The notes: a model not told the origin generated them from the sequence alone. A stretch of 64,000 bases of DNA from Haloarchaeobius sp. HME9146 (GCF_025399835.1 NZ_JAODVR010000001.1:62001-126000), one strand, 5' to 3'. Positions 1 through 64,000 are shown, numbered from the stretch's first letter. A program made the numbers and translations.

Positions 1-1
1 C

Positions 2-3000
2 CACGGCGGGGAGACGGTCGTCGCCGACTCACGGCTGGGCTTCGCATTCCAGGACCAGCCCGCCTTCGGCGAGGGCATCGCGGTGACCGGCAGTGAGCGC
101 GCCACCGAGGACACCACCTGGACGCCCGTCTGGGACCAGTACGACGAGATTCGCGAGCAGTACGAGGAGCTTCGACTTGGGCTGGTCGAGGAGACCGCAC
201 CGGGCCGCCACCTCACGCTGGAGGTCCGGGCCTTCGACGACGGCGTCGGCTTCCGGTACGTCTTCCCCGAGGAGAGCGGGTTCGGCGAGTTCGTCGTCAC
301 GGACGAACGGACCGAGTTCGCGTTCACCGACGACCACACGAGCTGGTGGGTCGAGAACGACTTCAACAGCTACGAGTACGCCTACAAGGAGACGCCCCTG
401 AGCGAGGTCGGCTCGGGGACACCCTACGAGGGCGCACACACGCCCATCACGATGGAGACGGCGGGCGGGCGCTACCTGAGCGTCCACGAGGCGAACCTGG
501 TCGACTACGCCGCGATGGCGGTCGAACCGGTCGCCGAGGGCTCGACCACCGTCCAGTCCACGCTGGCACCGATGCCCGACGGGACGAAGGTGTCGGCGGC
601 GGCCCCGCACCGGACGCCCTGGCGCACGATACAGATAGGCGAGCGCCCGGGCGACCTCGTCGAGTCGAGCCTCGTCCTGAACCTGAACGACCCCATGGAC
701 CCCGAGGAGTTCCCGCAGGGGACCGACTGGATCCAGCCCCAGAAGTTCCTCGGCGTCTGGTGGCTGATGATAACCGGCCGCGCGGACTGGGAGTACACCG
801 GGCCGGAGAGCGGCAACCACGGGGCCCAGACCGACCGGATGAAGCGCTACATGGACTTCGCCAGCGAGCACGGCATCGAGAGCGTGCTCGTCGAGGGGTG
901 GAACGAGGGCTGGGACTCCTACCCCGGCGACGGGAGCACGATGGACTTCGACGACACGTACCCCGACTTCGACATCGAGGCGGTGTGCGACCACGGCGAA
1001 CAGCTCGACCCGCCGGTCGCGATGACGGCCCACAACGAAACCGCCGGCAACGTCTCGAACTACGAGGCCCAGCTCGACAACGACCCGAACCCGTTCGCCG
1101 ACTACGACGACCTCGGCATCAACTCCATCAAGACGGGCTACGTCGCCGACAGCGGCGTCTCCATCGACGGGACGACGTACAACCACCACTGCCAGGCGCT
1201 GGTCAACCACCACCGGCTGGTGTACCAGGAAGCCGCGAAGAACCGCCAGATGCTGGAGGTCCACGAGCCCGTCAAACCGACGGGCGAGCGCCGGACCTAC
1301 CCGAACGTGATGACCCGCGAGGGCGTCCTCGGGCAGGAGTACGACGCCTTCGGCTACATCGACCCCTCGCACCACGTCACGTTCCCGTTCACCCGGATGC
1401 TCGGCGGTCCCGTCGAGTACACGCCCGGTATCTTCGACATGGACTCCGGTTCCGGGGGAATCGAGACCACGCGGGCGAAACAGCTCGCGATGTACCCGAC
1501 CTACCTGAGTGGCCTCCACATGGTCGCGGACCTGCCGAGTTCGTACCTCGCCGATCAGCCCGCCGTCTGCTCCGTCGGCGAGGTCTGCCAGGCCGAGTTC
1601 GCCGACAGCGACGGGTTCACCACGAAGGCGCGCTGGGCCGGCGCACAGGGCGGCCGGTACGTCCCGGTCGATCCGAACACGGTCGCCACCGACGCGTCGC
1701 TCTCGTGGACCGTCGCGGACGTCCCCGAGACCGGGGAGTACGCGGTCCACCTGCGCTACGCCAGCGACGCCGAGAACAACGCGGTCCCGGCGGACGAACC
1801 CCGGACCGCGACCATCGTCGCCAACGGCGACACCACGCAGGTCACCTTCCCACCCACGGCGTACTGGGACGAGTGGGCCACGGTGTCCGCGACGGTCACA
1901 CTCGAATCGGGCGAGAACGACCTCGCGCTCACGCTGGCCGACGGCGACACCGGCGGCCTGAACCTCGATTCGGTCGCAGTCACAGAGCCTGGCGCATCGA
2001 TGCCCGAACCGGACACCGACCCGACGCTCGGCCCCACGGTGGACGCCTTCCAGTTCATCGAGGACGTGCCGGCCGCCGGTTGGGACGACACCCGCGTCGT
2101 CGACGCCGACATCGGCTCCTACATGGTCACCGCCCGGCAGAAAGACGAGGAGTGGTTCGTCGGCGCGATGACCGACGACAACGGCCGCGCCCTCGACGTT
2201 CCCCTCGACTTCCTCGACTCGGCCCCCGGCACGCGCAACGGGCACGACGAGGGCACGGGGAAGGGCCACGGCGGCGACACAGGCAACGGGAACGGCAACG
2301 GCCAAGGCAAGCAGAACGGCCAGGGCACGGGCCACACGAAGGGCAAGTACGTCGCCGAAATCTACTCCGACGGCATCGACGCCCGCTTCGACGAGAACCT
2401 CACCGACGTGCTCATCGACGAGGCCATCGTCACCGCCGACACGACCCTGCTCGCCTCGACCATCGAGTCCGGCGGGACCGCGGTTCGCATCCGCCCCGCG
2501 GACTGGGAAGACGTGGCCGACCTGCCGGAGTACGAGTACCCCGAGCAGGACCTCGACGTGTCCATCCGCGACGAGACGTTCGTCCAGGAGCCCTTCGTCA
2601 GCGCCACGGGCTCGAATTCGGGCGACTACATCGGTGGCACGACGGTCGAGCTCGTCGTCGACGGCGAGGTGGCCGCGAGCGCGAACGTCCGCTTCCCGCC
2701 GAACTCGACCGACCAGACGTACGAGTTCTCGTACGCCATCGACACGCCCGGCACCTACGACGTGGTCGTCCAGACCACCGACGGGAAGACGCTCGCGAGC
2801 GAGACGGTCACGGTCAAACCGCCCGAGACGGTCGCGACCATCAGCGACCCGACCGGCGACGACCACGGCCCCGGCGAGTACACCTACCCGACCGCCGGCG
2901 CGTTCCCCGAGGGCGTGTTCGAGCTCACCTCGGTCACGGTCGAGCAGACCCCGAGCATCCACCAGTTCCGCTTCGAGGTCGAGACCCTGAACAACGCGTT

Positions 3001-3523
3001 CGGGAGCAGCCGCGGCTTCTCGCCACACATGTTCGTCTGCTGGCTCCGCGACCCGAGCAAGTCCGGCGGGTCGACGGCCAGTCTCGACGACCTCGGCGCG
3101 AACGTCGGCTTCGCCGACGCGTGGCACTACCGCCTGGAGATCAGTGGCTTCACCAAGAGCGCAATCGACGCGACCGGCGCGGCGCTCACCGACGCCGACG
3201 GGAACACCGTCACCGTGCGCGAGAGCGTCGACAACGCGGCGGGAACCGTCACCCTGAGCCTCGACCGCGAGGCCCTCGACGGGGTCGACGCAGCGGACCT
3301 GGAACTCGTCGCCATGGTCCAGTCCGAGAACTTCGGCGGGCTCCGGCCCGTCAACGAGACGGCCGGCGGCTACACCTTCGGCGGCGCGAAACCCGGCGCG
3401 GTCGACAACGCGCCGTGGATCATGGACCTGGTCACGCCCGACGGCGTGAGCCAGGCCGACGCGCTGGCCTACAGCGACACCGAGCGCGCGACGCTACCGT
3501 TCGTCTCGGTGGGCGACGAGTAG
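2..3523 (+). CDS. GH97-family glycoside hydrolase, multidomain, 5' end outside the window
   Basis: The reading frame is open from base 2, so the N-terminus and any signal peptide lie upstream. Visible codons read, in order, as a GH97 N-terminal beta-sandwich (about 1-235); a GH97 catalytic barrel (about 236-515) with WIQPQKFLGVWW, LVEGWNEGW, a HEPVKPTGERRTYPN stretch and GQEYDAF; a CBM6/35-like module (about 520-663); a GH97 C-terminal domain (about 675-845); a CARDB-like domain (about 847-938); and a glucodextranase C-terminal-like module (about 943-1173). GH97 enzymes act on alpha-glucosidic or alpha-galactosidic bonds, and the added modules suggest an extracellular enzyme that holds polysaccharide or stays on the cell surface. 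A Gly/Asn/Gln/His-rich insert (codons about 743-782) interrupts the C-terminal domain. Whether it is retaining or inverting cannot be decided by eye. The family call is firm; the substrate is not. Confidence 0.85.
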   Translation, partial: HGGETVVADSRLGFAFQDQPAFGEGIAVTGSERATEDTTWTPVWDQYDEIREQYEELRLGLVEETAPGRHLTLEVRAFDDGVGFRYVFPEESGFGEFVVTDERTEFAFTDDHTSWWVENDFNSYEYAYKETPLSEVGSGTPYEGAHTPITMETAGGRYLSVHEANLVDYAAMAVEPVAEGSTTVQSTLAPMPDGTKVSAAAPHRTPWRTIQIGERPGDLVESSLVLNLNDPMDPEEFPQGTDWIQPQKFLGVWWLMITGRADWEYTGPESGNHGAQTDRMKRYMDFASEHGIESVLVEGWNEGWDSYPGDGSTMDFDDTYPDFDIEAVCDHGEQLDPPVAMTAHNETAGNVSNYEAQLDNDPNPFADYDDLGINSIKTGYVADSGVSIDGTTYNHHCQALVNHHRLVYQEAAKNRQMLEVHEPVKPTGERRTYPNVMTREGVLGQEYDAFGYIDPSHHVTFPFTRMLGGPVEYTPGIFDMDSGSGGIETTRAKQLAMYPTYLSGLHMVADLPSSYLADQPAVCSVGEVCQAEFADSDGFTTKARWAGAQGGRYVPVDPNTVATDASLSWTVADVPETGEYAVHLRYASDAENNAVPADEPRTATIVANGDTTQVTFPPTAYWDEWATVSATVTLESGENDLALTLADGDTGGLNLDSVAVTEPGASMPEPDTDPTLGPTVDAFQFIEDVPAAGWDDTRVVDADIGSYMVTARQKDEEWFVGAMTDDNGRALDVPLDFLDSAPGTRNGHDEGTGKGHGGDTGNGNGNGQGKQNGQGTGHTKGKYVAEIYSDGIDARFDENLTDVLIDEAIVTADTTLLASTIESGGTAVRIRPADWEDVADLPEYEYPEQDLDVSIRDETFVQEPFVSATGSNSGDYIGGTTVELVVDGEVAASANVRFPPNSTDQTYEFSYAIDTPGTYDVVVQTTDGKTLASETVTVKPPETVATISDPTGDDHGPGEYTYPTAGAFPEGVFELTSVTVEQTPSIHQFRFEVETLNNAFGSSRGFSPHMFVCWLRDPSKSGGSTASLDDLGANVGFADAWHYRLEISGFTKSAIDATGAALTDADGNTVTVRESVDNAAGTVTLSLDREALDGVDAADLELVAMVQSENFGGLRPVNETAGGYTFGGAKPGAVDNAPWIMDLVTPDGVSQADALAYSDTERATLPFVSVGDE

Positions 3524-3552
3524 GCCGGAGAACTGTCTGTCGTCCCCTTCTT

Positions 3553-3924
3553 TCAGCAGACCGCCGCGACGGCGTAGTACGTCTCGTTCTGGTAGGCGAC
3601 GAGTCCGGGACTGCTCCACAGGTCTGGCAGGCTGTCCGACTCGACGCTCCCGTTCTCGAGGGCTTGCTCGAACAGCTCCTGCTCGCGCTCGGAGAGGTCC
3701 CTGAACTGCCGGACGGTGTCGGTCTCGTTCCGTTGCTCGGCGGTCGCGGAGTCGATGTAGAGGACGTAGGGACAGTCGGTGCCGTAGGTGACGGTGGTCT
3801 GTGGGGTGGTCGTTGGCGGGTCCGTCGTCGGTGTACCCGTGTTCGTGGCCGTGAACCCGCCGAGACAGCCGGCGAGGGCGACGGCCACGACCAGTGCGAG
3901 GAGTGGGAGGGCTGGGCGAGCCAT
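3553..3924 (-). CDS. small secreted lipoprotein, unknown function
   Basis: 123 residues. The N-terminus is a short hydrophobic signal ending in the lipobox LAGC (Cys20), followed by a Thr/Pro-rich linker (about 25-45) typical of haloarchaeal surface lipoproteins. The rest is a small, acidic globular domain of about 75 residues with two cysteines (TDCPY and the last residue). I chose the ATG at 3924 because the signal begins there and a TATA-like GACTTACC lies about 25 nt upstream; a longer frame reaches 4038 but would add a non-signal leader. It converges with the GH97 gene across a 29 nt gap and diverges from the epimerase gene. I recognise no functional family. Confidence 0.7.
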   Translation of the reverse strand: MARPALPLLALVVAVALAGCLGGFTATNTGTPTTDPPTTTPQTTVTYGTDCPYVLYIDSATAEQRNETDTVRQFRDLSEREQELFEQALENGSVESDSLPDLWSSPGLVAYQNETYYAVAAVC

Positions 3925-4031
3925 ACGAGAACTGGACAGCATTCCGGTAAGTCTCTTCTGCAGGGAGCAGCAGGCCGGAGCCAGCAGCCGACCGGCACCA
4001 CGGTTATCGTGTTTCCGAACCGATACACCCC

Positions 4032-5069
4032 ATGCCACGCGCCCTGCTCGTCGGTGGTACCCGCTTCATCGGTCGCCACACCGTTTCGGAACTGCTCGCA
4101 CACGACTACACGGTGACCACCTTCTCACGTGGGAAGGCCACGGACCCCTTCGCCGACACCGACGGGGTCAGCAACTACCAGGGCGACCGGAACGACCGCG
4201 CCGCCCTCGAAGCCGCCCGCGACGAGGTCGACCCCGACATCGTCATCGACTTCGTCGGGATGTTCCCCGAGCAGATAGCGACCGCGACCGAGGTCTTCGC
4301 CGACGTGGATGCGTACGTGTTCGTCTCCTCCGGGTCGGCCTACGGTGAACAGCCGATTCCGATGCGCGAGGACGAGATACCCCTGTGCGAGTGCACGCCC
4401 GAACAGGCGACCGACGAATCGATGGCGAGTTACGGGCCCCGGAAAGCCGAGTGCGACCGCGAAGTGTTCGACGCCGCCGACCGTGGGGTGAACGCGATGT
4501 CGGTCCGCCCGATGCTGGTGCACGGCCCGCACGACTACACCCAGCGGACCGACTACTGGCTGCACCGGTTGGAGGAATACGACCGGGTGCTCGTGCCCGG
4601 CGATGGCGACAGCCTGCTGCACCGGGCCTACGTCGCGGACGTTGGGCGAGCGCTCCGAATCGTCGCCGAACGCGGGGAACCGGGCGAGGCGTACAACGTC
4701 GCGGACCGCGAGGCGACGACGCTCGCGGGCTGGCTCGAACTCGCCGCGGAGGCCCTCGACACCGAGGTCAAGTTCGTGTACGCCAGTGAGCGCGAACTCG
4801 CCGCGACCGACCTATCTCCCTCGGATTTCCCGCTGTTCACGGACGAACCGATGCTCGTCTCGACCGAGAAGCTGGCCGCCCTCGGCTGGGACTCGACGCC
4901 CCTCTCGGATGCCTACGAGACGACCGTCGCGGAGCATCTGGAATCGGAGCGGGACGGGACCGACCTGGGCCCGGCTCGCGAGGCCGAGGAGGCGGCGATC
5001 GACGCCCTCGGACCGGTCGAGAGCGACTACGACGGCGGCGTGTCCTCGAAGCCGTCGCGGTCTGGATAG
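4032..5069 (+). CDS. NAD(P)-dependent epimerase/dehydratase-like protein (extended SDR)
   Basis: 345 residues. A Rossmann nucleotide-binding loop, VGGTRFIGRH, stands at residues 7-16, an SSGSAYGE strand-loop near 98, and a YGPRK (YxxxK) catalytic-type pair near 137-141. The C-terminal half has the substrate-binding region with LHRAYVADVGRAL and YNVADRE. The family converts nucleotide sugars or related substrates; plant and archaeal relatives with the GGTRFIG start are also called RNA-binding or isoflavone-reductase-like, so the substrate is open. The ATG follows a haloarchaeal promoter-like stretch (GTTATCGTG) without a leader. It is divergent from the lipoprotein gene and stands alone. Confidence 0.8.
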   Translation: MPRALLVGGTRFIGRHTVSELLAHDYTVTTFSRGKATDPFADTDGVSNYQGDRNDRAALEAARDEVDPDIVIDFVGMFPEQIATATEVFADVDAYVFVSSGSAYGEQPIPMREDEIPLCECTPEQATDESMASYGPRKAECDREVFDAADRGVNAMSVRPMLVHGPHDYTQRTDYWLHRLEEYDRVLVPGDGDSLLHRAYVADVGRALRIVAERGEPGEAYNVADREATTLAGWLELAAEALDTEVKFVYASERELAATDLSPSDFPLFTDEPMLVSTEKLAALGWDSTPLSDAYETTVAEHLESERDGTDLGPAREAEEAAIDALGPVESDYDGGVSSKPSRSG

Positions 5070-5145
5070 CCACGATCGCTCGGTCGGGGAGTCCAAAAAA
5101 ACCGGGACACAGCACGGCTTTGTACCTGCCCCGAGTCTCCCCGGT

Positions 5146-5859
5146 ATGGGAACGCTGGCACTCGACATCGAGACCGCGAGTCCACACGGCAAGCCACGCG
5201 ACTTCGAGAACACCGACTACTTCGAACTCGTGGCGGTCGCCGTGGGCTATGCGGCCTCGCCTGACGACGAGCCCGAGACGGCGGTCTTTCTCAGGGAAGG
5301 CGGGTGGGAAGACGAACACACCGCCGACGTGCTGCAGACCGTGCTCGACTGGGTCGGTGACCGCCCAGTCGACCGCACGCTGACCTACCACGGGACCGGC
5401 TTCGACGAGATCCACCTGCGGAACTGGGCGAGCGAAGTTGCCGAGTCGGGCGCGTGGCCCGAGGCCGAGGCCGAACTCGACCGGCTCTTTGCGGGCCACG
5501 TCGACCTCGCCGTGCACGCGGGAGAGGCCTACCAGGACCGCCTCCGGGGTCGCGCGACCTTCCCCAAGCTGGAGCGGCTCTGTCGCTGGGAGGACATCGA
5601 CACCGGCGAGGTTCGCTATGCCGAGTACGACTTCCACGACGGCTACCTCGCGGGGATGGGCATCACCGACGAGGTCATGCAGGGGAGACACATCGGTGTG
5701 GCGCTCGGCGAAGCCTACGTCGAAGGACTCGAGAACGGCCTCACCGGGACGGCGACGTTCCAGGAACTGGAGCGACTTCTCCGGGACTACGCCACCGGCG
5801 ACATCGTCCCGCTGTTCGAGCTCGACGCGCTGTTCGGGCACCCCGAGCCGGAGGAGTGA
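5146..5859 (+). CDS. DnaQ-like 3'-5' exonuclease / RNase H-like domain protein
   Basis: 237 residues. The N-terminus LALDIETASP gives the Exo I DxE motif, YHGTGFDEIHL (near residue 84) fits Exo II, and DYATGD near the C-terminus fits Exo III with YxxxD. This is the ribonuclease H-like exonuclease fold (RNase_H_2/PolB-exo-like) without a polymerase. Such proteins degrade or trim single-stranded nucleic acid; the exact substrate is unknown. I placed the start at the ATG at 5146 because the DxE strand must be near the N-terminus and CTTTGTAC lies 21-28 nt upstream as a TATA-like element. No operon partner is evident; the next gene follows after 56 nt with its own promoter. Confidence 0.75.
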   Translation: MGTLALDIETASPHGKPRDFENTDYFELVAVAVGYAASPDDEPETAVFLREGGWEDEHTADVLQTVLDWVGDRPVDRTLTYHGTGFDEIHLRNWASEVAESGAWPEAEAELDRLFAGHVDLAVHAGEAYQDRLRGRATFPKLERLCRWEDIDTGEVRYAEYDFHDGYLAGMGITDEVMQGRHIGVALGEAYVEGLENGLTGTATFQELERLLRDYATGDIVPLFELDALFGHPEPEE

Positions 5860-5883
5860 GAGCAGCACACGTGGGGCACACCG

Positions 5884-5890
5884 CTTTTAC
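5884..5890 (+). promoter_or_regulatory. TATA-like element for the Hvo_1808-type gene
   Basis: CTTTTAC lies 26-32 nt before the ATG at 5916, which is the spacing expected for a leaderless haloarchaeal transcript. Confidence 0.5.
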
Positions 5891-5915
5891 CGTCCCCACC
5901 CCAAGCGTCTGAGGA

Positions 5916-7436
5916 ATGCGACAGCTCGGCCCGCTCGGCCTCGCCCTCGTCCTCGTCGTCCTCCTCGCCGGCTGCAATGCGGTCCCCATCGGCGCACAGG
6001 AGTCGGGGACCCTCGGTGTGAACGACTCGCTCGCCGAGAACGCGAGCGTCACCAACCCGACGACCGACCAGCAGGGCTGGGAGGACGGGTTCTGGTACGA
6101 CGAATCACTGAACGTCACGACCGCCGACGGACTCAGCGACGCCGAACTCGACGCCGTCGTCGCCCGCGCGATGGCCCGCGTCGAGCAGGTCCGGGGCGTG
6201 GAGTTCGAGCGCCCAGTCCCGGTGGAACTCGTCAGCCGGAGCGAGTACCGGAACTCGACGGCGGCAGGGGCCAGTGCCGGGAGCGGCGACGGCGCGTCAG
6301 CAGCACAGCAGGCCGCGGCCGCCGAACAGGCCGCCCGGTACGAGGCGCTGTTCCTCGTGGGCGAGTCGGCCGACGCCCAACAGCAGCAGTCCGAGAACCG
6401 CGGCTCGACCGTGCAGGGGTACTACGACACCCAGGAGGACCGCATCGTCATCGTCTCCCAGAGCGATCCGGCGCGCCTCAACGAGGTGACGCTGGCCCAG
6501 GAACTCTACCACGCCTACCAGTTCCGGCAGGTCCTCGTCTCGACCCCAGTGCCGAGAAACATGAACGACGACCAGGTTCGCGGGGTCATCTCACTGGTCG
6601 AGGGTGACGCCAACTTCGTCGACCGGCGATACGAGCAGCGGTGTTCGACGGACTGGGAGTGCCTGGAAGACGATGGAACCGGTGGCGACAGCGGCTCCGC
6701 CGAGGACGGCGACGGCGAGACCGCAGCCAGCACCGACGACGGCCCCTCTATCCACATGGGCCTGTACCTGCTCTCGTACTTCCCCTACGCCGAGGGCGAG
6801 GAACTCGTCCACGACATCTACGCCGAGGACGGCTGGGAGGGCGTGGACGACCTGTACGAGGACCCGCCGCTGTCCAGTGAGCAGGTCATCGAGCAGGACC
6901 TCGATGCCGACTCGGACCTGGTGCAGGAACCCGACCGGAGTAACCAGGCGTGGGAGCGCGTCGACGTCGGGCCGCCGGGGTCGACCCTCGGCGAGGCCGG
7001 CATCGCCACGATGTTCGCGTACACCCTCTACGACGACCGGAACGCGACGCTGATCTCGCGCGAGGACTTGCTCAACACGGACGCGAACGGGACCGTGAAC
7101 AGCTCGAACCCGCTGGACTACGACCTGCCCCCGAGTGACGGCTGGGCAGGCGACACGCTGTACGCCTACCAGAACGGCGACCAGACGGGCTACGTCTGGC
7201 ACACGACGTGGGATTCGCAGAGCGACGCCCGCGAGTTCGCCGACGCCTACCGCGAACTGCTTCGCTATCACGACGCAGAGCAGGTCGACGAGAACACGTA
7301 CCTCATCCTTCAGGGGCCGTTCGCCGACGCCTTCCGGGTGACGGTCGACGGGAAACAGGTGACCATCGTGAACGGCCCGGCCCCCTCGACGCTGGACGGG
7401 ATTCGCGATGGGGCGGCGAACGCGACTGCGGACTGA
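5916..7436 (+). CDS. Hvo_1808-family surface lipoprotein
   Basis: 506 residues. The signal peptide ends in LAGC (Cys20), so the protein should be lipid-anchored outside the membrane. The mature part resembles the haloarchaeal Hvo_1808 surface-protein family: an Ala/Gln/Ser-rich loop (about 115-160), a segment around residue 195 reading TLAQELYHAYQFRQ, an acidic low-complexity insert (about 250-275), and a C-terminal domain with repeated GW/YAYQNGDQTGYVW features. The QELYHAYQ segment looks like a zinc-metalloprotease helix (HExxH) whose first His is Gln, so catalysis is doubtful. No partner gene is evident. The family call rests on remembered similarity. Confidence 0.7.
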   Translation: MRQLGPLGLALVLVVLLAGCNAVPIGAQESGTLGVNDSLAENASVTNPTTDQQGWEDGFWYDESLNVTTADGLSDAELDAVVARAMARVEQVRGVEFERPVPVELVSRSEYRNSTAAGASAGSGDGASAAQQAAAAEQAARYEALFLVGESADAQQQQSENRGSTVQGYYDTQEDRIVIVSQSDPARLNEVTLAQELYHAYQFRQVLVSTPVPRNMNDDQVRGVISLVEGDANFVDRRYEQRCSTDWECLEDDGTGGDSGSAEDGDGETAASTDDGPSIHMGLYLLSYFPYAEGEELVHDIYAEDGWEGVDDLYEDPPLSSEQVIEQDLDADSDLVQEPDRSNQAWERVDVGPPGSTLGEAGIATMFAYTLYDDRNATLISREDLLNTDANGTVNSSNPLDYDLPPSDGWAGDTLYAYQNGDQTGYVWHTTWDSQSDAREFADAYRELLRYHDAEQVDENTYLILQGPFADAFRVTVDGKQVTIVNGPAPSTLDGIRDGAANATAD

Positions 7437-7466
7437 AAACGATGAACGCAACGGCGACCGCCTGAG

Positions 7467-9647
7467 TTACCGGACCAGCAACTCGACCGGGTGCCGAATC
7501 CCCTGCGACAGCAGGTCGCCTAACTGCTCGGTACAGGAGGTCCCCGACGCGACGACCGTTCCCTCGCCCGCGAACTGCTCGCGCAAGGGCTCGCCGACGG
7601 TCATGCTCATCTCGTAGTACTCCGACTTGTAGCCGAAGCTCCCGGCCATCCCGCAGCACTCGGTGTTGGAGGTGCGGACACTGGCTCCACAGTCTTCCAG
7701 CACTGCGACGGTGTACGGTTCCAGCCCGAGGGTGCGCTGCTGGCAGTGGCTGTGGTAGGCCACCTCGCTAGGTGGCGATTCCAGGGCACTCGAATCGGCC
7801 CCGTTCTCGAGGAGTCCGTAGAGGTACTCCATCACCTCGTAGCTCGCGTCCGCGAGGCGCTCGTACGCCTTCGGCGCGAGGAACTTCTCGTACTCCCGGT
7901 CGAACATCGCGAGGTCCGACGGCTCGACCACGACCACGTCGCGGTCCGCGTCGATGTGCTCGGCGAGGCTCGCGTACACCTCGTGGGCGTGATCCTCTGC
8001 AGTCGAAACCATGCCCTGCGATAGCGGGGCGCGCCCGGACGAGGCCATCTTCGGGACCTTGACGTGGACGTCCAGGGCTTCGAGCGCCCGGACCGCGGCC
8101 TTCCCGCGGTCGACCAGCACGTGGTTGGTGTAGAGGTCCGGATAGAGGACGGCCTCGCGGTCGGCCTCGTCGGCCGGAACCGTCGGTCCTCGCGAGTCGA
8201 ACCACTTTACCAGGGTCTCGCGCTGGAATTCTGGTAACTCGCGCCGGCGGTCGATGCCGAGGAACCGGTCCATCCCGGCCCGGACTGGGTCGGTACCGGC
8301 CACCCAGTTCGAGACGGGGGCGGTCGCACTCGCCAGTCGGGCTACAGAATCGAAGTTGCCGAACAACCGCTTGCCGAGGTCCAGTCCAGCGGGTTCCTCG
8401 TCCGGCGTCAGCCCGTCGACGAGGTGGTCGAATGCGTCGGCATCTGCGCCCTGATTCACGCGGTCGCGGACGACCGTGTTTATCCAGGGGATGTCGATCT
8501 TGACGGGGCAGGCGTTCACGCACCGGGTACAGCCGGTGCACATGTCGTTGAACTCGGCGGCACTGTCGAGACCGTGGACGCCGGCCTCCCAGCCGGTGCC
8601 GATTCCTCCTGAATAGGTCTCGCCGCCGAACCCGTGGCCGCCGACGGCCTGGAAGTTGCCACACGAGTTCGAGCACGCGCCACACCGGATGCAGTACAGG
8701 GTCTCGCGCAGGTGTTCGTCCTCGCGCATGTCGAAGCGGCCGTTGTCGAGCAGCACGAGGTGGAACTCGCGGTCCTCGCCCAATCCGCGCTCGTCGGTCT
8801 CGAAGTCGAAGGTCGGCGAGTCCGTGGGTGGGGTGAACAGCGAGATGTACTGCGAGATGTCCTGCCCCGTGGCCGCCTTCGAGATGATGTCGATGAAGGG
8901 GCCGAGTTCGCGAATAGAGGGGATGAGTTTCTCGACGCCCGCGACCGCGACGTGCGTGTCGGGCGTCACCGCGCACTTGCGGGCGTTGCCCTCGTTCGTG
9001 ACGAGCGCGATGGTGCCGGATTCGGCCATCACGAAGTTCGCGCCCGTGACGCCCACGTCGGCCTCCATGATGCGCTCGCCGAGGTAGTCCCGGGCGAACT
9101 TCGTCATCTCCTCGGCCGTCTCCAGGGGTTCCTCGGGCTCGAACACCTCGTTGAGCAGGTCGGCGATCTCCTCGCGGGACTTGTGCAGCGCCGGGCCGAC
9201 GAGGTGGCTCGGGGTCTCGTCCGCGAGCTGGATGACGAACTCGCCGAGGTCGGTCTCGTACACGTCGACCCCGGCGTCCGCGAGCGCGTCGTTGAGTTCG
9301 GTCTCCTCGGTCGTCATCGACTTCGACTTCACCAGCGTCTCGGCCGACTCCTGCTCGCAGACTTCCTCGACGTAGCGGTTCGCGTCCGCCGCGTCCTCGG
9401 CGAGGTAGACCGTCCCGCCGTTGGCCTCGACCGACTCCCGGACCGTCTCGATGAGGTGGTCGAGGTTCGCGATGGCGTCCTCCTTGATGGCCCGTGCCGC
9501 CTCGCGACTGTCTTCCCAGTCGTCGAAGCGGTCGATGGCTGCGTAGCGCTTCTCGTTCTTGTCCTGGACGCTCGGGCCGATGTTCGGGCCCTCCGCGTCG
9601 AGCAGGTGACGAATCTCCGCCGCCTTGCGTCTTCGTTCTGTGCTCAT
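7467..9647 (-). CDS. LutB-like LUD/4Fe-4S protein fused to a LutA-like CCG domain
   Basis: 726 residues. Residues about 75-300 form a LUD (lactate utilisation) domain with GANFVMAESGTIALVTNEGN. Two ferredoxin-type clusters follow, CIRCGACSNSC (319-329) and CTGCTRCVNACP (370-381). The C-terminal 250 residues look like paired CCG cysteine-rich domains; the second is intact (Cys635, ECCG at 663-666, Cys705), while the first reads ASSGRA and EPSDL where cysteines are usual. In bacteria LutA, LutB and LutC together oxidise L-lactate; here the A- and B-like parts are one chain. It is the last gene of the importer operon and its ATG overlaps the lutC stop by 4 nt. The reaction is inferred from family; the organic acid is not proven. 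Confidence 0.85.
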   Translation of the reverse strand: MSTERRRKAAEIRHLLDAEGPNIGPSVQDKNEKRYAAIDRFDDWEDSREAARAIKEDAIANLDHLIETVRESVEANGGTVYLAEDAADANRYVEEVCEQESAETLVKSKSMTTEETELNDALADAGVDVYETDLGEFVIQLADETPSHLVGPALHKSREEIADLLNEVFEPEEPLETAEEMTKFARDYLGERIMEADVGVTGANFVMAESGTIALVTNEGNARKCAVTPDTHVAVAGVEKLIPSIRELGPFIDIISKAATGQDISQYISLFTPPTDSPTFDFETDERGLGEDREFHLVLLDNGRFDMREDEHLRETLYCIRCGACSNSCGNFQAVGGHGFGGETYSGGIGTGWEAGVHGLDSAAEFNDMCTGCTRCVNACPVKIDIPWINTVVRDRVNQGADADAFDHLVDGLTPDEEPAGLDLGKRLFGNFDSVARLASATAPVSNWVAGTDPVRAGMDRFLGIDRRRELPEFQRETLVKWFDSRGPTVPADEADREAVLYPDLYTNHVLVDRGKAAVRALEALDVHVKVPKMASSGRAPLSQGMVSTAEDHAHEVYASLAEHIDADRDVVVVEPSDLAMFDREYEKFLAPKAYERLADASYEVMEYLYGLLENGADSSALESPPSEVAYHSHCQQRTLGLEPYTVAVLEDCGASVRTSNTECCGMAGSFGYKSEYYEMSMTVGEPLREQFAGEGTVVASGTSCTEQLGDLLSQGIRHPVELLVR

Positions 9648-10150
9648 CTGTCTTCGATGACGATGACGTGTACTTCGTTCGGGCCGTGGACCCCTTCGAC
9701 GAGGCCACCCATGTCGGCCGTCGCGGACGGACCGGTCGCGAACACGTAGGAATCGCGCCCGGACTCAAACTCGTCGGCGAGCCAGTCGACCGCGTCCCGG
9801 GTCCCGTCGACGAGCGCGCTGGCCGCGACGACCGCGACGTGGCGGTTCGGGTAGAGGCTCACCGGCTCGTCGCCCTCGGGCGTCGACCGGATGAGGATGC
9901 TGCCGAGCGCGGCCACACCGAGGCGGGCGGGCGTGACACCCGTCTCCGCGTCGGCGAGGTCAGACGGACTGGGGTCGGTTCCAACCGGCTCCGGGAGGCC
10001 GACGCCCTCGAACGGCAGCGGTGTCCCGACAGCGGGCGCGTCGACCGCCGCCGCGATTGCGGATTCAGCGTCCGCCGCAGGGACGACATCGACTGTCGCG
10101 CCGGTCTCGGCGACCGACTCCGTGAACGCGTCTGTGATACCCGTACTCAT
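9644..10150 (-). CDS. LutC-like LUD-domain protein
   Basis: 168 residues, nearly all one LUD domain. It ends with FATGPSATADMGGLVEGVHGPNEVHVIVIEDR, the typical LUD C-terminus (GPSATADIxxxxVxGxHGPxxxxVxL). LutC acts with LutA/LutB in L-lactate oxidation in Bacillus. Here it lies between the LivF-like ATPase and the LutB-like protein, overlapping both by 4 nt, so it is translated as part of the same operon. LUD domains occur in several small-acid pathways, so a substrate other than lactate remains possible. Confidence 0.8.
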   Translation of the reverse strand: MSTGITDAFTESVAETGATVDVVPAADAESAIAAAVDAPAVGTPLPFEGVGLPEPVGTDPSPSDLADAETGVTPARLGVAALGSILIRSTPEGDEPVSLYPNRHVAVVAASALVDGTRDAVDWLADEFESGRDSYVFATGPSATADMGGLVEGVHGPNEVHVIVIEDR

Positions 10151-10920
10151 ACCCCGAGGTACGTCTGCCGAAGGGCGTCGTCTTTTCGGAGTCGGTCCGT
10201 GCTGACCTCGGCGACGATCTGGCCCTCGTCGAGGATGTAGTGGCGCGACCCGATGGCGAGCGCGGCCGCGACGTTCTGCTCGACGAAGAAGACGGTCACG
10301 CCCTTCTCGTCGTTGATGTCCGCGATGATGTCCTCGATACGCCGGACGATGTAGGGCGCGAGCCCCTCGAACGGTTCGTCGAGCAGCATCAGGTCCGGGT
10401 TCGCGGCCAGCGCCCGGGCGATGGCGAGCATCTGCTGTTCGCCCCCGCTCATGTTCCGGGCGTGCTTCTCCCGCATGTCGTCGAGTTCCGGGAAGAACTC
10501 GAGGACCGCGTCCACCGACAGCGAGTCGTCGACGGTGTTCACCGCGAGCTGGATGTTCTCGACGACCGAGAGCCGCGGGAAGCAGCGTCGCTTCTCGGGG
10601 ACGATGGCGATGCCCCGGTTCGCGCGCTGGTAGGACTCCAGCCCGAGGATGGACTCGCCGCGGTAGCGGACGTCGCCGTTGGTCACCTCGGGCACGTCGC
10701 CGCCCATGATAGCCCGGATGGTCGTCGTCTTGCCTGCGCCGTTACGGCCGAGCAACGAGACGAGTTCGCCCTCGTGGATGGAGAGGTCGACGCCGAACAG
10801 CACCTGTCCCGTCTCGTAGCCGGCTTCGAGGCCGGCCACGTCGAGGACGACCGGCCCGTCCGCCGCGTCTCCATCTGCGTCCGATGCGTCGTCGCGTGGT
10901 GTGGCTGCGTCAGAACTCAT
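10147..10920 (-). CDS. livF: ABC transporter ATP-binding protein, LivF type
   Basis: 257 residues. Walker A GRNGAGKTTT (near 59), signature MSGGEQQML, Walker B LMLLDEPFEGLAP and the switch region VFFVEQNV are all present. The length and the GLAP motif after Walker B are typical of LivF, one of two ATPases of branched-chain amino-acid/urea/amide (HAAT) importers. An acidic N-terminal extension of about 25 residues is haloarchaeal. It overlaps livG and lutC by 4 nt each. The partner permeases and binding protein are encoded upstream in the same operon. The gene symbol is by family; branched-chain amino acids need not be the substrate. Confidence 0.85.
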   Translation of the reverse strand: MSSDAATPRDDASDADGDAADGPVVLDVAGLEAGYETGQVLFGVDLSIHEGELVSLLGRNGAGKTTTIRAIMGGDVPEVTNGDVRYRGESILGLESYQRANRGIAIVPEKRRCFPRLSVVENIQLAVNTVDDSLSVDAVLEFFPELDDMREKHARNMSGGEQQMLAIARALAANPDLMLLDEPFEGLAPYIVRRIEDIIADINDEKGVTVFFVEQNVAAALAIGSRHYILDEGQIVAEVSTDRLRKDDALRQTYLGV

Positions 10921-11735
10921 AGTTCCTCCCTGATGCCGCCGAGATAGGCGTCCTGGACTCGTTCGTCCGCCTGGACCTCCTCGGGCGTGCCCGTCGCGAT
11001 TATCGACCCGCGGTTGAGCACGCTGATGCGGTCGCTGATGGCGAGCACGACGTCCATGTCGTGCTCGATGAGGACGAGCGTGAGCCCCAGCTCGGACTGG
11101 AGCGACTGGATGAGTTCGGCGGTCGCGTTCGTCGCGTCCGGGCTCATCCCCGAGGTCGGCTCGTCGAGCAACAGCACGTCCGGGTCCGTGGCGAGCGCCA
11201 TGGCGATGCCGAGGCGGCGCTGGTCGCCGTGGCTCAGGTTCTTCGCGAGCGTGTCAGGGTCGGCGTCGAGGCCGACGCGCCGGAGGTGCTCGCGGGCCGC
11301 GTCCTCGCCGACCTCGCGGTGGTCGCGGAACAGGTCCCAGCTGAAGTCGCCGCGCTCGGTGGTCTGGGCGACCACGCGAACGTTCTCCAGGACGGTCTGG
11401 TCGGCGAAGAGTTCGTTCGACTGGAACGACCGTGCCAGCCCCTGGTGGGGGCGGTCGTACTCCGGGTCGTCCGTGATGTCGGTGCCGTCGAGGTAGATGC
11501 GCCCCGCGGTCGGTTCCAGGGTGCCCATGACGGAGTTGAACAGGGTGGTCTTCCCGGCCCCGTTCGGGCCGATGACGGCCCGGAGCTCGCCCGGTTCGAT
11601 GCCGAGCGAGACGTCGTCGACCGCGGTCACCTCGCCGAAGGTCTTCCGGAGCCCGTCGGTGGCGAGGGCTGCCTCGCTTCTGGGGACCGCCGGGTCGACG
11701 TCGACGTCCATCTTGCCCGGTGCTTCACCGCTCAT
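10917..11735 (-). CDS. livG: ABC transporter ATP-binding protein, LivG type
   Basis: 272 residues. Walker A GPNGAGKTTLF (near 55), a signature variant LSHGDQRRLG, Walker B VLLLDEPTSGMSP and the switch LIEHDMDVV identify LivG, the second ATPase of HAAT-type importers. The C-terminus LNRGSIIATGTPEEVQADERVQDAYLGG ends in the usual LivG tail. The gene overlaps livM and livF by 4 nt. It should form a heterodimer with LivF beneath the LivH/LivM permease pair. Confidence 0.87.
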   Translation of the reverse strand: MSGEAPGKMDVDVDPAVPRSEAALATDGLRKTFGEVTAVDDVSLGIEPGELRAVIGPNGAGKTTLFNSVMGTLEPTAGRIYLDGTDITDDPEYDRPHQGLARSFQSNELFADQTVLENVRVVAQTTERGDFSWDLFRDHREVGEDAAREHLRRVGLDADPDTLAKNLSHGDQRRLGIAMALATDPDVLLLDEPTSGMSPDATNATAELIQSLQSELGLTLVLIEHDMDVVLAISDRISVLNRGSIIATGTPEEVQADERVQDAYLGGIREEL

Positions 11736-12856
11736 TCGGCATCACCCCGGACCCGCGTGACGAGTCGAGAGATGCGACCGGTGAGGAAGCCCCAGACGCC
11801 TTCGAGCGGGGCCGCCACGACCACGATGACGAAGATGCCACCGAGGAAGAACGGCCAGTCCGCGGCGAGGTCGAGGCTCACGATACCGAGGTCGAGCACC
11901 CCGAAGTCGGTGAGGAACTCCTCGGCGAACTGCCAGAGGAACACCCCGGCGATGGGGCCGAAGAAGTACCGGACCCCGCCGAGCACCGCCATCAGGACGG
12001 TGTCACCGCTCGTGGTGACCGAGAGCGTCTCCAGTGACGCCCCGAAGTCGTTGATGGAGAGCAGTGCCCCGGCGAGGGCCGCGAACATCGCGCTCAGGGT
12101 GAACGACTGCACCTTGTAGCGCGTGGTGTTCACGCCCATCGCGCGGGCGAGGTTCTCGTTCTCGCGGATGGCCACCAGCGACCGCCCGAACGGCGAGCGC
12201 GTGATCTGCCAGAGCGCGAGCATCGCCGCGAGGAACACCAGCGCGACGAACCAGTACCAGTCGAGCGAGCCGAAGCCCGCGATGTCGAACGGGAGGGGCA
12301 GACTGAGTCGCCCCCGGGTCGTCTCGACGAAGCCGGGCAGGACGCCCTGGGAGATACCGTTCGAGCCGCCGGTGAGTTCGCCGGGGTTCTTGTTCGCCGT
12401 GAAGTGGATGGCCTGGGCGACCGCCAGCGTCAGGAAGGCGAAGTATATCTCGCCCTTTTGCACCGTGAGCCGGCCGATTCCATATCCAAGGCCAGCCGCG
12501 AGCACCATCCCGAGTACTGTCGAAAGGGGGAACCCGAGCACCGGGAAGCCCGCGTGCCCGGAGACGCCCAACGCGGCGGCGTACATCCCGATGCCGAGGA
12601 ACATGGCGTGCCCGAACGAGAGCAAGCCCGTGTACCCGAACAGCAGGTTGAACGCCGCGACGTACAGCATCCAGATGAGCATCGTGGCCGCGATGGCCTC
12701 GAACCCGAGCAGGAACGGGAGCGACACGAGTGGTTTGAGCAGCACCACGAGCGCGATGAGGCCGAGTGGGATGCGGTAGCGCTGGGCCAGCGCCTTCGCG
12801 GTGGCGAGGGAATCGGAGTCGCGTTCGGCCTCGCCGTGGACCGTCTCGCCGCTCAT
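11732..12856 (-). CDS. livM: branched-chain type ABC transporter permease LivM
   Basis: 374 residues. After an acidic 30-residue cytoplasmic N-terminus come about 8-10 hydrophobic segments with landmark LivM motifs: YTGLLSFGHAMFLGIGMY (near 88-105), the cytoplasmic coupling loop SPFGRSLVAIRENENLARAMG, and GPIAGVFLWQ near the C-terminus. I chose the ATG at 12856 because it gives the acidic N-terminus and a 4 nt overlap with the livH stop; a much longer open frame continues upstream inside livH and is not the gene. It forms the membrane channel with LivH. Confidence 0.87.
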   Translation of the reverse strand: MSGETVHGEAERDSDSLATAKALAQRYRIPLGLIALVVLLKPLVSLPFLLGFEAIAATMLIWMLYVAAFNLLFGYTGLLSFGHAMFLGIGMYAAALGVSGHAGFPVLGFPLSTVLGMVLAAGLGYGIGRLTVQKGEIYFAFLTLAVAQAIHFTANKNPGELTGGSNGISQGVLPGFVETTRGRLSLPLPFDIAGFGSLDWYWFVALVFLAAMLALWQITRSPFGRSLVAIRENENLARAMGVNTTRYKVQSFTLSAMFAALAGALLSINDFGASLETLSVTTSGDTVLMAVLGGVRYFFGPIAGVFLWQFAEEFLTDFGVLDLGIVSLDLAADWPFFLGGIFVIVVVAAPLEGVWGFLTGRISRLVTRVRGDAE

Positions 12857-13872
12857 TCGAGGAACCCCTCCTCGCCGAACAGGCCGCGTGGTCTGACCAG
12901 CAGGATGAGCACCATCACCAGATACGGCACGATGCCGCCGATGTCCGCCCCGAGGACGCCGATACCGGTGACCTCCGACAGCGCGTCGCCAATCGCCGGG
13001 ACGAGGAAACGCGCCTCGCCGATGATGATGCCGCTGACGACGCTGCCGAACAGGCTGCCGACGCCGCCGACCACGACCACGACGAACGCGAGGATGACGA
13101 ACGTCTCGCCCATCGTCGTGTTCATCGTGTACTCGGGCGCATAGAGCGCGCCGGCGAGGCCCGCGATGGCCGCCCCCACGAAGAACATCGTGGTGAAGCG
13201 GAACGGGAGGTTCACGCCGACGAACTCGGTCATCTCGCCGTCCTGCACGCCGGCCCGGACGGTCAGGCCGTAGTCGGTCTTCGAGATGAGTGCGTAGACG
13301 GCGACGACCGTGACGACCGCGACCGCGACGATGAACAGGCGGAACGCGCCCACCTGCGTCGGGCCGAGGTCGACGCTCGCCGCGAGCAGGCCGGGCTTGT
13401 CGTAGCCCAGCGGCTGGGTGCCCCAGTGGCTCTCGATGACCTGCTCCATCATCATCGTCAGGCCGAACGTCGCGAGCAGGCTGACGATGGGGTCCTGGTC
13501 GTACAGGTACCTGAGGACCGTCATCTCGAGCAACACACCGACGACCCCGACGAAGACGGGGACGAGCACGAGGGCCGCCCAGAACGGCAGCCCCAGCGTG
13601 ACGACGACCGAGTACGAGGCGTACGCGCCGAGCATGAAGAACGCCCCGTGGGCGAAGTTCACGATGCCCATCAGCCCGAGGATGAGCGACAGCCCGAGCG
13701 TGATGAGCACCAGGACCATCCCGTAGACGAGGCCACCGATGGCCTGGTCGATGAACAGCCCCGGGTCGACCGCCGCCGTGATGCCCAGCAGGACGAGCGT
13801 CACGACGCCGACCACCCACCAGACGGGCGAGACGTTCACGAGTCGCTCACGCGTGAGTTGTGTCGTGCTCAT
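12853..13872 (-). CDS. livH: branched-chain type ABC transporter permease LivH
   Basis: 339 residues with about 8 transmembrane segments. LivH-type features include GMVLVLITLGLSLILGLMG and MGIVNFAHGAFFMLGAY in the first third, MMEQVIESHWG in the middle, a coupling loop around GVQDGEMTEFVGVN, and GGVGSLFGSVVSG. It lies 6 nt downstream of the substrate-binding protein gene and overlaps livM by 4 nt. LivH pairs with LivM to form the translocation path for small amphipathic solutes. Confidence 0.87.
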   Translation of the reverse strand: MSTTQLTRERLVNVSPVWWVVGVVTLVLLGITAAVDPGLFIDQAIGGLVYGMVLVLITLGLSLILGLMGIVNFAHGAFFMLGAYASYSVVVTLGLPFWAALVLVPVFVGVVGVLLEMTVLRYLYDQDPIVSLLATFGLTMMMEQVIESHWGTQPLGYDKPGLLAASVDLGPTQVGAFRLFIVAVAVVTVVAVYALISKTDYGLTVRAGVQDGEMTEFVGVNLPFRFTTMFFVGAAIAGLAGALYAPEYTMNTTMGETFVILAFVVVVVGGVGSLFGSVVSGIIIGEARFLVPAIGDALSEVTGIGVLGADIGGIVPYLVMVLILLVRPRGLFGEEGFLE

Positions 13873-13878
13873 CGACCG

Positions 13879-15147
13879 TTAGAACGAGCACCCGGTGTCG
13901 GCCACCGAACGCGCCACGTCGTCCCCCGCGAACGTCTTGGTCGCGGTGAACCAGCGCTTGTAGGGGTCGTCCTGCATGTCGCTCTCCGGGAGCGCCTCCA
14001 TGCTGAACGTCGGCTGGATGAGCTGGTGGTCGCCCTCGCGCCAGTACATCTTCTCGCCGCCCTTGATGTCCTTCGCGGGCGAGGTGACCTCGTGGCCTTC
14101 GAGGGCCGAGCGCATCTCCTCGGCACCCGAGGAGTCCGCCCGGACCGCCGCCCGGACCGCCTGGTCCATCGCGACGTAGCCGAGGTAGTGCCGGACGTAG
14201 GGGCTGGTCTCGGAGTTCTCCGCGACGCGGGTCGCGAAGTCGTTGCTGGCGCTGTTGTCCACGCCGGGACCCCAGACCTGACCGGCCGCGTCGAGCACGC
14301 TGGCCGCCTTCTTGTCGTTGTACACCGCGTCCTCCAGCTGGTGCATCGCGAGGACGTGGTTCTCGTGCATGCCCTTCGCGAGGAGCTGGTTCGTCGCCTT
14401 GCGCAGGTCCAGCCCCGCGACGAGCATGCCGATACCGTCCGCATCGGCAGACTTCGCCTCGTTGAGGTACGGCGCGTAGTCGTCGTTGGGGAACGGCGTC
14501 GCCGACTTCCCGACGACGGTCTTGCCCTGCGATTCGAGGATGCGCGTGACCGCCGCCTGGGCGGTCTGGCCCCACGAGTAATCGGAGTACAGCAGGTACC
14601 AGTTGTCCGCCTGGTTCGCCATCTCCTCGCCGATGGTCGCCGCGAGCATCGAGTTCGAGGTCGTCGGCCGGAACACGTACTTGCCACAGCCGCTCCCCGT
14701 CAGCGCGTCACTGTGCGCGCCGGTCGGGAAGTAGACGACCTCGTTCTGCGAGGCCCACTCGCCCATCTTCAGCGCCACACTGGAGGAGACCGCGCCCATG
14801 GTGAAGTCTGCGCCGTCCTCCGTGACGAGCTTCTTCATCCGGCTGACGCCGGTGCTCGGTTCGAGCTTCGTGTCGCCGGTGACGATCTCGATGTCGACGC
14901 CGAGTTCGTCCTTGAGGTCCTCGACCGCCATCTTCGCGCCGTCGAGCGCCGACTCGCCGAACACGGCGAACGGGCCGGACAGCGAGGTCGTGTAGCCGAC
15001 TGTCAACGTGTCGGTGCCACCACCGCCACCACCCAGGCCGCCGAGACAGCCCGAGAGTCCGGTGAGGCCGGCGACCCCGGCCGCGCCGAGGGTCTTCAGT
15101 GCAGTACGTCTACTCGTTCCCGTGCCGCGATTGTTGGTGCCACCCAT
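13879..15147 (-). CDS. ABC transporter substrate-binding lipoprotein (Peripla_BP_6 type)
   Basis: 422 residues. The Tat signal has RR at residues 13-14, a hydrophobic stretch and a lipobox LSGC (Cys34), so the protein should be exported folded and anchored outside the membrane. A Gly-rich linker leads to the binding domain: DTLTVGYTTSLSGPFAVFGE, then the hinge and lobes with typical type-I periplasmic binding protein spacing. I chose the ATG at 15147 because the Tat signal follows and a TATA-like GCTTATA lies 25-31 nt upstream. As first gene of the seven-gene operon it defines the transported ligand. Relatives bind branched-chain amino acids, urea or amides; the linked LUD genes suggest a hydroxy acid here. 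Confidence 0.85.
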   Translation of the reverse strand: MGGTNNRGTGTSRRTALKTLGAAGVAGLTGLSGCLGGLGGGGGGTDTLTVGYTTSLSGPFAVFGESALDGAKMAVEDLKDELGVDIEIVTGDTKLEPSTGVSRMKKLVTEDGADFTMGAVSSSVALKMGEWASQNEVVYFPTGAHSDALTGSGCGKYVFRPTTSNSMLAATIGEEMANQADNWYLLYSDYSWGQTAQAAVTRILESQGKTVVGKSATPFPNDDYAPYLNEAKSADADGIGMLVAGLDLRKATNQLLAKGMHENHVLAMHQLEDAVYNDKKAASVLDAAGQVWGPGVDNSASNDFATRVAENSETSPYVRHYLGYVAMDQAVRAAVRADSSGAEEMRSALEGHEVTSPAKDIKGGEKMYWREGDHQLIQPTFSMEALPESDMQDDPYKRWFTATKTFAGDDVARSVADTGCSF

Positions 15148-15171
15148 GTCAATCCATTTCAAACCCGTTGG

Positions 15172-15178
15172 TATAAGC
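15172..15178 (-). promoter_or_regulatory. TATA-like element for the importer/LUD operon
   Basis: On the minus strand GCTTATA lies 25-31 nt before the ATG at 15147. It is the only clear promoter for the seven overlapping or near-contiguous genes down to 7467. Confidence 0.55.
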
Positions 15179-15261
15179 ACCTATGGTGGTCTCCCGTATC
15201 GCCGGCGATGAATTTACGGTCGAAGGCTGGAATAATCAAGAACTCACAGAACCCGTGTTAG

Positions 15262-15297
15262 TTTGCCACAAAGTGCCAAATTCTCACCGGTTGGCAA
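15262..15297. promoter_or_regulatory. inverted-repeat cluster upstream of the importer operon (possible operator)
   Basis: TTTGCCAC (15262-15269) and GTGCCAAA (15273-15280) form a hairpin-like inverted repeat with one mismatch and a 3 nt centre. GCCAA (15275-15279) can alternatively pair with TTGGC (15291-15295). The site lies about 115-150 nt upstream of the operon start in a 311 bp gene-free region shared with trkA. A regulator-binding role is inference. Nothing else recognisable occurs in 15180-15425. Confidence 0.3.
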
Positions 15298-15426
15298 GAG
15301 ACTGTAGACGACTGCTTGGTACACCGCCGACACCGCCGACACCGTCGGCACGACGCGAGGCCGGCCGATCCGTCCTGCTGAGTTCGAGAATCGCACTGGG
15401 GGAAACCGATGCCCGAGGCGGACGCA

Positions 15427-15434
15427 CTTTTTTA
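15427..15434 (+). promoter_or_regulatory. TATA-like element for the TrkA-like gene
   Basis: CTTTTTTA lies 25-32 nt before the ATG at 15459, consistent with a leaderless transcript. Confidence 0.5.
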
Positions 15435-15458
15435 CCCCCCGGTGTCGTAGCCACTCGC

Positions 15459-16112
15459 ATGAAGTTCGTTATCGTGGGCTACGGTCGCGTCGGAACCCGA
15501 ACCTGCCGCATCCTCGCGGAGGAGGGTCACGAGGTAATCGTCGTCGACAACGACTACGACAAGGTCCAACGTGCACGCAAAGAGGGCTTCACCGTCGTCG
15601 AGGGCGACGGCGAGGAGGAGGACGTTCTCGAAGAGGCCGGTATCGCGGACGCCGACGCCATCGCCGCACTCACGCCCGACCTGAACGTGAACTTCACCGC
15701 CTGCATGGTCGGGAAACACCACGGGGCCCGTACCGTCTTGCGCATCGACGAGGACTACCGGGAGGACATCTACGAGAAGTACGCCAACGACGTGGACGAG
15801 GTCATCTACCCCGAACGCCTCGGGGCCGCAGGCGCGAAGACCGCCATGCTCGGCGGCGACTTCAACGTCCTCGCGGACATCACGGAGAAACTCCAGTTCT
15901 CCGTGTTCGAGATTCCGGCGGACTCCCCGCTCGTCGGCAAGCGCGTCGTCGAGGTCGACCTCCCGGAGGAGGCCCGCATCTACGCCCACGGCCACGCGAA
16001 CGAGTCCCTGACCATCCCGATGCCGACCACGAGCATCGAGGCCGGAGACCAGCTCGCCGTCGTCGTCGAGACCGAACGCGTCGGTGAGGTACGAGACGCA
16101 CTGTCGGCCTGA
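15459..16112 (+). CDS. trkA: TrkA-like potassium uptake regulatory protein (RCK)
   Basis: 217 residues. The N-terminus MKFVIVGYGRVGTRT is the RCK_N Rossmann fold with GYGRVG at 7-12, and an acidic residue follows the second strand (VIVVDND), as in NAD-binding RCK domains. About 140 residues later comes an RCK_C (TrkA_C) domain, FEIPADSPLVGKRVVEVDLPEEARI. Such cytoplasmic proteins gate TrkH/KtrB potassium channels in response to nucleotides. No channel gene is adjacent, so the partner is encoded elsewhere. The ATG fits the promoter and the Rossmann start; a longer frame from 15183 lacks support. Confidence 0.85.
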   Translation: MKFVIVGYGRVGTRTCRILAEEGHEVIVVDNDYDKVQRARKEGFTVVEGDGEEEDVLEEAGIADADAIAALTPDLNVNFTACMVGKHHGARTVLRIDEDYREDIYEKYANDVDEVIYPERLGAAGAKTAMLGGDFNVLADITEKLQFSVFEIPADSPLVGKRVVEVDLPEEARIYAHGHANESLTIPMPTTSIEAGDQLAVVVETERVGEVRDALSA

Positions 16113-16301
16113 ACGCAGGCGCCAGGCTCGTTTTCGTCGGATATCGAACGCCCAGTGACGACCGTCGAGTCGTCCCGGAAAGGGGGGAAGAGGAGCGATT
16201 GTGGGGGGAGAGACAGCGGTGTGCCGGGGTGCGCGCCGAGTGAGGATGGGATCGCGAGGCCGTCGGACCGCGCACCCGGTTGCAGCCATCCGCGGAGACA
16301 G
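16113..16301. other. gene-free stretch between the TrkA-like and aldolase-like genes
   Basis: I see no coding region in this part. The whole gap between genes runs to 16440. Its last third holds a TATA-like box, a possible 30-residue reading frame, and the promoter of the next gene, each listed separately. A purine-rich run (AAAGGGGGGAAGAGGAG, about 16180-16196) may be part of the trkA 3' end. Confidence 0.4.
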
Positions 16302-16307
16302 TATAAA
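16302..16307 (+). promoter_or_regulatory. consensus-like TATA box upstream of a possible microprotein
   Basis: TATAAA is one of the cleanest TATA boxes in the window. It lies 29-34 nt before an ATG at 16336 that opens a 30-codon frame, and about 135 nt before the aldolase-like gene. Confidence 0.5.
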
Positions 16308-16335
16308 ACTACGTCAGACACCCGTCAGACCCCGT

Positions 16336-16428
16336 ATGAACGGCTGTGGTTCCTGCAGACGGTGCCGGTATCTGCGACGGGCCGGTTCCCAGCTGGCCGG
16401 GGCGACCACACTTTTGCCAGGGCGGTGA
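16336..16428 (+). CDS. possible 30-residue Cys/Arg-rich microprotein
   Basis: A short frame from ATG to TGA, beginning MNGCGSCRRCRYLRRAGS, sits at leaderless distance behind a TATAAA box. It has three cysteines spaced CxxCxxC and is strongly basic, unlike the acidic haloarchaeal average. Haloarchaea do encode small zinc-finger microproteins, but those normally have four cysteines, so this may be only a leader of the downstream gene, or not translated at all. I list it because the promoter geometry is good. There is no other support. Confidence 0.25.
   Translation: MNGCGSCRRCRYLRRAGSQLAGATTLLPGR
16411..16416 (+). promoter_or_regulatory. TATA-like element for the DapA-superfamily gene
   Basis: CTTTTG lies 25-30 nt before the ATG at 16441, resembling the promoters of other genes here. 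Confidence 0.4.
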
Positions 16429-16440
16429 GTCGTGGCGACC

Positions 16441-17319
16441 ATGCGAGGAACCGGACTACCGCTCGTGACGCCCTTCAGCGACGACGAGAGCATCGACGAG
16501 GGCGCGCTCCGAGAACTGGTCGCGTGGGTCACCGACGCGGGGGTCGACTTCATCGTCCCCTGCGGGTCGAACAGCGAGGCGGCGCTGCTCACACCGGAGG
16601 AACGGACCCGGGTGGTCGAGGTCGTCGCCGACGAGACCGACCTGCCCGTGCTCGCGGGGACCGGCCACCCCGGGCTGCACCAGACCCGCGAGCAGACCGC
16701 CGCCGCGGCCGAGGCGGGTGCGGACGCCGCCCTGGTCGTCACCCCGTTCTACCACCAGCACGACCAGGCGGCCATGGCCGACTACTACCGTGACGTGGCC
16801 GACGCGAGTGCCATCCCCATCTACCTCTACAGCGTCCCGAAGTACACCGACACGGTGCTCCAGCCCGAGACGGTCGGCGAACTGGCGAGCCACCCCAACA
16901 TCGCGGGCATCAAGGACTCCAGCGGGAGCCTGGAGGCGCTCCAGCGCACCATCTCACGGACCGACGACGCGGACTTCGACGTCCTCGTCGGGAGCGGGAG
17001 CATCTTCGCTGCCGGCCTCGAGTACGGTGCTGCCGGCGGCGTCCTGGCGATGGCGAACGTCGTCCCCGACCTGGCCAGCGAGGTGTACGCGCGACAGCAG
17101 GCTGGCGACATCGCGGGTGCACGCGAGCTGAACCAGTCGCTCGTCGAACTGAATCGCGCCGTCACGGCGGGACACGGCGTCCCCGGGCTGAAGGCCGCGA
17201 TGCGCCACCGTGGGCAACCGGCCGGCAGGACGCGCCGTCCCTTCACGCCGGTCGACGCCGACGCCGAGGAGACACTCGCCTCACTCGTCGACGGCGCGCT
17301 CGACGACGCCCGGACCTGA
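16441..17319 (+). CDS. DapA-superfamily (DHDPS/NAL) lyase or aldolase
   Basis: 292 residues forming one TIM barrel. The Schiff-base lysine motif GIKDSSG stands near residue 157, LYSVPKYT takes the place of the YNVPxRT tyrosine region near 130, and the early loop reads PCGSNSEAALLTPEER instead of the usual GTTGE. The C-terminus PGLKAAM...RPFTPV is typical of the family. The changed loop and the lack of lysine-biosynthesis neighbours argue against true dihydrodipicolinate synthase; a 2-keto-3-deoxy-sugar-acid or other pyruvate-dependent aldolase is likelier. I chose ATG 16441 over GTG 16432 because of promoter spacing. Its 3' end overlaps the convergent regulator gene by 39 nt. Confidence 0.8.
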   Translation: MRGTGLPLVTPFSDDESIDEGALRELVAWVTDAGVDFIVPCGSNSEAALLTPEERTRVVEVVADETDLPVLAGTGHPGLHQTREQTAAAAEAGADAALVVTPFYHQHDQAAMADYYRDVADASAIPIYLYSVPKYTDTVLQPETVGELASHPNIAGIKDSSGSLEALQRTISRTDDADFDVLVGSGSIFAAGLEYGAAGGVLAMANVVPDLASEVYARQQAGDIAGARELNQSLVELNRAVTAGHGVPGLKAAMRHRGQPAGRTRRPFTPVDADAEETLASLVDGALDDART

Positions 17320-18009
17320 ATCGGCCGCGGGTGCAGCCACGGCCCGGGTCGCCGTCGCCTTCGCAGTTACGACGACCTGACGGCCGGGTTCCAGCCCCAG
17401 TCGCGCCACGCTGTCCATCGTCACGAGTGCCGACAGCGGCGACTCCGCGCCCACGTCCACGGTGACGGTGGCGATGGCCTGGCCGGCATCGACCTCCGAC
17501 ACGGTCCCCTCGAACCGGTTCCGGGCGCTGGTGCCGCCGGCAGCGGGCGCGTCGGCTGGCTCGTGGAGCGTCACCGCGTCCGCGCGGAGCCAGACCTGCA
17601 CGTCGGTCGCCTCGGCGGGAACCAGTGCCCGCAGCCGGCCGACGGCCGTCTCGACCGTCCCGAGTTCCCCGTCGCGGTCGACGACCCGACCGTCGAGGAC
17701 CGTCTCGTCGGCCTCCGCGACCCCGGCGAACTCGGCGCTGAGGCGCTGGAGGCGCGCGAGCAGGTCCCTGGCCTGCGGGGTGAGCTGGCTCCCGCCACCA
17801 CCCGACCCACCGCGGGTCCGCTCGACCAGCGACCCAAACGCGCCCTCCAGCGACTGGAGCCGGGCGAGTGCCCGGGCGTACGAGCGACCGAGGTCGTCCG
17901 CGGCCCGGTTCAGCGAGCCCGCGTCGTCGATGGCCCGCAGTAGCGTCGCGTCGTCGGCTCCGAAGGTCACGTCGCCCGACCGCAGGCCTGCCTCGAAGTC
18001 ACCCTCCAT
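17281..18009 (-). CDS. ModE-like winged-helix regulator with TOBE domain
   Basis: 242 residues. Residues about 15-105 match the ModE/LysR-type winged helix (LLRAIDDAGSLNRAADDLG ... LVERTRGGSGGGGSQLT ... ARDLLARL). Residues about 165-225 form a single TOBE (Mop) domain (NRFEGTVSEVDAGQAIATVTVDV ... ALVTMDSVARLGLEPGRQVVVTAKA) that binds oxyanions. It is divergent from wtpA across 65 nt, so it most likely controls the tungstate transporter in response to tungstate or molybdate; this is inference from position and domains. I chose the ATG at 18009 over one 9 codons upstream because the domain starts soon after it. It converges on the aldolase gene. Confidence 0.82.
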   Translation of the reverse strand: MEGDFEAGLRSGDVTFGADDATLLRAIDDAGSLNRAADDLGRSYARALARLQSLEGAFGSLVERTRGGSGGGGSQLTPQARDLLARLQRLSAEFAGVAEADETVLDGRVVDRDGELGTVETAVGRLRALVPAEATDVQVWLRADAVTLHEPADAPAAGGTSARNRFEGTVSEVDAGQAIATVTVDVGAESPLSALVTMDSVARLGLEPGRQVVVTAKATATRAVAAPAADSGPGVVERAVDE

Positions 18010-18074
18010 GCCCACCCGTCCGCGACCCGTCGGCAAAACCGTTATGTCACCCCCGTCGAAACACCGTTGTATCT
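18010..18074. promoter_or_regulatory. shared intergenic region of the ModE-like regulator and wtpA
   Basis: This 65 nt gap must hold both divergent promoters and any oxyanion-responsive operator. AAAACCGTTATGTC lies near -35 of wtpA and contains its best TATA-like candidate. No strong palindrome is visible. Confidence 0.4.
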
Positions 18075-19085
18075 ATGTCGGAACAACGCTACTCGCGCCG
18101 GACGTTCCTCGCCGGCGCGGCCGCGACAGGGACCGCAGCACTCGCCGGGTGTATCTCGTCGTTCACGGGCGGGAGCAGCGGTGACACCGCGACCATCTTC
18201 CACGCTGGCAGTCTCGCCGCACCCTTCGGCGACGCCGAGAAACCGTTCGAGCAACAGCACGACGCCGAGGTGGTCCGCGAGGCGAAGGGCTCCGTGGGGT
18301 CGACGAAGAAGATAACCGAGCAGGGCAAGTCGGCGGAGGTACTCGGCGTCTCAGACTTCCGGCTCATCCGCGACATGATGCTACCCGACCACGGCGACTG
18401 GTACAGCATCTTCGCGACCAACTCGATGGCCATCGCCTACACCGACGACTCGACGGGGGCCGACGAGTTCTCGACCGAGAACTGGTGGGAGGTACTGGCC
18501 CGCGACGACGTGACCTTCGCCCACAGCGACCCCGCGGTCGACCCGAACGGCTACCGCTCCCGGATGGCGATGAAACTCGGGGCCATCGAGTTCGAGGGCG
18601 AGCGCCTCTACGACGAATCGACCCGCGACACCCTCATCGAGCAGTCGAAGATCCCCTCCGGCACGGAGACCGAGCTCATCGGCCAACTCGAATCCGGCGA
18701 GCTCGACTACGCCTGGCAGTACAAGTCCGCGGGCGCGAGCCACGACGTGAACGTCATCGACCTCCAGCCCGCCGTCAACCTCGCCGTCGCGGACCAGAAA
18801 CACGCCAAGCATTACGCGAAGGCCGAGGTCGAAGCAGGCGGGAACACCTACACGGGCGCGCCCATCGCCTACGGCATCACCGTTCCCGGTGTCGCGGAGA
18901 CCCCAGACCTCGGCGCGCAGTGGGTCGAGTTCATGGCCAGCGACGAGGGCAAGGCCATCCTCGAGGACAACGGGTTCTCGCCGGTCTCGCCACTGGTCGT
19001 CCCCGAGAGCGGGAAGAGCAACGTGCCGGAGAGCGTCATGGGCATGGCCGAGGCGAAGTCCAGCCTCGGTCCCCTGGAACTGTAG
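18075..19085 (+). CDS. wtpA: tungstate/molybdate ABC transporter substrate-binding protein WtpA
   Basis: 336 residues. A Tat signal (RR at 8-9) ends in a lipobox LAGC (Cys26). The mature protein follows the WtpA pattern closely: IFHAGSLAAPFGDAEKPFE, EAKGSVGSTKKITEQGKSAEVLGVSD, IFATNSMAIAYTD, SDPAVDPNGYRSRMAMKL and IPSGTETELIGQLESGELDYAW. WtpA binds tungstate very tightly on the outer membrane face and delivers it to WtpB. The ATG at 18075 starts the Tat signal. wtpB follows after 32 nt and wtpC overlaps wtpB, forming one operon. Tungstate rather than molybdate is the family expectation; the sequence does not exclude molybdate. Confidence 0.9.
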   Translation: MSEQRYSRRTFLAGAAATGTAALAGCISSFTGGSSGDTATIFHAGSLAAPFGDAEKPFEQQHDAEVVREAKGSVGSTKKITEQGKSAEVLGVSDFRLIRDMMLPDHGDWYSIFATNSMAIAYTDDSTGADEFSTENWWEVLARDDVTFAHSDPAVDPNGYRSRMAMKLGAIEFEGERLYDESTRDTLIEQSKIPSGTETELIGQLESGELDYAWQYKSAGASHDVNVIDLQPAVNLAVADQKHAKHYAKAEVEAGGNTYTGAPIAYGITVPGVAETPDLGAQWVEFMASDEGKAILEDNGFSPVSPLVVPESGKSNVPESVMGMAEAKSSLGPLEL

Positions 19086-19117
19086 CGCGGGGTTCTTCAG
19101 TCCACACTCCCTGTTCG

Positions 19118-20104
19118 ATGGCGATGGAAGACCAGACGGCAACCGGGACAGCCCCGATGAGCGACACGCTCGGCCGCGGCTCGCTCGCCGTCGCCGTTGC
19201 GACGGTCCAGTTCGCCGTCTTCGCTGGCCTCGTCGTCCTCGACATGCCGACGCTCTACGTCCCGTTCGCGCTCGCCAGCGCCGCCACGCTGGGGTACGTC
19301 AGCGACCGGGGCTGGTTCGGCCTCGCCACCGCGACCCTCGGCACGGTCCTCTTGCTGGCGCTCGCCCTCCCACTCGGGCTGTTCGTCGCCCGACAGAAGC
19401 CCGCTCTCGTCGCCGACGCCCTCACGGACCCGGCCGTCCACCAGATGCTGTACCTGACGATATACGCGCCGCTGGTCGCCGCGGTCGTCGCCCTGCTGTT
19501 CGGCGTCCCGCTGGCGTACCTGCTCGCCAGAGGCTTCCCCGGTGACGCGGTCATCGCCGCCCTCGTCGACCTCCCCCTCGTGGTTCCGCACTCGGTCGCG
19601 GGCATCCTCATCCTGTTCGGTTTCGGTCGCCGAGGCGTCCTCCCGGGCGTCTCCGTCCTCGGCACGATGGCCGGCATGGTGCTCGCCCTCTCGTTCGTCG
19701 CCGCCCCCTTCGCGGTCAATGCAGCCCGCGACGCCTTCGAGGCGGTCGACCCCAGACTCGAATACGCTGCCCGGAGCCACGGCGCGACCCAGACCGACAC
19801 GTTCCTCCGGGTGAGTCTCCCGCTCGCCAAGCGCGGCATCGCGACCGGCGGCGTCCTCGCGTGGGCCCGCGGTGTCAGCGAGTTCGGCGCGGTCGCCGTC
19901 GTCGCCTACACGGTCGAGTTCTTCTACCCGCCCGCGCTCGACACGGTCCTCGGCACGCACGCCCCGGTGTACATCTTCCAGCAGTACAACCAGGCCGGTC
20001 TCGACCAGTCCGGGTCGGTCGCGTTCGTCCTGCTCGTGCTCTCGCTCCTGATATTCCTGCTCGTCAGATGGCTCGGCTTCGGCCAGCTGGGTGGTGCCTC
20101 GTGA
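19118..20104 (+). CDS. wtpB: tungstate ABC transporter permease WtpB
   Basis: 328 residues. Several hydrophobic segments are followed by a canonical type-I importer permease: PLVAAVVALLFGVPLAYLLAR, DLPLVVPHSVAGILILFGFG, and the EAA coupling loop DPRLEYAARSHGATQTDTFLRVSLPLAKRG (near 210-240). An N-terminal extension of about 85 residues contributes two or three extra helices. The start could be ATG 19118 or ATG 19157 (MSDTLGRGS); I used the first. It lies 32 nt after wtpA and overlaps wtpC by 4 nt (GTGA). Confidence 0.87.
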   Translation: MAMEDQTATGTAPMSDTLGRGSLAVAVATVQFAVFAGLVVLDMPTLYVPFALASAATLGYVSDRGWFGLATATLGTVLLLALALPLGLFVARQKPALVADALTDPAVHQMLYLTIYAPLVAAVVALLFGVPLAYLLARGFPGDAVIAALVDLPLVVPHSVAGILILFGFGRRGVLPGVSVLGTMAGMVLALSFVAAPFAVNAARDAFEAVDPRLEYAARSHGATQTDTFLRVSLPLAKRGIATGGVLAWARGVSEFGAVAVVAYTVEFFYPPALDTVLGTHAPVYIFQQYNQAGLDQSGSVAFVLLVLSLLIFLLVRWLGFGQLGGAS

Positions 20105-21036
20105 GCCTCGACTTCACGGTCCGGGCCCGGTTCACCGCCCCCGGTGCCGAGCCGTTCACCGTCGACGCCGATCTGGCGGTCGAGACCGGCGAGACGCTGG
20201 TCGTCCTCGGCCCCAGCGGGAGCGGGAAGACCCTGCTCCTCGAATGCGTCGGCGGCCACCACAGCTACCACGGAACCGTCGCGAGCCACGGCCACGACCT
20301 CAGTGACGCCCCACCGGAGCATCGCGACTTCGGCTTCGTGTTCCAGGACTACGCGCTGTTCCCGCACATGACCGCCCGCGAGAACGTCGACTTCGGGTCG
20401 AAGTACCACGACGAGGTGGGCGACCCCGACGACCTGCTCGCGGACCTCGACGTGGCCGACCTCGCCGACCGCTATCCGGACACGCTCTCGGGCGGGGAGC
20501 AACAGCGCGTCGCCCTCGCGCGCGCCCTCGCCATCCAGCCCGACGTGTTGCTGCTAGACGAGCCGCTGTCGGCACTCGACGCACCGACCCGCCGGAGCCT
20601 CCGGGGTGACCTCGCGGACGTACTGGACGAGGTGACGGCGCTGTACGTCACCCACGACCGGACGACCGCCCGGGCGCTGGCCGACCGCGTGGCGGTCATG
20701 CGGGATGGGCAGGTCGTCCAGGTCGGGAGCCCCGAAGAGGTGTTCGAGCGACCAGCCACCGCGTTCGTGGCCCGGTTCGTCGGCGCGAACGTGCTCCCCG
20801 GAGGCCTCGTCGGTTCGAAGGCCGAGTCGGTCGCGATCCGACCCGAACACGTCCGAATCGGCGACGGGGAGTACACCGGGACCGTCGAACGGGCGGCCCG
20901 TGAGGAGGCTGCGACCCGGGTGACGCTCGATGTGGGCGGGACAAGGGTCGAGGCGCTGGTGCAGGACCCGCCGACGGTCGGTGAGTCTGTCGCGGTGGGA
21001 CTGCCCGCAGCACACCGCAGCCGGCTCGACGGGTAG
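20101..21036 (+). CDS. wtpC: tungstate ABC transporter ATP-binding protein WtpC
   Basis: 311 residues, starting at a GTG that overlaps the wtpB stop by 4 nt. Walker A GPSGSGKTLL (near 38), FVFQDYALFPHM (Q-loop), signature LSGGEQQRVALARAL and Walker B LLLDEPLSALD are intact. After residue 235 comes a TOBE-type domain (SVAIRPEHVRIGDGEYTGTVERAAREEAATRVTLDVGG) that may sense oxyanion and inhibit the pump, as in ModC/WtpC relatives. No better start exists within the ABC domain frame. Confidence 0.87.
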   Translation: MSLDFTVRARFTAPGAEPFTVDADLAVETGETLVVLGPSGSGKTLLLECVGGHHSYHGTVASHGHDLSDAPPEHRDFGFVFQDYALFPHMTARENVDFGSKYHDEVGDPDDLLADLDVADLADRYPDTLSGGEQQRVALARALAIQPDVLLLDEPLSALDAPTRRSLRGDLADVLDEVTALYVTHDRTTARALADRVAVMRDGQVVQVGSPEEVFERPATAFVARFVGANVLPGGLVGSKAESVAIRPEHVRIGDGEYTGTVERAAREEAATRVTLDVGGTRVEALVQDPPTVGESVAVGLPAAHRSRLDG

Positions 21037-21094
21037 TCGATTCCGGCGGCCAGCACCGACGGAAATACATCTGTTCGCCGATATATATCGGACG

Positions 21095-22306
21095 ATGACC
21101 GACTGGTTCCCCTCCCGACGCCGCTTCCTCCTCAGCTGTGCGACGGTGGGACTGAGTGGTTGCAGTGCCCTCCAGGCCGACCCGCCAGCCCCCGGTCCCG
21201 GCGACTGGACCCACCCACGGAGCGACGCCGCCAGAACCGGCCACAGCCCGGTTGGCGACCTTCGCGAACAGCCAAGCGTCGCCTGGCGCATCGACCTCGA
21301 ACACGTCGGTGCTCCGAACGCGGCCGCGACGCTGTTCGACGGGACACTCTACCATCCCGACGGTGGGTTTCTCGCTGTCGACGCGACCGACGGAACCGTC
21401 CGCGCCCGCGGCACCGAGACGACGTTTTCGGCACCAGTCGTCGCGCCCACGGCGGCCTACCGGAACGAGACGCTGGTCTTCGGGGGTGCCGGGACCGTCA
21501 CCGGCGCGAACCCGTCGGGTACCGTCCCAGGCGACCTTCGCCAACGCTGGCGGTTCCCCGGGCCACCGGGCGAATCACTGTTTCCGTCGTTCGCCGCTGG
21601 CGCGGACGAGCCCGGCCCCGCCGTCGCGGACGGGACGGTATACTGGTCCGGGCCCGTCTCGGGGGACGACTCCCTCGTCGCCATCGACGCCAGCAGCGGC
21701 CGGAAGCACTGGCACGTCACCGCCGAGAACGGCCTGCACGAACCTGTGGTCGCCGACGGCGCCGTGTTCGCAGGGAACCTCGCAGACGTGGTGGTGGCGG
21801 TCGACCACGACGGGACCGAACGCTGGCGGGTGCGGCGAGACATCCGGTTCGTCGACTGGAACCGCTTCGTCGCTGACGACGAGCGCCTCTACCTCGCCCG
21901 CAGCGAGCACGTGGCCGCACTGGACACGACCACGGGTGAGGAGGTGTGGAGCCAGGCGCTGACGGCTCGTAACGGAACCCGACCCGCCCTCGCCGACGGG
22001 ACGCTCTTCGTCGGTGTCTCCACCGAGGAGGAAGCGAGCGACGCACTGGTCGCGCTCGACGCCGCAACCGGCGAGCAACGCTGGTCGGTGCCCGCGGGCT
22101 CACACGACCGGCCGCCCGTCGTCGCGGGCGAGACGCTCTACCAGGTCGACTACGACACCATCGTCGCCCGGGACGTCACGGACGGAACCGAGCGGTGGCG
22201 GTGGACGAATCCGACCGAGGACCAGCTAGCGGTCCCGACGCCAAGCGACAGACGCCTCTACGTCCCGGCGCTCCGTGAACTCCTGGCGCTGGAGGTGCCC
22301 ACATGA
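21095..22306 (+). CDS. PQQ-type beta-propeller lipoprotein (Tat exported)
   Basis: 403 residues. A Tat signal with RRR at 8-10 leads to LSGC (Cys23), predicting a lipid-anchored extracellular protein. The rest consists of repeated propeller blades with the pattern VAIDASSGRKHWH, AALDTTTGEEVWSQ, VALDAATGEQRWSV and VARDVTDGTERWRW, as in BamB/PQQ_2 repeat proteins. No catalytic dehydrogenase residues are evident, so a binding or scaffold role is likelier than an enzyme. Its TGA overlaps the ATG of the next membrane protein (4 nt), so the two are co-translated. Start chosen at the ATG of the Tat signal. Confidence 0.8.
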   Translation: MTDWFPSRRRFLLSCATVGLSGCSALQADPPAPGPGDWTHPRSDAARTGHSPVGDLREQPSVAWRIDLEHVGAPNAAATLFDGTLYHPDGGFLAVDATDGTVRARGTETTFSAPVVAPTAAYRNETLVFGGAGTVTGANPSGTVPGDLRQRWRFPGPPGESLFPSFAAGADEPGPAVADGTVYWSGPVSGDDSLVAIDASSGRKHWHVTAENGLHEPVVADGAVFAGNLADVVVAVDHDGTERWRVRRDIRFVDWNRFVADDERLYLARSEHVAALDTTTGEEVWSQALTARNGTRPALADGTLFVGVSTEEEASDALVALDAATGEQRWSVPAGSHDRPPVVAGETLYQVDYDTIVARDVTDGTERWRWTNPTEDQLAVPTPSDRRLYVPALRELLALEVPT

Positions 22307-23094
22307 GCGCGGGCGAGCAGCCCGACCAGGGACAGCGTTCCGGCGGTACCATGGGACTCATCGGCGACGCAATCGAGGACATCTGGGAGGACCCCACGCT
22401 GCTCGTGCCGTACCTCCTCGCCGGAGTGGTCACCGCGACAGTCGACACGTTCCGGCTCGCAGATCCCGTGCCCGTCGACGTGCAGACGACCGGGACGAAC
22501 GGCCTGGTTCACGTCCGGATACGCTCGTTCCCGGGCGTGGTCCGGGTCGTCCAGTCGTGGCCGACGAGTCTCCCCGGACTCGAACCAGCATACCTGGCGA
22601 GCACCCTCGCGGCGAACGTCCTCGTCGTCGCCTGCGGCGTCCTCGCGATGGCACTGGTGGTGAGCCGGTTCGACGAGAAGGCGAGCCGAAGCTGGTGGCC
22701 GGTCGGCCGACTGCTCGGCTACGCCCTCGCCGTCGGTACGCTCGGGAGCGTGGTCGGCGGACTGGCGCTCTGGATCGGCTTCCCGGCGACGCTGTTGGGC
22801 GTCCTCGGGATGCTCGTCGTCGCGATGCGGACCTACCCGGTCCCCGTGCTGCTCCTCCGCGGCCGGTCGGTCGTGGACGCACTGAGACGGTCGGTGACGC
22901 TGACCGCTGGCCACAACCGGCTCACCTTCGGCCTCGTGACCGTCCTCGGCCTCGGGGCCCATCTCCTTGCGAGCCCGGTTCCTCTGCTCGAAGTCGACCT
23001 CCCCCTCGCGGTCGGGACGCTCCTGGCGACGGCCGTCGTCGGCCCGGTACACGCGCTCGCGACGGTCCACGCGACCAACCAGTGGGAGCGCTGA
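22303..23094 (+). CDS. integral membrane protein, unknown function
   Basis: 263 residues with about five or six hydrophobic segments: LLVPYLLAGVVTATV (near 33), LASTLAANVLVVACGVLAMALVV (near 107), LLGYALAVGTLGSVVGGLALW, LLGVLGMLVVAM and two near the C-terminus. RGRSVVDALRRSVTL between helices resembles the cytoplasmic loop of haloarchaeal multi-helix proteins with a GlpM/YesL-like layout, but I recognise no family. The ATG overlaps the propeller stop by 4 nt. Met17 is an alternative start. It may form a membrane partner for the propeller lipoprotein. Confidence 0.7.
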   Translation: MSAGEQPDQGQRSGGTMGLIGDAIEDIWEDPTLLVPYLLAGVVTATVDTFRLADPVPVDVQTTGTNGLVHVRIRSFPGVVRVVQSWPTSLPGLEPAYLASTLAANVLVVACGVLAMALVVSRFDEKASRSWWPVGRLLGYALAVGTLGSVVGGLALWIGFPATLLGVLGMLVVAMRTYPVPVLLLRGRSVVDALRRSVTLTAGHNRLTFGLVTVLGLGAHLLASPVPLLEVDLPLAVGTLLATAVVGPVHALATVHATNQWER

Positions 23095-23141
23095 CGCTCG
23101 CCGACGAGTTGCTTTTCACGTCCGGCCTCCTGCACCCAGAC

Positions 23142-23240
23142 ATGACCTGGGCAGAGCTGTTCGAGCGCGCCGACAGCTACGACGTGGACGAGGAGACCGT
23201 CCGAGAAACGCTCCGCCGCCACCGCGAGGACGATGTCTGA
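23142..23240 (+). CDS. 32-residue acidic conserved-type protein preceding a PIN-like gene
   Basis: A short frame encodes MTWAELFERADSYDVDEETV and about a dozen more residues, predicted as helix-turn-helix-like helices. Its TGA overlaps the start of the PIN-like gene by 8 nt. I recall similar small proteins (WxxLFERAxxYxVDxxxVRxxL) beside PIN-like genes in other haloarchaea. The arrangement resembles a VapB-VapC antitoxin-toxin pair, but the protein is shorter than typical antitoxins. Function not known. Confidence 0.5.
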   Translation: MTWAELFERADSYDVDEETVRETLRRHREDDV

Positions 23241-23700
23241 GGCGAGCACGCGTGTCGTCGCCGATGCGGACGTGCTGGCCGCGGACCTGCTCTGTGACGG
23301 CTCGAGTCGCGAAGCGCTCGACCACGTTCGCGCGCACTCGTGGATGACGCTCGTGGCGAGCGATCACCTGCTCGACGATGCCGAGGCGGTCGTCGCCGAG
23401 TTGGCCGACGCCGAGTTGGCTGCCGACTGGCGCGACCGCATCGAGCAGGACGTAGAGTCGGTCGAGCACCCGCCGAGCGACCACCCCGGGCTGGCGTCTG
23501 CCTATCGCGGCGAGGCGGCCCACCTGCTCAGCTTCGACCGCGGCCTCGGCAGCGCGAAAGCTGGCGCGGGCATGAACAAGCACATGTCTCTGAGCGTCCG
23601 GCCCCCGGACGCGTTCGCGCGGCTGTTCGACCCGGAGAGCCTGTACGAGGCCGTGGTCGGCGACGAGTATCCCGGGCCCGACGTGGACCCGCGGGAGTGA
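23233..23700 (+). CDS. PIN-like domain protein
   Basis: 155 residues. The first strand reads RVVADADVLAADLL, matching the PIN first acidic residue; EAVVAELADAEL and LLSFDRGL supply further acidic positions in the usual order. PIN domains are Mg2+-dependent ribonucleases, often VapC toxins. The acidic set looks incomplete by eye (no clear C-terminal NDxDF), so activity is uncertain. It overlaps the upstream 32-residue gene by 8 nt. It is the last gene of the cluster beginning at 21095. Confidence 0.6.
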   Translation: MSEASTRVVADADVLAADLLCDGSSREALDHVRAHSWMTLVASDHLLDDAEAVVAELADAELAADWRDRIEQDVESVEHPPSDHPGLASAYRGEAAHLLSFDRGLGSAKAGAGMNKHMSLSVRPPDAFARLFDPESLYEAVVGDEYPGPDVDPRE

Positions 23701-23708
23701 GAAGGCGG

Positions 23709-23918
23709 TTACGCCTCCAGCTGTTTCTCGAACGTCCGCGACAGGACGACGTAGGCGAGCACCAGATCGACTGGGACCATGGCGAGAACGAGATAGTAGA
23801 CCAGCGACCCGGCGTCGAGGAACAGCGTCGTCGATGCGAGAACCATGGCACCGCCGGCAGCCATGAACAGCGCGAGTCGCTTCGGGCCGACGCGGTGGAC
23901 CAGCGTCTCTTCAGACAT
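23709..23918 (-). CDS. small two-helix membrane protein
   Basis: 69 residues. MSEETLVHRVGPKRLALF precedes two hydrophobic helices (about 17-35 and 41-59), and a short charged tail ends the protein. Haloarchaea carry many such proteins annotated only as hypothetical. The ATG at 23918 is supported by a TATA-like GTTATAT 24-30 nt upstream. No functional clue exists beyond the membrane location. Confidence 0.6.
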   Translation of the reverse strand: MSEETLVHRVGPKRLALFMAAGGAMVLASTTLFLDAGSLVYYLVLAMVPVDLVLAYVVLSRTFEKQLEA

Positions 23919-23941
23919 GTTTTCATGCGCTGTTTTAGAGC

Positions 23942-23948
23942 ATATAAC
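23942..23948 (-). promoter_or_regulatory. TATA-like element for the small membrane protein
   Basis: Minus-strand GTTATAT lies 24-30 nt before the ATG at 23918. Confidence 0.5.
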
Positions 23949-23976
23949 CGTTCGGTTTCCGGGGCTGGCGGAACGA

Positions 23977-24756
23977 TCAGCGGTCGCTGTTGACCCGGCG
24001 AGCCACACGCCGGAGGATAGGCCGCGGGGTGACGCGAGCGATCACCGTGAGCAGCTTCATCGGCAGGCCGGGGACCACCACGGTCTTGCCACTCATGACA
24101 CCCTTGTACCCTGCCTTGGCCACGTCTTCGACCGGCTGCATATACGTCGACCCGACCGCCGAGTCCTGCATCCCGGCGCGCTCCTGGAACTCGGTGTCGA
24201 CCGGCCCCGGGCAGAGCACGGTCGCGTTGACGCCCGTATCCCGGAGTTCCTCGGCGATGGCCTCGGTGAACGAGTTGACGTACGCCTTGCTGGCGTAGTA
24301 GCCGGCCATGAACGGGCCGGGCTGGAAGCCGGCGACCGAGCCGACGTTGAGGATTTTCCCACGGTCGCGCGCGGTGAAGTCGTCGAGGAACAGTCGGGTG
24401 AGCGTGACCAGCGTGGTGACGTTGAGCCGGAGCTGGCTCTGCTCGCGGCCGAGGTCCGATTCCGAGAACGGGCCGTACGTTCCGATACCGACGTTGTTGA
24501 CGAGGACGCCGACGTCGAGGTCGCGCTCGTGGACCTCGTCGTACAGCTCCTGCGGGGCGGCCTCGTCGTCGAGGTCTTTCGGGATACTCGCCGCGTCGAT
24601 GCCGTGGCGGGATTCCAGTTCCTCGGCGACGGCGTCGAGGTCGTCCTCCCGGCGGGCGACGAGGACGAGGTCGTGGCCGTGGCGGGCGAACTGGCGGGCG
24701 AGTTCGCGGCCGATGCCCGAGGAGGCACCGGTGACGAGAGCGGTGTCGCGGTTCAT
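23977..24756 (-). CDS. short-chain dehydrogenase/reductase (classical SDR)
   Basis: 259 residues. TGASSGIGRELARQFARHG at the N-terminus is the cofactor loop, VNNVGIGTYGP is the NNxG motif, an NVGSVAGFQPGPFMAGYYASKAY region supplies Ser and the YxxxK pair, and LCPGPVDTEF follows. An Arg in the second strand region (VARREDDL) favours NADP(H). These cytoplasmic enzymes reduce or oxidise carbonyl/hydroxyl groups; related archaeal and bacterial proteins of the DltE/YqjQ type act on unknown lipidic substrates. It is monocistronic. The following 24757-24949 stretch holds no gene. Confidence 0.85.
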   Translation of the reverse strand: MNRDTALVTGASSGIGRELARQFARHGHDLVLVARREDDLDAVAEELESRHGIDAASIPKDLDDEAAPQELYDEVHERDLDVGVLVNNVGIGTYGPFSESDLGREQSQLRLNVTTLVTLTRLFLDDFTARDRGKILNVGSVAGFQPGPFMAGYYASKAYVNSFTEAIAEELRDTGVNATVLCPGPVDTEFQERAGMQDSAVGSTYMQPVEDVAKAGYKGVMSGKTVVVPGLPMKLLTVIARVTPRPILRRVARRVNSDR

Positions 24757-24949
24757 ACCGGGACGGGCGGGCCGATATCAGAAACCGGTTCGGGTTCCGG
24801 CTGGCGGTTCGACTCGACCGTGGGCTCGAGCAAATGGCGAACAGGCGGCGCTCGCAGTCGGCCCGACGGTGCGCCACGCACCAGCCTCGGCCGCCGGGCG
24901 ACGGGGAGTCAGGTCACGCCGCGATTGGCCCCGGCTTCCGATAAAAAGG

Positions 24950-25516
24950 TTAGCGCGGCCCCTTCCGCTCAGCCGGTTCCTTGGCGAGCCAGTCCGCGAA
25001 CTTCGCGAGGGCCCGCCCCCGGTGGCTGATGGCGTTCTTCTCCTCGGTACTCATCTCGGCCATCGTCTTCCCGTCGTGCTCGAAGATGGGGTCGTAGCCG
25101 AAGCCACCCTCGCCGCGCGGGGCGACGATGCGGCCCGGAACTGCGCCCTCGAAGGTGGTCGTCTCCTCGCCGTCGTAGTACGCGAGGACGGTCCGGAAGT
25201 ACGCCCGGTCGTTCTCCTGGAGGTCGGTGAGTTCGTAGACGCGCTCGACGCCGACGGTGTCCTCGACGTACGAGGAGTACGGGCCCGGAAAGCCGTCGAA
25301 CGCGTCGAGGAACAGGCCCGCGTCGTCGACCAGCACGGGCTCGTCGCTGTCGAGTTGCTCGTAGGCCTCGCGGGCCCCGTGGGCTGCGATGTCCGCGAGG
25401 TCGTCGCTCTGGACCTCCAGATAGTCGTAGTTCACCTGCTCGACCGCGTCGGTGCCGAGGTACTCACAGGCCTCACGCACCTTCCCCTCGTTGCTCGTCA
25501 CGAAGCGAATCGTCAT
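24950..25516 (-). CDS. rdgB: XTP/dITP pyrophosphatase (RdgB/HAM1 family)
   Basis: 188 residues, the usual length. Family motifs are TSNEGKVREA (N-terminus), LVDDAGLFLDAFDGFPGPYSSY (near 67-88), GEGGFGYDPIFEHDG and KNAISHRGRAL near the end. The enzyme hydrolyses non-canonical purine triphosphates (dITP, XTP, ITP) to monophosphates, keeping them out of DNA and RNA. The ATG at 25516 gives the family N-terminus; a longer frame upstream is not conserved-looking. The bat-like regulator lies 73 nt upstream. Confidence 0.9.
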   Translation of the reverse strand: MTIRFVTSNEGKVREACEYLGTDAVEQVNYDYLEVQSDDLADIAAHGAREAYEQLDSDEPVLVDDAGLFLDAFDGFPGPYSSYVEDTVGVERVYELTDLQENDRAYFRTVLAYYDGEETTTFEGAVPGRIVAPRGEGGFGYDPIFEHDGKTMAEMSTEEKNAISHRGRALAKFADWLAKEPAERKGPR

Positions 25517-25589
25517 GTGCGAGTGCCGGCGGGCAGCAGGCAAAGAGGCGTCGGTTGCGTCCGGTGACGGGGCGGTCGCGTCGACCGGG

Positions 25590-26243
25590 TCAGCAGTCGA
25601 GGTCGCCCAGCAGCGCGGACTCCGCCTTCCGGAGGTGTTCGGCCGCGGTCCCGGTCGCACAGCCCAGTTCGTCCGCCACGTCCGCGACCGACCCCTCGCG
25701 GGGCACGTCGTAGTAGCCGACTCGCTGGGCGGCCCGGACCGCCTCGCGCTGGCGGTCGGTGATGGGAACACCCGCAGCCGTGGGGTCGGCGTCGTAGCTC
25801 CCGAGGCGGTCGATAGAGACGTCGATACCGTCGGGCGTCGCGTCCATCGCGGCCTGCAGGGCATCGGGTTCCCCGAGGATGCCGAAGGAGACGGTCCGGT
25901 CGGTGTTGTAGGACAGCGGTGGCACCGCCACGAGACTCAGCTTCGAGAACGCTTCGAGCATCTGCTGGCCGGTCTCGCCCGGCTCGTCGAGCACGTAGAC
26001 GTAGAACCGGTCGCCGCCGAGTGGCGCGACCTCGTACGACCGAACGGAGTCGACCTGGGCGAGTCGCTCCTCGTAGGCCTCGCGGTCGCCGCGGACGTGG
26101 AAGAGCAGCGTGTTCGCCTCGTCGTTCGCGAAGCTCCAGTGGACGAGCCGGTAGTCACTGTACCCGCCGTGCTCGCAGACGAACGCGTGCATCGGATGGA
26201 TCGTCTCGTCCGAGTGCGAGAGCGTGACAGAGAGGTACTTCAT
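25590..26243 (-). CDS. bat-like transcriptional regulator (bacterio-opsin activator HTH)
   Basis: 217 residues. An N-terminal sensing-like region of about 150 residues (KYLSVTLSHSDETIHPMHAF ... VHWSFANDEANTLLFHVRGD) is followed by the HTH_10 (bacterio-opsin activator) domain: ITDRQREAVRAAQRVGYYDVPREGSVADVADELGCATGTAAEHLRKAESALL (about 160-212). Such regulators are abundant in haloarchaea and bind DNA; the ligand is unknown. The ATG at 26243 has a TATA-like GATTTACC upstream. A target is not evident from position. Confidence 0.82.
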   Translation of the reverse strand: MKYLSVTLSHSDETIHPMHAFVCEHGGYSDYRLVHWSFANDEANTLLFHVRGDREAYEERLAQVDSVRSYEVAPLGGDRFYVYVLDEPGETGQQMLEAFSKLSLVAVPPLSYNTDRTVSFGILGEPDALQAAMDATPDGIDVSIDRLGSYDADPTAAGVPITDRQREAVRAAQRVGYYDVPREGSVADVADELGCATGTAAEHLRKAESALLGDLDC

Positions 26244-26350
26244 GCTGAAAACCGGTCGCGGCTGGGAGGTAAATCCCGACCACACGCATCGCTGTGTCGG
26301 CTGGCAACGAAGACGAAGGAATCGACCGCTACCGTCGGTCAGCCCCGGGT

Positions 26351-26623
26351 TCAGTCCTCGACGACGACTTCGACGGGCTCGTCTGCCGCCTCGGACTCGC
26401 CCTTCTGTTTGCCACGCTCCATCCAGAGCATCCCGCCGGCGACGGCGAGGACGACCCACGACCGCCAGTTCGCGAGGTTCAGCGTATATCCGATACCGAA
26501 CGGCTTCTCCACGAGCATCCCCTTGCCCGGCTTCCAGTACGACGAAAGCATCCGACTCAGGCTGGGGCGTTCGAAGTTGTACGGAACTCCAAGGATCTCA
26601 CCGGAACTCGGCTTGTCTGCCAT
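26351..26623 (-). CDS. DUF5808-like small membrane-associated protein
   Basis: 90 residues. The segment ILGVPYNFERPSLSRMLSSYWKPGKGMLVEKPFGIGYTLNLANW resembles the DUF5808 pattern (short NPDDP-like loop, then KPFGxGYTLN). A single hydrophobic stretch (SWVVLAVAGGML, about 54-66) and an acidic tail follow. Location in or at the membrane is likely; function is unknown. The ATG at 26623 fits a TATA-like GTTTTTACC about 25 nt upstream. Confidence 0.65.
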   Translation of the reverse strand: MADKPSSGEILGVPYNFERPSLSRMLSSYWKPGKGMLVEKPFGIGYTLNLANWRSWVVLAVAGGMLWMERGKQKGESEAADEPVEVVVED

Positions 26624-26664
26624 ACTGAATTTTACGTCCGTTGTAGGTAAAAACGTACCTCCTC

Positions 26665-27243
26665 TCATCCCGGCAACAGGACGTTCACGACGGCCACGAG
26701 AACGCCTGCGAGCGCCATCCGAATCCCGGTCACCGTCCAGTCGAGTTCGGCGATGGAACCCATGTACGCGCCGAAGGCGAAGAGGAGACCGACGCCGACA
26801 GCCACCGCAAGCAGCGTCGCCTGCAGCAGCGACACCAGCCACCCCTCGAACAGGAACGGGACCAGCGGAAGTAGCGTCCCGACCAGCGGCCCGATCCCAC
26901 TGGCGATGGCGTTCACCGCCCGGCCGGCGCGGTCCTCGCGCTGGAGGTGCGTGTCGTCGAGGTCCCGGAGCATGGCACGTTCGAGCTGGCGGCGCTGGCT
27001 CAGCTTCTCGGCGCGTTCGATCTCCCAGACGCTCCACACGCCCGACGTACACAGGCCGACTGCGCCACCGACCCCGACGAGCACGACGGTCCGCCCGTCG
27101 GGCACGCCCGAGAGGTACGCGCCGGTCGCGACACCGATGCTGGTGAGCGTCCCGTCGAACCCGTTCGAGACGAAGTAGCGCCGGGAGATGGACCGCACCG
27201 AGGATCGCCTGAGCGCGGCCTGCAGGGCATCGATCCGGCTCAT
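26665..27243 (-). CDS. VIT1/CCC1-like membrane protein
   Basis: 192 residues. YFVSNGFDGTLTSIGVATGAYLSG near residue 25 matches the first helix of VIT1/CCC1 iron/manganese transporters (usually NDGL..TLG), and three or four further helices follow (about 50-70, 115-135, 140-160, 170-190). The central cytoplasmic region (RAEKLSQRRQLERAMLRDLDDTHLQ) is shorter and lacks the full Glu-rich metal-binding domain. Divalent-metal export or sequestration is the family expectation. The DUF211 gene ends 1 nt before it on the minus strand, so the pair shares a transcript. Confidence 0.7.
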   Translation of the reverse strand: MSRIDALQAALRRSSVRSISRRYFVSNGFDGTLTSIGVATGAYLSGVPDGRTVVLVGVGGAVGLCTSGVWSVWEIERAEKLSQRRQLERAMLRDLDDTHLQREDRAGRAVNAIASGIGPLVGTLLPLVPFLFEGWLVSLLQATLLAVAVGVGLLFAFGAYMGSIAELDWTVTGIRMALAGVLVAVVNVLLPG

Positions 27244-27531
27244 CTAATCCTGTGGTGTCTCGCTCTGTTCGACGAGTTGCTCCCCGCACACCACCTCGTC
27301 GATGGAGTGGACCGACCCGCCCAGGTCCTCGACGCGCTCGCGGACCGTCTCGAAGGAGATGTCGGGGCCCTCGACGGTGAGCTTCACCGTCTCGACCTGG
27401 CGGTCGGTCTCGACGAGCACCACGTTGACACCCTCGACGCCATCGAGGCCGCCAACACCCCTGGCATACCGGACTGCGTTGGGGTCGTGTGGCTTCAGTA
27501 CGTCCAGGACCAGCCGTCGTATGGGAGGCAT
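27244..27531 (-). CDS. DUF211-domain protein
   Basis: 95 residues matching DUF211: IRRLVLDVLKPHDPNAVRYARGVGGLDGVEGVNV, an alternating beta-alpha ferredoxin-like small fold. DUF211 proteins are archaeal, with no established function; some bind metal ions in structures. The stop codon is immediately before the ATG of the VIT1/CCC1-like gene. A metal-linked role together with that transporter is inference. Confidence 0.8.
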   Translation of the reverse strand: MPPIRRLVLDVLKPHDPNAVRYARGVGGLDGVEGVNVVLVETDRQVETVKLTVEGPDISFETVRERVEDLGGSVHSIDEVVCGEQLVEQSETPQD

Positions 27532-27586
27532 CGCTACCTGTCGGTTCGACGGGGAGGCCCTTCAGTCCGACCCCGGGTTCCGGCGC

Positions 27587-29182
27587 TCAACCCGACTGGT
27601 ACCGGCCGCGCCCCTCGACGGTCGCCAGCCGTCCGAGCACCGCGTCGGCCTGCTCGCTCGCGTCGCGGTACGCGTCACGAACCGCCTCGCGGAGGGGTTC
27701 CGGGTCGTCGGCCGTGCCGACGAGGCTCTGGTCGAAGACGTGGAGGTCCATGGCGTAGTCCTCGGCGTGGTCGGTGTGGTAGCCCAGGCCGAAGTCGATG
27801 AGATAGGTGCGAGACCCGACCCGGACGTTCCGGGTGGTCGGGTCGCCGTGGACGAACCCCGAATCGTGGATGGCCGCGAGGTGGCGACCCACGTCTCGAA
27901 CGGCCGCCTCGGTGGGTGCCTCGCGCAGGTCGCTCTCGCCGACGAACTCGAAGACGATGGTCGACTCGGCGGGGTCGAGGTCGCGGACCACGGGGGTCGG
28001 GACGCCGACGCGGCGCGCCTGACTCGTCAATCTCGCCTCGAGGACGGTCCGGTCGCGCCGGAGGTTGTCGTCGAGTTCGGCGTGCCGGTACGCCTTGGGC
28101 ACGCGACGCTTGACGACGCGGTCGTCCTCGAACTCGACGATGGCCTCGGCCCCGCGGACCGTCACACCCGCCTCCGGGCTGACGTGGACGTCCTCGTCCG
28201 CGCCGCGCCACGTCACCGGGACCTCGTCCGGCCGGAAGTTCGGGTCGACCGCCGAGTCGTCGATGGGGAGCGTGTCGCCGGCCCGTGCCATCTTCGCGCC
28301 CAGCACCGCGATCATCCCCGCGTTGTCCCGCAGGAAGCGCGGCTCGGGCGCGTAGAACTCGGCTCCCCGTTCCTCGCACATCGATTCGAGCATCTCGCGC
28401 AGTCGGGCGTTCTGGCCGACGCCGCCGCCGAGGACGAGCTCGTCGCTCCCGGTGAGTGACAGGGCGCGTTCCGAGACTTCGGTGAGCATCCCGAAGATGT
28501 GTTCCTGCAGGGAGAAGCAGACGTCTTCAACCGGGACACCGTCGTCGTACGCCTGCTTGGCCGCGCTCATGATACCCGAGAACGAGAAGTCCATCCCCTT
28601 GACGACGTAGGGCAGGTCACAGAACTCGCCGTCTTGCGCGTGCTGTTCGACCTTCGGGCCGCCGGGGTGGGCCCAGCCGACGTGGCGGGTGAACTTGTCG
28701 ATGGCGTTGCCGACGCCGGTGTCCATCGTCTCGCCCAGCACCCGGTACCGGCCGTTCCGGTAGCCGAGCAGGTGGGCGTTCGCACCGCTGGCGTTCAGGC
28801 ACACCGGCGAGTCGAAGCCGGACTGCTGGCGGCCGATCTCGAGGTGGGCCACCATGTGGTTGACGCCGACGAGCGGCACGTCGAGCGTCTGGGCCAGTGC
28901 GCGCGCCGCGGTGCCGACGGTTCGAAGACACGGGCCGAGGCCTGGCCCCTGCGAGAACGCGACCGCGTCGATGTCGCCATCGGCTTCTTCGAGGACGGTC
29001 CCGACGACTTCCGGGATGGCCTCGTGCATGTGCTCGGCCGCCTCGCGCGGATGAATGCCGCCGCTCTCCGGCTGGTAGGCGTCCGATTCGATAAAAATCG
29101 CGTCCGCGTCGTCAGCGGCCCCGGTATCGTACAGCGCGGCGCTCGCACACCACGCCGTACCCTCGATACCGAGGACTCGCAT
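27587..29182 (-). CDS. kae1-bud32: Kae1-Bud32 fusion: tRNA threonylcarbamoyladenosine synthase and kinase
   Basis: 531 residues. Residues 1-325 are Kae1/TsaD: EGTAWCASAALYD at the start, metal ligands in NHMVAHLE, AGANAHLLG-like ASGANAHLLGYRNG, and DTGVGNAIDKFTRH. Residues about 335-531 are Bud32: FVHGDPTTRNVRVG (catalytic loop HGDxTxxN) and LIDFGLGY (DFG). As part of the KEOPS complex it makes t6A37 in ANN-decoding tRNAs. Fusion of the two is common in Euryarchaeota. It heads toward rps27ae without a gap (0 nt), in the conserved archaeal cluster to 32678. Confidence 0.93.
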   Translation of the reverse strand: MRVLGIEGTAWCASAALYDTGAADDADAIFIESDAYQPESGGIHPREAAEHMHEAIPEVVGTVLEEADGDIDAVAFSQGPGLGPCLRTVGTAARALAQTLDVPLVGVNHMVAHLEIGRQQSGFDSPVCLNASGANAHLLGYRNGRYRVLGETMDTGVGNAIDKFTRHVGWAHPGGPKVEQHAQDGEFCDLPYVVKGMDFSFSGIMSAAKQAYDDGVPVEDVCFSLQEHIFGMLTEVSERALSLTGSDELVLGGGVGQNARLREMLESMCEERGAEFYAPEPRFLRDNAGMIAVLGAKMARAGDTLPIDDSAVDPNFRPDEVPVTWRGADEDVHVSPEAGVTVRGAEAIVEFEDDRVVKRRVPKAYRHAELDDNLRRDRTVLEARLTSQARRVGVPTPVVRDLDPAESTIVFEFVGESDLREAPTEAAVRDVGRHLAAIHDSGFVHGDPTTRNVRVGSRTYLIDFGLGYHTDHAEDYAMDLHVFDQSLVGTADDPEPLREAVRDAYRDASEQADAVLGRLATVEGRGRYQSG

Positions 29183-29317
29183 CTATTCCCACTCGGTGTA
29201 GGAGCACTTGCCGCAGTGCTTGCGGTCGCCGTAGTCGCCGAGGAACGTGTCGCCACAGCGCGGGCACTGCTCTTTCGTCGGGTTGCCGTCCTCGTCGTAG
29301 TATTCGTAGCGCGCCAT
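29183..29317 (-). CDS. rps27ae: 30S ribosomal protein S27ae
   Basis: 44 residues, below the length of most gene callers' confident range. It reads [20 protein letters not shown] and continues to [18 protein letters not shown]. Four cysteines (18, 21, 35, 38) form the zinc site. The next gene downstream starts directly after its stop codon and S24e stands 3 nt upstream. In eukaryotes this protein is fused to ubiquitin; in archaea it stands alone. It is a component of the small ribosomal subunit. Confidence 0.93.
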
Positions 29318-29320
29318 GAT

Positions 29321-29623
29321 TTAGGCCTCCTCGCCCTCTTCGGCGCCGACGATCTTGTTTCGCTCGAGCATGTGCTCCTGCTCGACCTCCTGTGCGCGCT
29401 CGGCGGAGTCGTAGACCTTCGCGTAGCCGACGGTCTTGCGCATGCCGAACTTGGTGTCGAGCTTGCGCACGACGACCTCGTCCGCGTCCTTGTTCAGCTT
29501 GGCCGCGAGGGAGTCGCGGACGGAGAGGCGCGAGGGAGTCGCTTCCTCGTGGACCATCTCGAACGTAACGTCCGTACGGTGCAACATGGGGTTCTCCTCT
29601 TCGGAGATGATGTCGATGTCCAT
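29321..29623 (-). CDS. rps24e: 30S ribosomal protein S24e
   Basis: 100 residues. MDIDIISEEENPMLHRTDVTFE ... SRLSVRDSLAAKLN ... KLDTKFGMRKTVGYAKVYDS is the S24e pattern throughout, with the acidic tail typical of haloarchaea. It lies 3 nt upstream of S27ae and 114 nt downstream of the dephospho-CoA kinase gene. It is an archaeal/eukaryotic-type small-subunit protein. Confidence 0.93.
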   Translation of the reverse strand: MDIDIISEEENPMLHRTDVTFEMVHEEATPSRLSVRDSLAAKLNKDADEVVVRKLDTKFGMRKTVGYAKVYDSAERAQEVEQEHMLERNKIVGAEEGEEA

Positions 29624-29737
29624 GATATCCAGTTACCAGTTACTTCCCCTCGTAGCGGGTAAAAGGATTTCGAAGTGAAGGGTCTCGTGTCCGGTTTCCA
29701 GACCGAGCCGACGCTCCGCGGCGGCCGCAGCCTGTTG

Positions 29738-30283
29738 TCAGAACAGTGACCAGAACTGGTCGTGGTCGCCGTCCATCCGCTCGACCAGTTCGCGGATGTC
29801 GGCCTGAATGGCCTCGGTGACGCGGACGTGGACCATGCCCTCGTCGGGCTGGCCGTAGACGACGCTCGCACCGACGGGGGCCGCGAGAATCGCGGGCAAG
29901 GTGGCGAGGTCCTCCTCGCCGTCGACGAGGATGGTCGTCGGCTCGTCGGCCGCCAGCCCGTCCTGGATGGCGACGACGAGGGCCTCGGTCAGCGCGCCCG
30001 CCGGGTTCGAGACGGTGACGTCGGGGTCGACGACGACCTCGTGTATTTCGTCGTCGACGCGGTCGCGCTTGGTGTACTCGTCGACGAGCGCCACGTCCGG
30101 TCGGCGGTCAGCCTGCAGGAAGTGATAGGTGACGATGTCGCCGACGGCCACGAGCGGGCCGTCGACGTCCCGGAGAAGAATCTCTGCATCGGTCTCGACG
30201 GGACCCAGTGGGTCCTTGAACGCGCTCCGAAGCGCTCTGGGTAGGGTGAGCAAGACGTCGTCGCCGCGCGCTTCGTCGGGCAC
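29738..30283 (-). CDS. GTP-dependent dephospho-CoA kinase (DUF359)
   Basis: 181 residues. The family features are a central GDIVTYHFL near residue 48, VDEYTKRD near 67-74, VSNPAGALTEAL, and IVDGEEDLATLPAILAAPVGASVVYGQPDEGMVHV, all characteristic of archaeal DUF359 proteins. These perform the last step of coenzyme A synthesis, phosphorylating dephospho-CoA with GTP. Its start lies 1 nt from the spt4 stop, keeping it in the archaeal transcription/translation cluster. Confidence 0.88.
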   Translation of the reverse strand: MPDEARGDDVLLTLPRALRSAFKDPLGPVETDAEILLRDVDGPLVAVGDIVTYHFLQADRRPDVALVDEYTKRDRVDDEIHEVVVDPDVTVSNPAGALTEALVVAIQDGLAADEPTTILVDGEEDLATLPAILAAPVGASVVYGQPDEGMVHVRVTEAIQADIRELVERMDGDHDQFWSLF

Positions 30284-30284
30284 G

Positions 30285-30482
30285 TTATCTGACTTTGAGG
30301 GCGTACTTGCCCGGCTCCGTGACCTCCATCTCGCGGGCGATCTCGGAGTCCTCGGGGTGGGCGATGATGACGTAGCCGGCCCAGTCCTCGGTCAGCGAGG
30401 TGGAGCCACAGCCGTCACACGAGTCGAGGTCGGGCTCGTTCACCCGGTGACAGTCTCGACAGACGACTCGGTTCTTCGCCAT
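30285..30482 (-). CDS. spt4: transcription elongation factor Spt4 (RpoE'')
   Basis: 65 residues. Two cysteine pairs, VCRDCHRV and DSCDGCG, form the zinc ribbon; LTEDWAGYVIIAHPEDSEIA and the ending GKYALKVR are family signatures. Spt4 binds Spt5 and promotes elongation by RNA polymerase. The gene directly abuts rpoE' (0 nt). Confidence 0.92.
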   Translation of the reverse strand: MAKNRVVCRDCHRVNEPDLDSCDGCGSTSLTEDWAGYVIIAHPEDSEIAREMEVTEPGKYALKVR

Positions 30483-31052
30483 CTAATCACCCGCCTGCGC
30501 TTCGCGACTGTTGCGCTCGTCCTCGAGCCACCCGTGCTTGCCGAGGCCGGGCTGTTTCGCCGTGAGCCCGATCTTGGAGTCCCGCGGGTTGCGCTCGTCG
30601 ATGCTCTTGGTGACGATGCGCGTGCGGACGGCGTCGTCGACGCCGAGCGTGCGGTTGGACTCGTTCGAGGCGAGTTGCTGGTTCTCCGGGTCGAACGCGA
30701 GGTACTCGTCGGAGATCTGGGAGACGTGGAGCAGTCCGTCCACGGGGCCGATGCCGACGAAGGCACCGAACTCGACGACCTCGACGACCGTCCCGTCGAC
30801 GACCTCCTGCATCTGCGGGTCGAACGTGACGGCGTCGAAGTCCGCCTCGTAGTAGACGCCCGGACGGTTCGGGAGGACCGCGCCCTCACCGATGTCGTGG
30901 ACCTTCGTGACAGAGACGACGCTGCCCACGTCCTCGTCCATCCGTCCTTCGAGCTTGTCCTGCAGCAGTTTCTTCACGAGTTCCGGGGAGACGTCCCCGA
31001 GTTCCTCCGGCGGCACCTCGACCGTGTCTTTGAGCCTGACGCGCTTGTACAT
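30483..31052 (-). CDS. rpoE1: DNA-directed RNA polymerase subunit E' (Rpo7)
   Basis: 189 residues. MYKRVRLKDTVEVPPEELG is the N-terminal RNP-like part, and the S1 domain follows (about 80-160) with DGTVVEVVEFGAFVGIGPVDGLLHVSQI. The C-terminus SKIGLTAKQPGLGKHGWLED is typical. Rpo7 with Rpo4 forms the stalk of archaeal RNA polymerase. It abuts spt4 and lies 3 nt after the PIN-domain gene. Confidence 0.93.
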   Translation of the reverse strand: MYKRVRLKDTVEVPPEELGDVSPELVKKLLQDKLEGRMDEDVGSVVSVTKVHDIGEGAVLPNRPGVYYEADFDAVTFDPQMQEVVDGTVVEVVEFGAFVGIGPVDGLLHVSQISDEYLAFDPENQQLASNESNRTLGVDDAVRTRIVTKSIDERNPRDSKIGLTAKQPGLGKHGWLEDERNSREAQAGD

Positions 31053-31055
31053 CTG

Positions 31056-31442
31056 TTATGGTTGAGTGATTGCGAGTTTGTTCCTGCCACGTAAAGCTAT
31101 TACCGGAATACCCGTGTCGAGCACCCGGTCTCGCAGCGGCAGGTCGTTCGTGACGACGTAGTCGACCTGCCCTTCGCGGGCGAGTTCGACCAGGGCGTCG
31201 TCGGCGTACGATTCGTCCGTGTCCACGATGAGACAGCGTTCGGTCGCCAGGTCGTGTCCGACGTTCGCGGCGGTGCCCTCCTGTCCACCCTTCTCCGAGA
31301 GGCGGCGCAGTTCCTCGACGACCGCCTGTGGCGCGACGAGGTCGGCCGCCTCGAGGAGACGGTCGAGTTCGTCGAACAGGCGCACGTCGAGTTCGACGGG
31401 CATCATCAGCGAACTCGTGTCGAGCGCGACCCGGTGTGTCAT
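31056..31442 (-). CDS. PIN-domain protein of the RpoE-aIF2 gamma cluster (Fcf1-like)
   Basis: 128 residues. ALDTSSLMMP is the first acidic motif, VVEELRRLSEKGG the second, and DTDESYADDALVELA plus VVTNDLPLRDRVLDTGIPVIALRGRNKL complete the PIN active site. Archaeal homologues at this position are compared with Fcf1/Utp24, an rRNA-processing endonuclease, and also annotated as VapC-like. A housekeeping RNA-processing role fits the setting between aIF2 gamma and rpoE'. The start abuts the aIF2 gamma stop. Confidence 0.85.
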   Translation of the reverse strand: MTHRVALDTSSLMMPVELDVRLFDELDRLLEAADLVAPQAVVEELRRLSEKGGQEGTAANVGHDLATERCLIVDTDESYADDALVELAREGQVDYVVTNDLPLRDRVLDTGIPVIALRGRNKLAITQP

Positions 31443-32678
31443 CTATCCCTGGAGCGTGCCGACGCCGATGAGTCGCCAGCGAGCGCCGACGCGGCGGTTG
31501 ATGGCTATCTTCGCACCCTCGCCCGCACAGACCGGGCGCTTGAGGTTGACCTCACACTCGCCGCTCCGGGCGGACGTGACCGCGCCGACCGTGGTGGCGG
31601 TGCCGACCGTGAGCATCAGCGGCTCGCCGGTCGAGATCTCCTCGACCTCGTCCATGTCCTCGCCGACGACGCGGTCGAGCAGGTCGACCGACATCGTGAA
31701 CTGCTCCCACGTCGGCGGGAGCGACCCCGGCGGGCCAGCGATCTGGCCAGCGAGGGCGTCACCCTTCGTGTAGGAGGGGTCGAGGCCGGTCCCGACACCG
31801 AGCAGGCCGCCCGGCGACGCCTCGTCGGTGGACTGTCCGCCGGCCTGGATGGACCGGATGGAGGTCGTAATGGGCTGGTACTCGGTCTGGCCGCCCTCGT
31901 CGACCTCGCGGCCCGGGCGGACTTCGAGTTCCTCGTCCGGGTGGAGACGACCCTGCACGAGCGAGCCACCGATGACGCCGCCCATGAGGTTCTCCCAGGT
32001 CGTGCCCGGGCGGTTGATGTCGAACGAGCGGGCGACGTGGAGTCGCGCATCGTCGTCGGGGTCGCGTTCGGGGGTCGGGATGCGCTCCTCGATGGCCTGC
32101 ATCAGCACGTCCATGTTGACGTTCTGCCCGGCACTGACGGGGACCACTGGGGCGTCTTCGGCGACCGTTCCCTCGACGAAGTCCTGTATCTGCTGGTAGT
32201 TCTCGCGGGCCCGCTCGGCGTCGACGAGGTCGACCTTGTTCTGGGCGATGACGATGTTGTCGATGCCGATGATGTCGAGCGCCATGAGGTGCTCTTCCGT
32301 CTGGGCCTGCGGGACGTCCTCGGTCGCGCTCACGACGAGGACCGCACCGTCCATGATGGCCGCGCCGGAGAGCATCGTCGCCATCAGCGTCTCGTGACCC
32401 GGTGCGTCGACGAACGAGACCGTGCGGACGACCTCCGTGTCGGCGTCGTGCTCGGGGCACGTGTCCTCGACGGTGTAACACTCGGGCTCGTCGCACTCCG
32501 GACACCGCCGGAAGGTGGCGTCGGCGTAGCCGAGACGAATCGAGATACCACGCTTCATCTCCTCCGAGTGCTGGTCCGTCCACTCGCCACTCAGAGCCTG
32601 CACGAGCGTGGTCTTCCCGTGGTCGACGTGACCGACGAGGCCGATGTTCACCTCCGGTTGTTGGTGGTTTCCTGCCAT
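31443..32678 (-). CDS. eif2g: translation initiation factor aIF2 subunit gamma
   Basis: 411 residues. The GTPase motifs are [10 protein letters not shown] (G1), DAPGH (G3) and AQNKVDLV (G4). The zinc knuckle [20 protein letters not shown] sits in the switch region, as in aIF2 gamma and eIF2 gamma. Domains II and III follow with [11 protein letters not shown] and the C-terminal IGVGTLQG. It delivers initiator tRNA to the ribosome as GTP-bound trimer with alpha and beta. It is the first gene of the cluster transcribed toward kae1-bud32. Confidence 0.95.
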
Positions 32679-32768
32679 ATCGAGAGTAATCTTGGCTACG
32701 TCTACCCTTGTGCGCCTGATAAACCCACCGTTCTCGCGCGCGGAGCGCTCCCTCTCGGCCCCGTCTGC

Positions 32769-34613
32769 TCAGCCCACCGGTGGCCAGAGCACGCCGATGC
32801 CGAGCGTCGTCACGACCAGCAGCACCAGCTGCAACGGCCCCCCGACCCGGAGGTAGTCGGTGAACTTGTACCCACCCGGGCCGTACACCATGAGATTCGT
32901 CTGGTATCCGATAGGTGTCATGAACGCGGTCGACCCGGCGAAGGTGCACGCCAGGACGAACGAGAACGGGTCGACGGTGCCGGGCAGTTGCTGGGCCGTC
33001 CCCACCGCGACCGGTATCATGAGCGCCACGCTCGCGACCGGCGTGATGACGTTCGCCAGCAGGCTCGTCAGCAGGTAGAACAGCGCGACCAGCCCGAGTA
33101 CCGGCACCGCGGTCGCCGCGCTGGACACCACGAGGTCCGCGAGGTACTCGGCCGCTCCCGTCACCTGCAGTGCGGTCGACAGCGGGAGGATGCCCGCCAG
33201 CAGGAAGATGACGTCCCACGAGACCGCGTCGTATGCCTCGCTCGTGTCGATGCAGTCGGTGACGACCATCGCCACGACGCCCGCCAGCGCCGTGATGACG
33301 ATGGGGAGCCGGGTGAACGCCGCCGCCAGGACGACCCAGAGCATGATGCTGATGGCGATCGGTGTCTTCACACTGAGCTCCGGCGGCTCCCGCTGGCCGT
33401 CCTCTCTCGCCCTCCGGGTGATGACCATGTCGCCGTCTGTCTCGAGCAGTGGGACCGCCTCGGACCGGCAGTACAGTAACAGCGTGTCACCGGCTTCCAG
33501 CGTCCTGTCAGCCAGTTGCTCGTGGAAGACCGAGCTGCCACGCCGGATGGCCATCACGGTCGCGTCGAACCGCTCCCGGAAGCTGAGCTCACGGAGTGTC
33601 TCCCCGTCGAATCCCGAGCTCGGCGGGAGGACAACCTCGACGAGTTCACCACGAATCCAGTGGGCACTCAGGCTGTCGCCGGTCACCTCCTCGCGCGGGA
33701 GCTGGCGGAGGTCGTACTCCTCGGCGAACCGGTTTATCTCCTGGAGGTTCGCCCGGAGCGTCAGCACGTCCCCCGGCAGTATCTCGCGGTCGGTCTTCGG
33801 CGCGATGGACACCTCGTCGTCCCGGATGAGCTGCAAGGCGTCGAGGTCTCGGCCGAGTTCCCTGAACGCGTCGTCGAGCCGCTGCCCTGCCAACGACGAG
33901 GTCTCACGGACCCGGACCTGCGCGAGGTAGTCGCTGACCTCGTACGTGTCGGTGATGTCCAGCACGGCCTCGATGCGCTCGGGGATGAGCCGCGGCGCGA
34001 CGGTGAGCAGGTAGGCGCTGCCGACGATCAGCACCACGATGCCCAGCGGGGTGAGTTCGAACATCCCGATACCCGACCGGCCATCGATGAGCGTCGCGGC
34101 GAGGTCCGAGGCGACGATGTTCGTCGCGGTCCCGATGAGCGTCAGCGTCCCGCCGAGCATCGCCGCGTACGACAGCGGCAACAGGAGTTTGGAGGGAGAG
34201 AGATGACTGTCCTCGGCCAGGTCCGTTATCATCGGGATGAATACGGCCACGACCGGCGTGTTGTTCACGATGCCGGCGAGTGGCCCGGTCGTCCCGACCG
34301 TCGCCGCGAGCACCCGTTTCTCGTCGCCGTGTGTCACCCGTCGGAGGAAGGCACCCAACTGGTCGACGATACCGGTCCGCTGGACGCCCTCGCTCAGCAT
34401 GTACATCGCCATGATGGTGATGGTGGCGGAGCTGGCGAACCCGAGGATGGCCGTGTTGGCGTCGACATCGGTCCAGGGTTCGAGGACGACCAGCGAGACG
34501 AGTACCCCGAGTGCCGTCACGTCCGGGGAGACCAGTTCGGTCAGGAACAACAGCAGGGCCGCGACGGTGACGGCGAACACCACGAGCATCTCGGTGGTGG
34601 GCGGGGGAACCAT
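32769..34613 (-). CDS. SLC13-type anion/sodium symporter with TrkA_C domains
   Basis: 614 residues. Two blocks of about six helices flank a cytoplasmic stretch (about 205-395) with two RCK/TrkA_C-like units (YLAQVRVRETSSLAGQRLDDAF, and ELVEVVLPPSSGFDGETLREL). Transport motifs include TGPLAGIVNNTPVVAVFIPM (near 107) and NVITPVASVALMIPVAVGTAQQ in the C-terminal half. SLC13/DASS members import sulfate, phosphate or dicarboxylates with Na+; the regulatory insert is common in archaeal versions. The ligand is undetermined. A regulator gene diverges from it 111 nt away. Confidence 0.8.
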   Translation of the reverse strand: MVPPPTTEMLVVFAVTVAALLLFLTELVSPDVTALGVLVSLVVLEPWTDVDANTAILGFASSATITIMAMYMLSEGVQRTGIVDQLGAFLRRVTHGDEKRVLAATVGTTGPLAGIVNNTPVVAVFIPMITDLAEDSHLSPSKLLLPLSYAAMLGGTLTLIGTATNIVASDLAATLIDGRSGIGMFELTPLGIVVLIVGSAYLLTVAPRLIPERIEAVLDITDTYEVSDYLAQVRVRETSSLAGQRLDDAFRELGRDLDALQLIRDDEVSIAPKTDREILPGDVLTLRANLQEINRFAEEYDLRQLPREEVTGDSLSAHWIRGELVEVVLPPSSGFDGETLRELSFRERFDATVMAIRRGSSVFHEQLADRTLEAGDTLLLYCRSEAVPLLETDGDMVITRRAREDGQREPPELSVKTPIAISIMLWVVLAAAFTRLPIVITALAGVVAMVVTDCIDTSEAYDAVSWDVIFLLAGILPLSTALQVTGAAEYLADLVVSSAATAVPVLGLVALFYLLTSLLANVITPVASVALMIPVAVGTAQQLPGTVDPFSFVLACTFAGSTAFMTPIGYQTNLMVYGPGGYKFTDYLRVGGPLQLVLLVVTTLGIGVLWPPVG

Positions 34614-34695
34614 ACGACGGCGTACTCACGTCTCCGAAAAATAACTACCCACAGATATTGACAGTTCTGTTACCAAAACTCGTTTCAGCGAACGT

Positions 34696-34703
34696 CTTTA
34701 TCC
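34696..34703 (+). promoter_or_regulatory. TATA-like element for the zinc-ribbon regulator
   Basis: CTTTATCC lies 22-29 nt before the ATG at 34725. Confidence 0.45.
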
Positions 34704-34724
34704 CAGTGGTGAGATACATCTCGT

Positions 34725-35609
34725 ATGAGCAAGGCGAGCATCACCGACTGCGAGGACTGCGTCGAGCCTGCCGAGGCGTTCTCCGTCATCGGTAACGAGA
34801 CGCGGCTGTCCATCCTCGAGGCGCTCTGGCGGACGCCCGACCGGCCCGTGCGCTTCTCCCGACTGCACGAGGAAGTCGGGATGCGCGACTCTGCACAGTT
34901 CAACTACCACCTGCAGCAACTGCTCGGCCAGTTCGTCGTCCAGACCGACGACGGCTACGACCTCCGCTACGCCGGCGAGAAGGTCGTCCGCGCACTTCTC
35001 GCGGGCGAGTTCACCGAGGACCCGCACTGGGACCCCTTCGAGATAGACGGGACCTGTGTGAGCTGTGATTCGACCCTCGTCGCCGAGTACGAGAACGAGA
35101 ACATCACCATCGAGTGCCCCGACTGCGGCCACGCCCACGGCGAGTACCCGTTCCCGCCGGGCGGGCTCAAGGACCGGACGAAGGCCGAGGTCATGCAGGC
35201 GTTCGACGAGCGCGTCCGCCACCTCCACTGCCTCGCGGCCGACGGCGTCTGTCCCGAATGCGCCGGCCGGATGGAGAGCGAGATCGAACGCGGCGGCGAC
35301 TGCTGTATCGGCCTCGACCTCCGCGTCGAACACACCTGCCAGCAGTGTGGCCACTCCCTGTGCTCGGCGTTCGGGCTCCTCCTGCTCGACCAGTCCGACG
35401 CCGTCACCTTCCACCGCGACCACGGCATCGACCTGAACGACACGCCCTACTGGGACCTGCCATGGTGCGTGAGCGACCACTCGAACGAGGTCGTCTCCGA
35501 AGACCCGTGGGAGGTCGTCGTCTCGGTCACGCTCGACGACGAGACGCTCCAGGTCACCTTCGACGGGTCCCTCGAGGCGACGCGGGTCCAGCGCCAGCGC
35601 GAGCGATAA
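34725..35609 (+). CDS. ArsR-like winged-helix regulator with zinc-ribbon domain
   Basis: 294 residues. Residues about 15-90 form a winged helix: AFSVIGNETRLSILEALW, RFSRLHEEVGMRDSAQFNYHLQQL. After residue 108 come several cysteine pairs: CVSCDSTL, CPDCGHAH, CPECAGR, GGDCC, and CQQCGHSLC. The arrangement matches haloarchaeal winged-helix proteins with C-terminal Zn-ribbon-like regions. It probably represses or activates a nearby gene and could sense metal or redox state through its cysteines. Divergence from the SLC13 gene makes that transporter a candidate target. Confidence 0.8.
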   Translation: MSKASITDCEDCVEPAEAFSVIGNETRLSILEALWRTPDRPVRFSRLHEEVGMRDSAQFNYHLQQLLGQFVVQTDDGYDLRYAGEKVVRALLAGEFTEDPHWDPFEIDGTCVSCDSTLVAEYENENITIECPDCGHAHGEYPFPPGGLKDRTKAEVMQAFDERVRHLHCLAADGVCPECAGRMESEIERGGDCCIGLDLRVEHTCQQCGHSLCSAFGLLLLDQSDAVTFHRDHGIDLNDTPYWDLPWCVSDHSNEVVSEDPWEVVVSVTLDDETLQVTFDGSLEATRVQRQRER

Positions 35610-35704
35610 CCCGGACAGCGCGACGACCCCGGCCCGGTTCCCTCACGGGAAAACGAATTCTTGGCGTGAATCAACACTTTGCCCTTCCACCACCTACGAG
35701 AGGC

Positions 35705-35953
35705 ATGCGTCGCACTGTGTCGAATTTGAAGGACGCCATCGGTCGCCGTCGCTCGCGTGGGGCCGACTCCATCGATCTGGCCGGCCTGGTGGTGCTGGTA
35801 GTGCTGGTACTCGCCGGTACCTCGATGATGCTCGTGTGGCTCGTCCCGCGTTTCGGCCTCCTGTTCGCCATCATCGCCTGGGTCGCCGTCCTCGGCCTCG
35901 CCATCGGGCTGCCGGTGCTGGCCGTCCAGTACATCGGCGAGTCGCTCGACTGA
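35705..35953 (+). CDS. small two-helix membrane protein, paralogue A
   Basis: 82 residues. A basic N-terminus (RRTVSNLKDAIGRRRSRG) precedes two hydrophobic helices (about 27-46 and 50-72) and the ending LPVLAVQYIGESLD. The ending is almost the same as that of the next gene (LPVFAVQAIGESL), so the two are tandem paralogues 78 nt apart. ATG 35705 follows an AACACTTTGCCC stretch at leaderless distance. I do not recognise the family. Confidence 0.6.
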   Translation: MRRTVSNLKDAIGRRRSRGADSIDLAGLVVLVVLVLAGTSMMLVWLVPRFGLLFAIIAWVAVLGLAIGLPVLAVQYIGESLD

Positions 35954-36031
35954 CTGAAGCGAATTTCAGTACGGCGGCTTACAGAAATGTAATTCAGATT
36001 ACCTATTTAGCCACAGGGGTGCTATCATGAC

Positions 36032-36280
36032 TTGATGATACACGACACCACCACCCAGCACCGGATCGCACCCCAGAAGCACGCCTCGATTGCCGCCGTG
36101 GTCGGACGCGCCAGTCTCCTGGTCGTGGCCGCCCTGCTGGCGGTTGCAGTGGTCTTCGCCGCCGTCTCGGCCGTGCCGGCACTCGCGCTTCCCATCGGCA
36201 TCGCGATCTGGGTCGCCATCATCGGCGGCCTCGTCGCACTACCGGTGTTCGCGGTGCAGGCCATCGGCGAGTCACTGTAG
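36032..36280 (+). CDS. small two-helix membrane protein, paralogue B
   Basis: 82 residues with a His/Gln-rich N-terminus (MIHDTTTQHRIAPQKHASIA) and two hydrophobic helices (about 26-48 and 52-74). It ends LPVFAVQAIGESL, paralleling paralogue A. TATTTAG lies about 25 nt before the ATG, so it may be separately transcribed. The N-termini differ while the helices and tail agree, suggesting duplication with divergence of the cytoplasmic part. Unknown function. Confidence 0.6.
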   Translation: MMIHDTTTQHRIAPQKHASIAAVVGRASLLVVAALLAVAVVFAAVSAVPALALPIGIAIWVAIIGGLVALPVFAVQAIGESL

Positions 36281-36369
36281 CGCTCGACGAAGCACCGGTC
36301 TCCCTTCTCTCTCCGTCTTCACGCACCGCTGGCGCGAGGTTTTAGGCCACAGCCCACCGAACGGGAGAC

Positions 36370-37341
36370 GTGCGAGAATTCGGGTTCGAACTCCACCTCT
36401 GTGCGTTCCTCGAACGCGAGCGTGACGCCGTCCTCGCCCGCCAGCTCGGCGGCGGGGTCCACAGTAGCAGACGCGTCCTCGACGTGGTCTGTGTCGAACC
36501 CGGACCGAGTTTCGCCGAGCGAACCGCCATCACCGCCGAGCGTATCCCCGACCTCGCCATCGAGAGCGACATCGGCCCCGGGAGAGCGCGCTACTACCGC
36601 GACGGCTTCGACTGCCGCCCGGACCGGGCACGCCACGTCGTCGACTGGGCGACCGACATCGGATTCTTCGAGCGCGAGCGACGCAGTGGCCGGGACTACG
36701 TCCGCCAGACCTGTCGCTACCCGGACGACTGGTTCGGCCGCGTGCTGGCCATCGAGAACAAGCCCGACCTCGGCGCACCCGGCGACCTGGAGACGCAGCT
36801 CCGCAAGGACGTGCGGCTCGGGCTGGTCGACGAGGTGGTGCTGGCGACGGCGAGCCACGTCACCGGCGCGCACCTCAACCGCATCCCGGAAGAGGTCGGG
36901 GTGTGGCGTTTCGACCCCGATACGCTCTCGCGGGAGGTCATCCGCGAGCCGACGGCCCTACCAGTGGCCGACCCAGGCGTCGAGATACTCGACGAGCACC
37001 CGGGGTGGACGGAGGTCCGAATCGCCGACGGGGCGGAGAAGGCGCGAGCCCGACGCCGTCTCGCCGAGCGCGCCTACGGCAAGGGCTGGCGGAGCTACGA
37101 CTTCCCGAACTGTGCCGAAGTCGAGGAGACAGCAGTCGCTGGCGGTGGCGGCGTGCCCTACTGCGAGTGGAAGGGTCGCGTCGTCGACCCCGGGAACGAG
37201 TGCGGGCCGGACTGCCCCGGGTTCGCGGAAGCAGACCCGCCGGTCGTCGACGGCGAGGCGGAGCGCGACCGGCGGACGCCGTGGGTCGTCGACCCCGAGG
37301 GACAGGCGCGGCGACAGTCGGGACTCGACCGGTTCACGTAG
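36370..37341 (+). CDS. DUF5787-like protein with possible nuclease-type core
   Basis: 323 residues starting at GTG. The N-terminal half has REFGFELHLCAFLERE, LDVVCVEPG, PDLAIESDIG and VLAIENKPDLGAPGDLETQL; the D..ExK-like spacing (PDLAIES ... IENKPDL) resembles a PD-(D/E)xK nuclease core. The C-terminal part has a CxWKGRVVDPGNECGPDCPG cysteine cluster. I recall this as the haloarchaeal DUF5787 family, with no known function. The nuclease suggestion is inference from pattern alone. No neighbour points to a pathway. Confidence 0.65.
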   Translation: MREFGFELHLCAFLERERDAVLARQLGGGVHSSRRVLDVVCVEPGPSFAERTAITAERIPDLAIESDIGPGRARYYRDGFDCRPDRARHVVDWATDIGFFERERRSGRDYVRQTCRYPDDWFGRVLAIENKPDLGAPGDLETQLRKDVRLGLVDEVVLATASHVTGAHLNRIPEEVGVWRFDPDTLSREVIREPTALPVADPGVEILDEHPGWTEVRIADGAEKARARRRLAERAYGKGWRSYDFPNCAEVEETAVAGGGGVPYCEWKGRVVDPGNECGPDCPGFAEADPPVVDGEAERDRRTPWVVDPEGQARRQSGLDRFT

Positions 37342-37457
37342 GGGCGAACAGACGGCGAGAGAGAGGCGCGCGAACGGGGTCGCCGTGCAACCGCAGACCC
37401 GTCCGCGTCAGTGGTTCAGGGCACGCCGGGGGTGGCCGCGCCCTGGTATTTGAACCC

Positions 37458-38345
37458 TCAGCCGAGGCGCTCGTCCACCAGCGCGCTGGCGACCCGGACC
37501 GCGTTCTCCAGCCCGAGTTCGAATCCGGCCTCGAAGTCCTCGTCGTGGAGGCTCTCTTCCACCGATTGTCCGGGCTGGGGCCGGTCGAAGTTCGCGATAC
37601 CACGGATGCTCAGGTAGTCGTCCAGTCGCCCGAACCGGGCGAGCGCGGCCGCCGTCGCGGCGTCTTCCATCTCGGTCGCGCAGTAGGTGCCGGCGTCGTA
37701 CTCGTCACAGAGCCACTGGACACGCTCGGCGAGGACTTGACCGTGCCAGAACTCGTCGCCGCAGACGTTGGCACCGACGAGAGATTGCGGGTCCGCGTGA
37801 GCACCCCGACCCTCGTACCGTTCGCGGTGGGCTTTCACGTCCGGGTCGTCCGCGAGGTCGATGTCGCGGGCGAGTTCGGCGGCCCAGTCGAGTAGTGCGG
37901 AATCGGGCCGAAAGACGTGGTCGTCGAGCCGGTAGGGGTTCAGTTCGAGTGGAACCCCGCCGTCGCCCTCGGCCGCATCCCAGCGGACCTTCACGTCCCA
38001 GTCGACGATGGCGTCGGCGAGGACCACGGAGCCGATGGTCGTGTCTGTCGGTGGGCCGCCGGCCACGCCGACCGAGAGGAACAGCGTCTCCGAGAGGTCG
38101 AGTTCGGGACTGGCGAGGGCGGCCGCGACGGTCGTCGCCGTGTTCGCCTTCCCCATCCCGGTCGGGAGGAGCGCGAGGGGGCCGGTTCCATCGGTCGGGT
38201 CGGTGTACTGCAGCGGTTCGGGCGCGCCCGGCAGGTCGAGCTCGTTCGCGAACTCGTACCGGTCGAGCCACGGCTGGCGCTCGTCGAGCGTCTCGGCGTC
38301 GTGGACGAACGCCGGGAGGACGAGCACCTCGGGGGCGATGGTCAT
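37458..38345 (-). CDS. NUP-family nucleoside phosphorylase-like protein
   Basis: 295 residues. It resembles the purine nucleoside permease (NUP) family: PTGMGKANTATTVAA (near 63), FLSVGVAGGPPTDTTIGSVVLAD, DWDVKVRW, and TEMEDAATAAALARFGRL, with the phosphorylase-like EMEDAA. The fold and motifs are those of purine nucleoside phosphorylases, and no signal peptide or transmembrane helix is visible, so an intracellular nucleosidase/phosphorylase is likelier than a permease. It sits 42 nt downstream of the PhnP-like gene on the same strand. Its substrate is unknown. Confidence 0.75.
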   Translation of the reverse strand: MTIAPEVLVLPAFVHDAETLDERQPWLDRYEFANELDLPGAPEPLQYTDPTDGTGPLALLPTGMGKANTATTVAAALASPELDLSETLFLSVGVAGGPPTDTTIGSVVLADAIVDWDVKVRWDAAEGDGGVPLELNPYRLDDHVFRPDSALLDWAAELARDIDLADDPDVKAHRERYEGRGAHADPQSLVGANVCGDEFWHGQVLAERVQWLCDEYDAGTYCATEMEDAATAAALARFGRLDDYLSIRGIANFDRPQPGQSVEESLHDEDFEAGFELGLENAVRVASALVDERLG

Positions 38346-38387
38346 GTCTCGGCTGGCGGGTCGCGGTGAAAAACGTCTTTCTGTCTC

Positions 38388-39209
38388 TCAGAGCGAGTAG
38401 GTCTCGCCGTCGACCGCGATGGGCTCCTCGAACGCCTGCTCGACGGGGTAGTAGTGTGCGGCGTGGACGACCCGGGTCTGGCTGGCGTCGAGGTCCTCGG
38501 CGAGCGCCAGCGCGCCCTCCCGGGTCATGTGCTTCGTCCCGAACGTGTAGAACACGTCGCCGTGCTCGTGTTTCCCGCCGAGGGGGTGGTACTTGCAGAG
38601 TTCGCTCGGGACGATACCGTCCGCGAGCAGGAGGTCCGGGTCGGCGAGGGCTTCGCGAGACTCGTCGGGGAGGCCATAGCTCGTATCGCCCGAGAACGAG
38701 AGGACTGCACCGGTCTCGGGGTCCTCGATGCGGAGACCGTAACAGACCAGTGGCGGGTGCTCGACCGGAACCAGCGTCACCTCGAACCCACAGGTCTCGA
38801 AGGGCTGCATGGGGGTCTCGGGATGGACCGTGACCGCGTCGAGGTAGTCGTACTTCCGCGAGACGGTGTCGGCCACGCTTTCGTCGGTTATGGGGTCGGT
38901 CTCGTCCGCGGCGAACACGTCCAGTTCGTCGAACAGCCGGTAGGCGTTGCCCAGCCCATCGAGGTGGTCGAAGTGGATGTGCGAGATGATCATCGCGTCG
39001 GGCAGGGGAACGTCCTCGCGGAGGAACTGGTAGCGGAAGTCGGGACTCGCGTCGACCAGCAGCGACTCGTCGGTCCGCTCGTTGTGCACGTGGACCGAGA
39101 ACCGGGTGCGTTCGACGTCGCGGCGTTTCGCCTCCTCGCAGGTGTCGCAGTCGCAGCCGACGGTTGGTGTGCCGGTGGTGTCGCCGGTCCCGAGCAGCGT
39201 CACCTCCAT
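38388..39209 (-). CDS. metallo-beta-lactamase-fold hydrolase, PhnP-like
   Basis: 273 residues. LGTGDTTGTPTVGCDCDTCEEAKRRD contains the PhnP-type N-terminal zinc-binding cysteines. HIHFDHLDG (near 77-85) is the MBL metal motif, GDTSYG and HAAHYYP supply later ligands. PhnP cleaves phosphoribosyl cyclic phosphates; other members act on cyclic nucleotides or RNA. There is no phosphonate gene nearby. It follows the AAA ATPase gene by 3 nt, so the two are co-transcribed. Confidence 0.82.
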   Translation of the reverse strand: MEVTLLGTGDTTGTPTVGCDCDTCEEAKRRDVERTRFSVHVHNERTDESLLVDASPDFRYQFLREDVPLPDAMIISHIHFDHLDGLGNAYRLFDELDVFAADETDPITDESVADTVSRKYDYLDAVTVHPETPMQPFETCGFEVTLVPVEHPPLVCYGLRIEDPETGAVLSFSGDTSYGLPDESREALADPDLLLADGIVPSELCKYHPLGGKHEHGDVFYTFGTKHMTREGALALAEDLDASQTRVVHAAHYYPVEQAFEEPIAVDGETYSL

Positions 39210-39212
39210 AGC

Positions 39213-40556
39213 TCAGTGGTCGTGGTCGTGACTGTGGTCGTCGTGGTCGTGGTCGTGCCCGCTCCCGTCACCGGCGACCAGCGCGTCACTGTCGTCCATC
39301 ATGTCGAGGTTCTTCAGGTTGTCACGCTCCTCGAAGTCGGCGACGGCGTCCTCGAGGTCCGCCTGCGTGAGCGTCATCCGTTCCTCGGTCAGCGCGTCGA
39401 GGACGGCTTCGCGCATGACCAGCCGGAGGTCACTGCCGGTCAGGCCCTCGGTGATGTCGGCGATAGCGTGGGGGTCGAACTCCTCGATGTCCATCGCCCG
39501 GGTGATGATGCGGAGGATGTCCGCGCGCATCCCGTGGTCGGGCTTGGGGAAGTTGACAATCTCGTCGAAGCGACGCCAGGCCGCGGCGTCGAGCTGGTCC
39601 GGGTGGTTCGTCGCGCCGATGAGCAACACGTCGTCCTGGATGAGCGAGATGTCGTCGATGCTCTTCAGCAGGGTGTTGACTGCGCGCTTGATGGCGTTGT
39701 GCTCGTCCCCGCCGCGGGTCTTCGCGACGAAGTCGAACTCGTCCATGAACAGGATACACGGCGAGAGCCGCTTTGCCACCTCGAACGTCTTCTCGACGTT
39801 CTTGGCCGTCTCCCCGAGGTACTGGCTCGTGATCATCGAGAGCTTCACCTCGACGAACGGGAGGTCGAGCTTGTACGCCAGCCCCTTCGCGGCGGAGGTC
39901 TTCCCGGTGCCCGGCGGCCCCACGAACAGCAGCTTCCCGATCTCCCGCAGGCCGATTTCGGCCAGGTAGTCGCGGTGTTCGATGGCCTTGACGACCTTCT
40001 GGATCTCGCCCTCCTGCTCCTTGGTGAGGACGATATCGTCGAGGGTCTGGTCGATCTCTTCGGGTGCCCGGATGTCGACGAGGTCGAGCATCTCCTCGTC
40101 CTCCTCGTCCTCGAACATCTCGTCGAGCAGCGAGTCGATCCAGACGCGGTCGGCCTGGATGGGACGGTTGGTCTCCCGTGCCGCCTCGTAGGTGACGTCG
40201 ACGTCCTCGTCGTCCTCGAACACCGACGCGAGGACGGGGTTCTGGAGGATGCCGGCATCGTCCATGCGCTCTTTCAGCCAGCGCTCGGCCATCTCCGGCT
40301 GGGTCAGGTTCAGCTTGCCGGAGAACTCGTCGCGGTCGGTGAACATCAGGTCGGAGACGGCGTCCCACGGGTGATCGATTCCCGTGGCCGCGCGGGCCGT
40401 CTTGTTCGTGACTGCGAGCGGACGCTCGACCGCCCCGTCGGTGTAGAAAACCCGGCGATACCGAGGGGGCAGGTCGTTCTCGTCCAGCTCACGGTCGTTG
40501 GTGTACACGTGGGCTGTCAACAGGAACTCGACGACCGATAGCGCCGCGGTACTCAT
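39213..40556 (-). CDS. AAA ATPase with C-terminal His-rich tail
   Basis: 447 residues. An N-terminal domain of about 145 residues and an acidic stretch (DEMFEDEEDEEMLDLVD) precede the AAA core: Walker A GPPGTGKT (213-220), LILFMDEFDF-type Walker B (CILFMDEFDF, about 267-276), a sensor LLIGATN and an arginine finger in RRFD. The C-terminus ends HDHDHDDHSHDHDH, a likely metal-binding tail. AAA proteins of this size remodel protein complexes; the target is unknown. ATG 40556 is chosen since a TATA-like CTTAAG lies upstream and an earlier ATG is closer to it. The gene overlaps none and is followed by the PhnP-like gene after 3 nt. Confidence 0.8.
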   Translation of the reverse strand: MSTAALSVVEFLLTAHVYTNDRELDENDLPPRYRRVFYTDGAVERPLAVTNKTARAATGIDHPWDAVSDLMFTDRDEFSGKLNLTQPEMAERWLKERMDDAGILQNPVLASVFEDDEDVDVTYEAARETNRPIQADRVWIDSLLDEMFEDEEDEEMLDLVDIRAPEEIDQTLDDIVLTKEQEGEIQKVVKAIEHRDYLAEIGLREIGKLLFVGPPGTGKTSAAKGLAYKLDLPFVEVKLSMITSQYLGETAKNVEKTFEVAKRLSPCILFMDEFDFVAKTRGGDEHNAIKRAVNTLLKSIDDISLIQDDVLLIGATNHPDQLDAAAWRRFDEIVNFPKPDHGMRADILRIITRAMDIEEFDPHAIADITEGLTGSDLRLVMREAVLDALTEERMTLTQADLEDAVADFEERDNLKNLDMMDDSDALVAGDGSGHDHDHDDHSHDHDH

Positions 40557-40582
40557 TCCCCGTAGCGTACTGGCCACACGCG

Positions 40583-40588
40583 CTTAAG
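40583..40588 (-). promoter_or_regulatory. TATA-like element for the AAA ATPase gene
   Basis: CTTAAG lies 27-32 nt before the ATG at 40556 on the minus strand. Confidence 0.45.
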
Positions 40589-40769
40589 ACCGTCGAACTA
40601 CGCGGAATCCGCGGTTCTCGTGGGATGCGACCACACGACAGGGGGTGCCGTCCCCTGGGATGCTGATGGCCAATCTCCCACTCTGGCGCGTGCTGGCGGC
40701 GGTCCGAACGCGAGGCGACCCCGTCGCCTCGCACTGTGAGGCCGCCGACGAATCGCGCGAGGGATGACC

Positions 40770-40807
40770 GGAGCGAAGTGGAGTGAAACGGAACGGAGCG
40801 GAGGGAA
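40770..40807. repeat. purine-rich degenerate GGARYGRA repeat
   Basis: Units such as GGAGCGAA, GGAGTGAA, GGAACGGA and GGAGCGGA recur in about 38 nt. Runs of this type are common between genes in haloarchaeal genomes. No function is evident. Confidence 0.5.
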
Positions 40808-41015
40808 TCGGCTGGGGAGGCTGTGGTGCGGTGCTGTGCGGTTGCGGTTCCATCGCCACCAGCGCGAGTGAACTGCTGTCGATACGAACAGGCAAAATGG
40901 AGACAAGCAGACAGGCAGGCAAAATCACAGACGAGCAGGCGAACTCGCGGAATCAGCGCCCAAGACCACAGCGACAGAGAACCGGTGAACAACGACCAGA
41001 GCCGATGGGCAGTGC

Positions 41016-43250
41016 TCAGACGACAGCCCGCGCAGCTGGTTCGACCGGCGCACGGACCGATGCCACGTCCCTGCCGGACTCGAACCCAGCGACGACCGAC
41101 TCCGCAGAGCGGTCACTGCTGTTCGACCCCGACTCCGCCAGCGCGTCCTCGTCGATGTAGATGATGAACGGGGTCCCCGGGCCGAGGCCCTCGTCGGTCC
41201 GGTTGGTGGTCAGGAAGCGCTGGAACTCGCGGGCCTCGTAACCGTTCTCCAGCGCCCAGTCGTGGATCTCGTCGGCGTCGTCGCCGTTGCTCCCGTTCCC
41301 GATGGCGATGATGACCGGCGGCTTCGACTCGTTGAGTTCCGTCAGCGAGAGCGTCGAGTCGTAGTTGAACGCGGCATCCGGGTCGTCGAGTGCCCGATGC
41401 TGGTACATCTCCATGTACCACATCAGCGTCCGGCGGTCGAAGTAACCACCCCCGGCGTTCGGTTGCAGGTTCTCCGACTCGTTCGAGACGTAGTAGCCGT
41501 TCCCGTAGAACATCACGTCGGTCTCGTCGATGCCACCGTGCTGGTAGCCGACCCGTTCGACGTCCGCGAGGGTCGGCTTGAGGTCGGTGCTCGAGGACTG
41601 GGCGTACTGGACCAGCGAGTTGTCGGGGCTCTGCGGTTCGCTGTAGACGAGGTTCCCGGCGGGAACCGCGATGAACATCAGGACCACGAGGACGACCACG
41701 GCCGAGAGCGCGACGCCGACCGCGTCGTCGTCGGTGAACGCGTCGACGCCCCACCGGAAGACGATAGCGAGGCCGACCGCCGCCGGGATGGCCAGCGGGA
41801 AGATGGCGTGGGTGGTCGCCCAGCCCGCGCGGATGTCGGTCGCGATGGGGTAGCCCAGGATGCTGACGAAGCCCCAGTACGAACACAGCGCGACGAAGTC
41901 ACGCGGGCCGCGGTTCGAGTAGCGGTCCACGATGAAGCCGACGATAGCGAACAGCAGGACGACGAGTGCGCCGTCGATCATGACCGTCACGTAGTGCTCG
42001 AAGAACTGGAGGAACGGGTTGCCGTGGCCGCCACCCCACGTGCCCATGAACTCCTCCCAGGAGCCGACGAGGGACTCCCAGACGATAGCCCCGAACATGC
42101 CAACGTCGGCCGAGCCGATGGCGTTCCAGAGGCCGATGTCCATCCCGGCCTGCTCCGGGCCGGGCCAGCCCGCGACGCCTTCCTCGGTGAAGCCGCCGCC
42201 GCGGGGCGCGTAGAACAGCACGATGATGGCGACGAACTCGACGACCAGCGAGAACGCGAAGCCGACCGACTGCCAGTTGCCGCCCCACCACGCGAGGTGC
42301 CGGTCGACCAGCGCCCCGCCGTTCGCCCGGCGTAGCTCGCTCCAGCTACCACGCACGTCGAACGGGGCGAGCCAGTCGAGGTAGTCGACCAGCACCGTCA
42401 GCACGGACTCCCCGCGAGCGGGAGCGCGGAACAGTCGATGGTCGAGCAAGAGCGCGGCCGCCCCGAGCCAGCACACCGGGTAGAGCAGCACGTTCTCCTT
42501 GGTCGTCATCGCGAGCGCGAAGACGCCGACCCCGGCCGCGAGGTGCCAGCGCTTGCGGTCGTCGGCGTAGCGCAGGAAGAACCCGAGCGCGAACGCGGTG
42601 AACACGACCAGCGGGATGTCCTCGCGCATGAACCGCGAGTAGTACAGCAACACCGGGTTGAACGCGAACAGCAGGCCGAGCGCCACGACCTCGGTGTCCC
42701 GCAGATGCTTGCGGTAGAGCCACGCGGCCAGGGGCATCGAGGCCCCCAGGATGGCGGGGACGAGTCGCGAGGTGAAGTCCGAGGGACCGAGGAACTCGAA
42801 GACCCACTTGTTCACGTGGAAGAGGAACGGGCCGTGGACGATGGGGCGGTACTCCCAGACGCCGCTTTCGAGGTAGCGGATGATCCAGTAGGCGACCCGA
42901 CCCTCGTCCTGGTGGGCGACGCGCTGGCCGATCCACACCAGGCGAGCGGCCAGTCCGAGAACGGCGAAGACGACCAGCGCGCCGAGAGCCTTGTCCGTGG
43001 AGGGGAAGGGGACGAGACTGTCCCGGTCGGCGACTCGGGTTCGAGCCGCGTCGGCGAGGGACTCGCTGGTGGCGGATTCGTCGTCGAGCGGCTCGCTGGC
43101 GGACGACTGCTCGTCCTGGGAGGGGTCGGCCGCTTCCGACGCTGCCGCCGTCGCTGGGTCGTCGACCGACTGGGCGCTCCCGCTGGCACCACCGTCGGCC
43201 TGGGCGTCGGCCGGCGGGCGGTCGGGCGAGTGCGGGGACTCGTCTGACAT
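41016..43250 (-). CDS. Agl23-like multi-spanning membrane protein (TIGR03663)
   Basis: 744 residues. An acidic, Ala/Ser-rich N-terminus (1-90) is disordered-looking. About 11-13 helices follow; RVAHQDEGRVAYWIIRYLESG and YRPIVHGPFLFHVNKWVF after the first helix, and YYSRFMREDIPLVVFTAFALGFFLRY, are landmarks of the TIGR03663 family, called flippase activity-associated Agl23 in haloarchaea. The family resembles GT39-like glycosyltransferases by topology, with a conserved acidic pair DE in the first loop. A role in N-glycosylation is the family suggestion. I chose ATG 43250 because the acidic N-terminus begins there. Confidence 0.8.
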   Translation of the reverse strand: MSDESPHSPDRPPADAQADGGASGSAQSVDDPATAAASEAADPSQDEQSSASEPLDDESATSESLADAARTRVADRDSLVPFPSTDKALGALVVFAVLGLAARLVWIGQRVAHQDEGRVAYWIIRYLESGVWEYRPIVHGPFLFHVNKWVFEFLGPSDFTSRLVPAILGASMPLAAWLYRKHLRDTEVVALGLLFAFNPVLLYYSRFMREDIPLVVFTAFALGFFLRYADDRKRWHLAAGVGVFALAMTTKENVLLYPVCWLGAAALLLDHRLFRAPARGESVLTVLVDYLDWLAPFDVRGSWSELRRANGGALVDRHLAWWGGNWQSVGFAFSLVVEFVAIIVLFYAPRGGGFTEEGVAGWPGPEQAGMDIGLWNAIGSADVGMFGAIVWESLVGSWEEFMGTWGGGHGNPFLQFFEHYVTVMIDGALVVLLFAIVGFIVDRYSNRGPRDFVALCSYWGFVSILGYPIATDIRAGWATTHAIFPLAIPAAVGLAIVFRWGVDAFTDDDAVGVALSAVVVLVVLMFIAVPAGNLVYSEPQSPDNSLVQYAQSSSTDLKPTLADVERVGYQHGGIDETDVMFYGNGYYVSNESENLQPNAGGGYFDRRTLMWYMEMYQHRALDDPDAAFNYDSTLSLTELNESKPPVIIAIGNGSNGDDADEIHDWALENGYEAREFQRFLTTNRTDEGLGPGTPFIIYIDEDALAESGSNSSDRSAESVVAGFESGRDVASVRAPVEPAARAVV

Positions 43251-43393
43251 TAGTGGCGCAGAGTAACACAGCGGGTATACGCTTTTTGGGTTCGGTTGCA
43301 GGCCGGAGACGGCGTCCAGACCCCACGACAGCGACGGCGCTTGCAAGGACAGGCCCAATAGTTGTGTGGTGTGGTAACGATGTGCAAACTGCT

Positions 43394-44458
43394 ATGCAAG
43401 CAGTCGTACTCGAAGCGTTCAGAGAACCGCTGCAGGTACAGGACGTCGACCGGCCGGAACTGACACCAGAAGGAATCATCGCCCGGGTGGACGGGTGTGG
43501 CGTCTGCCGGAGCGACTGGCACTGCTGGCAGGGGGACTGGGACTGGTTCGGCTACCGGCCGGACCCGCCGCACATCCTCGGCCACGAACCCTGCGGGACC
43601 GTCGTCGAGGTCGGCGCGGAGGTCGAGACCGTCAGCGAGGGTGACCGCATCGCCATCCCGTTCAACTTCGCGTGCGGGAAGTGCTCGCTGTGCCGGAACG
43701 GCCACGAGAACATCTGCGAGAACCACGTCGGTCTCGGCTTCATGAACGAGGCACCCGGCGCGTTCGCCGAAGAGGTGCACGTCCCGAACGCGGACATCAA
43801 CGCGGTCCCGCTCTCGGACGGCATCTCGACCGACACCGCGGCCGGCATCGGCTGTCGGTTCATGACGTCCTACCACGCGATGGCCCACCAGGGCGACGTC
43901 GGCGACGGCGAGTCGGTGGTCGTCCACGGCTGTGGCGGTATCGGTCTCTCGGCCATCCACATCGCGAACGCGCTCGGGGCGAACCCCATCGCGGTCGACA
44001 TCCAGGCCGAGAAACTGGAGAAAGCCGAGTCGCTCGGCGCGGTCGCGACCGTCGACGCCAGCCAGGGCGACCCGGTGAAGGAGGTCCACGACATCACCGA
44101 CGGCGGCGCGGACGTCTCGGTGGACGCACTCGGTATCGAGACCACCTGTCGGAACGCGGTGGACAGCCTCGGGAAGGGCGGCCGCCACGTGCAGGTCGGC
44201 CTAACCACCTCGGAAGAAGCTGGCGAGATTCCGCTCCCGACGGACGAGTTCGTCGCCAAGGAGATCCAGTTCGTGGGGTCGCTCGGCCTCCAGCCGTCGC
44301 GCTACCCCGAGATGCTCTCGATGATAGAGTCGGGGAAGATCGACCCGACGAAACTCGTCGAGAAGACCATCGACATCCAGCAGGTGCCCGACGAGCTCGC
44401 AGCCATGAGCGATTACGGCACGCTCGGCATCCCCGTCTGTACGGACTTCACGGCCTGA
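43394..44458 (+). CDS. zinc-dependent alcohol dehydrogenase-like enzyme
   Basis: 354 residues, MDR superfamily. Catalytic zinc ligands are in CGVCRSDWH and GHEPCG, and the structural zinc loop CGKCSLCRNGHENIC (near 94-108) is complete. The Rossmann motif HGCGGIGLSAIHIA follows near 175, and an acidic VDIQ end of strand favours NAD(H). GFMNEAPGAFAEEVHVP is typical of the class. It oxidises an alcohol or polyol; the specific substrate is not determined. ATG 43394 is in-frame with the conserved N-terminus. It is divergent from the Agl23-like gene. Confidence 0.85.
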   Translation: MQAVVLEAFREPLQVQDVDRPELTPEGIIARVDGCGVCRSDWHCWQGDWDWFGYRPDPPHILGHEPCGTVVEVGAEVETVSEGDRIAIPFNFACGKCSLCRNGHENICENHVGLGFMNEAPGAFAEEVHVPNADINAVPLSDGISTDTAAGIGCRFMTSYHAMAHQGDVGDGESVVVHGCGGIGLSAIHIANALGANPIAVDIQAEKLEKAESLGAVATVDASQGDPVKEVHDITDGGADVSVDALGIETTCRNAVDSLGKGGRHVQVGLTTSEEAGEIPLPTDEFVAKEIQFVGSLGLQPSRYPEMLSMIESGKIDPTKLVEKTIDIQQVPDELAAMSDYGTLGIPVCTDFTA

Positions 44459-44624
44459 CGGGGCGCAGCGACCACCGGTACCGACCCAACTTCTTTCCGG
44501 TTGAAATCTGCCCTTATCTGAGAGCTGCTGCTGTAAGTAGCTACGACAGACCACGAAACACCGACTCGCGCTTTTCGGGGTGTGCAGAATAAACTTCTGG
44601 TGAGATTACTTGGAGTTCTACGGT

Positions 44625-44632
44625 GATTTAAG
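44625..44632 (+). promoter_or_regulatory. TATA-like element for the thiolase gene
   Basis: GATTTAAG lies 25-32 nt before the ATG at 44657. Confidence 0.5.
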
Positions 44633-44656
44633 GGGCAGGACCACCACGTACGTAGC

Positions 44657-45802
44657 ATGGCAGCCAACACGCCCGTCATCGCGGCAGCGTACCGGACACC
44701 GCAGGGGAAGAAGGACGGAGTCTACGCCGACATCCGCGGCGAGGACCTCGCCGTCCCGCTCATCGACGAGATTCTCGCGGAGACCGGCCTCAGCGGCGAC
44801 GACGTCGACGACCTCATGTGGGGCTGTGCGCAACAGCGCGGCCACCAGGACAACAACGTCGGACGCGTCATCGCCCTCATGTCCGAACTGGGCGAGAGCG
44901 TCCCGGCGACGACCATCAACCGCTGGTGCGCGTCCTCGATGCAGTCCGTCATCTCCGCCAGCGACGCCGTGGCCGCGGGCAACCGCGACTGCGTCATCGC
45001 GGGCGGCTTCGAGCACATGACCAACGTCCCCATGGAGGGCGGGATGGACGGCCGAAGCTTCCACCCCGACTTCCAGGACATGTACAACATGATCGAACTC
45101 CAGATGGGCATGACCGCGGAGAAGGTCGCCCGGGAGTACGACGTGTCCCGTGAGGAACAGGACCGCTACGCCGTCCAGAGTCAGCAGCGCGCCGCAACGG
45201 CCACGGAAGAGGGTCGCTTCGACGACGAGATCATCCCCATCGAGACGCCCGATGGGAAGGTTACGGAAGACGAGGGCATCCGCCCGGGCACCGACTTCGA
45301 GACGCTCCAGAGTCTCCCGACCGTGTTCATGGAGGACGTGACCGCCGGGAACTCCAGCCAGATCTCCGACGGTGCGGCCGCGACGCTCGTCACCTCGAAG
45401 GAGTTCGCCGAGGAGCACGACCTCGAGATTCTCGCCGAGGTCGGCATGAACAACGTCGCCGGCGTCGACCCGACCGTCATGGGCATCGGCCCGGTCCCGG
45501 CCACCCGCGGCCTGCTCGAGCGCAACGGCCGCGACATCGAGGACTACGACCTCGTCGAGCTGAACGAGGCGTTCGCCTCCCAGTGTGTCTACGCCCGCGA
45601 CGAGCTCGGCATCGACAACGACATCTTCAACGTCAACGGCGGGGCCATCGCCATCGGCCACCCGCTGGGTGCCTCCGGCGCGCGCCTCCCCGTGACGCTC
45701 ATCCACGAACTCCGCAAGCGCGGTGGCGGCCGCGGACTGGCGACCCTGTGCGTCGGCTTCGGACAGGGTGCGGCCATCGAGTTCGAAGTGGAAGGCGAGT
45801 AA
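44657..45802 (+). CDS. thiolase, acetyl-CoA C-acyltransferase
   Basis: 381 residues. The nucleophilic Cys is in NRWCASSMQSVISASDAV (near 92), the second half carries NVNGGAIAIGHPLGASGAR with the catalytic His, and CVGFGQGAAIEFE supplies the second active-site Cys. Thiolases cleave or condense acyl-CoA in beta-oxidation and ketone or polyester routes. A nearby HMG-CoA synthase or DUF35-type partner is absent, which makes the degradative or single-subunit form more likely. Acyl-CoA synthetases occur 7 kb downstream. Confidence 0.9.
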   Translation: MAANTPVIAAAYRTPQGKKDGVYADIRGEDLAVPLIDEILAETGLSGDDVDDLMWGCAQQRGHQDNNVGRVIALMSELGESVPATTINRWCASSMQSVISASDAVAAGNRDCVIAGGFEHMTNVPMEGGMDGRSFHPDFQDMYNMIELQMGMTAEKVAREYDVSREEQDRYAVQSQQRAATATEEGRFDDEIIPIETPDGKVTEDEGIRPGTDFETLQSLPTVFMEDVTAGNSSQISDGAAATLVTSKEFAEEHDLEILAEVGMNNVAGVDPTVMGIGPVPATRGLLERNGRDIEDYDLVELNEAFASQCVYARDELGIDNDIFNVNGGAIAIGHPLGASGARLPVTLIHELRKRGGGRGLATLCVGFGQGAAIEFEVEGE

Positions 45803-46260
45803 GGGCTCTCGAGTTCACTTTTTGTTCCGGCTACGACCAGCATCTGCACGGTTAGTAGCAACGCCACGAGTCACCCGAGACGCGTGTGAAATCCCGGCCA
45901 GTTGAGAAGACAGCAAACCGACGAACCAGTCATCACTCGTGACAGTCAGCGTTCGAAACGTGTTCGGCGAAGAAGGAGACGGCGGACCGCCGGTTTCCGG
46001 GGACGATGGCGCAGTGACGCTCCGAACAGTCCAGAGCCAGACCCATCTATCTCATGAATAGTCTGAATACAGACAATACTTCTCCACCACCTCAAAGTCA
46101 GCTTTCGAGGTACATTACGAACCACAAACCCGAGATGGCGATTTCTGGAAATGGGCGATTTACCATCGACCGGACCGAACACCTTCCAGATACGACTGCA
46201 GGCAGATAGCTCAGCCAAACAACCGGTCCTGTTTTCGCACCTATCTGCACACTAGAACAC

Positions 46261-46285
46261 ATTGACAACAGATTGAACTGTCAAT
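46261..46285. promoter_or_regulatory. inverted repeat ATTGACA-N11-TGTCAAT
   Basis: Two perfect 7 nt arms (46261-46267 and 46279-46285). TGTCAATC recurs at 46455-46462 in the same gap. A possible operator, about 245 nt before the HTH-like gene; not proven. Confidence 0.35.
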
Positions 46286-46453
46286 CGACTATTCCGACGA
46301 TTGCGAGTAATCACGCGGGCGGGATGTTTCACGCGCGCCGGACGTGTCGACACCTGTGGACGACAGTCCAACAGAAAGAGATGTCGGCCGAACGAGAACA
46401 TCGGGAAAACCGAGGGGCAGAACCGACCTCGGTTCGGGACCGTTCAGGCGGAC

Positions 46454-46486
46454 GTGTCAATCACGTACTGTGTTAGTTTGTGACAC
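46454..46486. promoter_or_regulatory. inverted repeat GTGTCA-N21-TGACAC before the HTH-like gene
   Basis: Arms at 46454-46459 and 46481-46486, 42-75 nt before the ATG at 46529, just upstream of the expected promoter. Could be autoregulatory; by eye only. Confidence 0.3.
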
Positions 46487-46528
46487 ACACCCATACACCT
46501 TAGGTTCATCCGTCCCATTAGTACAGGC

Positions 46529-47002
46529 ATGACCGGGGAATTTCAGACCGGGACTCGGCTGGAGCTCTGGCTTCGGCCGTCGTGCGAATGGATGTGCAGA
46601 CACGAGAAGGGCCTCGTCGAGTGTACGAAGGGACTCGCAGACGCTGGCGTCGTTGACGAGGTCCAGGTAGAGCAATGGGGAAAGTACGCTCCCATCGACC
46701 CGGAAGACGCTAGCACCGAATCGGAGCGCAAGGCGAGCGAGCGACTTGCGGAGTACCGCGAGTGGGCCGCGTCGGAGGGAGTCGACCTCCACGCGTTCTC
46801 GCGGACGGCCGTACTCACCCGCGGTGGCGAGCCGGTGACGATGCAGGTCCTTCCACTCGTCGCACTCGCGTCCTACGACGAGACGGGCAAGCTGCTGTGG
46901 GTCGTCCCCCACGGGCAGGGGTCGGCCGCAGTCAGCGTCACCGAACGACTGGACGATCTCGAAGCGCTCGCGTCCGAGGACCGCGTGCTTATCGCGGACT
47001 GA
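46529..47002 (+). CDS. haloarchaeal HTH-domain-like protein
   Basis: 157 residues. RLELWLRPSCEWM, CTKGLADAGVVDEVQVEQWGKY, a region RLAEYREWAASEGVDLHAF, and VTMQVLPLVALASYDETGKLLWVVPHG follow the layout of a haloarchaea-specific family of about 150-residue proteins annotated as HTH-domain-containing. The first part is not a recognisable canonical HTH, so DNA binding is an assumption. It starts 63 nt upstream of an orphan ABC ATPase. Confidence 0.6.
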   Translation: MTGEFQTGTRLELWLRPSCEWMCRHEKGLVECTKGLADAGVVDEVQVEQWGKYAPIDPEDASTESERKASERLAEYREWAASEGVDLHAFSRTAVLTRGGEPVTMQVLPLVALASYDETGKLLWVVPHGQGSAAVSVTERLDDLEALASEDRVLIAD

Positions 47003-47032
47003 CCGCAGCACCCACCCTTTTCGAACCGCGAA

Positions 47033-47040
47033 CTTTCTTA
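47033..47040 (+). promoter_or_regulatory. TATA-like element for the ABC ATPase gene
   Basis: CTTTCTTA lies 25-32 nt before the ATG at 47065. Confidence 0.5.
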
Positions 47041-47064
47041 CCCACCCCGAGTGAACGCCAGCGT

Positions 47065-47820
47065 ATGGCAGTCCCCGCCATCGAGACCGACGGCCTCACC
47101 AAGGCGTACGACGGGACGAGCGCCGTCGCCGACCTCGACCTCTCCATCGAGCCCGGGACCGTGTACGGCTTCCTCGGCCCCAACGGCGCGGGCAAGACCA
47201 CGACCATGCGGATGCTGACGACGCTCATCCGGCCTACCTCGGGGACCGCCCGGGTCGCCGGCCAGCCCGTCACCGACCGCGACGCCGTCACGCCCAACAT
47301 CGGCTACCTCCCCGAGGAGCCGCCCCTGTACGACGAACTCACCGGCCGCGAGCAGTTGACCTACATCGCCGGCCTCCGCGACATCCCCGACGACGAGGCC
47401 CGCGAGCGCATCGACTCCCTCCTCCGGCGGTTCGACCTCCACGAGGACGCCAACAAGCGCATCTCGGCGTACTCGAAGGGGATGCGCCAGAAGACCGGCG
47501 TCATCCAGGCGGTGCTCCACCGACCCGACGTGGTGTTCCTCGACGAACCGACCTCTGGACTGGACCCCCGCGCTGCCCGGACGATGCGCGACACCATCGC
47601 CGACCTCGCCAGCCAGGAGATGACCGTCTTCCTCTCGACGCACATCCTCCCCGTCGTCGACGAACTCGCGGACCGCATCGGCGTCCTCCACGACGGTCGC
47701 CTCGTCGCCGAGGGGTCGCCTGAGGAACTGAAGCGTCGCGCCGAATCCGGCGAGGGGCGCAGTCTGGAGGAGGTGTTCCTCGAGGTGACGACCGAGGTCG
47801 AAGAATCACTGGCGGAGTGA
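47065..47820 (+). CDS. ABC transporter ATP-binding protein (ABC-2 exporter type), orphan
   Basis: 251 residues. Walker A GPNGAGKTTTMRML (near 36), signature YSKGMRQKTGVIQA, Walker B VVFLDEPTSGLDP, and switch LSTHILPVVDELADR are of the DrrA/NatA type used by exporters. No permease gene follows; the next gene converges. The membrane partner must be encoded elsewhere or is missing. Start at the ATG behind the TATA-like element; a longer frame lies inside the upstream gene. Confidence 0.85.
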   Translation: MAVPAIETDGLTKAYDGTSAVADLDLSIEPGTVYGFLGPNGAGKTTTMRMLTTLIRPTSGTARVAGQPVTDRDAVTPNIGYLPEEPPLYDELTGREQLTYIAGLRDIPDDEARERIDSLLRRFDLHEDANKRISAYSKGMRQKTGVIQAVLHRPDVVFLDEPTSGLDPRAARTMRDTIADLASQEMTVFLSTHILPVVDELADRIGVLHDGRLVAEGSPEELKRRAESGEGRSLEEVFLEVTTEVEESLAE

Positions 47821-47824
47821 CCAG

Positions 47825-48355
47825 TCAGAACTCCACGCGCGAACAGATTTTCGTCTCGCCGTCGTTCGACTCCAGGTGGGCGATGTCCTCGACGCGCATC
47901 TCCCAGTCGAACGACCGGTCCGAGAGGTACGACACCACGTCGCCGACCAGCTCCTCGTCGAGGCTGTAGTACGCCAGCGTGATGTGCGGGAACCACCGGT
48001 CCGGGTGGTAGTAGTGGTCGGCGTGGTCCGCGAAGTCGGTGAGACTCGTCCAGACCCGGTCGTGCAGCGCGGCCAGGTTGGGTGACCGCGCGAGCGGGAG
48101 GTAGATGACCGGCGCGGCGGTGAACACCCCGAGCCCGCCCGTGTGGACGGTGAAGGGATCGACCTCGGGCGTGACCGAGTGCAGGCGCGACTCGACGGTC
48201 GTCTTGTCGTACTTCTCCGCGACGTGGTAGGAGATGTGCGGCGGTGGCAACTCGCTGGCGGGGTCGATACCGAACTCGTCGTGGAGGTCATCCCAGAGGT
48301 CGAGGACGCGCTGGTGATGGTCGTCCGGCAACGTGGAGATGACCGCGGAGTTCAT
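47825..48355 (-). CDS. 2'-5' RNA ligase superfamily (2H phosphoesterase) protein
   Basis: 176 residues. Two histidine motifs, PPPHISYHVAEKY (near 39) and WFPHITLAYYSLD (near 121), match the HxS/T pairs of 2H phosphoesterases. Family members act on 2',3'-cyclic phosphate RNA ends. The gene abuts the AOR gene (0 nt) downstream on the same strand, so both are probably co-transcribed, an unusual pairing. Confidence 0.8.
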   Translation of the reverse strand: MNSAVISTLPDDHHQRVLDLWDDLHDEFGIDPASELPPPHISYHVAEKYDKTTVESRLHSVTPEVDPFTVHTGGLGVFTAAPVIYLPLARSPNLAALHDRVWTSLTDFADHADHYYHPDRWFPHITLAYYSLDEELVGDVVSYLSDRSFDWEMRVEDIAHLESNDGETKICSRVEF

Positions 48356-50035
48356 CTAGTCGTCAGCGCTCGCGTGGCCGGAGACGTTGCCGTCCGGGAC
48401 CGTCCCGTCGTCGTTCCAGCCACGGACCTCGTAGTACTCCGAGAGGGCCGCATCGAAGTCCGGCAGGTCGTAGGGCAGGCTGTCGTCCTCGCGGTCGAAG
48501 CCGCGCTGGTTGTTGAAGTGCCGTTCGAGTTCGACGATGCGCGAGCCGATGGCCTGCAGGTCGTCGTAGTCGGTGTCGAGCAGCGCGCCCAGGGTCTCGT
48601 CGTCGACGAAATCCCGCGAGAACTTGCAGACGACGCCGGAGTCAAGCACGGCAGCGTGGTTCTCCTTCTCGACGAGCTTCGGGGGCTTGCCCTCCAGCCC
48701 GTCCTTCGGGAGCGCCTTGTCCTTCCCGACGAGCGGGTACTCAAGCGAGTAGAACTCGGCGTACATGTGGTCGGCACCGCGGTTCGCGGTGGCGAAGGCG
48801 AGGCCCTGGCCGTTCAGGGTCCGGCCGTCGTGGGCGGAGAACTCCATGCCCTTGACCGACCAGTTCTCGACGCCCAGCTCCTCGTGACAGCGGGCGACGC
48901 CCTCGGCGAGCGTGTCGCCGATGTCCTCTCGCAACGCGATCTTCTCGACCGTCTCGTGGACCAGGTCGGCGTTCCCGAACTCGTCCTCGCTCGCGAGGTA
49001 GGCCGAGACCACGTCGCCACAGGAGATGGTGTCCATCCCGTACTCGTCGCACAGCTCGTTCGACTTCATCACGTCGACCACGTCGTCGATGCCCGCGTTC
49101 GAGCCGAACGCCATGACCGTCTCGTACTCCGGGCCCTCCGTCTCGATGCCCGACTCCTCGTCCTTCGTCGGCAGCTTGCAGGCGAACGCGCAGGACGAGC
49201 AGGTGCCCTTCTTGTACTTCTTCTCCTCGACGGCGTCGCCACCGATGCCGTCGGCACCCTCGAACGAGAGCTCGGAGAAGTACCGCGTCGGCAGCGCCTC
49301 GACGTGGTTCGCGTAGGAGGTGACGCTGGTGGTCCCCTGCCGGCGCATGATGTTGTCGCTGGTCGCGGCCTCCCGGTGGACGTCCATCTGCACGTCCGGG
49401 ATGGTCACGTCGGGCGTGGCGTCCCCGCCAAAGGTGAGCGCCTTGACGTTCTTCGACCCGAGGATGGCCCCGAGACCGCCACGGCCGAAGGCACGGGTCT
49501 CGGTGGTCATGATGGAAGCAAAGCGCACCAGGTTCTCACCCGCGGGGCCGATGCAGGCGACCTGGTCCTCCTCGAGGTCGTGGGTCTCCTCCATGTATTC
49601 CGAGACCTCGGAGGTCGTCGCGCCTTCGAGGTCGGGCACCTCCTCGAACTCGACGCCCTCGTCCGTGACGTGGATGGCGAGCAGTTCGTCGCTCGCGCCC
49701 GTGACCTCGACCGCGCTGTATCCCGTGCCGGTGAAGTTCCGGGACATGAACCCGCCCGCGTTCGAGGAGAGCAGGCCGTTCGTGAGCGGCGAGACGCCCG
49801 TACAGCTCATCCGGCCGGTGAACGACATCTGGGACATCTGCATCGGACCCGTCGCGAAGAACAGCGAGTTCTCCGCATCGAACGGGTCGACGTCGACCGG
49901 AACCCGGTCGTACGCGAGCTTCGTGCCGACCCCGCGGCCACCGATGAACGATTCGAGGACGTCGTCGATGTCCGTCGTCTGTGTCTGGCGGGCACCGACG
50001 TCGAGCGTGAGCAGTGGACCGACTGCGTGTTTCAT
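48356..50035 (-). CDS. aor: aldehyde ferredoxin oxidoreductase (tungsten-type AOR)
   Basis: 559 residues. ESFIGGRGVGTKLAYDRVP at the N-terminus and SAVEVTGASDELLAIHV are AOR family landmarks, and the Fe-S ligands lie in CSSCAFACKLP (near 276) and SGVVCKFS near the C-terminus. The enzyme oxidises aldehydes to acids using tungstopterin and a [4Fe-4S] cluster, passing electrons to ferredoxin. ATG 50035 is supported by a TATA-like GTTTAT 26-31 nt upstream. WtpABC in the same window could supply tungstate. Substrate range is not evident. Confidence 0.87.
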   Translation of the reverse strand: MKHAVGPLLTLDVGARQTQTTDIDDVLESFIGGRGVGTKLAYDRVPVDVDPFDAENSLFFATGPMQMSQMSFTGRMSCTGVSPLTNGLLSSNAGGFMSRNFTGTGYSAVEVTGASDELLAIHVTDEGVEFEEVPDLEGATTSEVSEYMEETHDLEEDQVACIGPAGENLVRFASIMTTETRAFGRGGLGAILGSKNVKALTFGGDATPDVTIPDVQMDVHREAATSDNIMRRQGTTSVTSYANHVEALPTRYFSELSFEGADGIGGDAVEEKKYKKGTCSSCAFACKLPTKDEESGIETEGPEYETVMAFGSNAGIDDVVDVMKSNELCDEYGMDTISCGDVVSAYLASEDEFGNADLVHETVEKIALREDIGDTLAEGVARCHEELGVENWSVKGMEFSAHDGRTLNGQGLAFATANRGADHMYAEFYSLEYPLVGKDKALPKDGLEGKPPKLVEKENHAAVLDSGVVCKFSRDFVDDETLGALLDTDYDDLQAIGSRIVELERHFNNQRGFDREDDSLPYDLPDFDAALSEYYEVRGWNDDGTVPDGNVSGHASADD

Positions 50036-50324
50036 GTTCCGAGATAGCGGGCTATTCCCGATAAACGTTGTTGCACGACTCGCAAGGCAGCGCCACGTCT
50101 GACGCGCTGGTGAAAGTGGACGTTCGACCCATAACCGCCGGTACAGGGACACCACAGACTTGGTGTCAGGATTTACCCACCTCTCGGCCAACCGGGTAGC
50201 CATGCGCCGCGGAACGACGACGACAGCCCAGCGCCCACGACCACGAGGACACCGCCACCGAGACGAGGGTGAACCCTGATGGTCTCACTCCTCGCACAGG
50301 TCGCCGTCAGAGAAGGAAAGTCGG
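50036..50324. other. short gene-free stretch between AOR and the antiporter gene
   Basis: 289 nt. Bases 50061-50066 hold the AOR promoter. A 25-codon basic frame at 50202-50279 (ATG to TGA) follows a GATTTACCC stretch but has no other support. Nothing else recognisable. Confidence 0.4.
50061..50066 (-). promoter_or_regulatory. TATA-like element for the AOR gene
   Basis: Minus-strand GTTTAT lies 26-31 nt before the ATG at 50035. Confidence 0.5.
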
Positions 50325-52226
50325 TCAGTCGCTCGGGTTACAGAGGTCCATCGCTTCACGGACGCCCTCGCGCCGACCGAGCAGGGTGATGCGGTCGCCC
50401 TCCTGCATCGTGAAGTCCGCGTCGGGGACCTGCGTGTCGCCGTTGCGGCTCACGAGCGCGATGAGACAGCCCTCGGGGAGTTCCGGCCCGATCTCGCGGA
50501 CGGTGCGCCCGATGAGCTGCTCCGAGGTGACCTGAATCTCCTGGACGTCCCCGGTCCGACCGATGTGGGTCATCCAGTTCGCGAGCGCGGGCCGCTCTAT
50601 CTCGTTGTCGATGGCCCACGCGGTCGCCATCGCTGAGGAGATGGTCCGCACGCCGAGGTCTTCGAACGCCTCGACGTTGTCCGGGTTGTTCGCCCGGGCG
50701 ATGATGGTCTGGATGTCGAACTTGCTGTTTGCGAGCTGTGCCACGAGGAGGTTCGCGTCGTCGTCACCGGTTGCCGCCACGAGGATCTTCGCGTTCCCGG
50801 CACCTGCCGACCGCAACACATCGGTGTCGGTACCGTCGCCCTTGTGGACCGTATACCCGGCCTCGCGGGCGATCTCGACGATCTCGGGGTTCTTCTCGAT
50901 GATGACGACGTTCTCCCCTCGGTCTTCGAGGCGGGCGGCGAGCTGTCGACCCACCTTGCCGCCTCCGATTACGAGTACACGCATTGGAATCACGTCGAGT
51001 AGTTCTGCGATCTGTCTGGCGAGTCCGGCCTCGAGCACGACCGTCACGAGGATGACCAGGAAGACGGTTCCGACGAGGATGTCGGCACCGGCCTGGTTGG
51101 TTATCGCGGACTCTGGGTTCGAGAGTTCGAGCGCGAACAGCGTCGCGACCGACGCCGGGATGATACCGCGGGGGCCGACGAGGCTGATGAACCAGCGCTC
51201 GTTGGTGGTGAAGCGGTTCCCGGTCGTGCTGAGGAACACCAGCGCCGGCCGGAGGAGGAGCGCGACGAAGATGACGACGGCCATGCCTTGCCAGCCGAGG
51301 TCGAGCAGCTTCTCGAACTCCAGCAACGCGGCGAGCGCGATGAAGACGAACGAGAGCACGATCAGGGTTACGTCACCCTTGAACGACTCTATCTGCTCTT
51401 CGTAGGGCAGGTTCGCGTTCCCGAGCACGATGCCGGCCGTCGCGGTCGCGGCGACCCCCGCCTCGGAGTAGATCTCGTTCGCGACCGCGAACGCGACGAC
51501 CGCCCCCGCCAGGGTGAGCAGCCGAGCGTTCTGCGGTGCGTTGGCGGGCGAGAGGTCGACGTGCCGGAGGAGGTACCAGACGATACCGGCGACGACGAGC
51601 CCCACCAGGATGCCCGTCCCGAGTCGCTCGGCGAACAGCCGAACGTACTCGCTGACGCCGGGCTCTTGCACCCGGAACGTCTCGAAGATGACGACCGCGA
51701 GGATGGCCGCGGTCACGTCGTTGACGATACCCTCGGTCTCCAGCACCGCCTCGACGCGGTCGCGGACCGCGACCACCTCGAGGATGGGCGTGATGACCGT
51801 CGGCCCCGTCGCGACCAGCAGCGAGCCGACGAGGAACGCGATTCCCCACTCCGCGTCGAGCAGGTAGCGAACCGCGATCGCCGTACCGAGGAACGAGATG
51901 GCTGCGCCGAGGGTGACGAGCCGGAAGGTCGCCGACGGTGCCTCTCTGAGCTTCTCCAGTTTGAGGTGGAACGCGCCCTCGAAGACGATGATCGCGACGG
52001 CGAAGCCGACGATCGCCGACAGCGGGGTCGGCCCACCGAACGTCTCCAGTGTGACCAGACCCAGCACCTCTGGACCGACGATGATGCCGGTGATGATGAG
52101 GAACAGCACGCTCGGCACGCGGAACCGGTCGCCGAGTACCTGCGCTCCTACGCCGAGCGCGAGTATCAGCGCCACGAGCGCGAGGAGGCTACTGCTCCCA
52201 GCGGCCGCTGCGGTCAGGGCTAGCAC
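50325..52226 (-). CDS. CPA2/KefB-like cation:proton antiporter with RCK domains
   Basis: 633 residues. The first 390 form about 12 helices with FLIITGIIVGPEVLGLV, GLTVITPILEVV-like TGPTVITPILEVVAVRD and IVNDVTAAILAVVIF, the Na+/H+ exchanger antiporter pattern. From about residue 414 a TrkA_N/RCK_N fold begins (VLVIGGGKVGRQLAARLEDRG) with VIIEKNPEIVEIAREAG, and a TrkA_C domain (about 550-630) ends the chain. It should exchange K+ or Na+ for protons at the cytoplasmic membrane, with nucleotide-regulated gating. No further operon genes. Confidence 0.85.
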   Translation of the reverse strand: MLALTAAAAGSSSLLALVALILALGVGAQVLGDRFRVPSVLFLIITGIIVGPEVLGLVTLETFGGPTPLSAIVGFAVAIIVFEGAFHLKLEKLREAPSATFRLVTLGAAISFLGTAIAVRYLLDAEWGIAFLVGSLLVATGPTVITPILEVVAVRDRVEAVLETEGIVNDVTAAILAVVIFETFRVQEPGVSEYVRLFAERLGTGILVGLVVAGIVWYLLRHVDLSPANAPQNARLLTLAGAVVAFAVANEIYSEAGVAATATAGIVLGNANLPYEEQIESFKGDVTLIVLSFVFIALAALLEFEKLLDLGWQGMAVVIFVALLLRPALVFLSTTGNRFTTNERWFISLVGPRGIIPASVATLFALELSNPESAITNQAGADILVGTVFLVILVTVVLEAGLARQIAELLDVIPMRVLVIGGGKVGRQLAARLEDRGENVVIIEKNPEIVEIAREAGYTVHKGDGTDTDVLRSAGAGNAKILVAATGDDDANLLVAQLANSKFDIQTIIARANNPDNVEAFEDLGVRTISSAMATAWAIDNEIERPALANWMTHIGRTGDVQEIQVTSEQLIGRTVREIGPELPEGCLIALVSRNGDTQVPDADFTMQEGDRITLLGRREGVREAMDLCNPSD

Positions 52227-52325
52227 GACGCGTCACCTCGGGTGTCCGCCATGTGGCCGGGACGAAGGACGCCTGTAGTATAAACGACCCGTTTGCAGTC
52301 GGGGATTCCCGGAAAATTTTGGGGG

Positions 52326-54293
52326 TCAGTTACTCGCCGTCGACGCCGACTTCGCCTCCTCGTAGATGTCGAACACGAAGTCCTCGTATCGCTCCGTGAT
52401 CTTGCTGCGCTTCTTCTTCATCGTCGGGGTCAACATCCCGTTCTCCTCGGTGAACTCCTCGGGCACCAGCCGGAACTCCTTGATCTGTTCGTGCTTCTCG
52501 AAGCGCTCGTTGATGCGGTCGACCTCCGCCTGGATGTGCTCGCGGACCTCGTGGTTGCGACAGACCGCCTTCGGGTCGTCGGGCAGGTCGGCGTCGACCA
52601 CGTCGCGCAGGGCATCGAAGTTCGGGACGATGAGCGCCGAGATGAACTTCTCCCCGTCGCCGAGGACGAGCACCTGCTCGACCGTGCGCAGGGACGCGAA
52701 CGCGTCCTCGATGGGAGCCGGTGCGACGTTCTTCCCCGTCGAGAGCACGAGCAACTGCTTGGCACGCTCACGGAAGACGATGTAGCCGTCGGGGCGCTCC
52801 TGGACGATGTCGCCGGTCCGGAAGTAGCCGTCGTCGGTGAACGCCTTCTCCGTCTCCTCGGGCTTGTTCCAGTAGCCCTCGGTGACGTTCGGGCCCTTGA
52901 TGAGCAACTCGCCGAAGGTCCCGAGCGCGTCGGTGAACTTGCCCTCCGGGACGACCGTCCGGTCTATCTTCGTCTCCTGGTCGTAGACGACCGGGCCGAT
53001 GGTGCCGATCTTCGGTTCCTCCGGCGGGTTGGTCGAGACGACGGGTGCGGCCTCGGTGAGCCCGTACCCCTCGTAGATGGGCAGGCCCATCCCGTGGTAC
53101 AGCGTGCACAGTTCGGACGAGAGCGTGCCGCCGCCGCTGATGAGGAAGTCGATGTTGCCACCGAGCGCCTCACGCACGTCGCTGAACACGAGCTTGTCGG
53201 CGAGCCAGTAGCGCGTCTTCAGCATCGCGCCGGGTTTGTCCGCACGGTAGTAGTCGCGGCTGACGTCGGTCGCCCAGTTGAACACGCGCTCTTTGAACGA
53301 CGACTCCTCGGCCTGCTCGCGGATGGCGTCGTATATCTTCTCGTACACCCGCGGCACGCTGGTAGCCGTCGTCGGCTCGACCGCCTGGAAGTCCTCTTTC
53401 AGGGTGTCGACGCTCTCGGCGTAGCCGACGCACGCCCCGGCGGCGAACTGCAGGAAGTGTCCCGTCAACCGTTCGAACACGTGTGCCAGCGGGAGGTACG
53501 ACACCGTCTGCGTGTTCTCGTCCACCGTTGGGATGCTGCCGGACTTGTCCGGACGCGGGCCGTAGCGCCGGTAACACTGGTTCACGTTCGCCCGGAAGTT
53601 CCCGTGGCTGAGCTTCACGCCCTTGGGCTGGCCGGTCGTCCCGGACGTGTACACCAGACTGGCGAGGTCGTCCATCCCGACCGCGTCGATCCAGCCCTGG
53701 TACTCCTCCTCGTCGAATCGCTGCTTGCCCTGCTCGTAGACGTCCGCCAGCGTGTAGATGCCGTCTCTGTCCGCGTACTCCCCGGAGAGCGAGTCCATCG
53801 AGATGATGAACCGCGTGTCCAGCGAGTCGACGACCTCCAGGACGCGCTCGAGGAGCGCCTCGTTCTGGACGACCACGCCGGTCGCGCCGGGGTCGCCGAG
53901 CAGGTACTTGATCTGCTCCGGCGAGGACGACTTGTACACCGTCGTCACGGTCGCGCCAGCGCCGAGCAGGGCGAAGTCACACTGGGCCCACTCCATGCGC
54001 GTATCGGAGAACATCCCGACGCGCTGGCCGTGCTGGAGCCCGAGCGCCCGGAACCCCGCCGCCAGGTTCCGGACGATGTCGCGCATCTCGGCGTATGTCA
54101 GTGTCTCGAACGCGCCGTCCGGTGCCGCCTCGATGGCATCGGTCTCGGCCAGTGCACGGTCGTGGACGCCTCCTTTGTACATCTGTGCCGGCCTGTCGGC
54201 GTGTCGCGCTGCGCTCTCCTCGAACATTCGTGCCAGGTTGTTCTCGACGAGCACCTCGTCCGAGAACTCCCGTTCTGCCTCCCGCCAGTCCAT
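52326..54293 (-). CDS. long-chain acyl-CoA synthetase (AMP-binding), copy 1
   Basis: 655 residues. YTSGTTGQPKGVKLSHGNF (P-loop), YEGYGLTEAAPVV and FRTGDIVQERPDGYI are the AMP-binding motifs; the C-terminal adenylate-forming domain has RERAKQLLVLSTGKNVAPAPIEDAF. The family activates fatty acids by adenylation, then forms acyl-CoA. The N-terminus MDWREAEREF is shared with the two following genes. Start ATG 54293 has CTATTAT 30-36 nt upstream. It is the last of three tandem copies. Confidence 0.88.
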   Translation of the reverse strand: MDWREAEREFSDEVLVENNLARMFEESAARHADRPAQMYKGGVHDRALAETDAIEAAPDGAFETLTYAEMRDIVRNLAAGFRALGLQHGQRVGMFSDTRMEWAQCDFALLGAGATVTTVYKSSSPEQIKYLLGDPGATGVVVQNEALLERVLEVVDSLDTRFIISMDSLSGEYADRDGIYTLADVYEQGKQRFDEEEYQGWIDAVGMDDLASLVYTSGTTGQPKGVKLSHGNFRANVNQCYRRYGPRPDKSGSIPTVDENTQTVSYLPLAHVFERLTGHFLQFAAGACVGYAESVDTLKEDFQAVEPTTATSVPRVYEKIYDAIREQAEESSFKERVFNWATDVSRDYYRADKPGAMLKTRYWLADKLVFSDVREALGGNIDFLISGGGTLSSELCTLYHGMGLPIYEGYGLTEAAPVVSTNPPEEPKIGTIGPVVYDQETKIDRTVVPEGKFTDALGTFGELLIKGPNVTEGYWNKPEETEKAFTDDGYFRTGDIVQERPDGYIVFRERAKQLLVLSTGKNVAPAPIEDAFASLRTVEQVLVLGDGEKFISALIVPNFDALRDVVDADLPDDPKAVCRNHEVREHIQAEVDRINERFEKHEQIKEFRLVPEEFTEENGMLTPTMKKKRSKITERYEDFVFDIYEEAKSASTASN

Positions 54294-54322
54294 AGTCTGG
54301 CACGAAACACACGGTACACACC

Positions 54323-54329
54323 ATAATAG
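54323..54329 (-). promoter_or_regulatory. TATA-like element for acyl-CoA synthetase copy 1
   Basis: Minus-strand CTATTAT, 30-36 nt before the ATG at 54293. Confidence 0.4.
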
Positions 54330-54368
54330 TTTATGGCTGAGTCGTCGGTTTACGCCGGTTTATACATG

Positions 54369-56357
54369 TCAATCTGCTGTCGGTGCGTCGGCCGACTGCT
54401 CGTCGCGGTAGATGTCGGCCAACAGATGGTCGTAGCGCTGCCTTATCTTCAGGCGCTTCTTCTTCAGGGTCGGCGTGAGCATGTCGTTCTCGTCGGTCCA
54501 CTCCCCCGCGACCAATCGGAACGCTTTCACTTGCTCGTGCTGCTCGAAACTCTCGTTCGCCTCGTCGATGGCCGCCTGAATCTGCCCCTGGGTGAACTCG
54601 TGGGCACAGAGCTCCTGGTCGTCGGCCGGGACGTCGACACCCTCGCTGGCGGCCCGGGACCGCACCTCGTCGAGGTTGGGGACCACGAGCGCGGAGACGA
54701 ACTTCTCGTCGTCGCCCGTGACCATCACCTGTTCGACGACCGGCGCGTTCGAGACGGTGCTCTCGATGGGCTGGGGTGCGAGGTTCTTGCCGGTCGAGAG
54801 CACGAGCAGCTGCTTCGAGCGCTCGCGGAACACGAGGTAGTCGTCGGGGCGCTTCGTGACGATGTCACCGGTCCGGAACCAGCGGTCGCCGTTCTCGTCC
54901 TCGGTGAACGAGGCGTCGGTCTCCTCGGGCTTGTTCCAGTAGCCCCGGGTCACCTGCGGCCCCTTGACCAGCAGTTCACCCGTCTCCCCGAGCGTGTCGC
55001 GGAGGTCACCCTCGGGGACGACCGACTTGTCTATCCTGATGTCTGTTCCCTCGACCGTCGGGCCGATGGTCCCGACCTTCGGCTCCTCCGGCGGGTTCGC
55101 GGTGACGCCAGGGGCCGTCTCCGTGAGGCCGTACGCCTCCCAGAGCGGGAGCCCCATCCCGTTGTAGAGCGCGGCGAGCTCCGGCGAGATGCTCCCACCG
55201 GCCGACAGCATCACCTCGACGTTCCCGCCGAGCGCCTCCCGGACCGTCGAGAAGACGAGTCTGTCGGCGAGCCACAGCTTCGCGCCGAGGACGACCCCCG
55301 GGGAGGAGGTGTGGTACTGCTCCCGGGCGACCCCGGTCGCCCAGTTGAACACCCGCTCTTTGAACGCCGACTCCTGTGCCTGCTCCCGGATGGCGTCGTA
55401 GAGCTTCTCGAACACCCGTGGGACCGCGGAGGTGACCGTCGGCTGGAGCAACTGGAAGTCCTCTTTCAGCGTGTCGGGGCTCTCGGCGAAGCCGACACAG
55501 CTGCCGACCGTATACATGTGGAAGTGTCCGGCATGGCGTTCGAACACGTGTGCCAGCGGGAGGAACGAGATGGTCTGGGCGTCGCCAGTGTCGGGCACCG
55601 AATCCGGTCGGTCCGGCCGCGGCCCGTACCGCCGCAGCATCTGGTTCATGTTCGCCCGGAAGTTCCGGTGGCTCAGCTGGACGCCCTTGGGCTGGCCGGT
55701 CGTCCCCGACGTGTAGACCAGACTCGCCAGGTCCTCGACGTCGATGTCGTCGATCCAGCCCTGGTACAAATCCTCGTCGAACCGCTTCTTCCCCTGCTCG
55801 TACACCTCCCCGAGCGTGTAGATGCCGTCCCGGTCGTCGTACTTCGGGTCGATGTCGTCCATCACCACGACGAACCGGACGTCCAGCGCGTCGACGACCT
55901 GTTCGACCCGTTCGAGCAGCTCCTGGTTCTCGACGACGACCCCGACCGAGCCGGAGTCGCCGAGGAGGTACTTGACCTGCTCCGGCGAGGACGACTTGTA
56001 CACCGTCGTCACCACGCCCCCGGCGGCGAGCAGCCCGAAGTCGGTCTGTGCCCACTCCATCCGGGTGTCCGAGAAGATGCCGACCCGCTGGCCGTGTTGC
56101 ACCCCGAGCGCCCGGAAGCCCGTCGCCAGATTCCGGACGATGTCACGCATCTCCTCGTACGTGAGCGTCGCGAAATCGCCGTCCGGCGCGGCGTCGACCA
56201 CCCCCTGGGAGACGAGTGACCGCTCGTACACGCCACCCTTGTACTTCTGGGCCGGCTTCTCGCTGTGTCGCTCGGCACTCTTCTCGTAGGTCCGGGGCAA
56301 CGGCTCCATCGCGATGACGTCGCCGTCGAATGCCCGTTCTGCCTCACGCCAGTCCAT
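54369..56357 (-). CDS. long-chain acyl-CoA synthetase (AMP-binding), copy 2
   Basis: 662 residues. The motifs are YTSGTTGQPKGVQLSHRNF, WEAYGLTETAPGV and FRTGDIVTKRPDDYLVF, with RERSKQLLVLSTGKNLAPQPIE in the C-terminal domain. MDWREAERAFDGDV aligns with copies 1 and 3. ATG 56357 is preceded by CTTATTC 27-33 nt upstream; an earlier ATG at 56393 would place the start before the promoter. Its length and motifs indicate full activity. Chain-length preference unknown. Confidence 0.88.
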   Translation of the reverse strand: MDWREAERAFDGDVIAMEPLPRTYEKSAERHSEKPAQKYKGGVYERSLVSQGVVDAAPDGDFATLTYEEMRDIVRNLATGFRALGVQHGQRVGIFSDTRMEWAQTDFGLLAAGGVVTTVYKSSSPEQVKYLLGDSGSVGVVVENQELLERVEQVVDALDVRFVVVMDDIDPKYDDRDGIYTLGEVYEQGKKRFDEDLYQGWIDDIDVEDLASLVYTSGTTGQPKGVQLSHRNFRANMNQMLRRYGPRPDRPDSVPDTGDAQTISFLPLAHVFERHAGHFHMYTVGSCVGFAESPDTLKEDFQLLQPTVTSAVPRVFEKLYDAIREQAQESAFKERVFNWATGVAREQYHTSSPGVVLGAKLWLADRLVFSTVREALGGNVEVMLSAGGSISPELAALYNGMGLPLWEAYGLTETAPGVTANPPEEPKVGTIGPTVEGTDIRIDKSVVPEGDLRDTLGETGELLVKGPQVTRGYWNKPEETDASFTEDENGDRWFRTGDIVTKRPDDYLVFRERSKQLLVLSTGKNLAPQPIESTVSNAPVVEQVMVTGDDEKFVSALVVPNLDEVRSRAASEGVDVPADDQELCAHEFTQGQIQAAIDEANESFEQHEQVKAFRLVAGEWTDENDMLTPTLKKKRLKIRQRYDHLLADIYRDEQSADAPTAD

Positions 56358-56383
56358 GATACGAGCACTGTTGACATGGCACA

Positions 56384-56390
56384 GAATAAG
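56384..56390 (-). promoter_or_regulatory. TATA-like element for acyl-CoA synthetase copy 2
   Basis: Minus-strand CTTATTC, 27-33 nt before the ATG at 56357. Confidence 0.4.
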
Positions 56391-56430
56391 CATTGTAGCC
56401 GAAGACTGACAGGAAACGGGACGAGCTGCG

Positions 56431-58386
56431 TCAGTTCTCGGCGTAGAGCGCGGAGATCTCGTCCTCGTACCGCTGCTTGATGTTCCGACGTTTCTTCTTC
56501 ATCGTCGGCGTGAGCATGTCGTTCTCCTCGGTGAACTCCTCGGGCACCAGCCGGAACTGCTTGATCCGCTCGTACTTCTCGAAGTTCTCGTTGAGGCGGT
56601 CGACCTCCTCCTGGATGGTCTCGCGCACGAACTCGTGGGCACAGAGCGCCCCGGGGTTCTCGGGCAGGTCGATGCCCTCGTCGGCCGCGAGCGCCCGGAG
56701 ACGCTCCGCGTTCGGGACGATGATCGCCCCGATGAACTTCTCGCCGTCACCGACGACCATGCACTGTTCGACCACCTGTGACGAGGCGAACGCGTCCTCG
56801 ATGGGAGCCGGTGCGACGTTCTTCCCGGTCGAGAGCACGAGCAACTGCTTCGAGCGCTCGCGGAACTCCAGGTAGCCGTCGTCGCGCTGGTGGACGATGT
56901 CGCCCGTGCGGAACCAGCGGTCGCCGTTCTCGTCCTCGGTGAACGCCCGCCGGGTCTCCCCGGGCTTCTCCCAGTAGCCCTGCGTCACCGTCTCGCCCTT
57001 CACCAGCAACTCACCGACGATGCCGGGGTCGTCCGCGAACGGTTCCTGGTCGATGGCGCTCTCGTCGACCTTCACCTCGACGCCGGGCAGTGCCGGGCCG
57101 ATGGTGCCGATCTTCGGCTCCTCGGGCGGGTTGACGCTGACGACCGGCGAGGTCTCGGTGAGCCCGTAGCCTTCGAGGATGGGCAGGCCCATCCCGTGGT
57201 ACAGCGCACACAGTTCGGCGGAGAGCGAACCGCCACCACTCAGCAGGTAGTCGACGTTCCCGCCGAGGGCGTCACGGACCTTCTTGAACACGAGTCGGTC
57301 CGCGACAGCCGCCTTCGCGCGGAGCCCGACACCGGGATTCTCGGTCGTGTGGTACTCCTTGCCCACGTCGGTCGCCCACTCGAATATCTTCAGGCGCATG
57401 TCCGACTCCGCCGCCTGCTCGCGGATGGCGTCGTATATCTTCTCGTACACCCGCGGGACGCTCGTCGCGGCCGTCGGCTGCACGAGTTCGAAGTCGGCCT
57501 GCAGGGTGTCGGGGCTCTCGGCGTAGCCGACCGCCGCCCCCGACGCGAACATGATGAAGTGCCCGGCGGTGCGCTCGAAGACGTGTGCCAGGGGCAGGTA
57601 CGAAACGCTCCGGGTGTTCTCGTCGATGACCGGGGTGTCGCCCTTGTCGGGACGCGGGCCGTAGCGCTTGCGGATCTGGTTCACGTTCGCCCGGAAGTTC
57701 CCGTGCGTGAGCTGGACGCCCTTGGGCTGGCCCGTGGTCCCCGAGGTGTAGATGAGGCTCGCGAGGTCGTCCCACTCGCGCTCGTCGACCCAGTTCTGGT
57801 ACTCGTCCTCGTCGAATATCTCGGCCCCGCGGTCGTGGACCTCGTTCAGCGTGTAGATGTCCTCCCGGTCGTGGAAGCCCTCGATCCAGTCCATCACGAC
57901 GATGAACTCCAGGTCGAGCTCGTCTTCGACCTCCAGCACCCGGTTCATCATGTCCGCGTTCTCGACGACCACGCCGTCGGCGTCCGGGTCGTCAAGCAGG
58001 TACTGGACCTGGCTCTTCGACGAGCCCGAGTAGACGGTCGTGACGACCGCACCGGCCGCGAGCAGCGCGAAGTCACACTGCGCCCACTCCATCCGTGTGT
58101 TCGCGAACAGCCCGACCCGGTCCGCGGGCTCGACCCCGATGTCACGGAACCCCGCCGTGAGATGGCGCACGATGGATTGCATGTCGGCGTAGCTGATGGC
58201 TCGGTACTCCTCGTCCGGCACTTCGGGGAGCACCGTCTCGGTGAGCGACCGGTGGTAGACGCCGCCCTTGTACAGCTGTGCCGGGCGGTCGGCGTACCGC
58301 TCGGCCGCCTCCTCGAACATCCGGGCGAGATTGGTTCGCCCGATGACCTCGTCCTCGTAGTCACGCTCCGCGTCCTGCCAGTTCAT
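56431..58386 (-). CDS. long-chain acyl-CoA synthetase (AMP-binding), copy 3
   Basis: 651 residues. YTSGTTGQPKGVQLTHGNF, LEGYGLTETSPVV and FRTGDIVHQRDDGYLEF give the family motifs; the C-terminus ends with TMKKKRRNIKQRYEDEI, similar to copy 1. The start MNWQDAERDYEDEVIGRTNL aligns with the other copies. A TATA-like TTTTTATT lies 25-32 nt before its ATG. All three genes have individual promoters, so they can be regulated separately. It is the first in transcription order. Confidence 0.88.
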   Translation of the reverse strand: MNWQDAERDYEDEVIGRTNLARMFEEAAERYADRPAQLYKGGVYHRSLTETVLPEVPDEEYRAISYADMQSIVRHLTAGFRDIGVEPADRVGLFANTRMEWAQCDFALLAAGAVVTTVYSGSSKSQVQYLLDDPDADGVVVENADMMNRVLEVEDELDLEFIVVMDWIEGFHDREDIYTLNEVHDRGAEIFDEDEYQNWVDEREWDDLASLIYTSGTTGQPKGVQLTHGNFRANVNQIRKRYGPRPDKGDTPVIDENTRSVSYLPLAHVFERTAGHFIMFASGAAVGYAESPDTLQADFELVQPTAATSVPRVYEKIYDAIREQAAESDMRLKIFEWATDVGKEYHTTENPGVGLRAKAAVADRLVFKKVRDALGGNVDYLLSGGGSLSAELCALYHGMGLPILEGYGLTETSPVVSVNPPEEPKIGTIGPALPGVEVKVDESAIDQEPFADDPGIVGELLVKGETVTQGYWEKPGETRRAFTEDENGDRWFRTGDIVHQRDDGYLEFRERSKQLLVLSTGKNVAPAPIEDAFASSQVVEQCMVVGDGEKFIGAIIVPNAERLRALAADEGIDLPENPGALCAHEFVRETIQEEVDRLNENFEKYERIKQFRLVPEEFTEENDMLTPTMKKKRRNIKQRYEDEISALYAEN

Positions 58387-58410
58387 ATCACACCCAAGCA
58401 GGGCAAACAG

Positions 58411-58418
58411 AATAAAAA
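58411..58418 (-). promoter_or_regulatory. TATA-like element for acyl-CoA synthetase copy 3
   Basis: Minus-strand TTTTTATT, 25-32 nt before the ATG at 58386. Confidence 0.5.
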
Positions 58419-58454
58419 CCTATGAACTTTCGGTCGGTTTTCGGCCGGTCGTCC

Positions 58455-59363
58455 TCACTGCCTGCTGTCCAGGTACCGCAACACGCCCCGCACGTTCATC
58501 GCGGTCTCCCCGCGGGCCTTCCGCTCGCCCCACACGTCGGCCATCTCCGTGTCCTCGACGAAGTACTCGATGACCGCCTCGTCGTCCGCCAGTTCCTCGC
58601 GCATCTCCTCGACGGTGGCGACCCACGCCTCCAGCTGGGCCTCGTACTCGGTCAGTCGGCTCTCGGTCGGGGCCGGGCCGAAGTGCGGGTAGAGCAGGGT
58701 CGACGGCGCGATGGCGCGGATCTTCTCCACGTCGTCGATTGCCTGTTCGAGGTCGAACTGCGGCGGCGGCGTGGTCTCCCGGACGAAGTCGAGACTCGGG
58801 ACGTAGATGCCGGCCGCGTCCGCGGTGAAGACGGCGTCGTTGGTCGGGTCGTAGAAGATGTGCTGGTGGGGCGCGTGGCCAGGGGCGTGCGTGGCGTGCA
58901 GGGAGTGGTCGCCGAGGCGGATGACGTCGCCGTCGGCGAGTTCGAGAATCCGGTCCTCGGGGACGGGTTTCGGCTCGACGTAGAACTCTATCTGGTCGCC
59001 GACCGCGCCCTTCGTCCCCTCCCAGAGCCGGGACGGGTCGACGAGGTGGTGGGCACCGCGCTCGTGGACCGCGACGGTCGCGTTCGGGCACGCCTCCGCG
59101 AGGTAGCCCGCACCGCCCGCGTGGTCGAGGTGGACGTGTGTGGGTACGAGGTACTCCACGTCGCCCGGCGCGATGTCGAGTTCGTCGAGCGCGTCGAGGA
59201 TGTACTCGTAGTTGGTCCCGATGCCGGTGTCCACGATGGCCACCTGTTCGGCATCGAGGACGTACACCGCGCCGTACTCCTCGGTGTCGTACATCCCCGT
59301 GTCGACGTAGTAGAGGTCTGTACACTCTCCTGTCGTGACTTCCTGCGGGTCCCCTGGATCCAT
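58455..59363 (-). CDS. metallo-beta-lactamase-fold hydrolase
   Basis: 302 residues. VDTGIGTNYEYILDALDEL, THVHLDHAGGAGYLAE (metal motif HxHxDH), HAPGHAPHQHIFYD and FTADAAG give a glyoxalase-II/MBL pattern. The C-terminal extension (about 215-302) with TLLYPHFGPAPTES supplies another ligand. Likely a Zn-dependent thioester or lactone hydrolase; the substrate is not identified. Proximity to acyl-CoA synthetases could hint at an acyl thioester, but that is inference. It starts at the ATG at 59363, diverging from serS. Confidence 0.8.
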   Translation of the reverse strand: MDPGDPQEVTTGECTDLYYVDTGMYDTEEYGAVYVLDAEQVAIVDTGIGTNYEYILDALDELDIAPGDVEYLVPTHVHLDHAGGAGYLAEACPNATVAVHERGAHHLVDPSRLWEGTKGAVGDQIEFYVEPKPVPEDRILELADGDVIRLGDHSLHATHAPGHAPHQHIFYDPTNDAVFTADAAGIYVPSLDFVRETTPPPQFDLEQAIDDVEKIRAIAPSTLLYPHFGPAPTESRLTEYEAQLEAWVATVEEMREELADDEAVIEYFVEDTEMADVWGERKARGETAMNVRGVLRYLDSRQ

Positions 59364-59498
59364 GTGTTACAACGCGACCCGAACCGGGAAAAAGATTCAG
59401 TCGTGGTGGGCAAGCAGTGCGGTGCGCTACCGTTCCTGTGCCACGCCGGACCACGGTTCCGATACGGTTTTCCGGTCCCCTCGTGAAGAATTCGGCAA

Positions 59499-60875
59499 AT
59501 GCTTGACCGCCGGTACATCCGAGAGAATCCGGAGGAGGTCCGTGCGAGCCTCGTAAACCGAGGCTACGACATCGACCTCGACGAGATCCTCGACATGGAC
59601 GAGGAGTGGCGCGAGCTCAAGGCCGAAGGCGACGACCTCCGCCACGAGCGCAACACGGTGAGCCAGCAGATCGGCCAGCTCAAACAGGAGGGCAAAGAGG
59701 AGGAGGCCCAGGAAGCCATCGAGAAGTCCAGCGACCTCAAGGAGAAGCTGGAGGACATCGAGGACCGCGCCGACGAGCTCGACGCCGAACTCGACGAGCG
59801 CCTGCTCGAACTCCCGCAGGTCCCCCACGACTCGGTCCCGGTCGGCGAGGACGAGTCGGACAACGTCGAGGAGAGCCGCTGGGGCTTCGACGACCTGCGC
59901 GACCTGCCCGACGAGGTCACCCCGCACTACGACATCGGTGAGGACCTCGACATCATCGACGAGGCCCGCGGCGCGAAGACCACGGGTGCCGGCTTCTACT
60001 TCCTCAAGGGCGACGGCGCGCGACTCGAACACGCGCTCATCCAGTTCATGCTCGACGTCCACCGCGAGCAGGAGTACGTCGACGTGTTCCCGCCGGTCCC
60101 CGTGAAGTCGACCTCGATGCGCGGCACCGGCCAGCTCCCGAAGTTCAACGAGGACGCCTACCGCATCGGCGGCGACGAGTTCGACGACTACGACGACGAC
60201 GACCTCTGGCTCTGCCCGACCGCCGAGGTCCCGGTGACGAACATGTACCGCGACGACATCCTCCTGCGCGAGGACCTCCCGCTGAAGCACCAGGCGTACA
60301 CGCCGAACTTCCGGCGCGAGGCCGGCGAGCACGGGACCGAAACCAGAGGAATCGTCCGCGTCCACCAGTTCAACAAGGTCGAGCTCGTCAACTTCGTCGA
60401 ACCCGAGGAGAGCTACGACCGGCTCGAGGCGCTGGTCGACGAGGCCGCCGAGGTGCTCGAGCGTCTCGGCCTGCCCTACCGCGTGCTCAGCCTGTGTACC
60501 GGTGACCTCACCTTCGCCAGCGCGAAGACGTACGACCTCGAGGTGTGGGCCCCCGGCACCGAGAGCGACGACGCGCCCGAGGGACTGGGCGGCCGCTGGC
60601 TCGAGGTGTCGAGCGCCTCGAACTTCGAGGACTTCCAGGCCCGCCGCGCCGGCATCCGCTTCCGCCGCGAGCACCACGAGAGCGCGGAGTATCTCCACAC
60701 GCTCAACGCCTCGGGCACCGCCGTCGGCCGCGTGATGGTCGCCATCCTCGAGTACTACCAGAACGAGGACGGCACCGTCACCGTCCCCGAGGCCCTGCGC
60801 CCGTACATGGGCGGGACCGAGGTCATCGAAGGCCACGAGAAGGTCGGCGAGAGCGCCCTCGGGAAGGGCGAGTAA
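59499..60875 (+). CDS. serS: seryl-tRNA synthetase (bacterial-type)
   Basis: 458 residues. An N-terminal coiled-coil arm (about 1-110) precedes the class II core: motif 2 FRREAGEHGTETRGIVRVHQFNKVELV (near 270-296) and motif 3 in NASGTAVGRVMVAILEYYQN. This is the standard SerRS, not the rare methanogen type. It charges tRNA-Ser. The start ATG 59499 follows GGTTTTCC by about 30 nt. No neighbour operon. Confidence 0.95.
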   Translation: MLDRRYIRENPEEVRASLVNRGYDIDLDEILDMDEEWRELKAEGDDLRHERNTVSQQIGQLKQEGKEEEAQEAIEKSSDLKEKLEDIEDRADELDAELDERLLELPQVPHDSVPVGEDESDNVEESRWGFDDLRDLPDEVTPHYDIGEDLDIIDEARGAKTTGAGFYFLKGDGARLEHALIQFMLDVHREQEYVDVFPPVPVKSTSMRGTGQLPKFNEDAYRIGGDEFDDYDDDDLWLCPTAEVPVTNMYRDDILLREDLPLKHQAYTPNFRREAGEHGTETRGIVRVHQFNKVELVNFVEPEESYDRLEALVDEAAEVLERLGLPYRVLSLCTGDLTFASAKTYDLEVWAPGTESDDAPEGLGGRWLEVSSASNFEDFQARRAGIRFRREHHESAEYLHTLNASGTAVGRVMVAILEYYQNEDGTVTVPEALRPYMGGTEVIEGHEKVGESALGKGE

Positions 60876-60987
60876 CCCCTGAGCAGTCCGGGGCGACCAT
60901 TTCGGTCTCCCGGCCCGTCTTCTCCGGTATGCACCCCGTCAGTCGCGACCGTGCCGCGAGTACCCACCCGCCCAGCCGGTGCTCGCC

Positions 60988-61221
60988 ATGCTGACCGCGT
61001 TCCTCGGCGGCCTCGGTGGCCCGGAACTCCTCGTGTTGTTCCTGCTGATCGCGCTCCCCGTGGGCATCGTCCTCGCACTCGTCGTCGCCGTGCGCGGGCT
61101 CACCAGCCACCGGCAGCAGGATGCTGCACTCGAAGCGCTCCGGCTCGCCTACGCCCGTGGCGACCTCTCCCGCAACGAGTACGAGGAGCGCCGGCACGTC
61201 CTCGAACGCGACCGGCGGTGA
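60988..61221 (+). CDS. SHOCT-domain small membrane protein, paralogue A
   Basis: 77 residues. One hydrophobic helix (about 13-34) is followed by a SHOCT domain: DAALEALRLAYARGDLSRNEYEERRHVL. SHOCT is a short helical domain at the C-terminus of many prokaryotic membrane proteins and has no enzymatic role; it may mediate oligomerisation. ATG 60988 is used; an upstream GTG at 60979 would add three residues. It lies 46 nt before its paralogue. Confidence 0.75.
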   Translation: MLTAFLGGLGGPELLVLFLLIALPVGIVLALVVAVRGLTSHRQQDAALEALRLAYARGDLSRNEYEERRHVLERDRR

Positions 61222-61267
61222 GTTCACAGAAAGTTGATTCGTCGTGAGCACGAACTCGACACCGACG

Positions 61268-61567
61268 ATGGTCCTCGCACTCGACACCCTGGCTACACCC
61301 GCGCCACTGTTCGTCGGCGGCATCGGCGGCCCGGAGATACTCGTCATCCTCCTCGTGTTCGGGCTCCCCGCCGTGCTCGTCCTGCTCGCGGCCGGCGTCG
61401 GCCGCGAACTCCTGACCGGCGACGACGAAGATTCCGCACTCGAAGCGCTCCGTGAGGCGTACGCCCGCGGCGAGATAGACCGCGAGGAGTACGAGGAACG
61501 CCGCGACGTGCTGGTCGCTGACGGGGAGGAACCAGCAGACCGGACAGTAGAGACCGAACAGCAGTAG
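61268..61567 (+). CDS. SHOCT-domain small membrane protein, paralogue B
   Basis: 99 residues. Hydrophobic segments (about 4-20 and 22-40, GGPEILVILLVFGLPAVLVL) precede a SHOCT domain, DSALEALREAYARGEIDREEYEERRDVL, nearly identical to that of paralogue A, then an acidic tail. The pair arose by tandem duplication. A GTG at 61244 could extend it by eight residues. Unknown function. Confidence 0.75.
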   Translation: MVLALDTLATPAPLFVGGIGGPEILVILLVFGLPAVLVLLAAGVGRELLTGDDEDSALEALREAYARGEIDREEYEERRDVLVADGEEPADRTVETEQQ

Positions 61568-61589
61568 CAGAACAGCAGTAACAGTATTT

Positions 61590-61916
61590 CTATCGCGTGT
61601 ACGTCCGCAGCGCCGTTATCTCGCCGTCAGCGACTTCGAACACGTCCACGAACCGGACCAGCACCTTGTCGTCGTCGGTCACGACCTGCCCCCTGACGGC
61701 CGTCTCCGTCCCGTTCCGGTAGACCGCCTCGACGGTGTGAGTCGTGTCGGTCCGCGGCCGCTCCTCGCGCATGAACCGGACGAACGAATCGCGTCCCTCG
61801 AAGGTGCGGTCGGGCCGATGCTGCACGAACGCCGGCGACAGCGCTGTTCGAAGCGACTCGTATGCCCCCTCGTCAAGCGCTCGGTAGTACGTGGCGACGG
61901 GCTCGGCGAGGTCCAT
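61590..61916 (-). CDS. NTF2-like (SnoaL-type) protein
   Basis: 108 residues. The pattern VATYYRALDEGAYESLRTALSPAFVQHRPDRTFEGRDSFVRFMRE ... TAVRGQVVTDDDKVLVRFVDVFEVADGEITALRTYTR fits the cone-shaped NTF2-like fold with the typical DVFEVxDGxI ending. Members act as ligand-binding proteins, isomerases or cyclases. No catalytic set is certain. ATG 61916 chosen; a GTG 6 nt upstream is possible. Confidence 0.7.
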   Translation of the reverse strand: MDLAEPVATYYRALDEGAYESLRTALSPAFVQHRPDRTFEGRDSFVRFMREERPRTDTTHTVEAVYRNGTETAVRGQVVTDDDKVLVRFVDVFEVADGEITALRTYTR

Positions 61917-61955
61917 GCCCACGCTTCGACCCGGTGGTAGAAAGGTCCGTCGCGG

Positions 61956-62837
61956 TCAGGCCTGTTCGGGGAAGAGCGAACTCGGCTTGCGGAGCTCGTC
62001 CCCGGTACTCGCGGACTCGTGTGCTTTCTCCGCATCGGCCTGATACTCCGCGCCCAGGTCGGCGTCCGCTGCGTCGAAGTGCTCTGCCGCCCCCGCGTAC
62101 CACTTCGCCGCCCGCCGGAAGTCGTCGCTCCGGGACCGCGCCTCCTCCGCGGCCGCCTCGACCTCCGCGGATTCCGAGAACCGCTTGGCGGACCGGAAGC
62201 TCTCTGCCGCGGCGTCGAAGTACGCGACCGCCTCGTCGAACTGGTCGACCGCGCCGCCCCACGCCTCCATCTCGTACATCGACCACGCGGTCTCGAACCG
62301 GTCGTGGCCGCCGTCGTAGTGTTCGAACCCGCGGGCGTAGCGCTGGATGGCGGTCCGGTCGTCCCGTACGTCGTCGAGCGCGCCGCGGACCTCGCCCAGC
62401 TCGGGGACGACCCGCTGGTCCTCGGTCGTCCACGTGTACCGGACGCGCTGGCGGTCGTCGATGACGACCACGGACCGTTGCGGGACCTTCCGGTGGCCGC
62501 GCCACTCGTCCATGCAGACGCCATACTCCTCGGCGACCTCGCCGATGGAGTCCGTCAGGAGCGGATACGTGATGTTGTTCATCTCGGCGAACCGGCGGTG
62601 GCTGAACACCGAGTCCCCGGAGATGCCGAACAGCGTCACGTCAGCCTCGAGGTTCAGGAGGTCGAAGTCCTGCATCGTACACAGCGAGGAGGTACAGGTC
62701 GGGCTGAAGTCCGCGGGGTAGAACGCGAGGACGACCACGTCTTCGCGGAGCGCCTCGGACAGCGAGAACTCGCCGATCTCGCCGTTCTCGACGCCGGGGA
62801 GTGCGAAGTCCGGTGCGTGCGAGCCAACCGATAACAT
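61956..62837 (-). CDS. peroxiredoxin with extra C-terminal helical domain
   Basis: 293 residues. Residues 1-150 are a peroxiredoxin: GSHAPDFALPGVENGE, then FYPADFSPTCTSSLCTMQDFD with peroxidatic Cys48 and likely resolving Cys53 (CxxxxC, BCP/PrxQ-like), and the usual GISGDSVFSHRRFAE. A conserved Thr is replaced by Ser46. Residues about 155-293 are mostly helical and read like tandem helical (TPR-like) repeats (WGGAVDQFDEAVAYFDAAAESF, RRAAKWYAGAAEHFDAAD). The enzyme reduces peroxides with a thiol donor; the added domain may bind a partner. Divergent from the Rieske gene. Confidence 0.8.
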   Translation of the reverse strand: MLSVGSHAPDFALPGVENGEIGEFSLSEALREDVVVLAFYPADFSPTCTSSLCTMQDFDLLNLEADVTLFGISGDSVFSHRRFAEMNNITYPLLTDSIGEVAEEYGVCMDEWRGHRKVPQRSVVVIDDRQRVRYTWTTEDQRVVPELGEVRGALDDVRDDRTAIQRYARGFEHYDGGHDRFETAWSMYEMEAWGGAVDQFDEAVAYFDAAAESFRSAKRFSESAEVEAAAEEARSRSDDFRRAAKWYAGAAEHFDAADADLGAEYQADAEKAHESASTGDELRKPSSLFPEQA

Positions 62838-62943
62838 GGCTTTCCGTTGTGTGCCCCCGAACTTAGCTCTGGCCGCCGGCCACCAGCGTGCCCGACCGCC
62901 GGCAAACCACTCGGGTATCATACAGGAACGCGCTTCAGGGAAC

Positions 62944-62951
62944 GGTTTTCC
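62944..62951 (+). promoter_or_regulatory. TATA-like element for the Rieske protein gene
   Basis: GGTTTTCC lies 24-31 nt before the ATG at 62975. Confidence 0.4.
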
Positions 62952-62974
62952 ACCCGGCGACCGAACCCTGTGCC

Positions 62975-64000
62975 ATGGCAACAACCGACGATTCGTTCGT
63001 CCCGGTCGCGTCGCTCGCCGAGCTCGAGGAGGACGGCCGAAAGCTCGTCACCCCGCAGGGGCACGCCATCGCGGTCTTCTACCACGAGGGCGAGGTCCGG
63101 GCGGTCGACAACCGCTGCCCACACATGGGGTTCCCGCTCGCAGACGGGACCGTCGACGAGGGCGTCCTGACCTGTCACTGGCACCATGCCCGGTTCGAAC
63201 TCTCCTGTGGCGACACGTTCGACCCCTGGGCCGACGACGTCCAGACCTACCCCGTCGAGGTCCGCGACGGCGAGGTGTACGTGGACCCGGAGCCACCCCT
63301 TGAGACCGAGCCCGCCGAGCACTGGGCGACCCGGCTCGACACCGGCCTCGAGGAGAACCTGCGGCTGGTCGTCGCCAAGGCGACCGTCGGCCTGCTGAAC
63401 GAAGGTGTGGAGCCTGTCGAGCCGCTCGCCCAGGGCGTCGCCTTCGGAACCCGCTACCGCGAGCAGGGCTGGTCCTCCGGCCTCACCATCCTCGCCGCGA
63501 TGGCGAACGTCCTCCCCGAACTCGACGACGAGGACCAGAAACGGGCACTCTACACCGGCCTTCGCCACGTCGCCTCCGACTGTGCGGGCCAGGCCCCGAA
63601 CTTCGACCAGCCGTCGTTCTCGACGCGCGAGGTCGCCCCCGAGCGCCTCGAATCGTGGTTCCGCGAGAACGTCGAGGTCAGGGACGCCGATGGTGCCGAG
63701 CGCGTGCTGCGAACCGCGGTGGCGACCTGCGACCGCGAGCAGGTCGAGCGGATGCTGTTCGCGGCAGCCACCGACCACCGCTATCTCGATTCCGGGCACT
63801 CCTTCGACTTCGTCAACAAAGCCATCGAGACACTGGACCACGTCGGCTGGGAGGCCGCGGACGACACGCTCGCGAGCCTCGTCCGACGCCTCACGGAAGC
63901 CCAGCGCAGCGAGGAACTCTCCTCGTGGCGACAGCCCATCGACCTCGCCGGGCTGCTGGACGACGCCTTCGAGGACCTCGACGACCTGGCGGCCAGCGGT
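62975..64000 (+). CDS. Rieske [2Fe-2S] protein with long C-terminal domain, 3' end outside the window
   Basis: 342 codons are visible and the frame is open at the window end. The first 95 residues are a Rieske domain with Cys48-x-His50 (NRCPHMGFPL) and Cys67-x2-His70 (TCHWHHARFELSCG), the ferredoxin-type ligand set. After about residue 110 comes a long, mostly helical region (RLVVAKATVGLLNEGVE, LTILAAMANVLPELDDEDQKRALYTGLRHVASD) that matches no domain I can name with confidence. It may be a catalytic or scaffolding part. The initiation codon is supported by the TATA-like element. Confidence 0.8.
   Translation, partial: MATTDDSFVPVASLAELEEDGRKLVTPQGHAIAVFYHEGEVRAVDNRCPHMGFPLADGTVDEGVLTCHWHHARFELSCGDTFDPWADDVQTYPVEVRDGEVYVDPEPPLETEPAEHWATRLDTGLEENLRLVVAKATVGLLNEGVEPVEPLAQGVAFGTRYREQGWSSGLTILAAMANVLPELDDEDQKRALYTGLRHVASDCAGQAPNFDQPSFSTREVAPERLESWFRENVEVRDADGAERVLRTAVATCDREQVERMLFAAATDHRYLDSGHSFDFVNKAIETLDHVGWEAADDTLASLVRRLTEAQRSEELSSWRQPIDLAGLLDDAFEDLDDLAASG

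Follow-up and report, generated by a model that had tools for sequence, protein, structure and literature searches.

The window, a stretch of 64,000 nucleotides from Haloarchaeobius sp. HME9146, carries seven genes in succession on its minus strand between positions 7467 and 15147, all seven reading frames being open with one terminal stop each. The first encodes a solute-binding protein (SBP; 13879..15147, 422 aa) with a twin-arginine-like signal and a lipobox, and is followed by genes for two permeases, LivH/UrtB-like (12853..13872, 339 aa, PF02653) and LivM/UrtC-like (11732..12856, 374 aa), two ATPases, LivG/UrtD-like (10917..11735, 272 aa, PF00005 and PF12399) and LivF/UrtE-like (10147..10920, 257 aa, PF00005), the LUD domain protein LutC/LudC (9644..10150, 168 aa, PF02589 at 56 bits) and a LudB/LdhH-like fusion of LutB and LutA (LutB-A; 7467..9647, 726 aa). 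The Pfam assignments are, in this order, Peripla_BP_6, BPD_transp_2 twice, ABC_tran twice, LUD_dom, and LUD_dom with Fer4 domains. The SBP and LivH-like genes are separated by a 6-nt gap, and five 4-nt overlaps (H/M, M/G, G/F, F/LutC and LutC/LutBA) join the last six genes; the succession on one strand and the overlaps were both described in an earlier note on this DNA and are borne out by the open frames, the Pfam domains and the measured junctions. GC3 lies between 0.84 and 0.95 across all seven genes, the high value typical of real haloarchaeal genes. A TATA-like GCTTATA about 30 nt 5' of the SBP start codon (within 15148..15200, minus strand) has a counterpart in the aligned upstream regions of relatives and is a probable promoter element. 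Convergent with the operon, at 5916-7436, lies a gene for a product that looks like a secreted lipoprotein and is weakly similar to DUF6782 metallopeptidases, a similar gene being found there across the genus, and at 17281-21036 an HTH_1/TOBE (ModE-like) regulator diverges from an apparent molybdate/tungstate-type ABC importer.

The complete operon is present in identical order in all six Haloarchaeobius genomes sampled; by our own gene calls the transporter and LUD genes overlap by 4 nt in the window and two congeneric genomes and are 14 nt apart in three others. The earlier note had proposed looking for the same gene order in other haloarchaea, and outside the genus SBP-HMGF-LutC-LutBA (HMGF being the two permeases and two ATPases) does recur in Haloferacaceae archaeon XH8 (L072) and MAG QS_1_68_17 (L073), and with one inserted gene, x, in Halorubellus salinus (L044), as GlcD-SBP-HMGF-x-LutC-LutBA. 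A congener of the latter has a GlcD-type FAD oxidase with the importer (L043) and LutBA about 28 kb off, the LutBA distance in genome G013 being about 28 kb. The gene pairing is not a local accident. Our literature search (LutB with LivH, HAAT solute-binding proteins with lactate, and lactate ABC transporters) found no report of it in the papers covered; a bacterial lactate ABC transporter reportedly exists in Phaeobacter.

The five transport proteins make up a complete HAAT (hydrophobic amino acid/amide) importer, and they share with LivJHMGF and UrtABCDE the five-part build, the fold and the order SBP-permease-permease-ATPase-ATPase. They differ from both in that all NCBIfam scores against Liv models, and all against Urt models (best 225 of 304 bits), fall under the curated cut-offs, and in sharing an operon with LUD enzymes. 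Permease 1 scores 181 bits against UrtB and 71 bits against LivH, and the LivF-like ATPase scores higher against UrtE than against LivF, each of these under cut-off, and the likeness of the transporter to the urea (Urt) branch is no less than its likeness to Liv; the label 'Liv-type ABC importer' of the earlier note is therefore right as to a HAAT importer but loose and too narrow as to Liv. The AlphaFold2 model of the SBP (mean pLDDT 84) has a type-1 periplasmic binding fold and matches 3i45, 4maa and 3i09 in the PDB with TM 0.74-0.79. The HAAT-family structures that it resembles include urea, hydroxybenzoate and leucine binders, and among its structural matches are carboxylate binders, for example proteins in complex with 4-hydroxybenzoate or with a 3-methyl-2-oxo acid. 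In a profile alignment to leucine-binding protein, SBP Ser122 aligns with Ser79 and His145 with Thr102, two residues which we take to contact the amino acid; a histidine in place of this threonine suggests a ligand other than an alpha-amino acid. This alignment spans the first lobe only, and no SBP equivalent of Glu226 in leucine-binding protein can thus be assigned.

LutB-A consists of a LUD domain, two intact CxxCxxCxxxC 4Fe-4S motifs (C319-C329 and C370-C380) and a LutA-like C-terminal CCG half with cysteines C635, C664, C665 and C705. One CCG site is intact; the first is degenerate, its cysteines lost (SSGR), in LutB-A and in all 33 haloarchaeal homologues, across which 12 cysteines are invariant. 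Pfam detects LUD domains both in the LutB part and in LutC. The best curated models for LutB-A are LdhH (447 of 800 bits) and LutB/LldF (TIGR00273, 354 of 445 bits), both under cut-off, and we therefore file it, as a divergent member, as LutB/LudB-like; no relative turned up when LutB-A was searched against the PDB. Like bacterial LutABC/LldEFG, the pair combines a LUD-domain LutB and a LutC with Fe-S and CCG domains, the difference being that LutA is here fused to LutB. Of the same kind is LudBC of Haloferax volcanii (HVO_1692/HVO_1693), also a LutB-A fusion of about 730 aa with a small LutC, but there the uptake neighbour is a single LctP (HVO_1696), whereas here it is a five-protein HAAT ABC importer.

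Bacterial lactate utilisation operons are known with LctP/LldP-type permeases, that of H. pylori being an example, and archaeal lactate uptake, too, is usually assigned to LctP-type permeases. The earlier note had held that LUD systems are usually paired with LldP/LctP; such pairing is common but not universal, since of 19 further LutBA loci sampled from the family 6 had LctP nearby, whereas among the others were loci with an Nramp-like permease, with a tripartite-type transporter or with no evident partner. Among 125 genomes of the family, 109 have LutBA and 8 have an SBP ortholog, and it is in these 8 that the 8 LutBA proteins of highest similarity occur. In the LutBA tree the LctP-linked and HAAT-linked proteins lie on opposite sides of one branch (SH-aLRT 93), the HAAT side also including proteins with other transporters or none detected. 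No LctP match at E<=1e-20 was found in four of the 8 operon-bearing genomes (G002, G003, G004 and G013), and in these the importer is the best candidate for lactate entry, a status that leaves room for other permease families. Haloarchaeobius sp. HME9146 itself also has a normal LctP-LutC-LutBA cluster, the LUD paralogue being 62% identical. A further LutBA copy in G004 (L034, 777-10271) lies in a stretch of less typical codon use, where an MFS-type permease gene and a HAAT operon unrelated to this one are close by; we considered this locus as a further case of HAAT-LUD pairing and rejected it, as its SBP is only 29% identical and the MFS-type gene lies between.

Where orthologous importers are not adjacent to LUD genes, they adjoin GlcD (L043), Ldh_2 (L075, L076, L078, L091 and L092) or pyruvate dehydrogenase (PDH) E1 (L094). 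In the Halovenus-type orthologues the importer and the Ldh_2 malate/lactate dehydrogenase stand tail-to-tail and are not co-transcribed, and in Salinigranum, the only such locus, the PDH E1 genes follow the importer. A LUD, GlcD, Ldh_2 or PDH gene lies within 10 kb at 11 of 14 named ortholog loci (a set from which the record of the window itself and closely similar ones may be missing, and of which L074 ends at LivF), as against 1 of 53 distant HAAT loci, this one being counted for a 52-residue GlcD fragment at the locus edge; the Fisher p of about 3e-9 overstates the case, since the loci share descent. The SBP orthologues form one clade (SH-aLRT 95), and gene-neighbour comparison shows the linkage of this importer clade to hydroxy-acid enzymes to be conserved: it has been joined by hydroxy-acid-oxidising enzymes of at least three unrelated kinds. 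Importers of the sister clade instead have genes of beta-oxidation or for aldehyde dehydrogenase as neighbours, which indicates that specificity changes within the subfamily.

Related importers outside the clade also have neighbours that would act on hydroxy acids. The closest importer paralogue of the same genome, at G000:C1 3390172-3402215 (L022, 4173-16215), is Dld-linked and has an SBP that is 48% identical. A fused FAD/Fe-S protein resembling D-2-hydroxyacid dehydrogenases is encoded 3.8 kb away, a linkage also seen in L049 and L089, and the locus includes a small regulator and an Nramp-like permease as well; the module is also present in G001 and MAG SW_10_66_29, and its gene content suggests another hydroxy-acid importer. 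A third, more distant importer of the genome adjoins, by sequence inspection, a phenylacetate-CoA-ligase-like gene. A separate group (L045, 843-14673; L047, L048 and L093) stands beside genes for MeaB, a B12 subunit, a mutase and an acyl-CoA ligase; judged by eye, there is a gene for a TPP-dependent enzyme as well. The mutase carries the RQI motif and, 27 residues further along, an Asp, a combination which we take to be the hallmark of 2-hydroxyisobutyryl-CoA mutase. A similar gene set has been reported for 2-hydroxyisobutyrate (PMC7176365), and the group's neighbours may form a 2-hydroxyisobutyryl-CoA pathway in haloarchaea; the likeness to HcmAB-HCL mutase/ligase clusters is confined to this related importer group, such genes not being part of operon 7467-15147. 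Together, the L045 group and the Dld-linked paralogue suggest a subfamily of 2-hydroxy-acid importers. A G[AS]H[SG] loop is shared by all importers belonging to the three groups linked to hydroxy acids and is absent from the sister group linked to beta-oxidation and aldehyde dehydrogenase. As an exclusive marker for hydroxy acids we rejected this loop, because a distant group that includes bacterial proteins has a histidine there too. In that distant SBP group (L100, L110, L111, L138, L142, L147 and others), from haloarchaea, Desulfobacterota and Omnitrophota, the loop reads THSN. We rate at about even chances the wider proposal of a haloarchaeal HAAT subfamily for short 2-hydroxy acids, marked by G[AS]H[SG] and replacing LctP, which would take lactate here and lactate-like acids (GlcD, Ldh_2, Dld) or 2-hydroxyisobutyrate elsewhere.

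The reading that we favour, and consider probable, is that the operon couples ATP-driven HAAT uptake of lactate, or of a 2-hydroxy acid close to it, to oxidation by the LUD pair. The SBP lipoprotein would capture lactate (most likely L-lactate) or a close short 2-hydroxy acid outside the cell, and HMGF would import it at the expense of ATP. The co-translated LutC and LutB-A would then oxidise the acid to the 2-oxo acid, pyruvate in the case of lactate, and electrons would leave via the 4Fe-4S clusters of LutB-A to the respiratory chain. This would provide a high-affinity route beside or in place of an LctP permease. For the enzyme step we rely on Haloferax volcanii genetics, in which deletion of the haloarchaeal ludBC genes impairs growth on rhamnose, a source of lactate (PMC8305020), whereas we infer the transport step. 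It is quite likely that the ligand is some 2-hydroxy acid, and the odds are slightly in favour of lactate itself. The proposal of a dedicated hydroxy-acid uptake-oxidation route in the earlier note is strengthened by the conservation of the operon and by the swapped hydroxy-acid enzymes beside orthologous importers, with the ligand a matter of inference. Points against the favoured reading are the range of substrates, broad or debated, of the GlcD, Ldh_2 and LUD families (among them glycolate, malate and sulfolactate), the tail-to-tail Ldh_2, the distant LutBA in G013, the change of specificity indicated by the sister clade, and an LctP with its own LUD pair already in the genome.

Of the alternatives, the one that best withstands the data, although we think it rather unlikely, is that the acid imported, and then oxidised by the LUD pair, is a different hydroxy acid, be it glycolate, malate, sulfolactate, glycerate, 2-hydroxyisobutyrate or a 2-hydroxy acid with a branched chain. 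Known GlcD and Ldh_2 members use such acids, and the related L045 group adjoins the probable 2-hydroxyisobutyryl-CoA pathway; however, the deletion ties haloarchaeal LudBC to lactate from rhamnose (PMC8305020), and LUD paralogues in the same genomes are paired with LctP. That this is an ordinary transporter of branched-chain amino acids, amides or urea, with the LUD genes a chance or regulatory neighbour, would fit the family to which each of the five transport proteins belongs and their best NCBIfam matches to urea and Liv models, but appears improbable in view of the scores all lying under cut-off, His145 at the threonine position, the tight conserved coupling and the repeated pairing with different hydroxy-acid enzymes. 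Least probable of all is an operon for a 2-oxo acid, for instance pyruvate, in which LUD would interconvert the oxo and hydroxy forms by redox chemistry, as might be read from the Salinigranum PDH E1 genes and from one HAAT SBP crystallised with a 3-methyl-2-oxo acid, but PDH E1 is found at a single locus and hydroxy acids are the substrates of LUD, GlcD and Ldh_2 alike.

The coupled import and oxidation of lactate or a close acid that we propose would bring known parts into a new combination, and is not a new kind of system. The tight operon, and relatives in which the importer is paired with other lactate-type enzymes, mean that this is probably an unrecognised energy-driven uptake route. 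If lactate is carried, an ATP-driven route would be added to lactate entry in archaea, and a substrate would be given to a set of importers labelled branched-chain amino acid transporters in databases. It would also explain how haloarchaea that have LUD enzymes, and in which LctP is not detectable, may feed on lactate.
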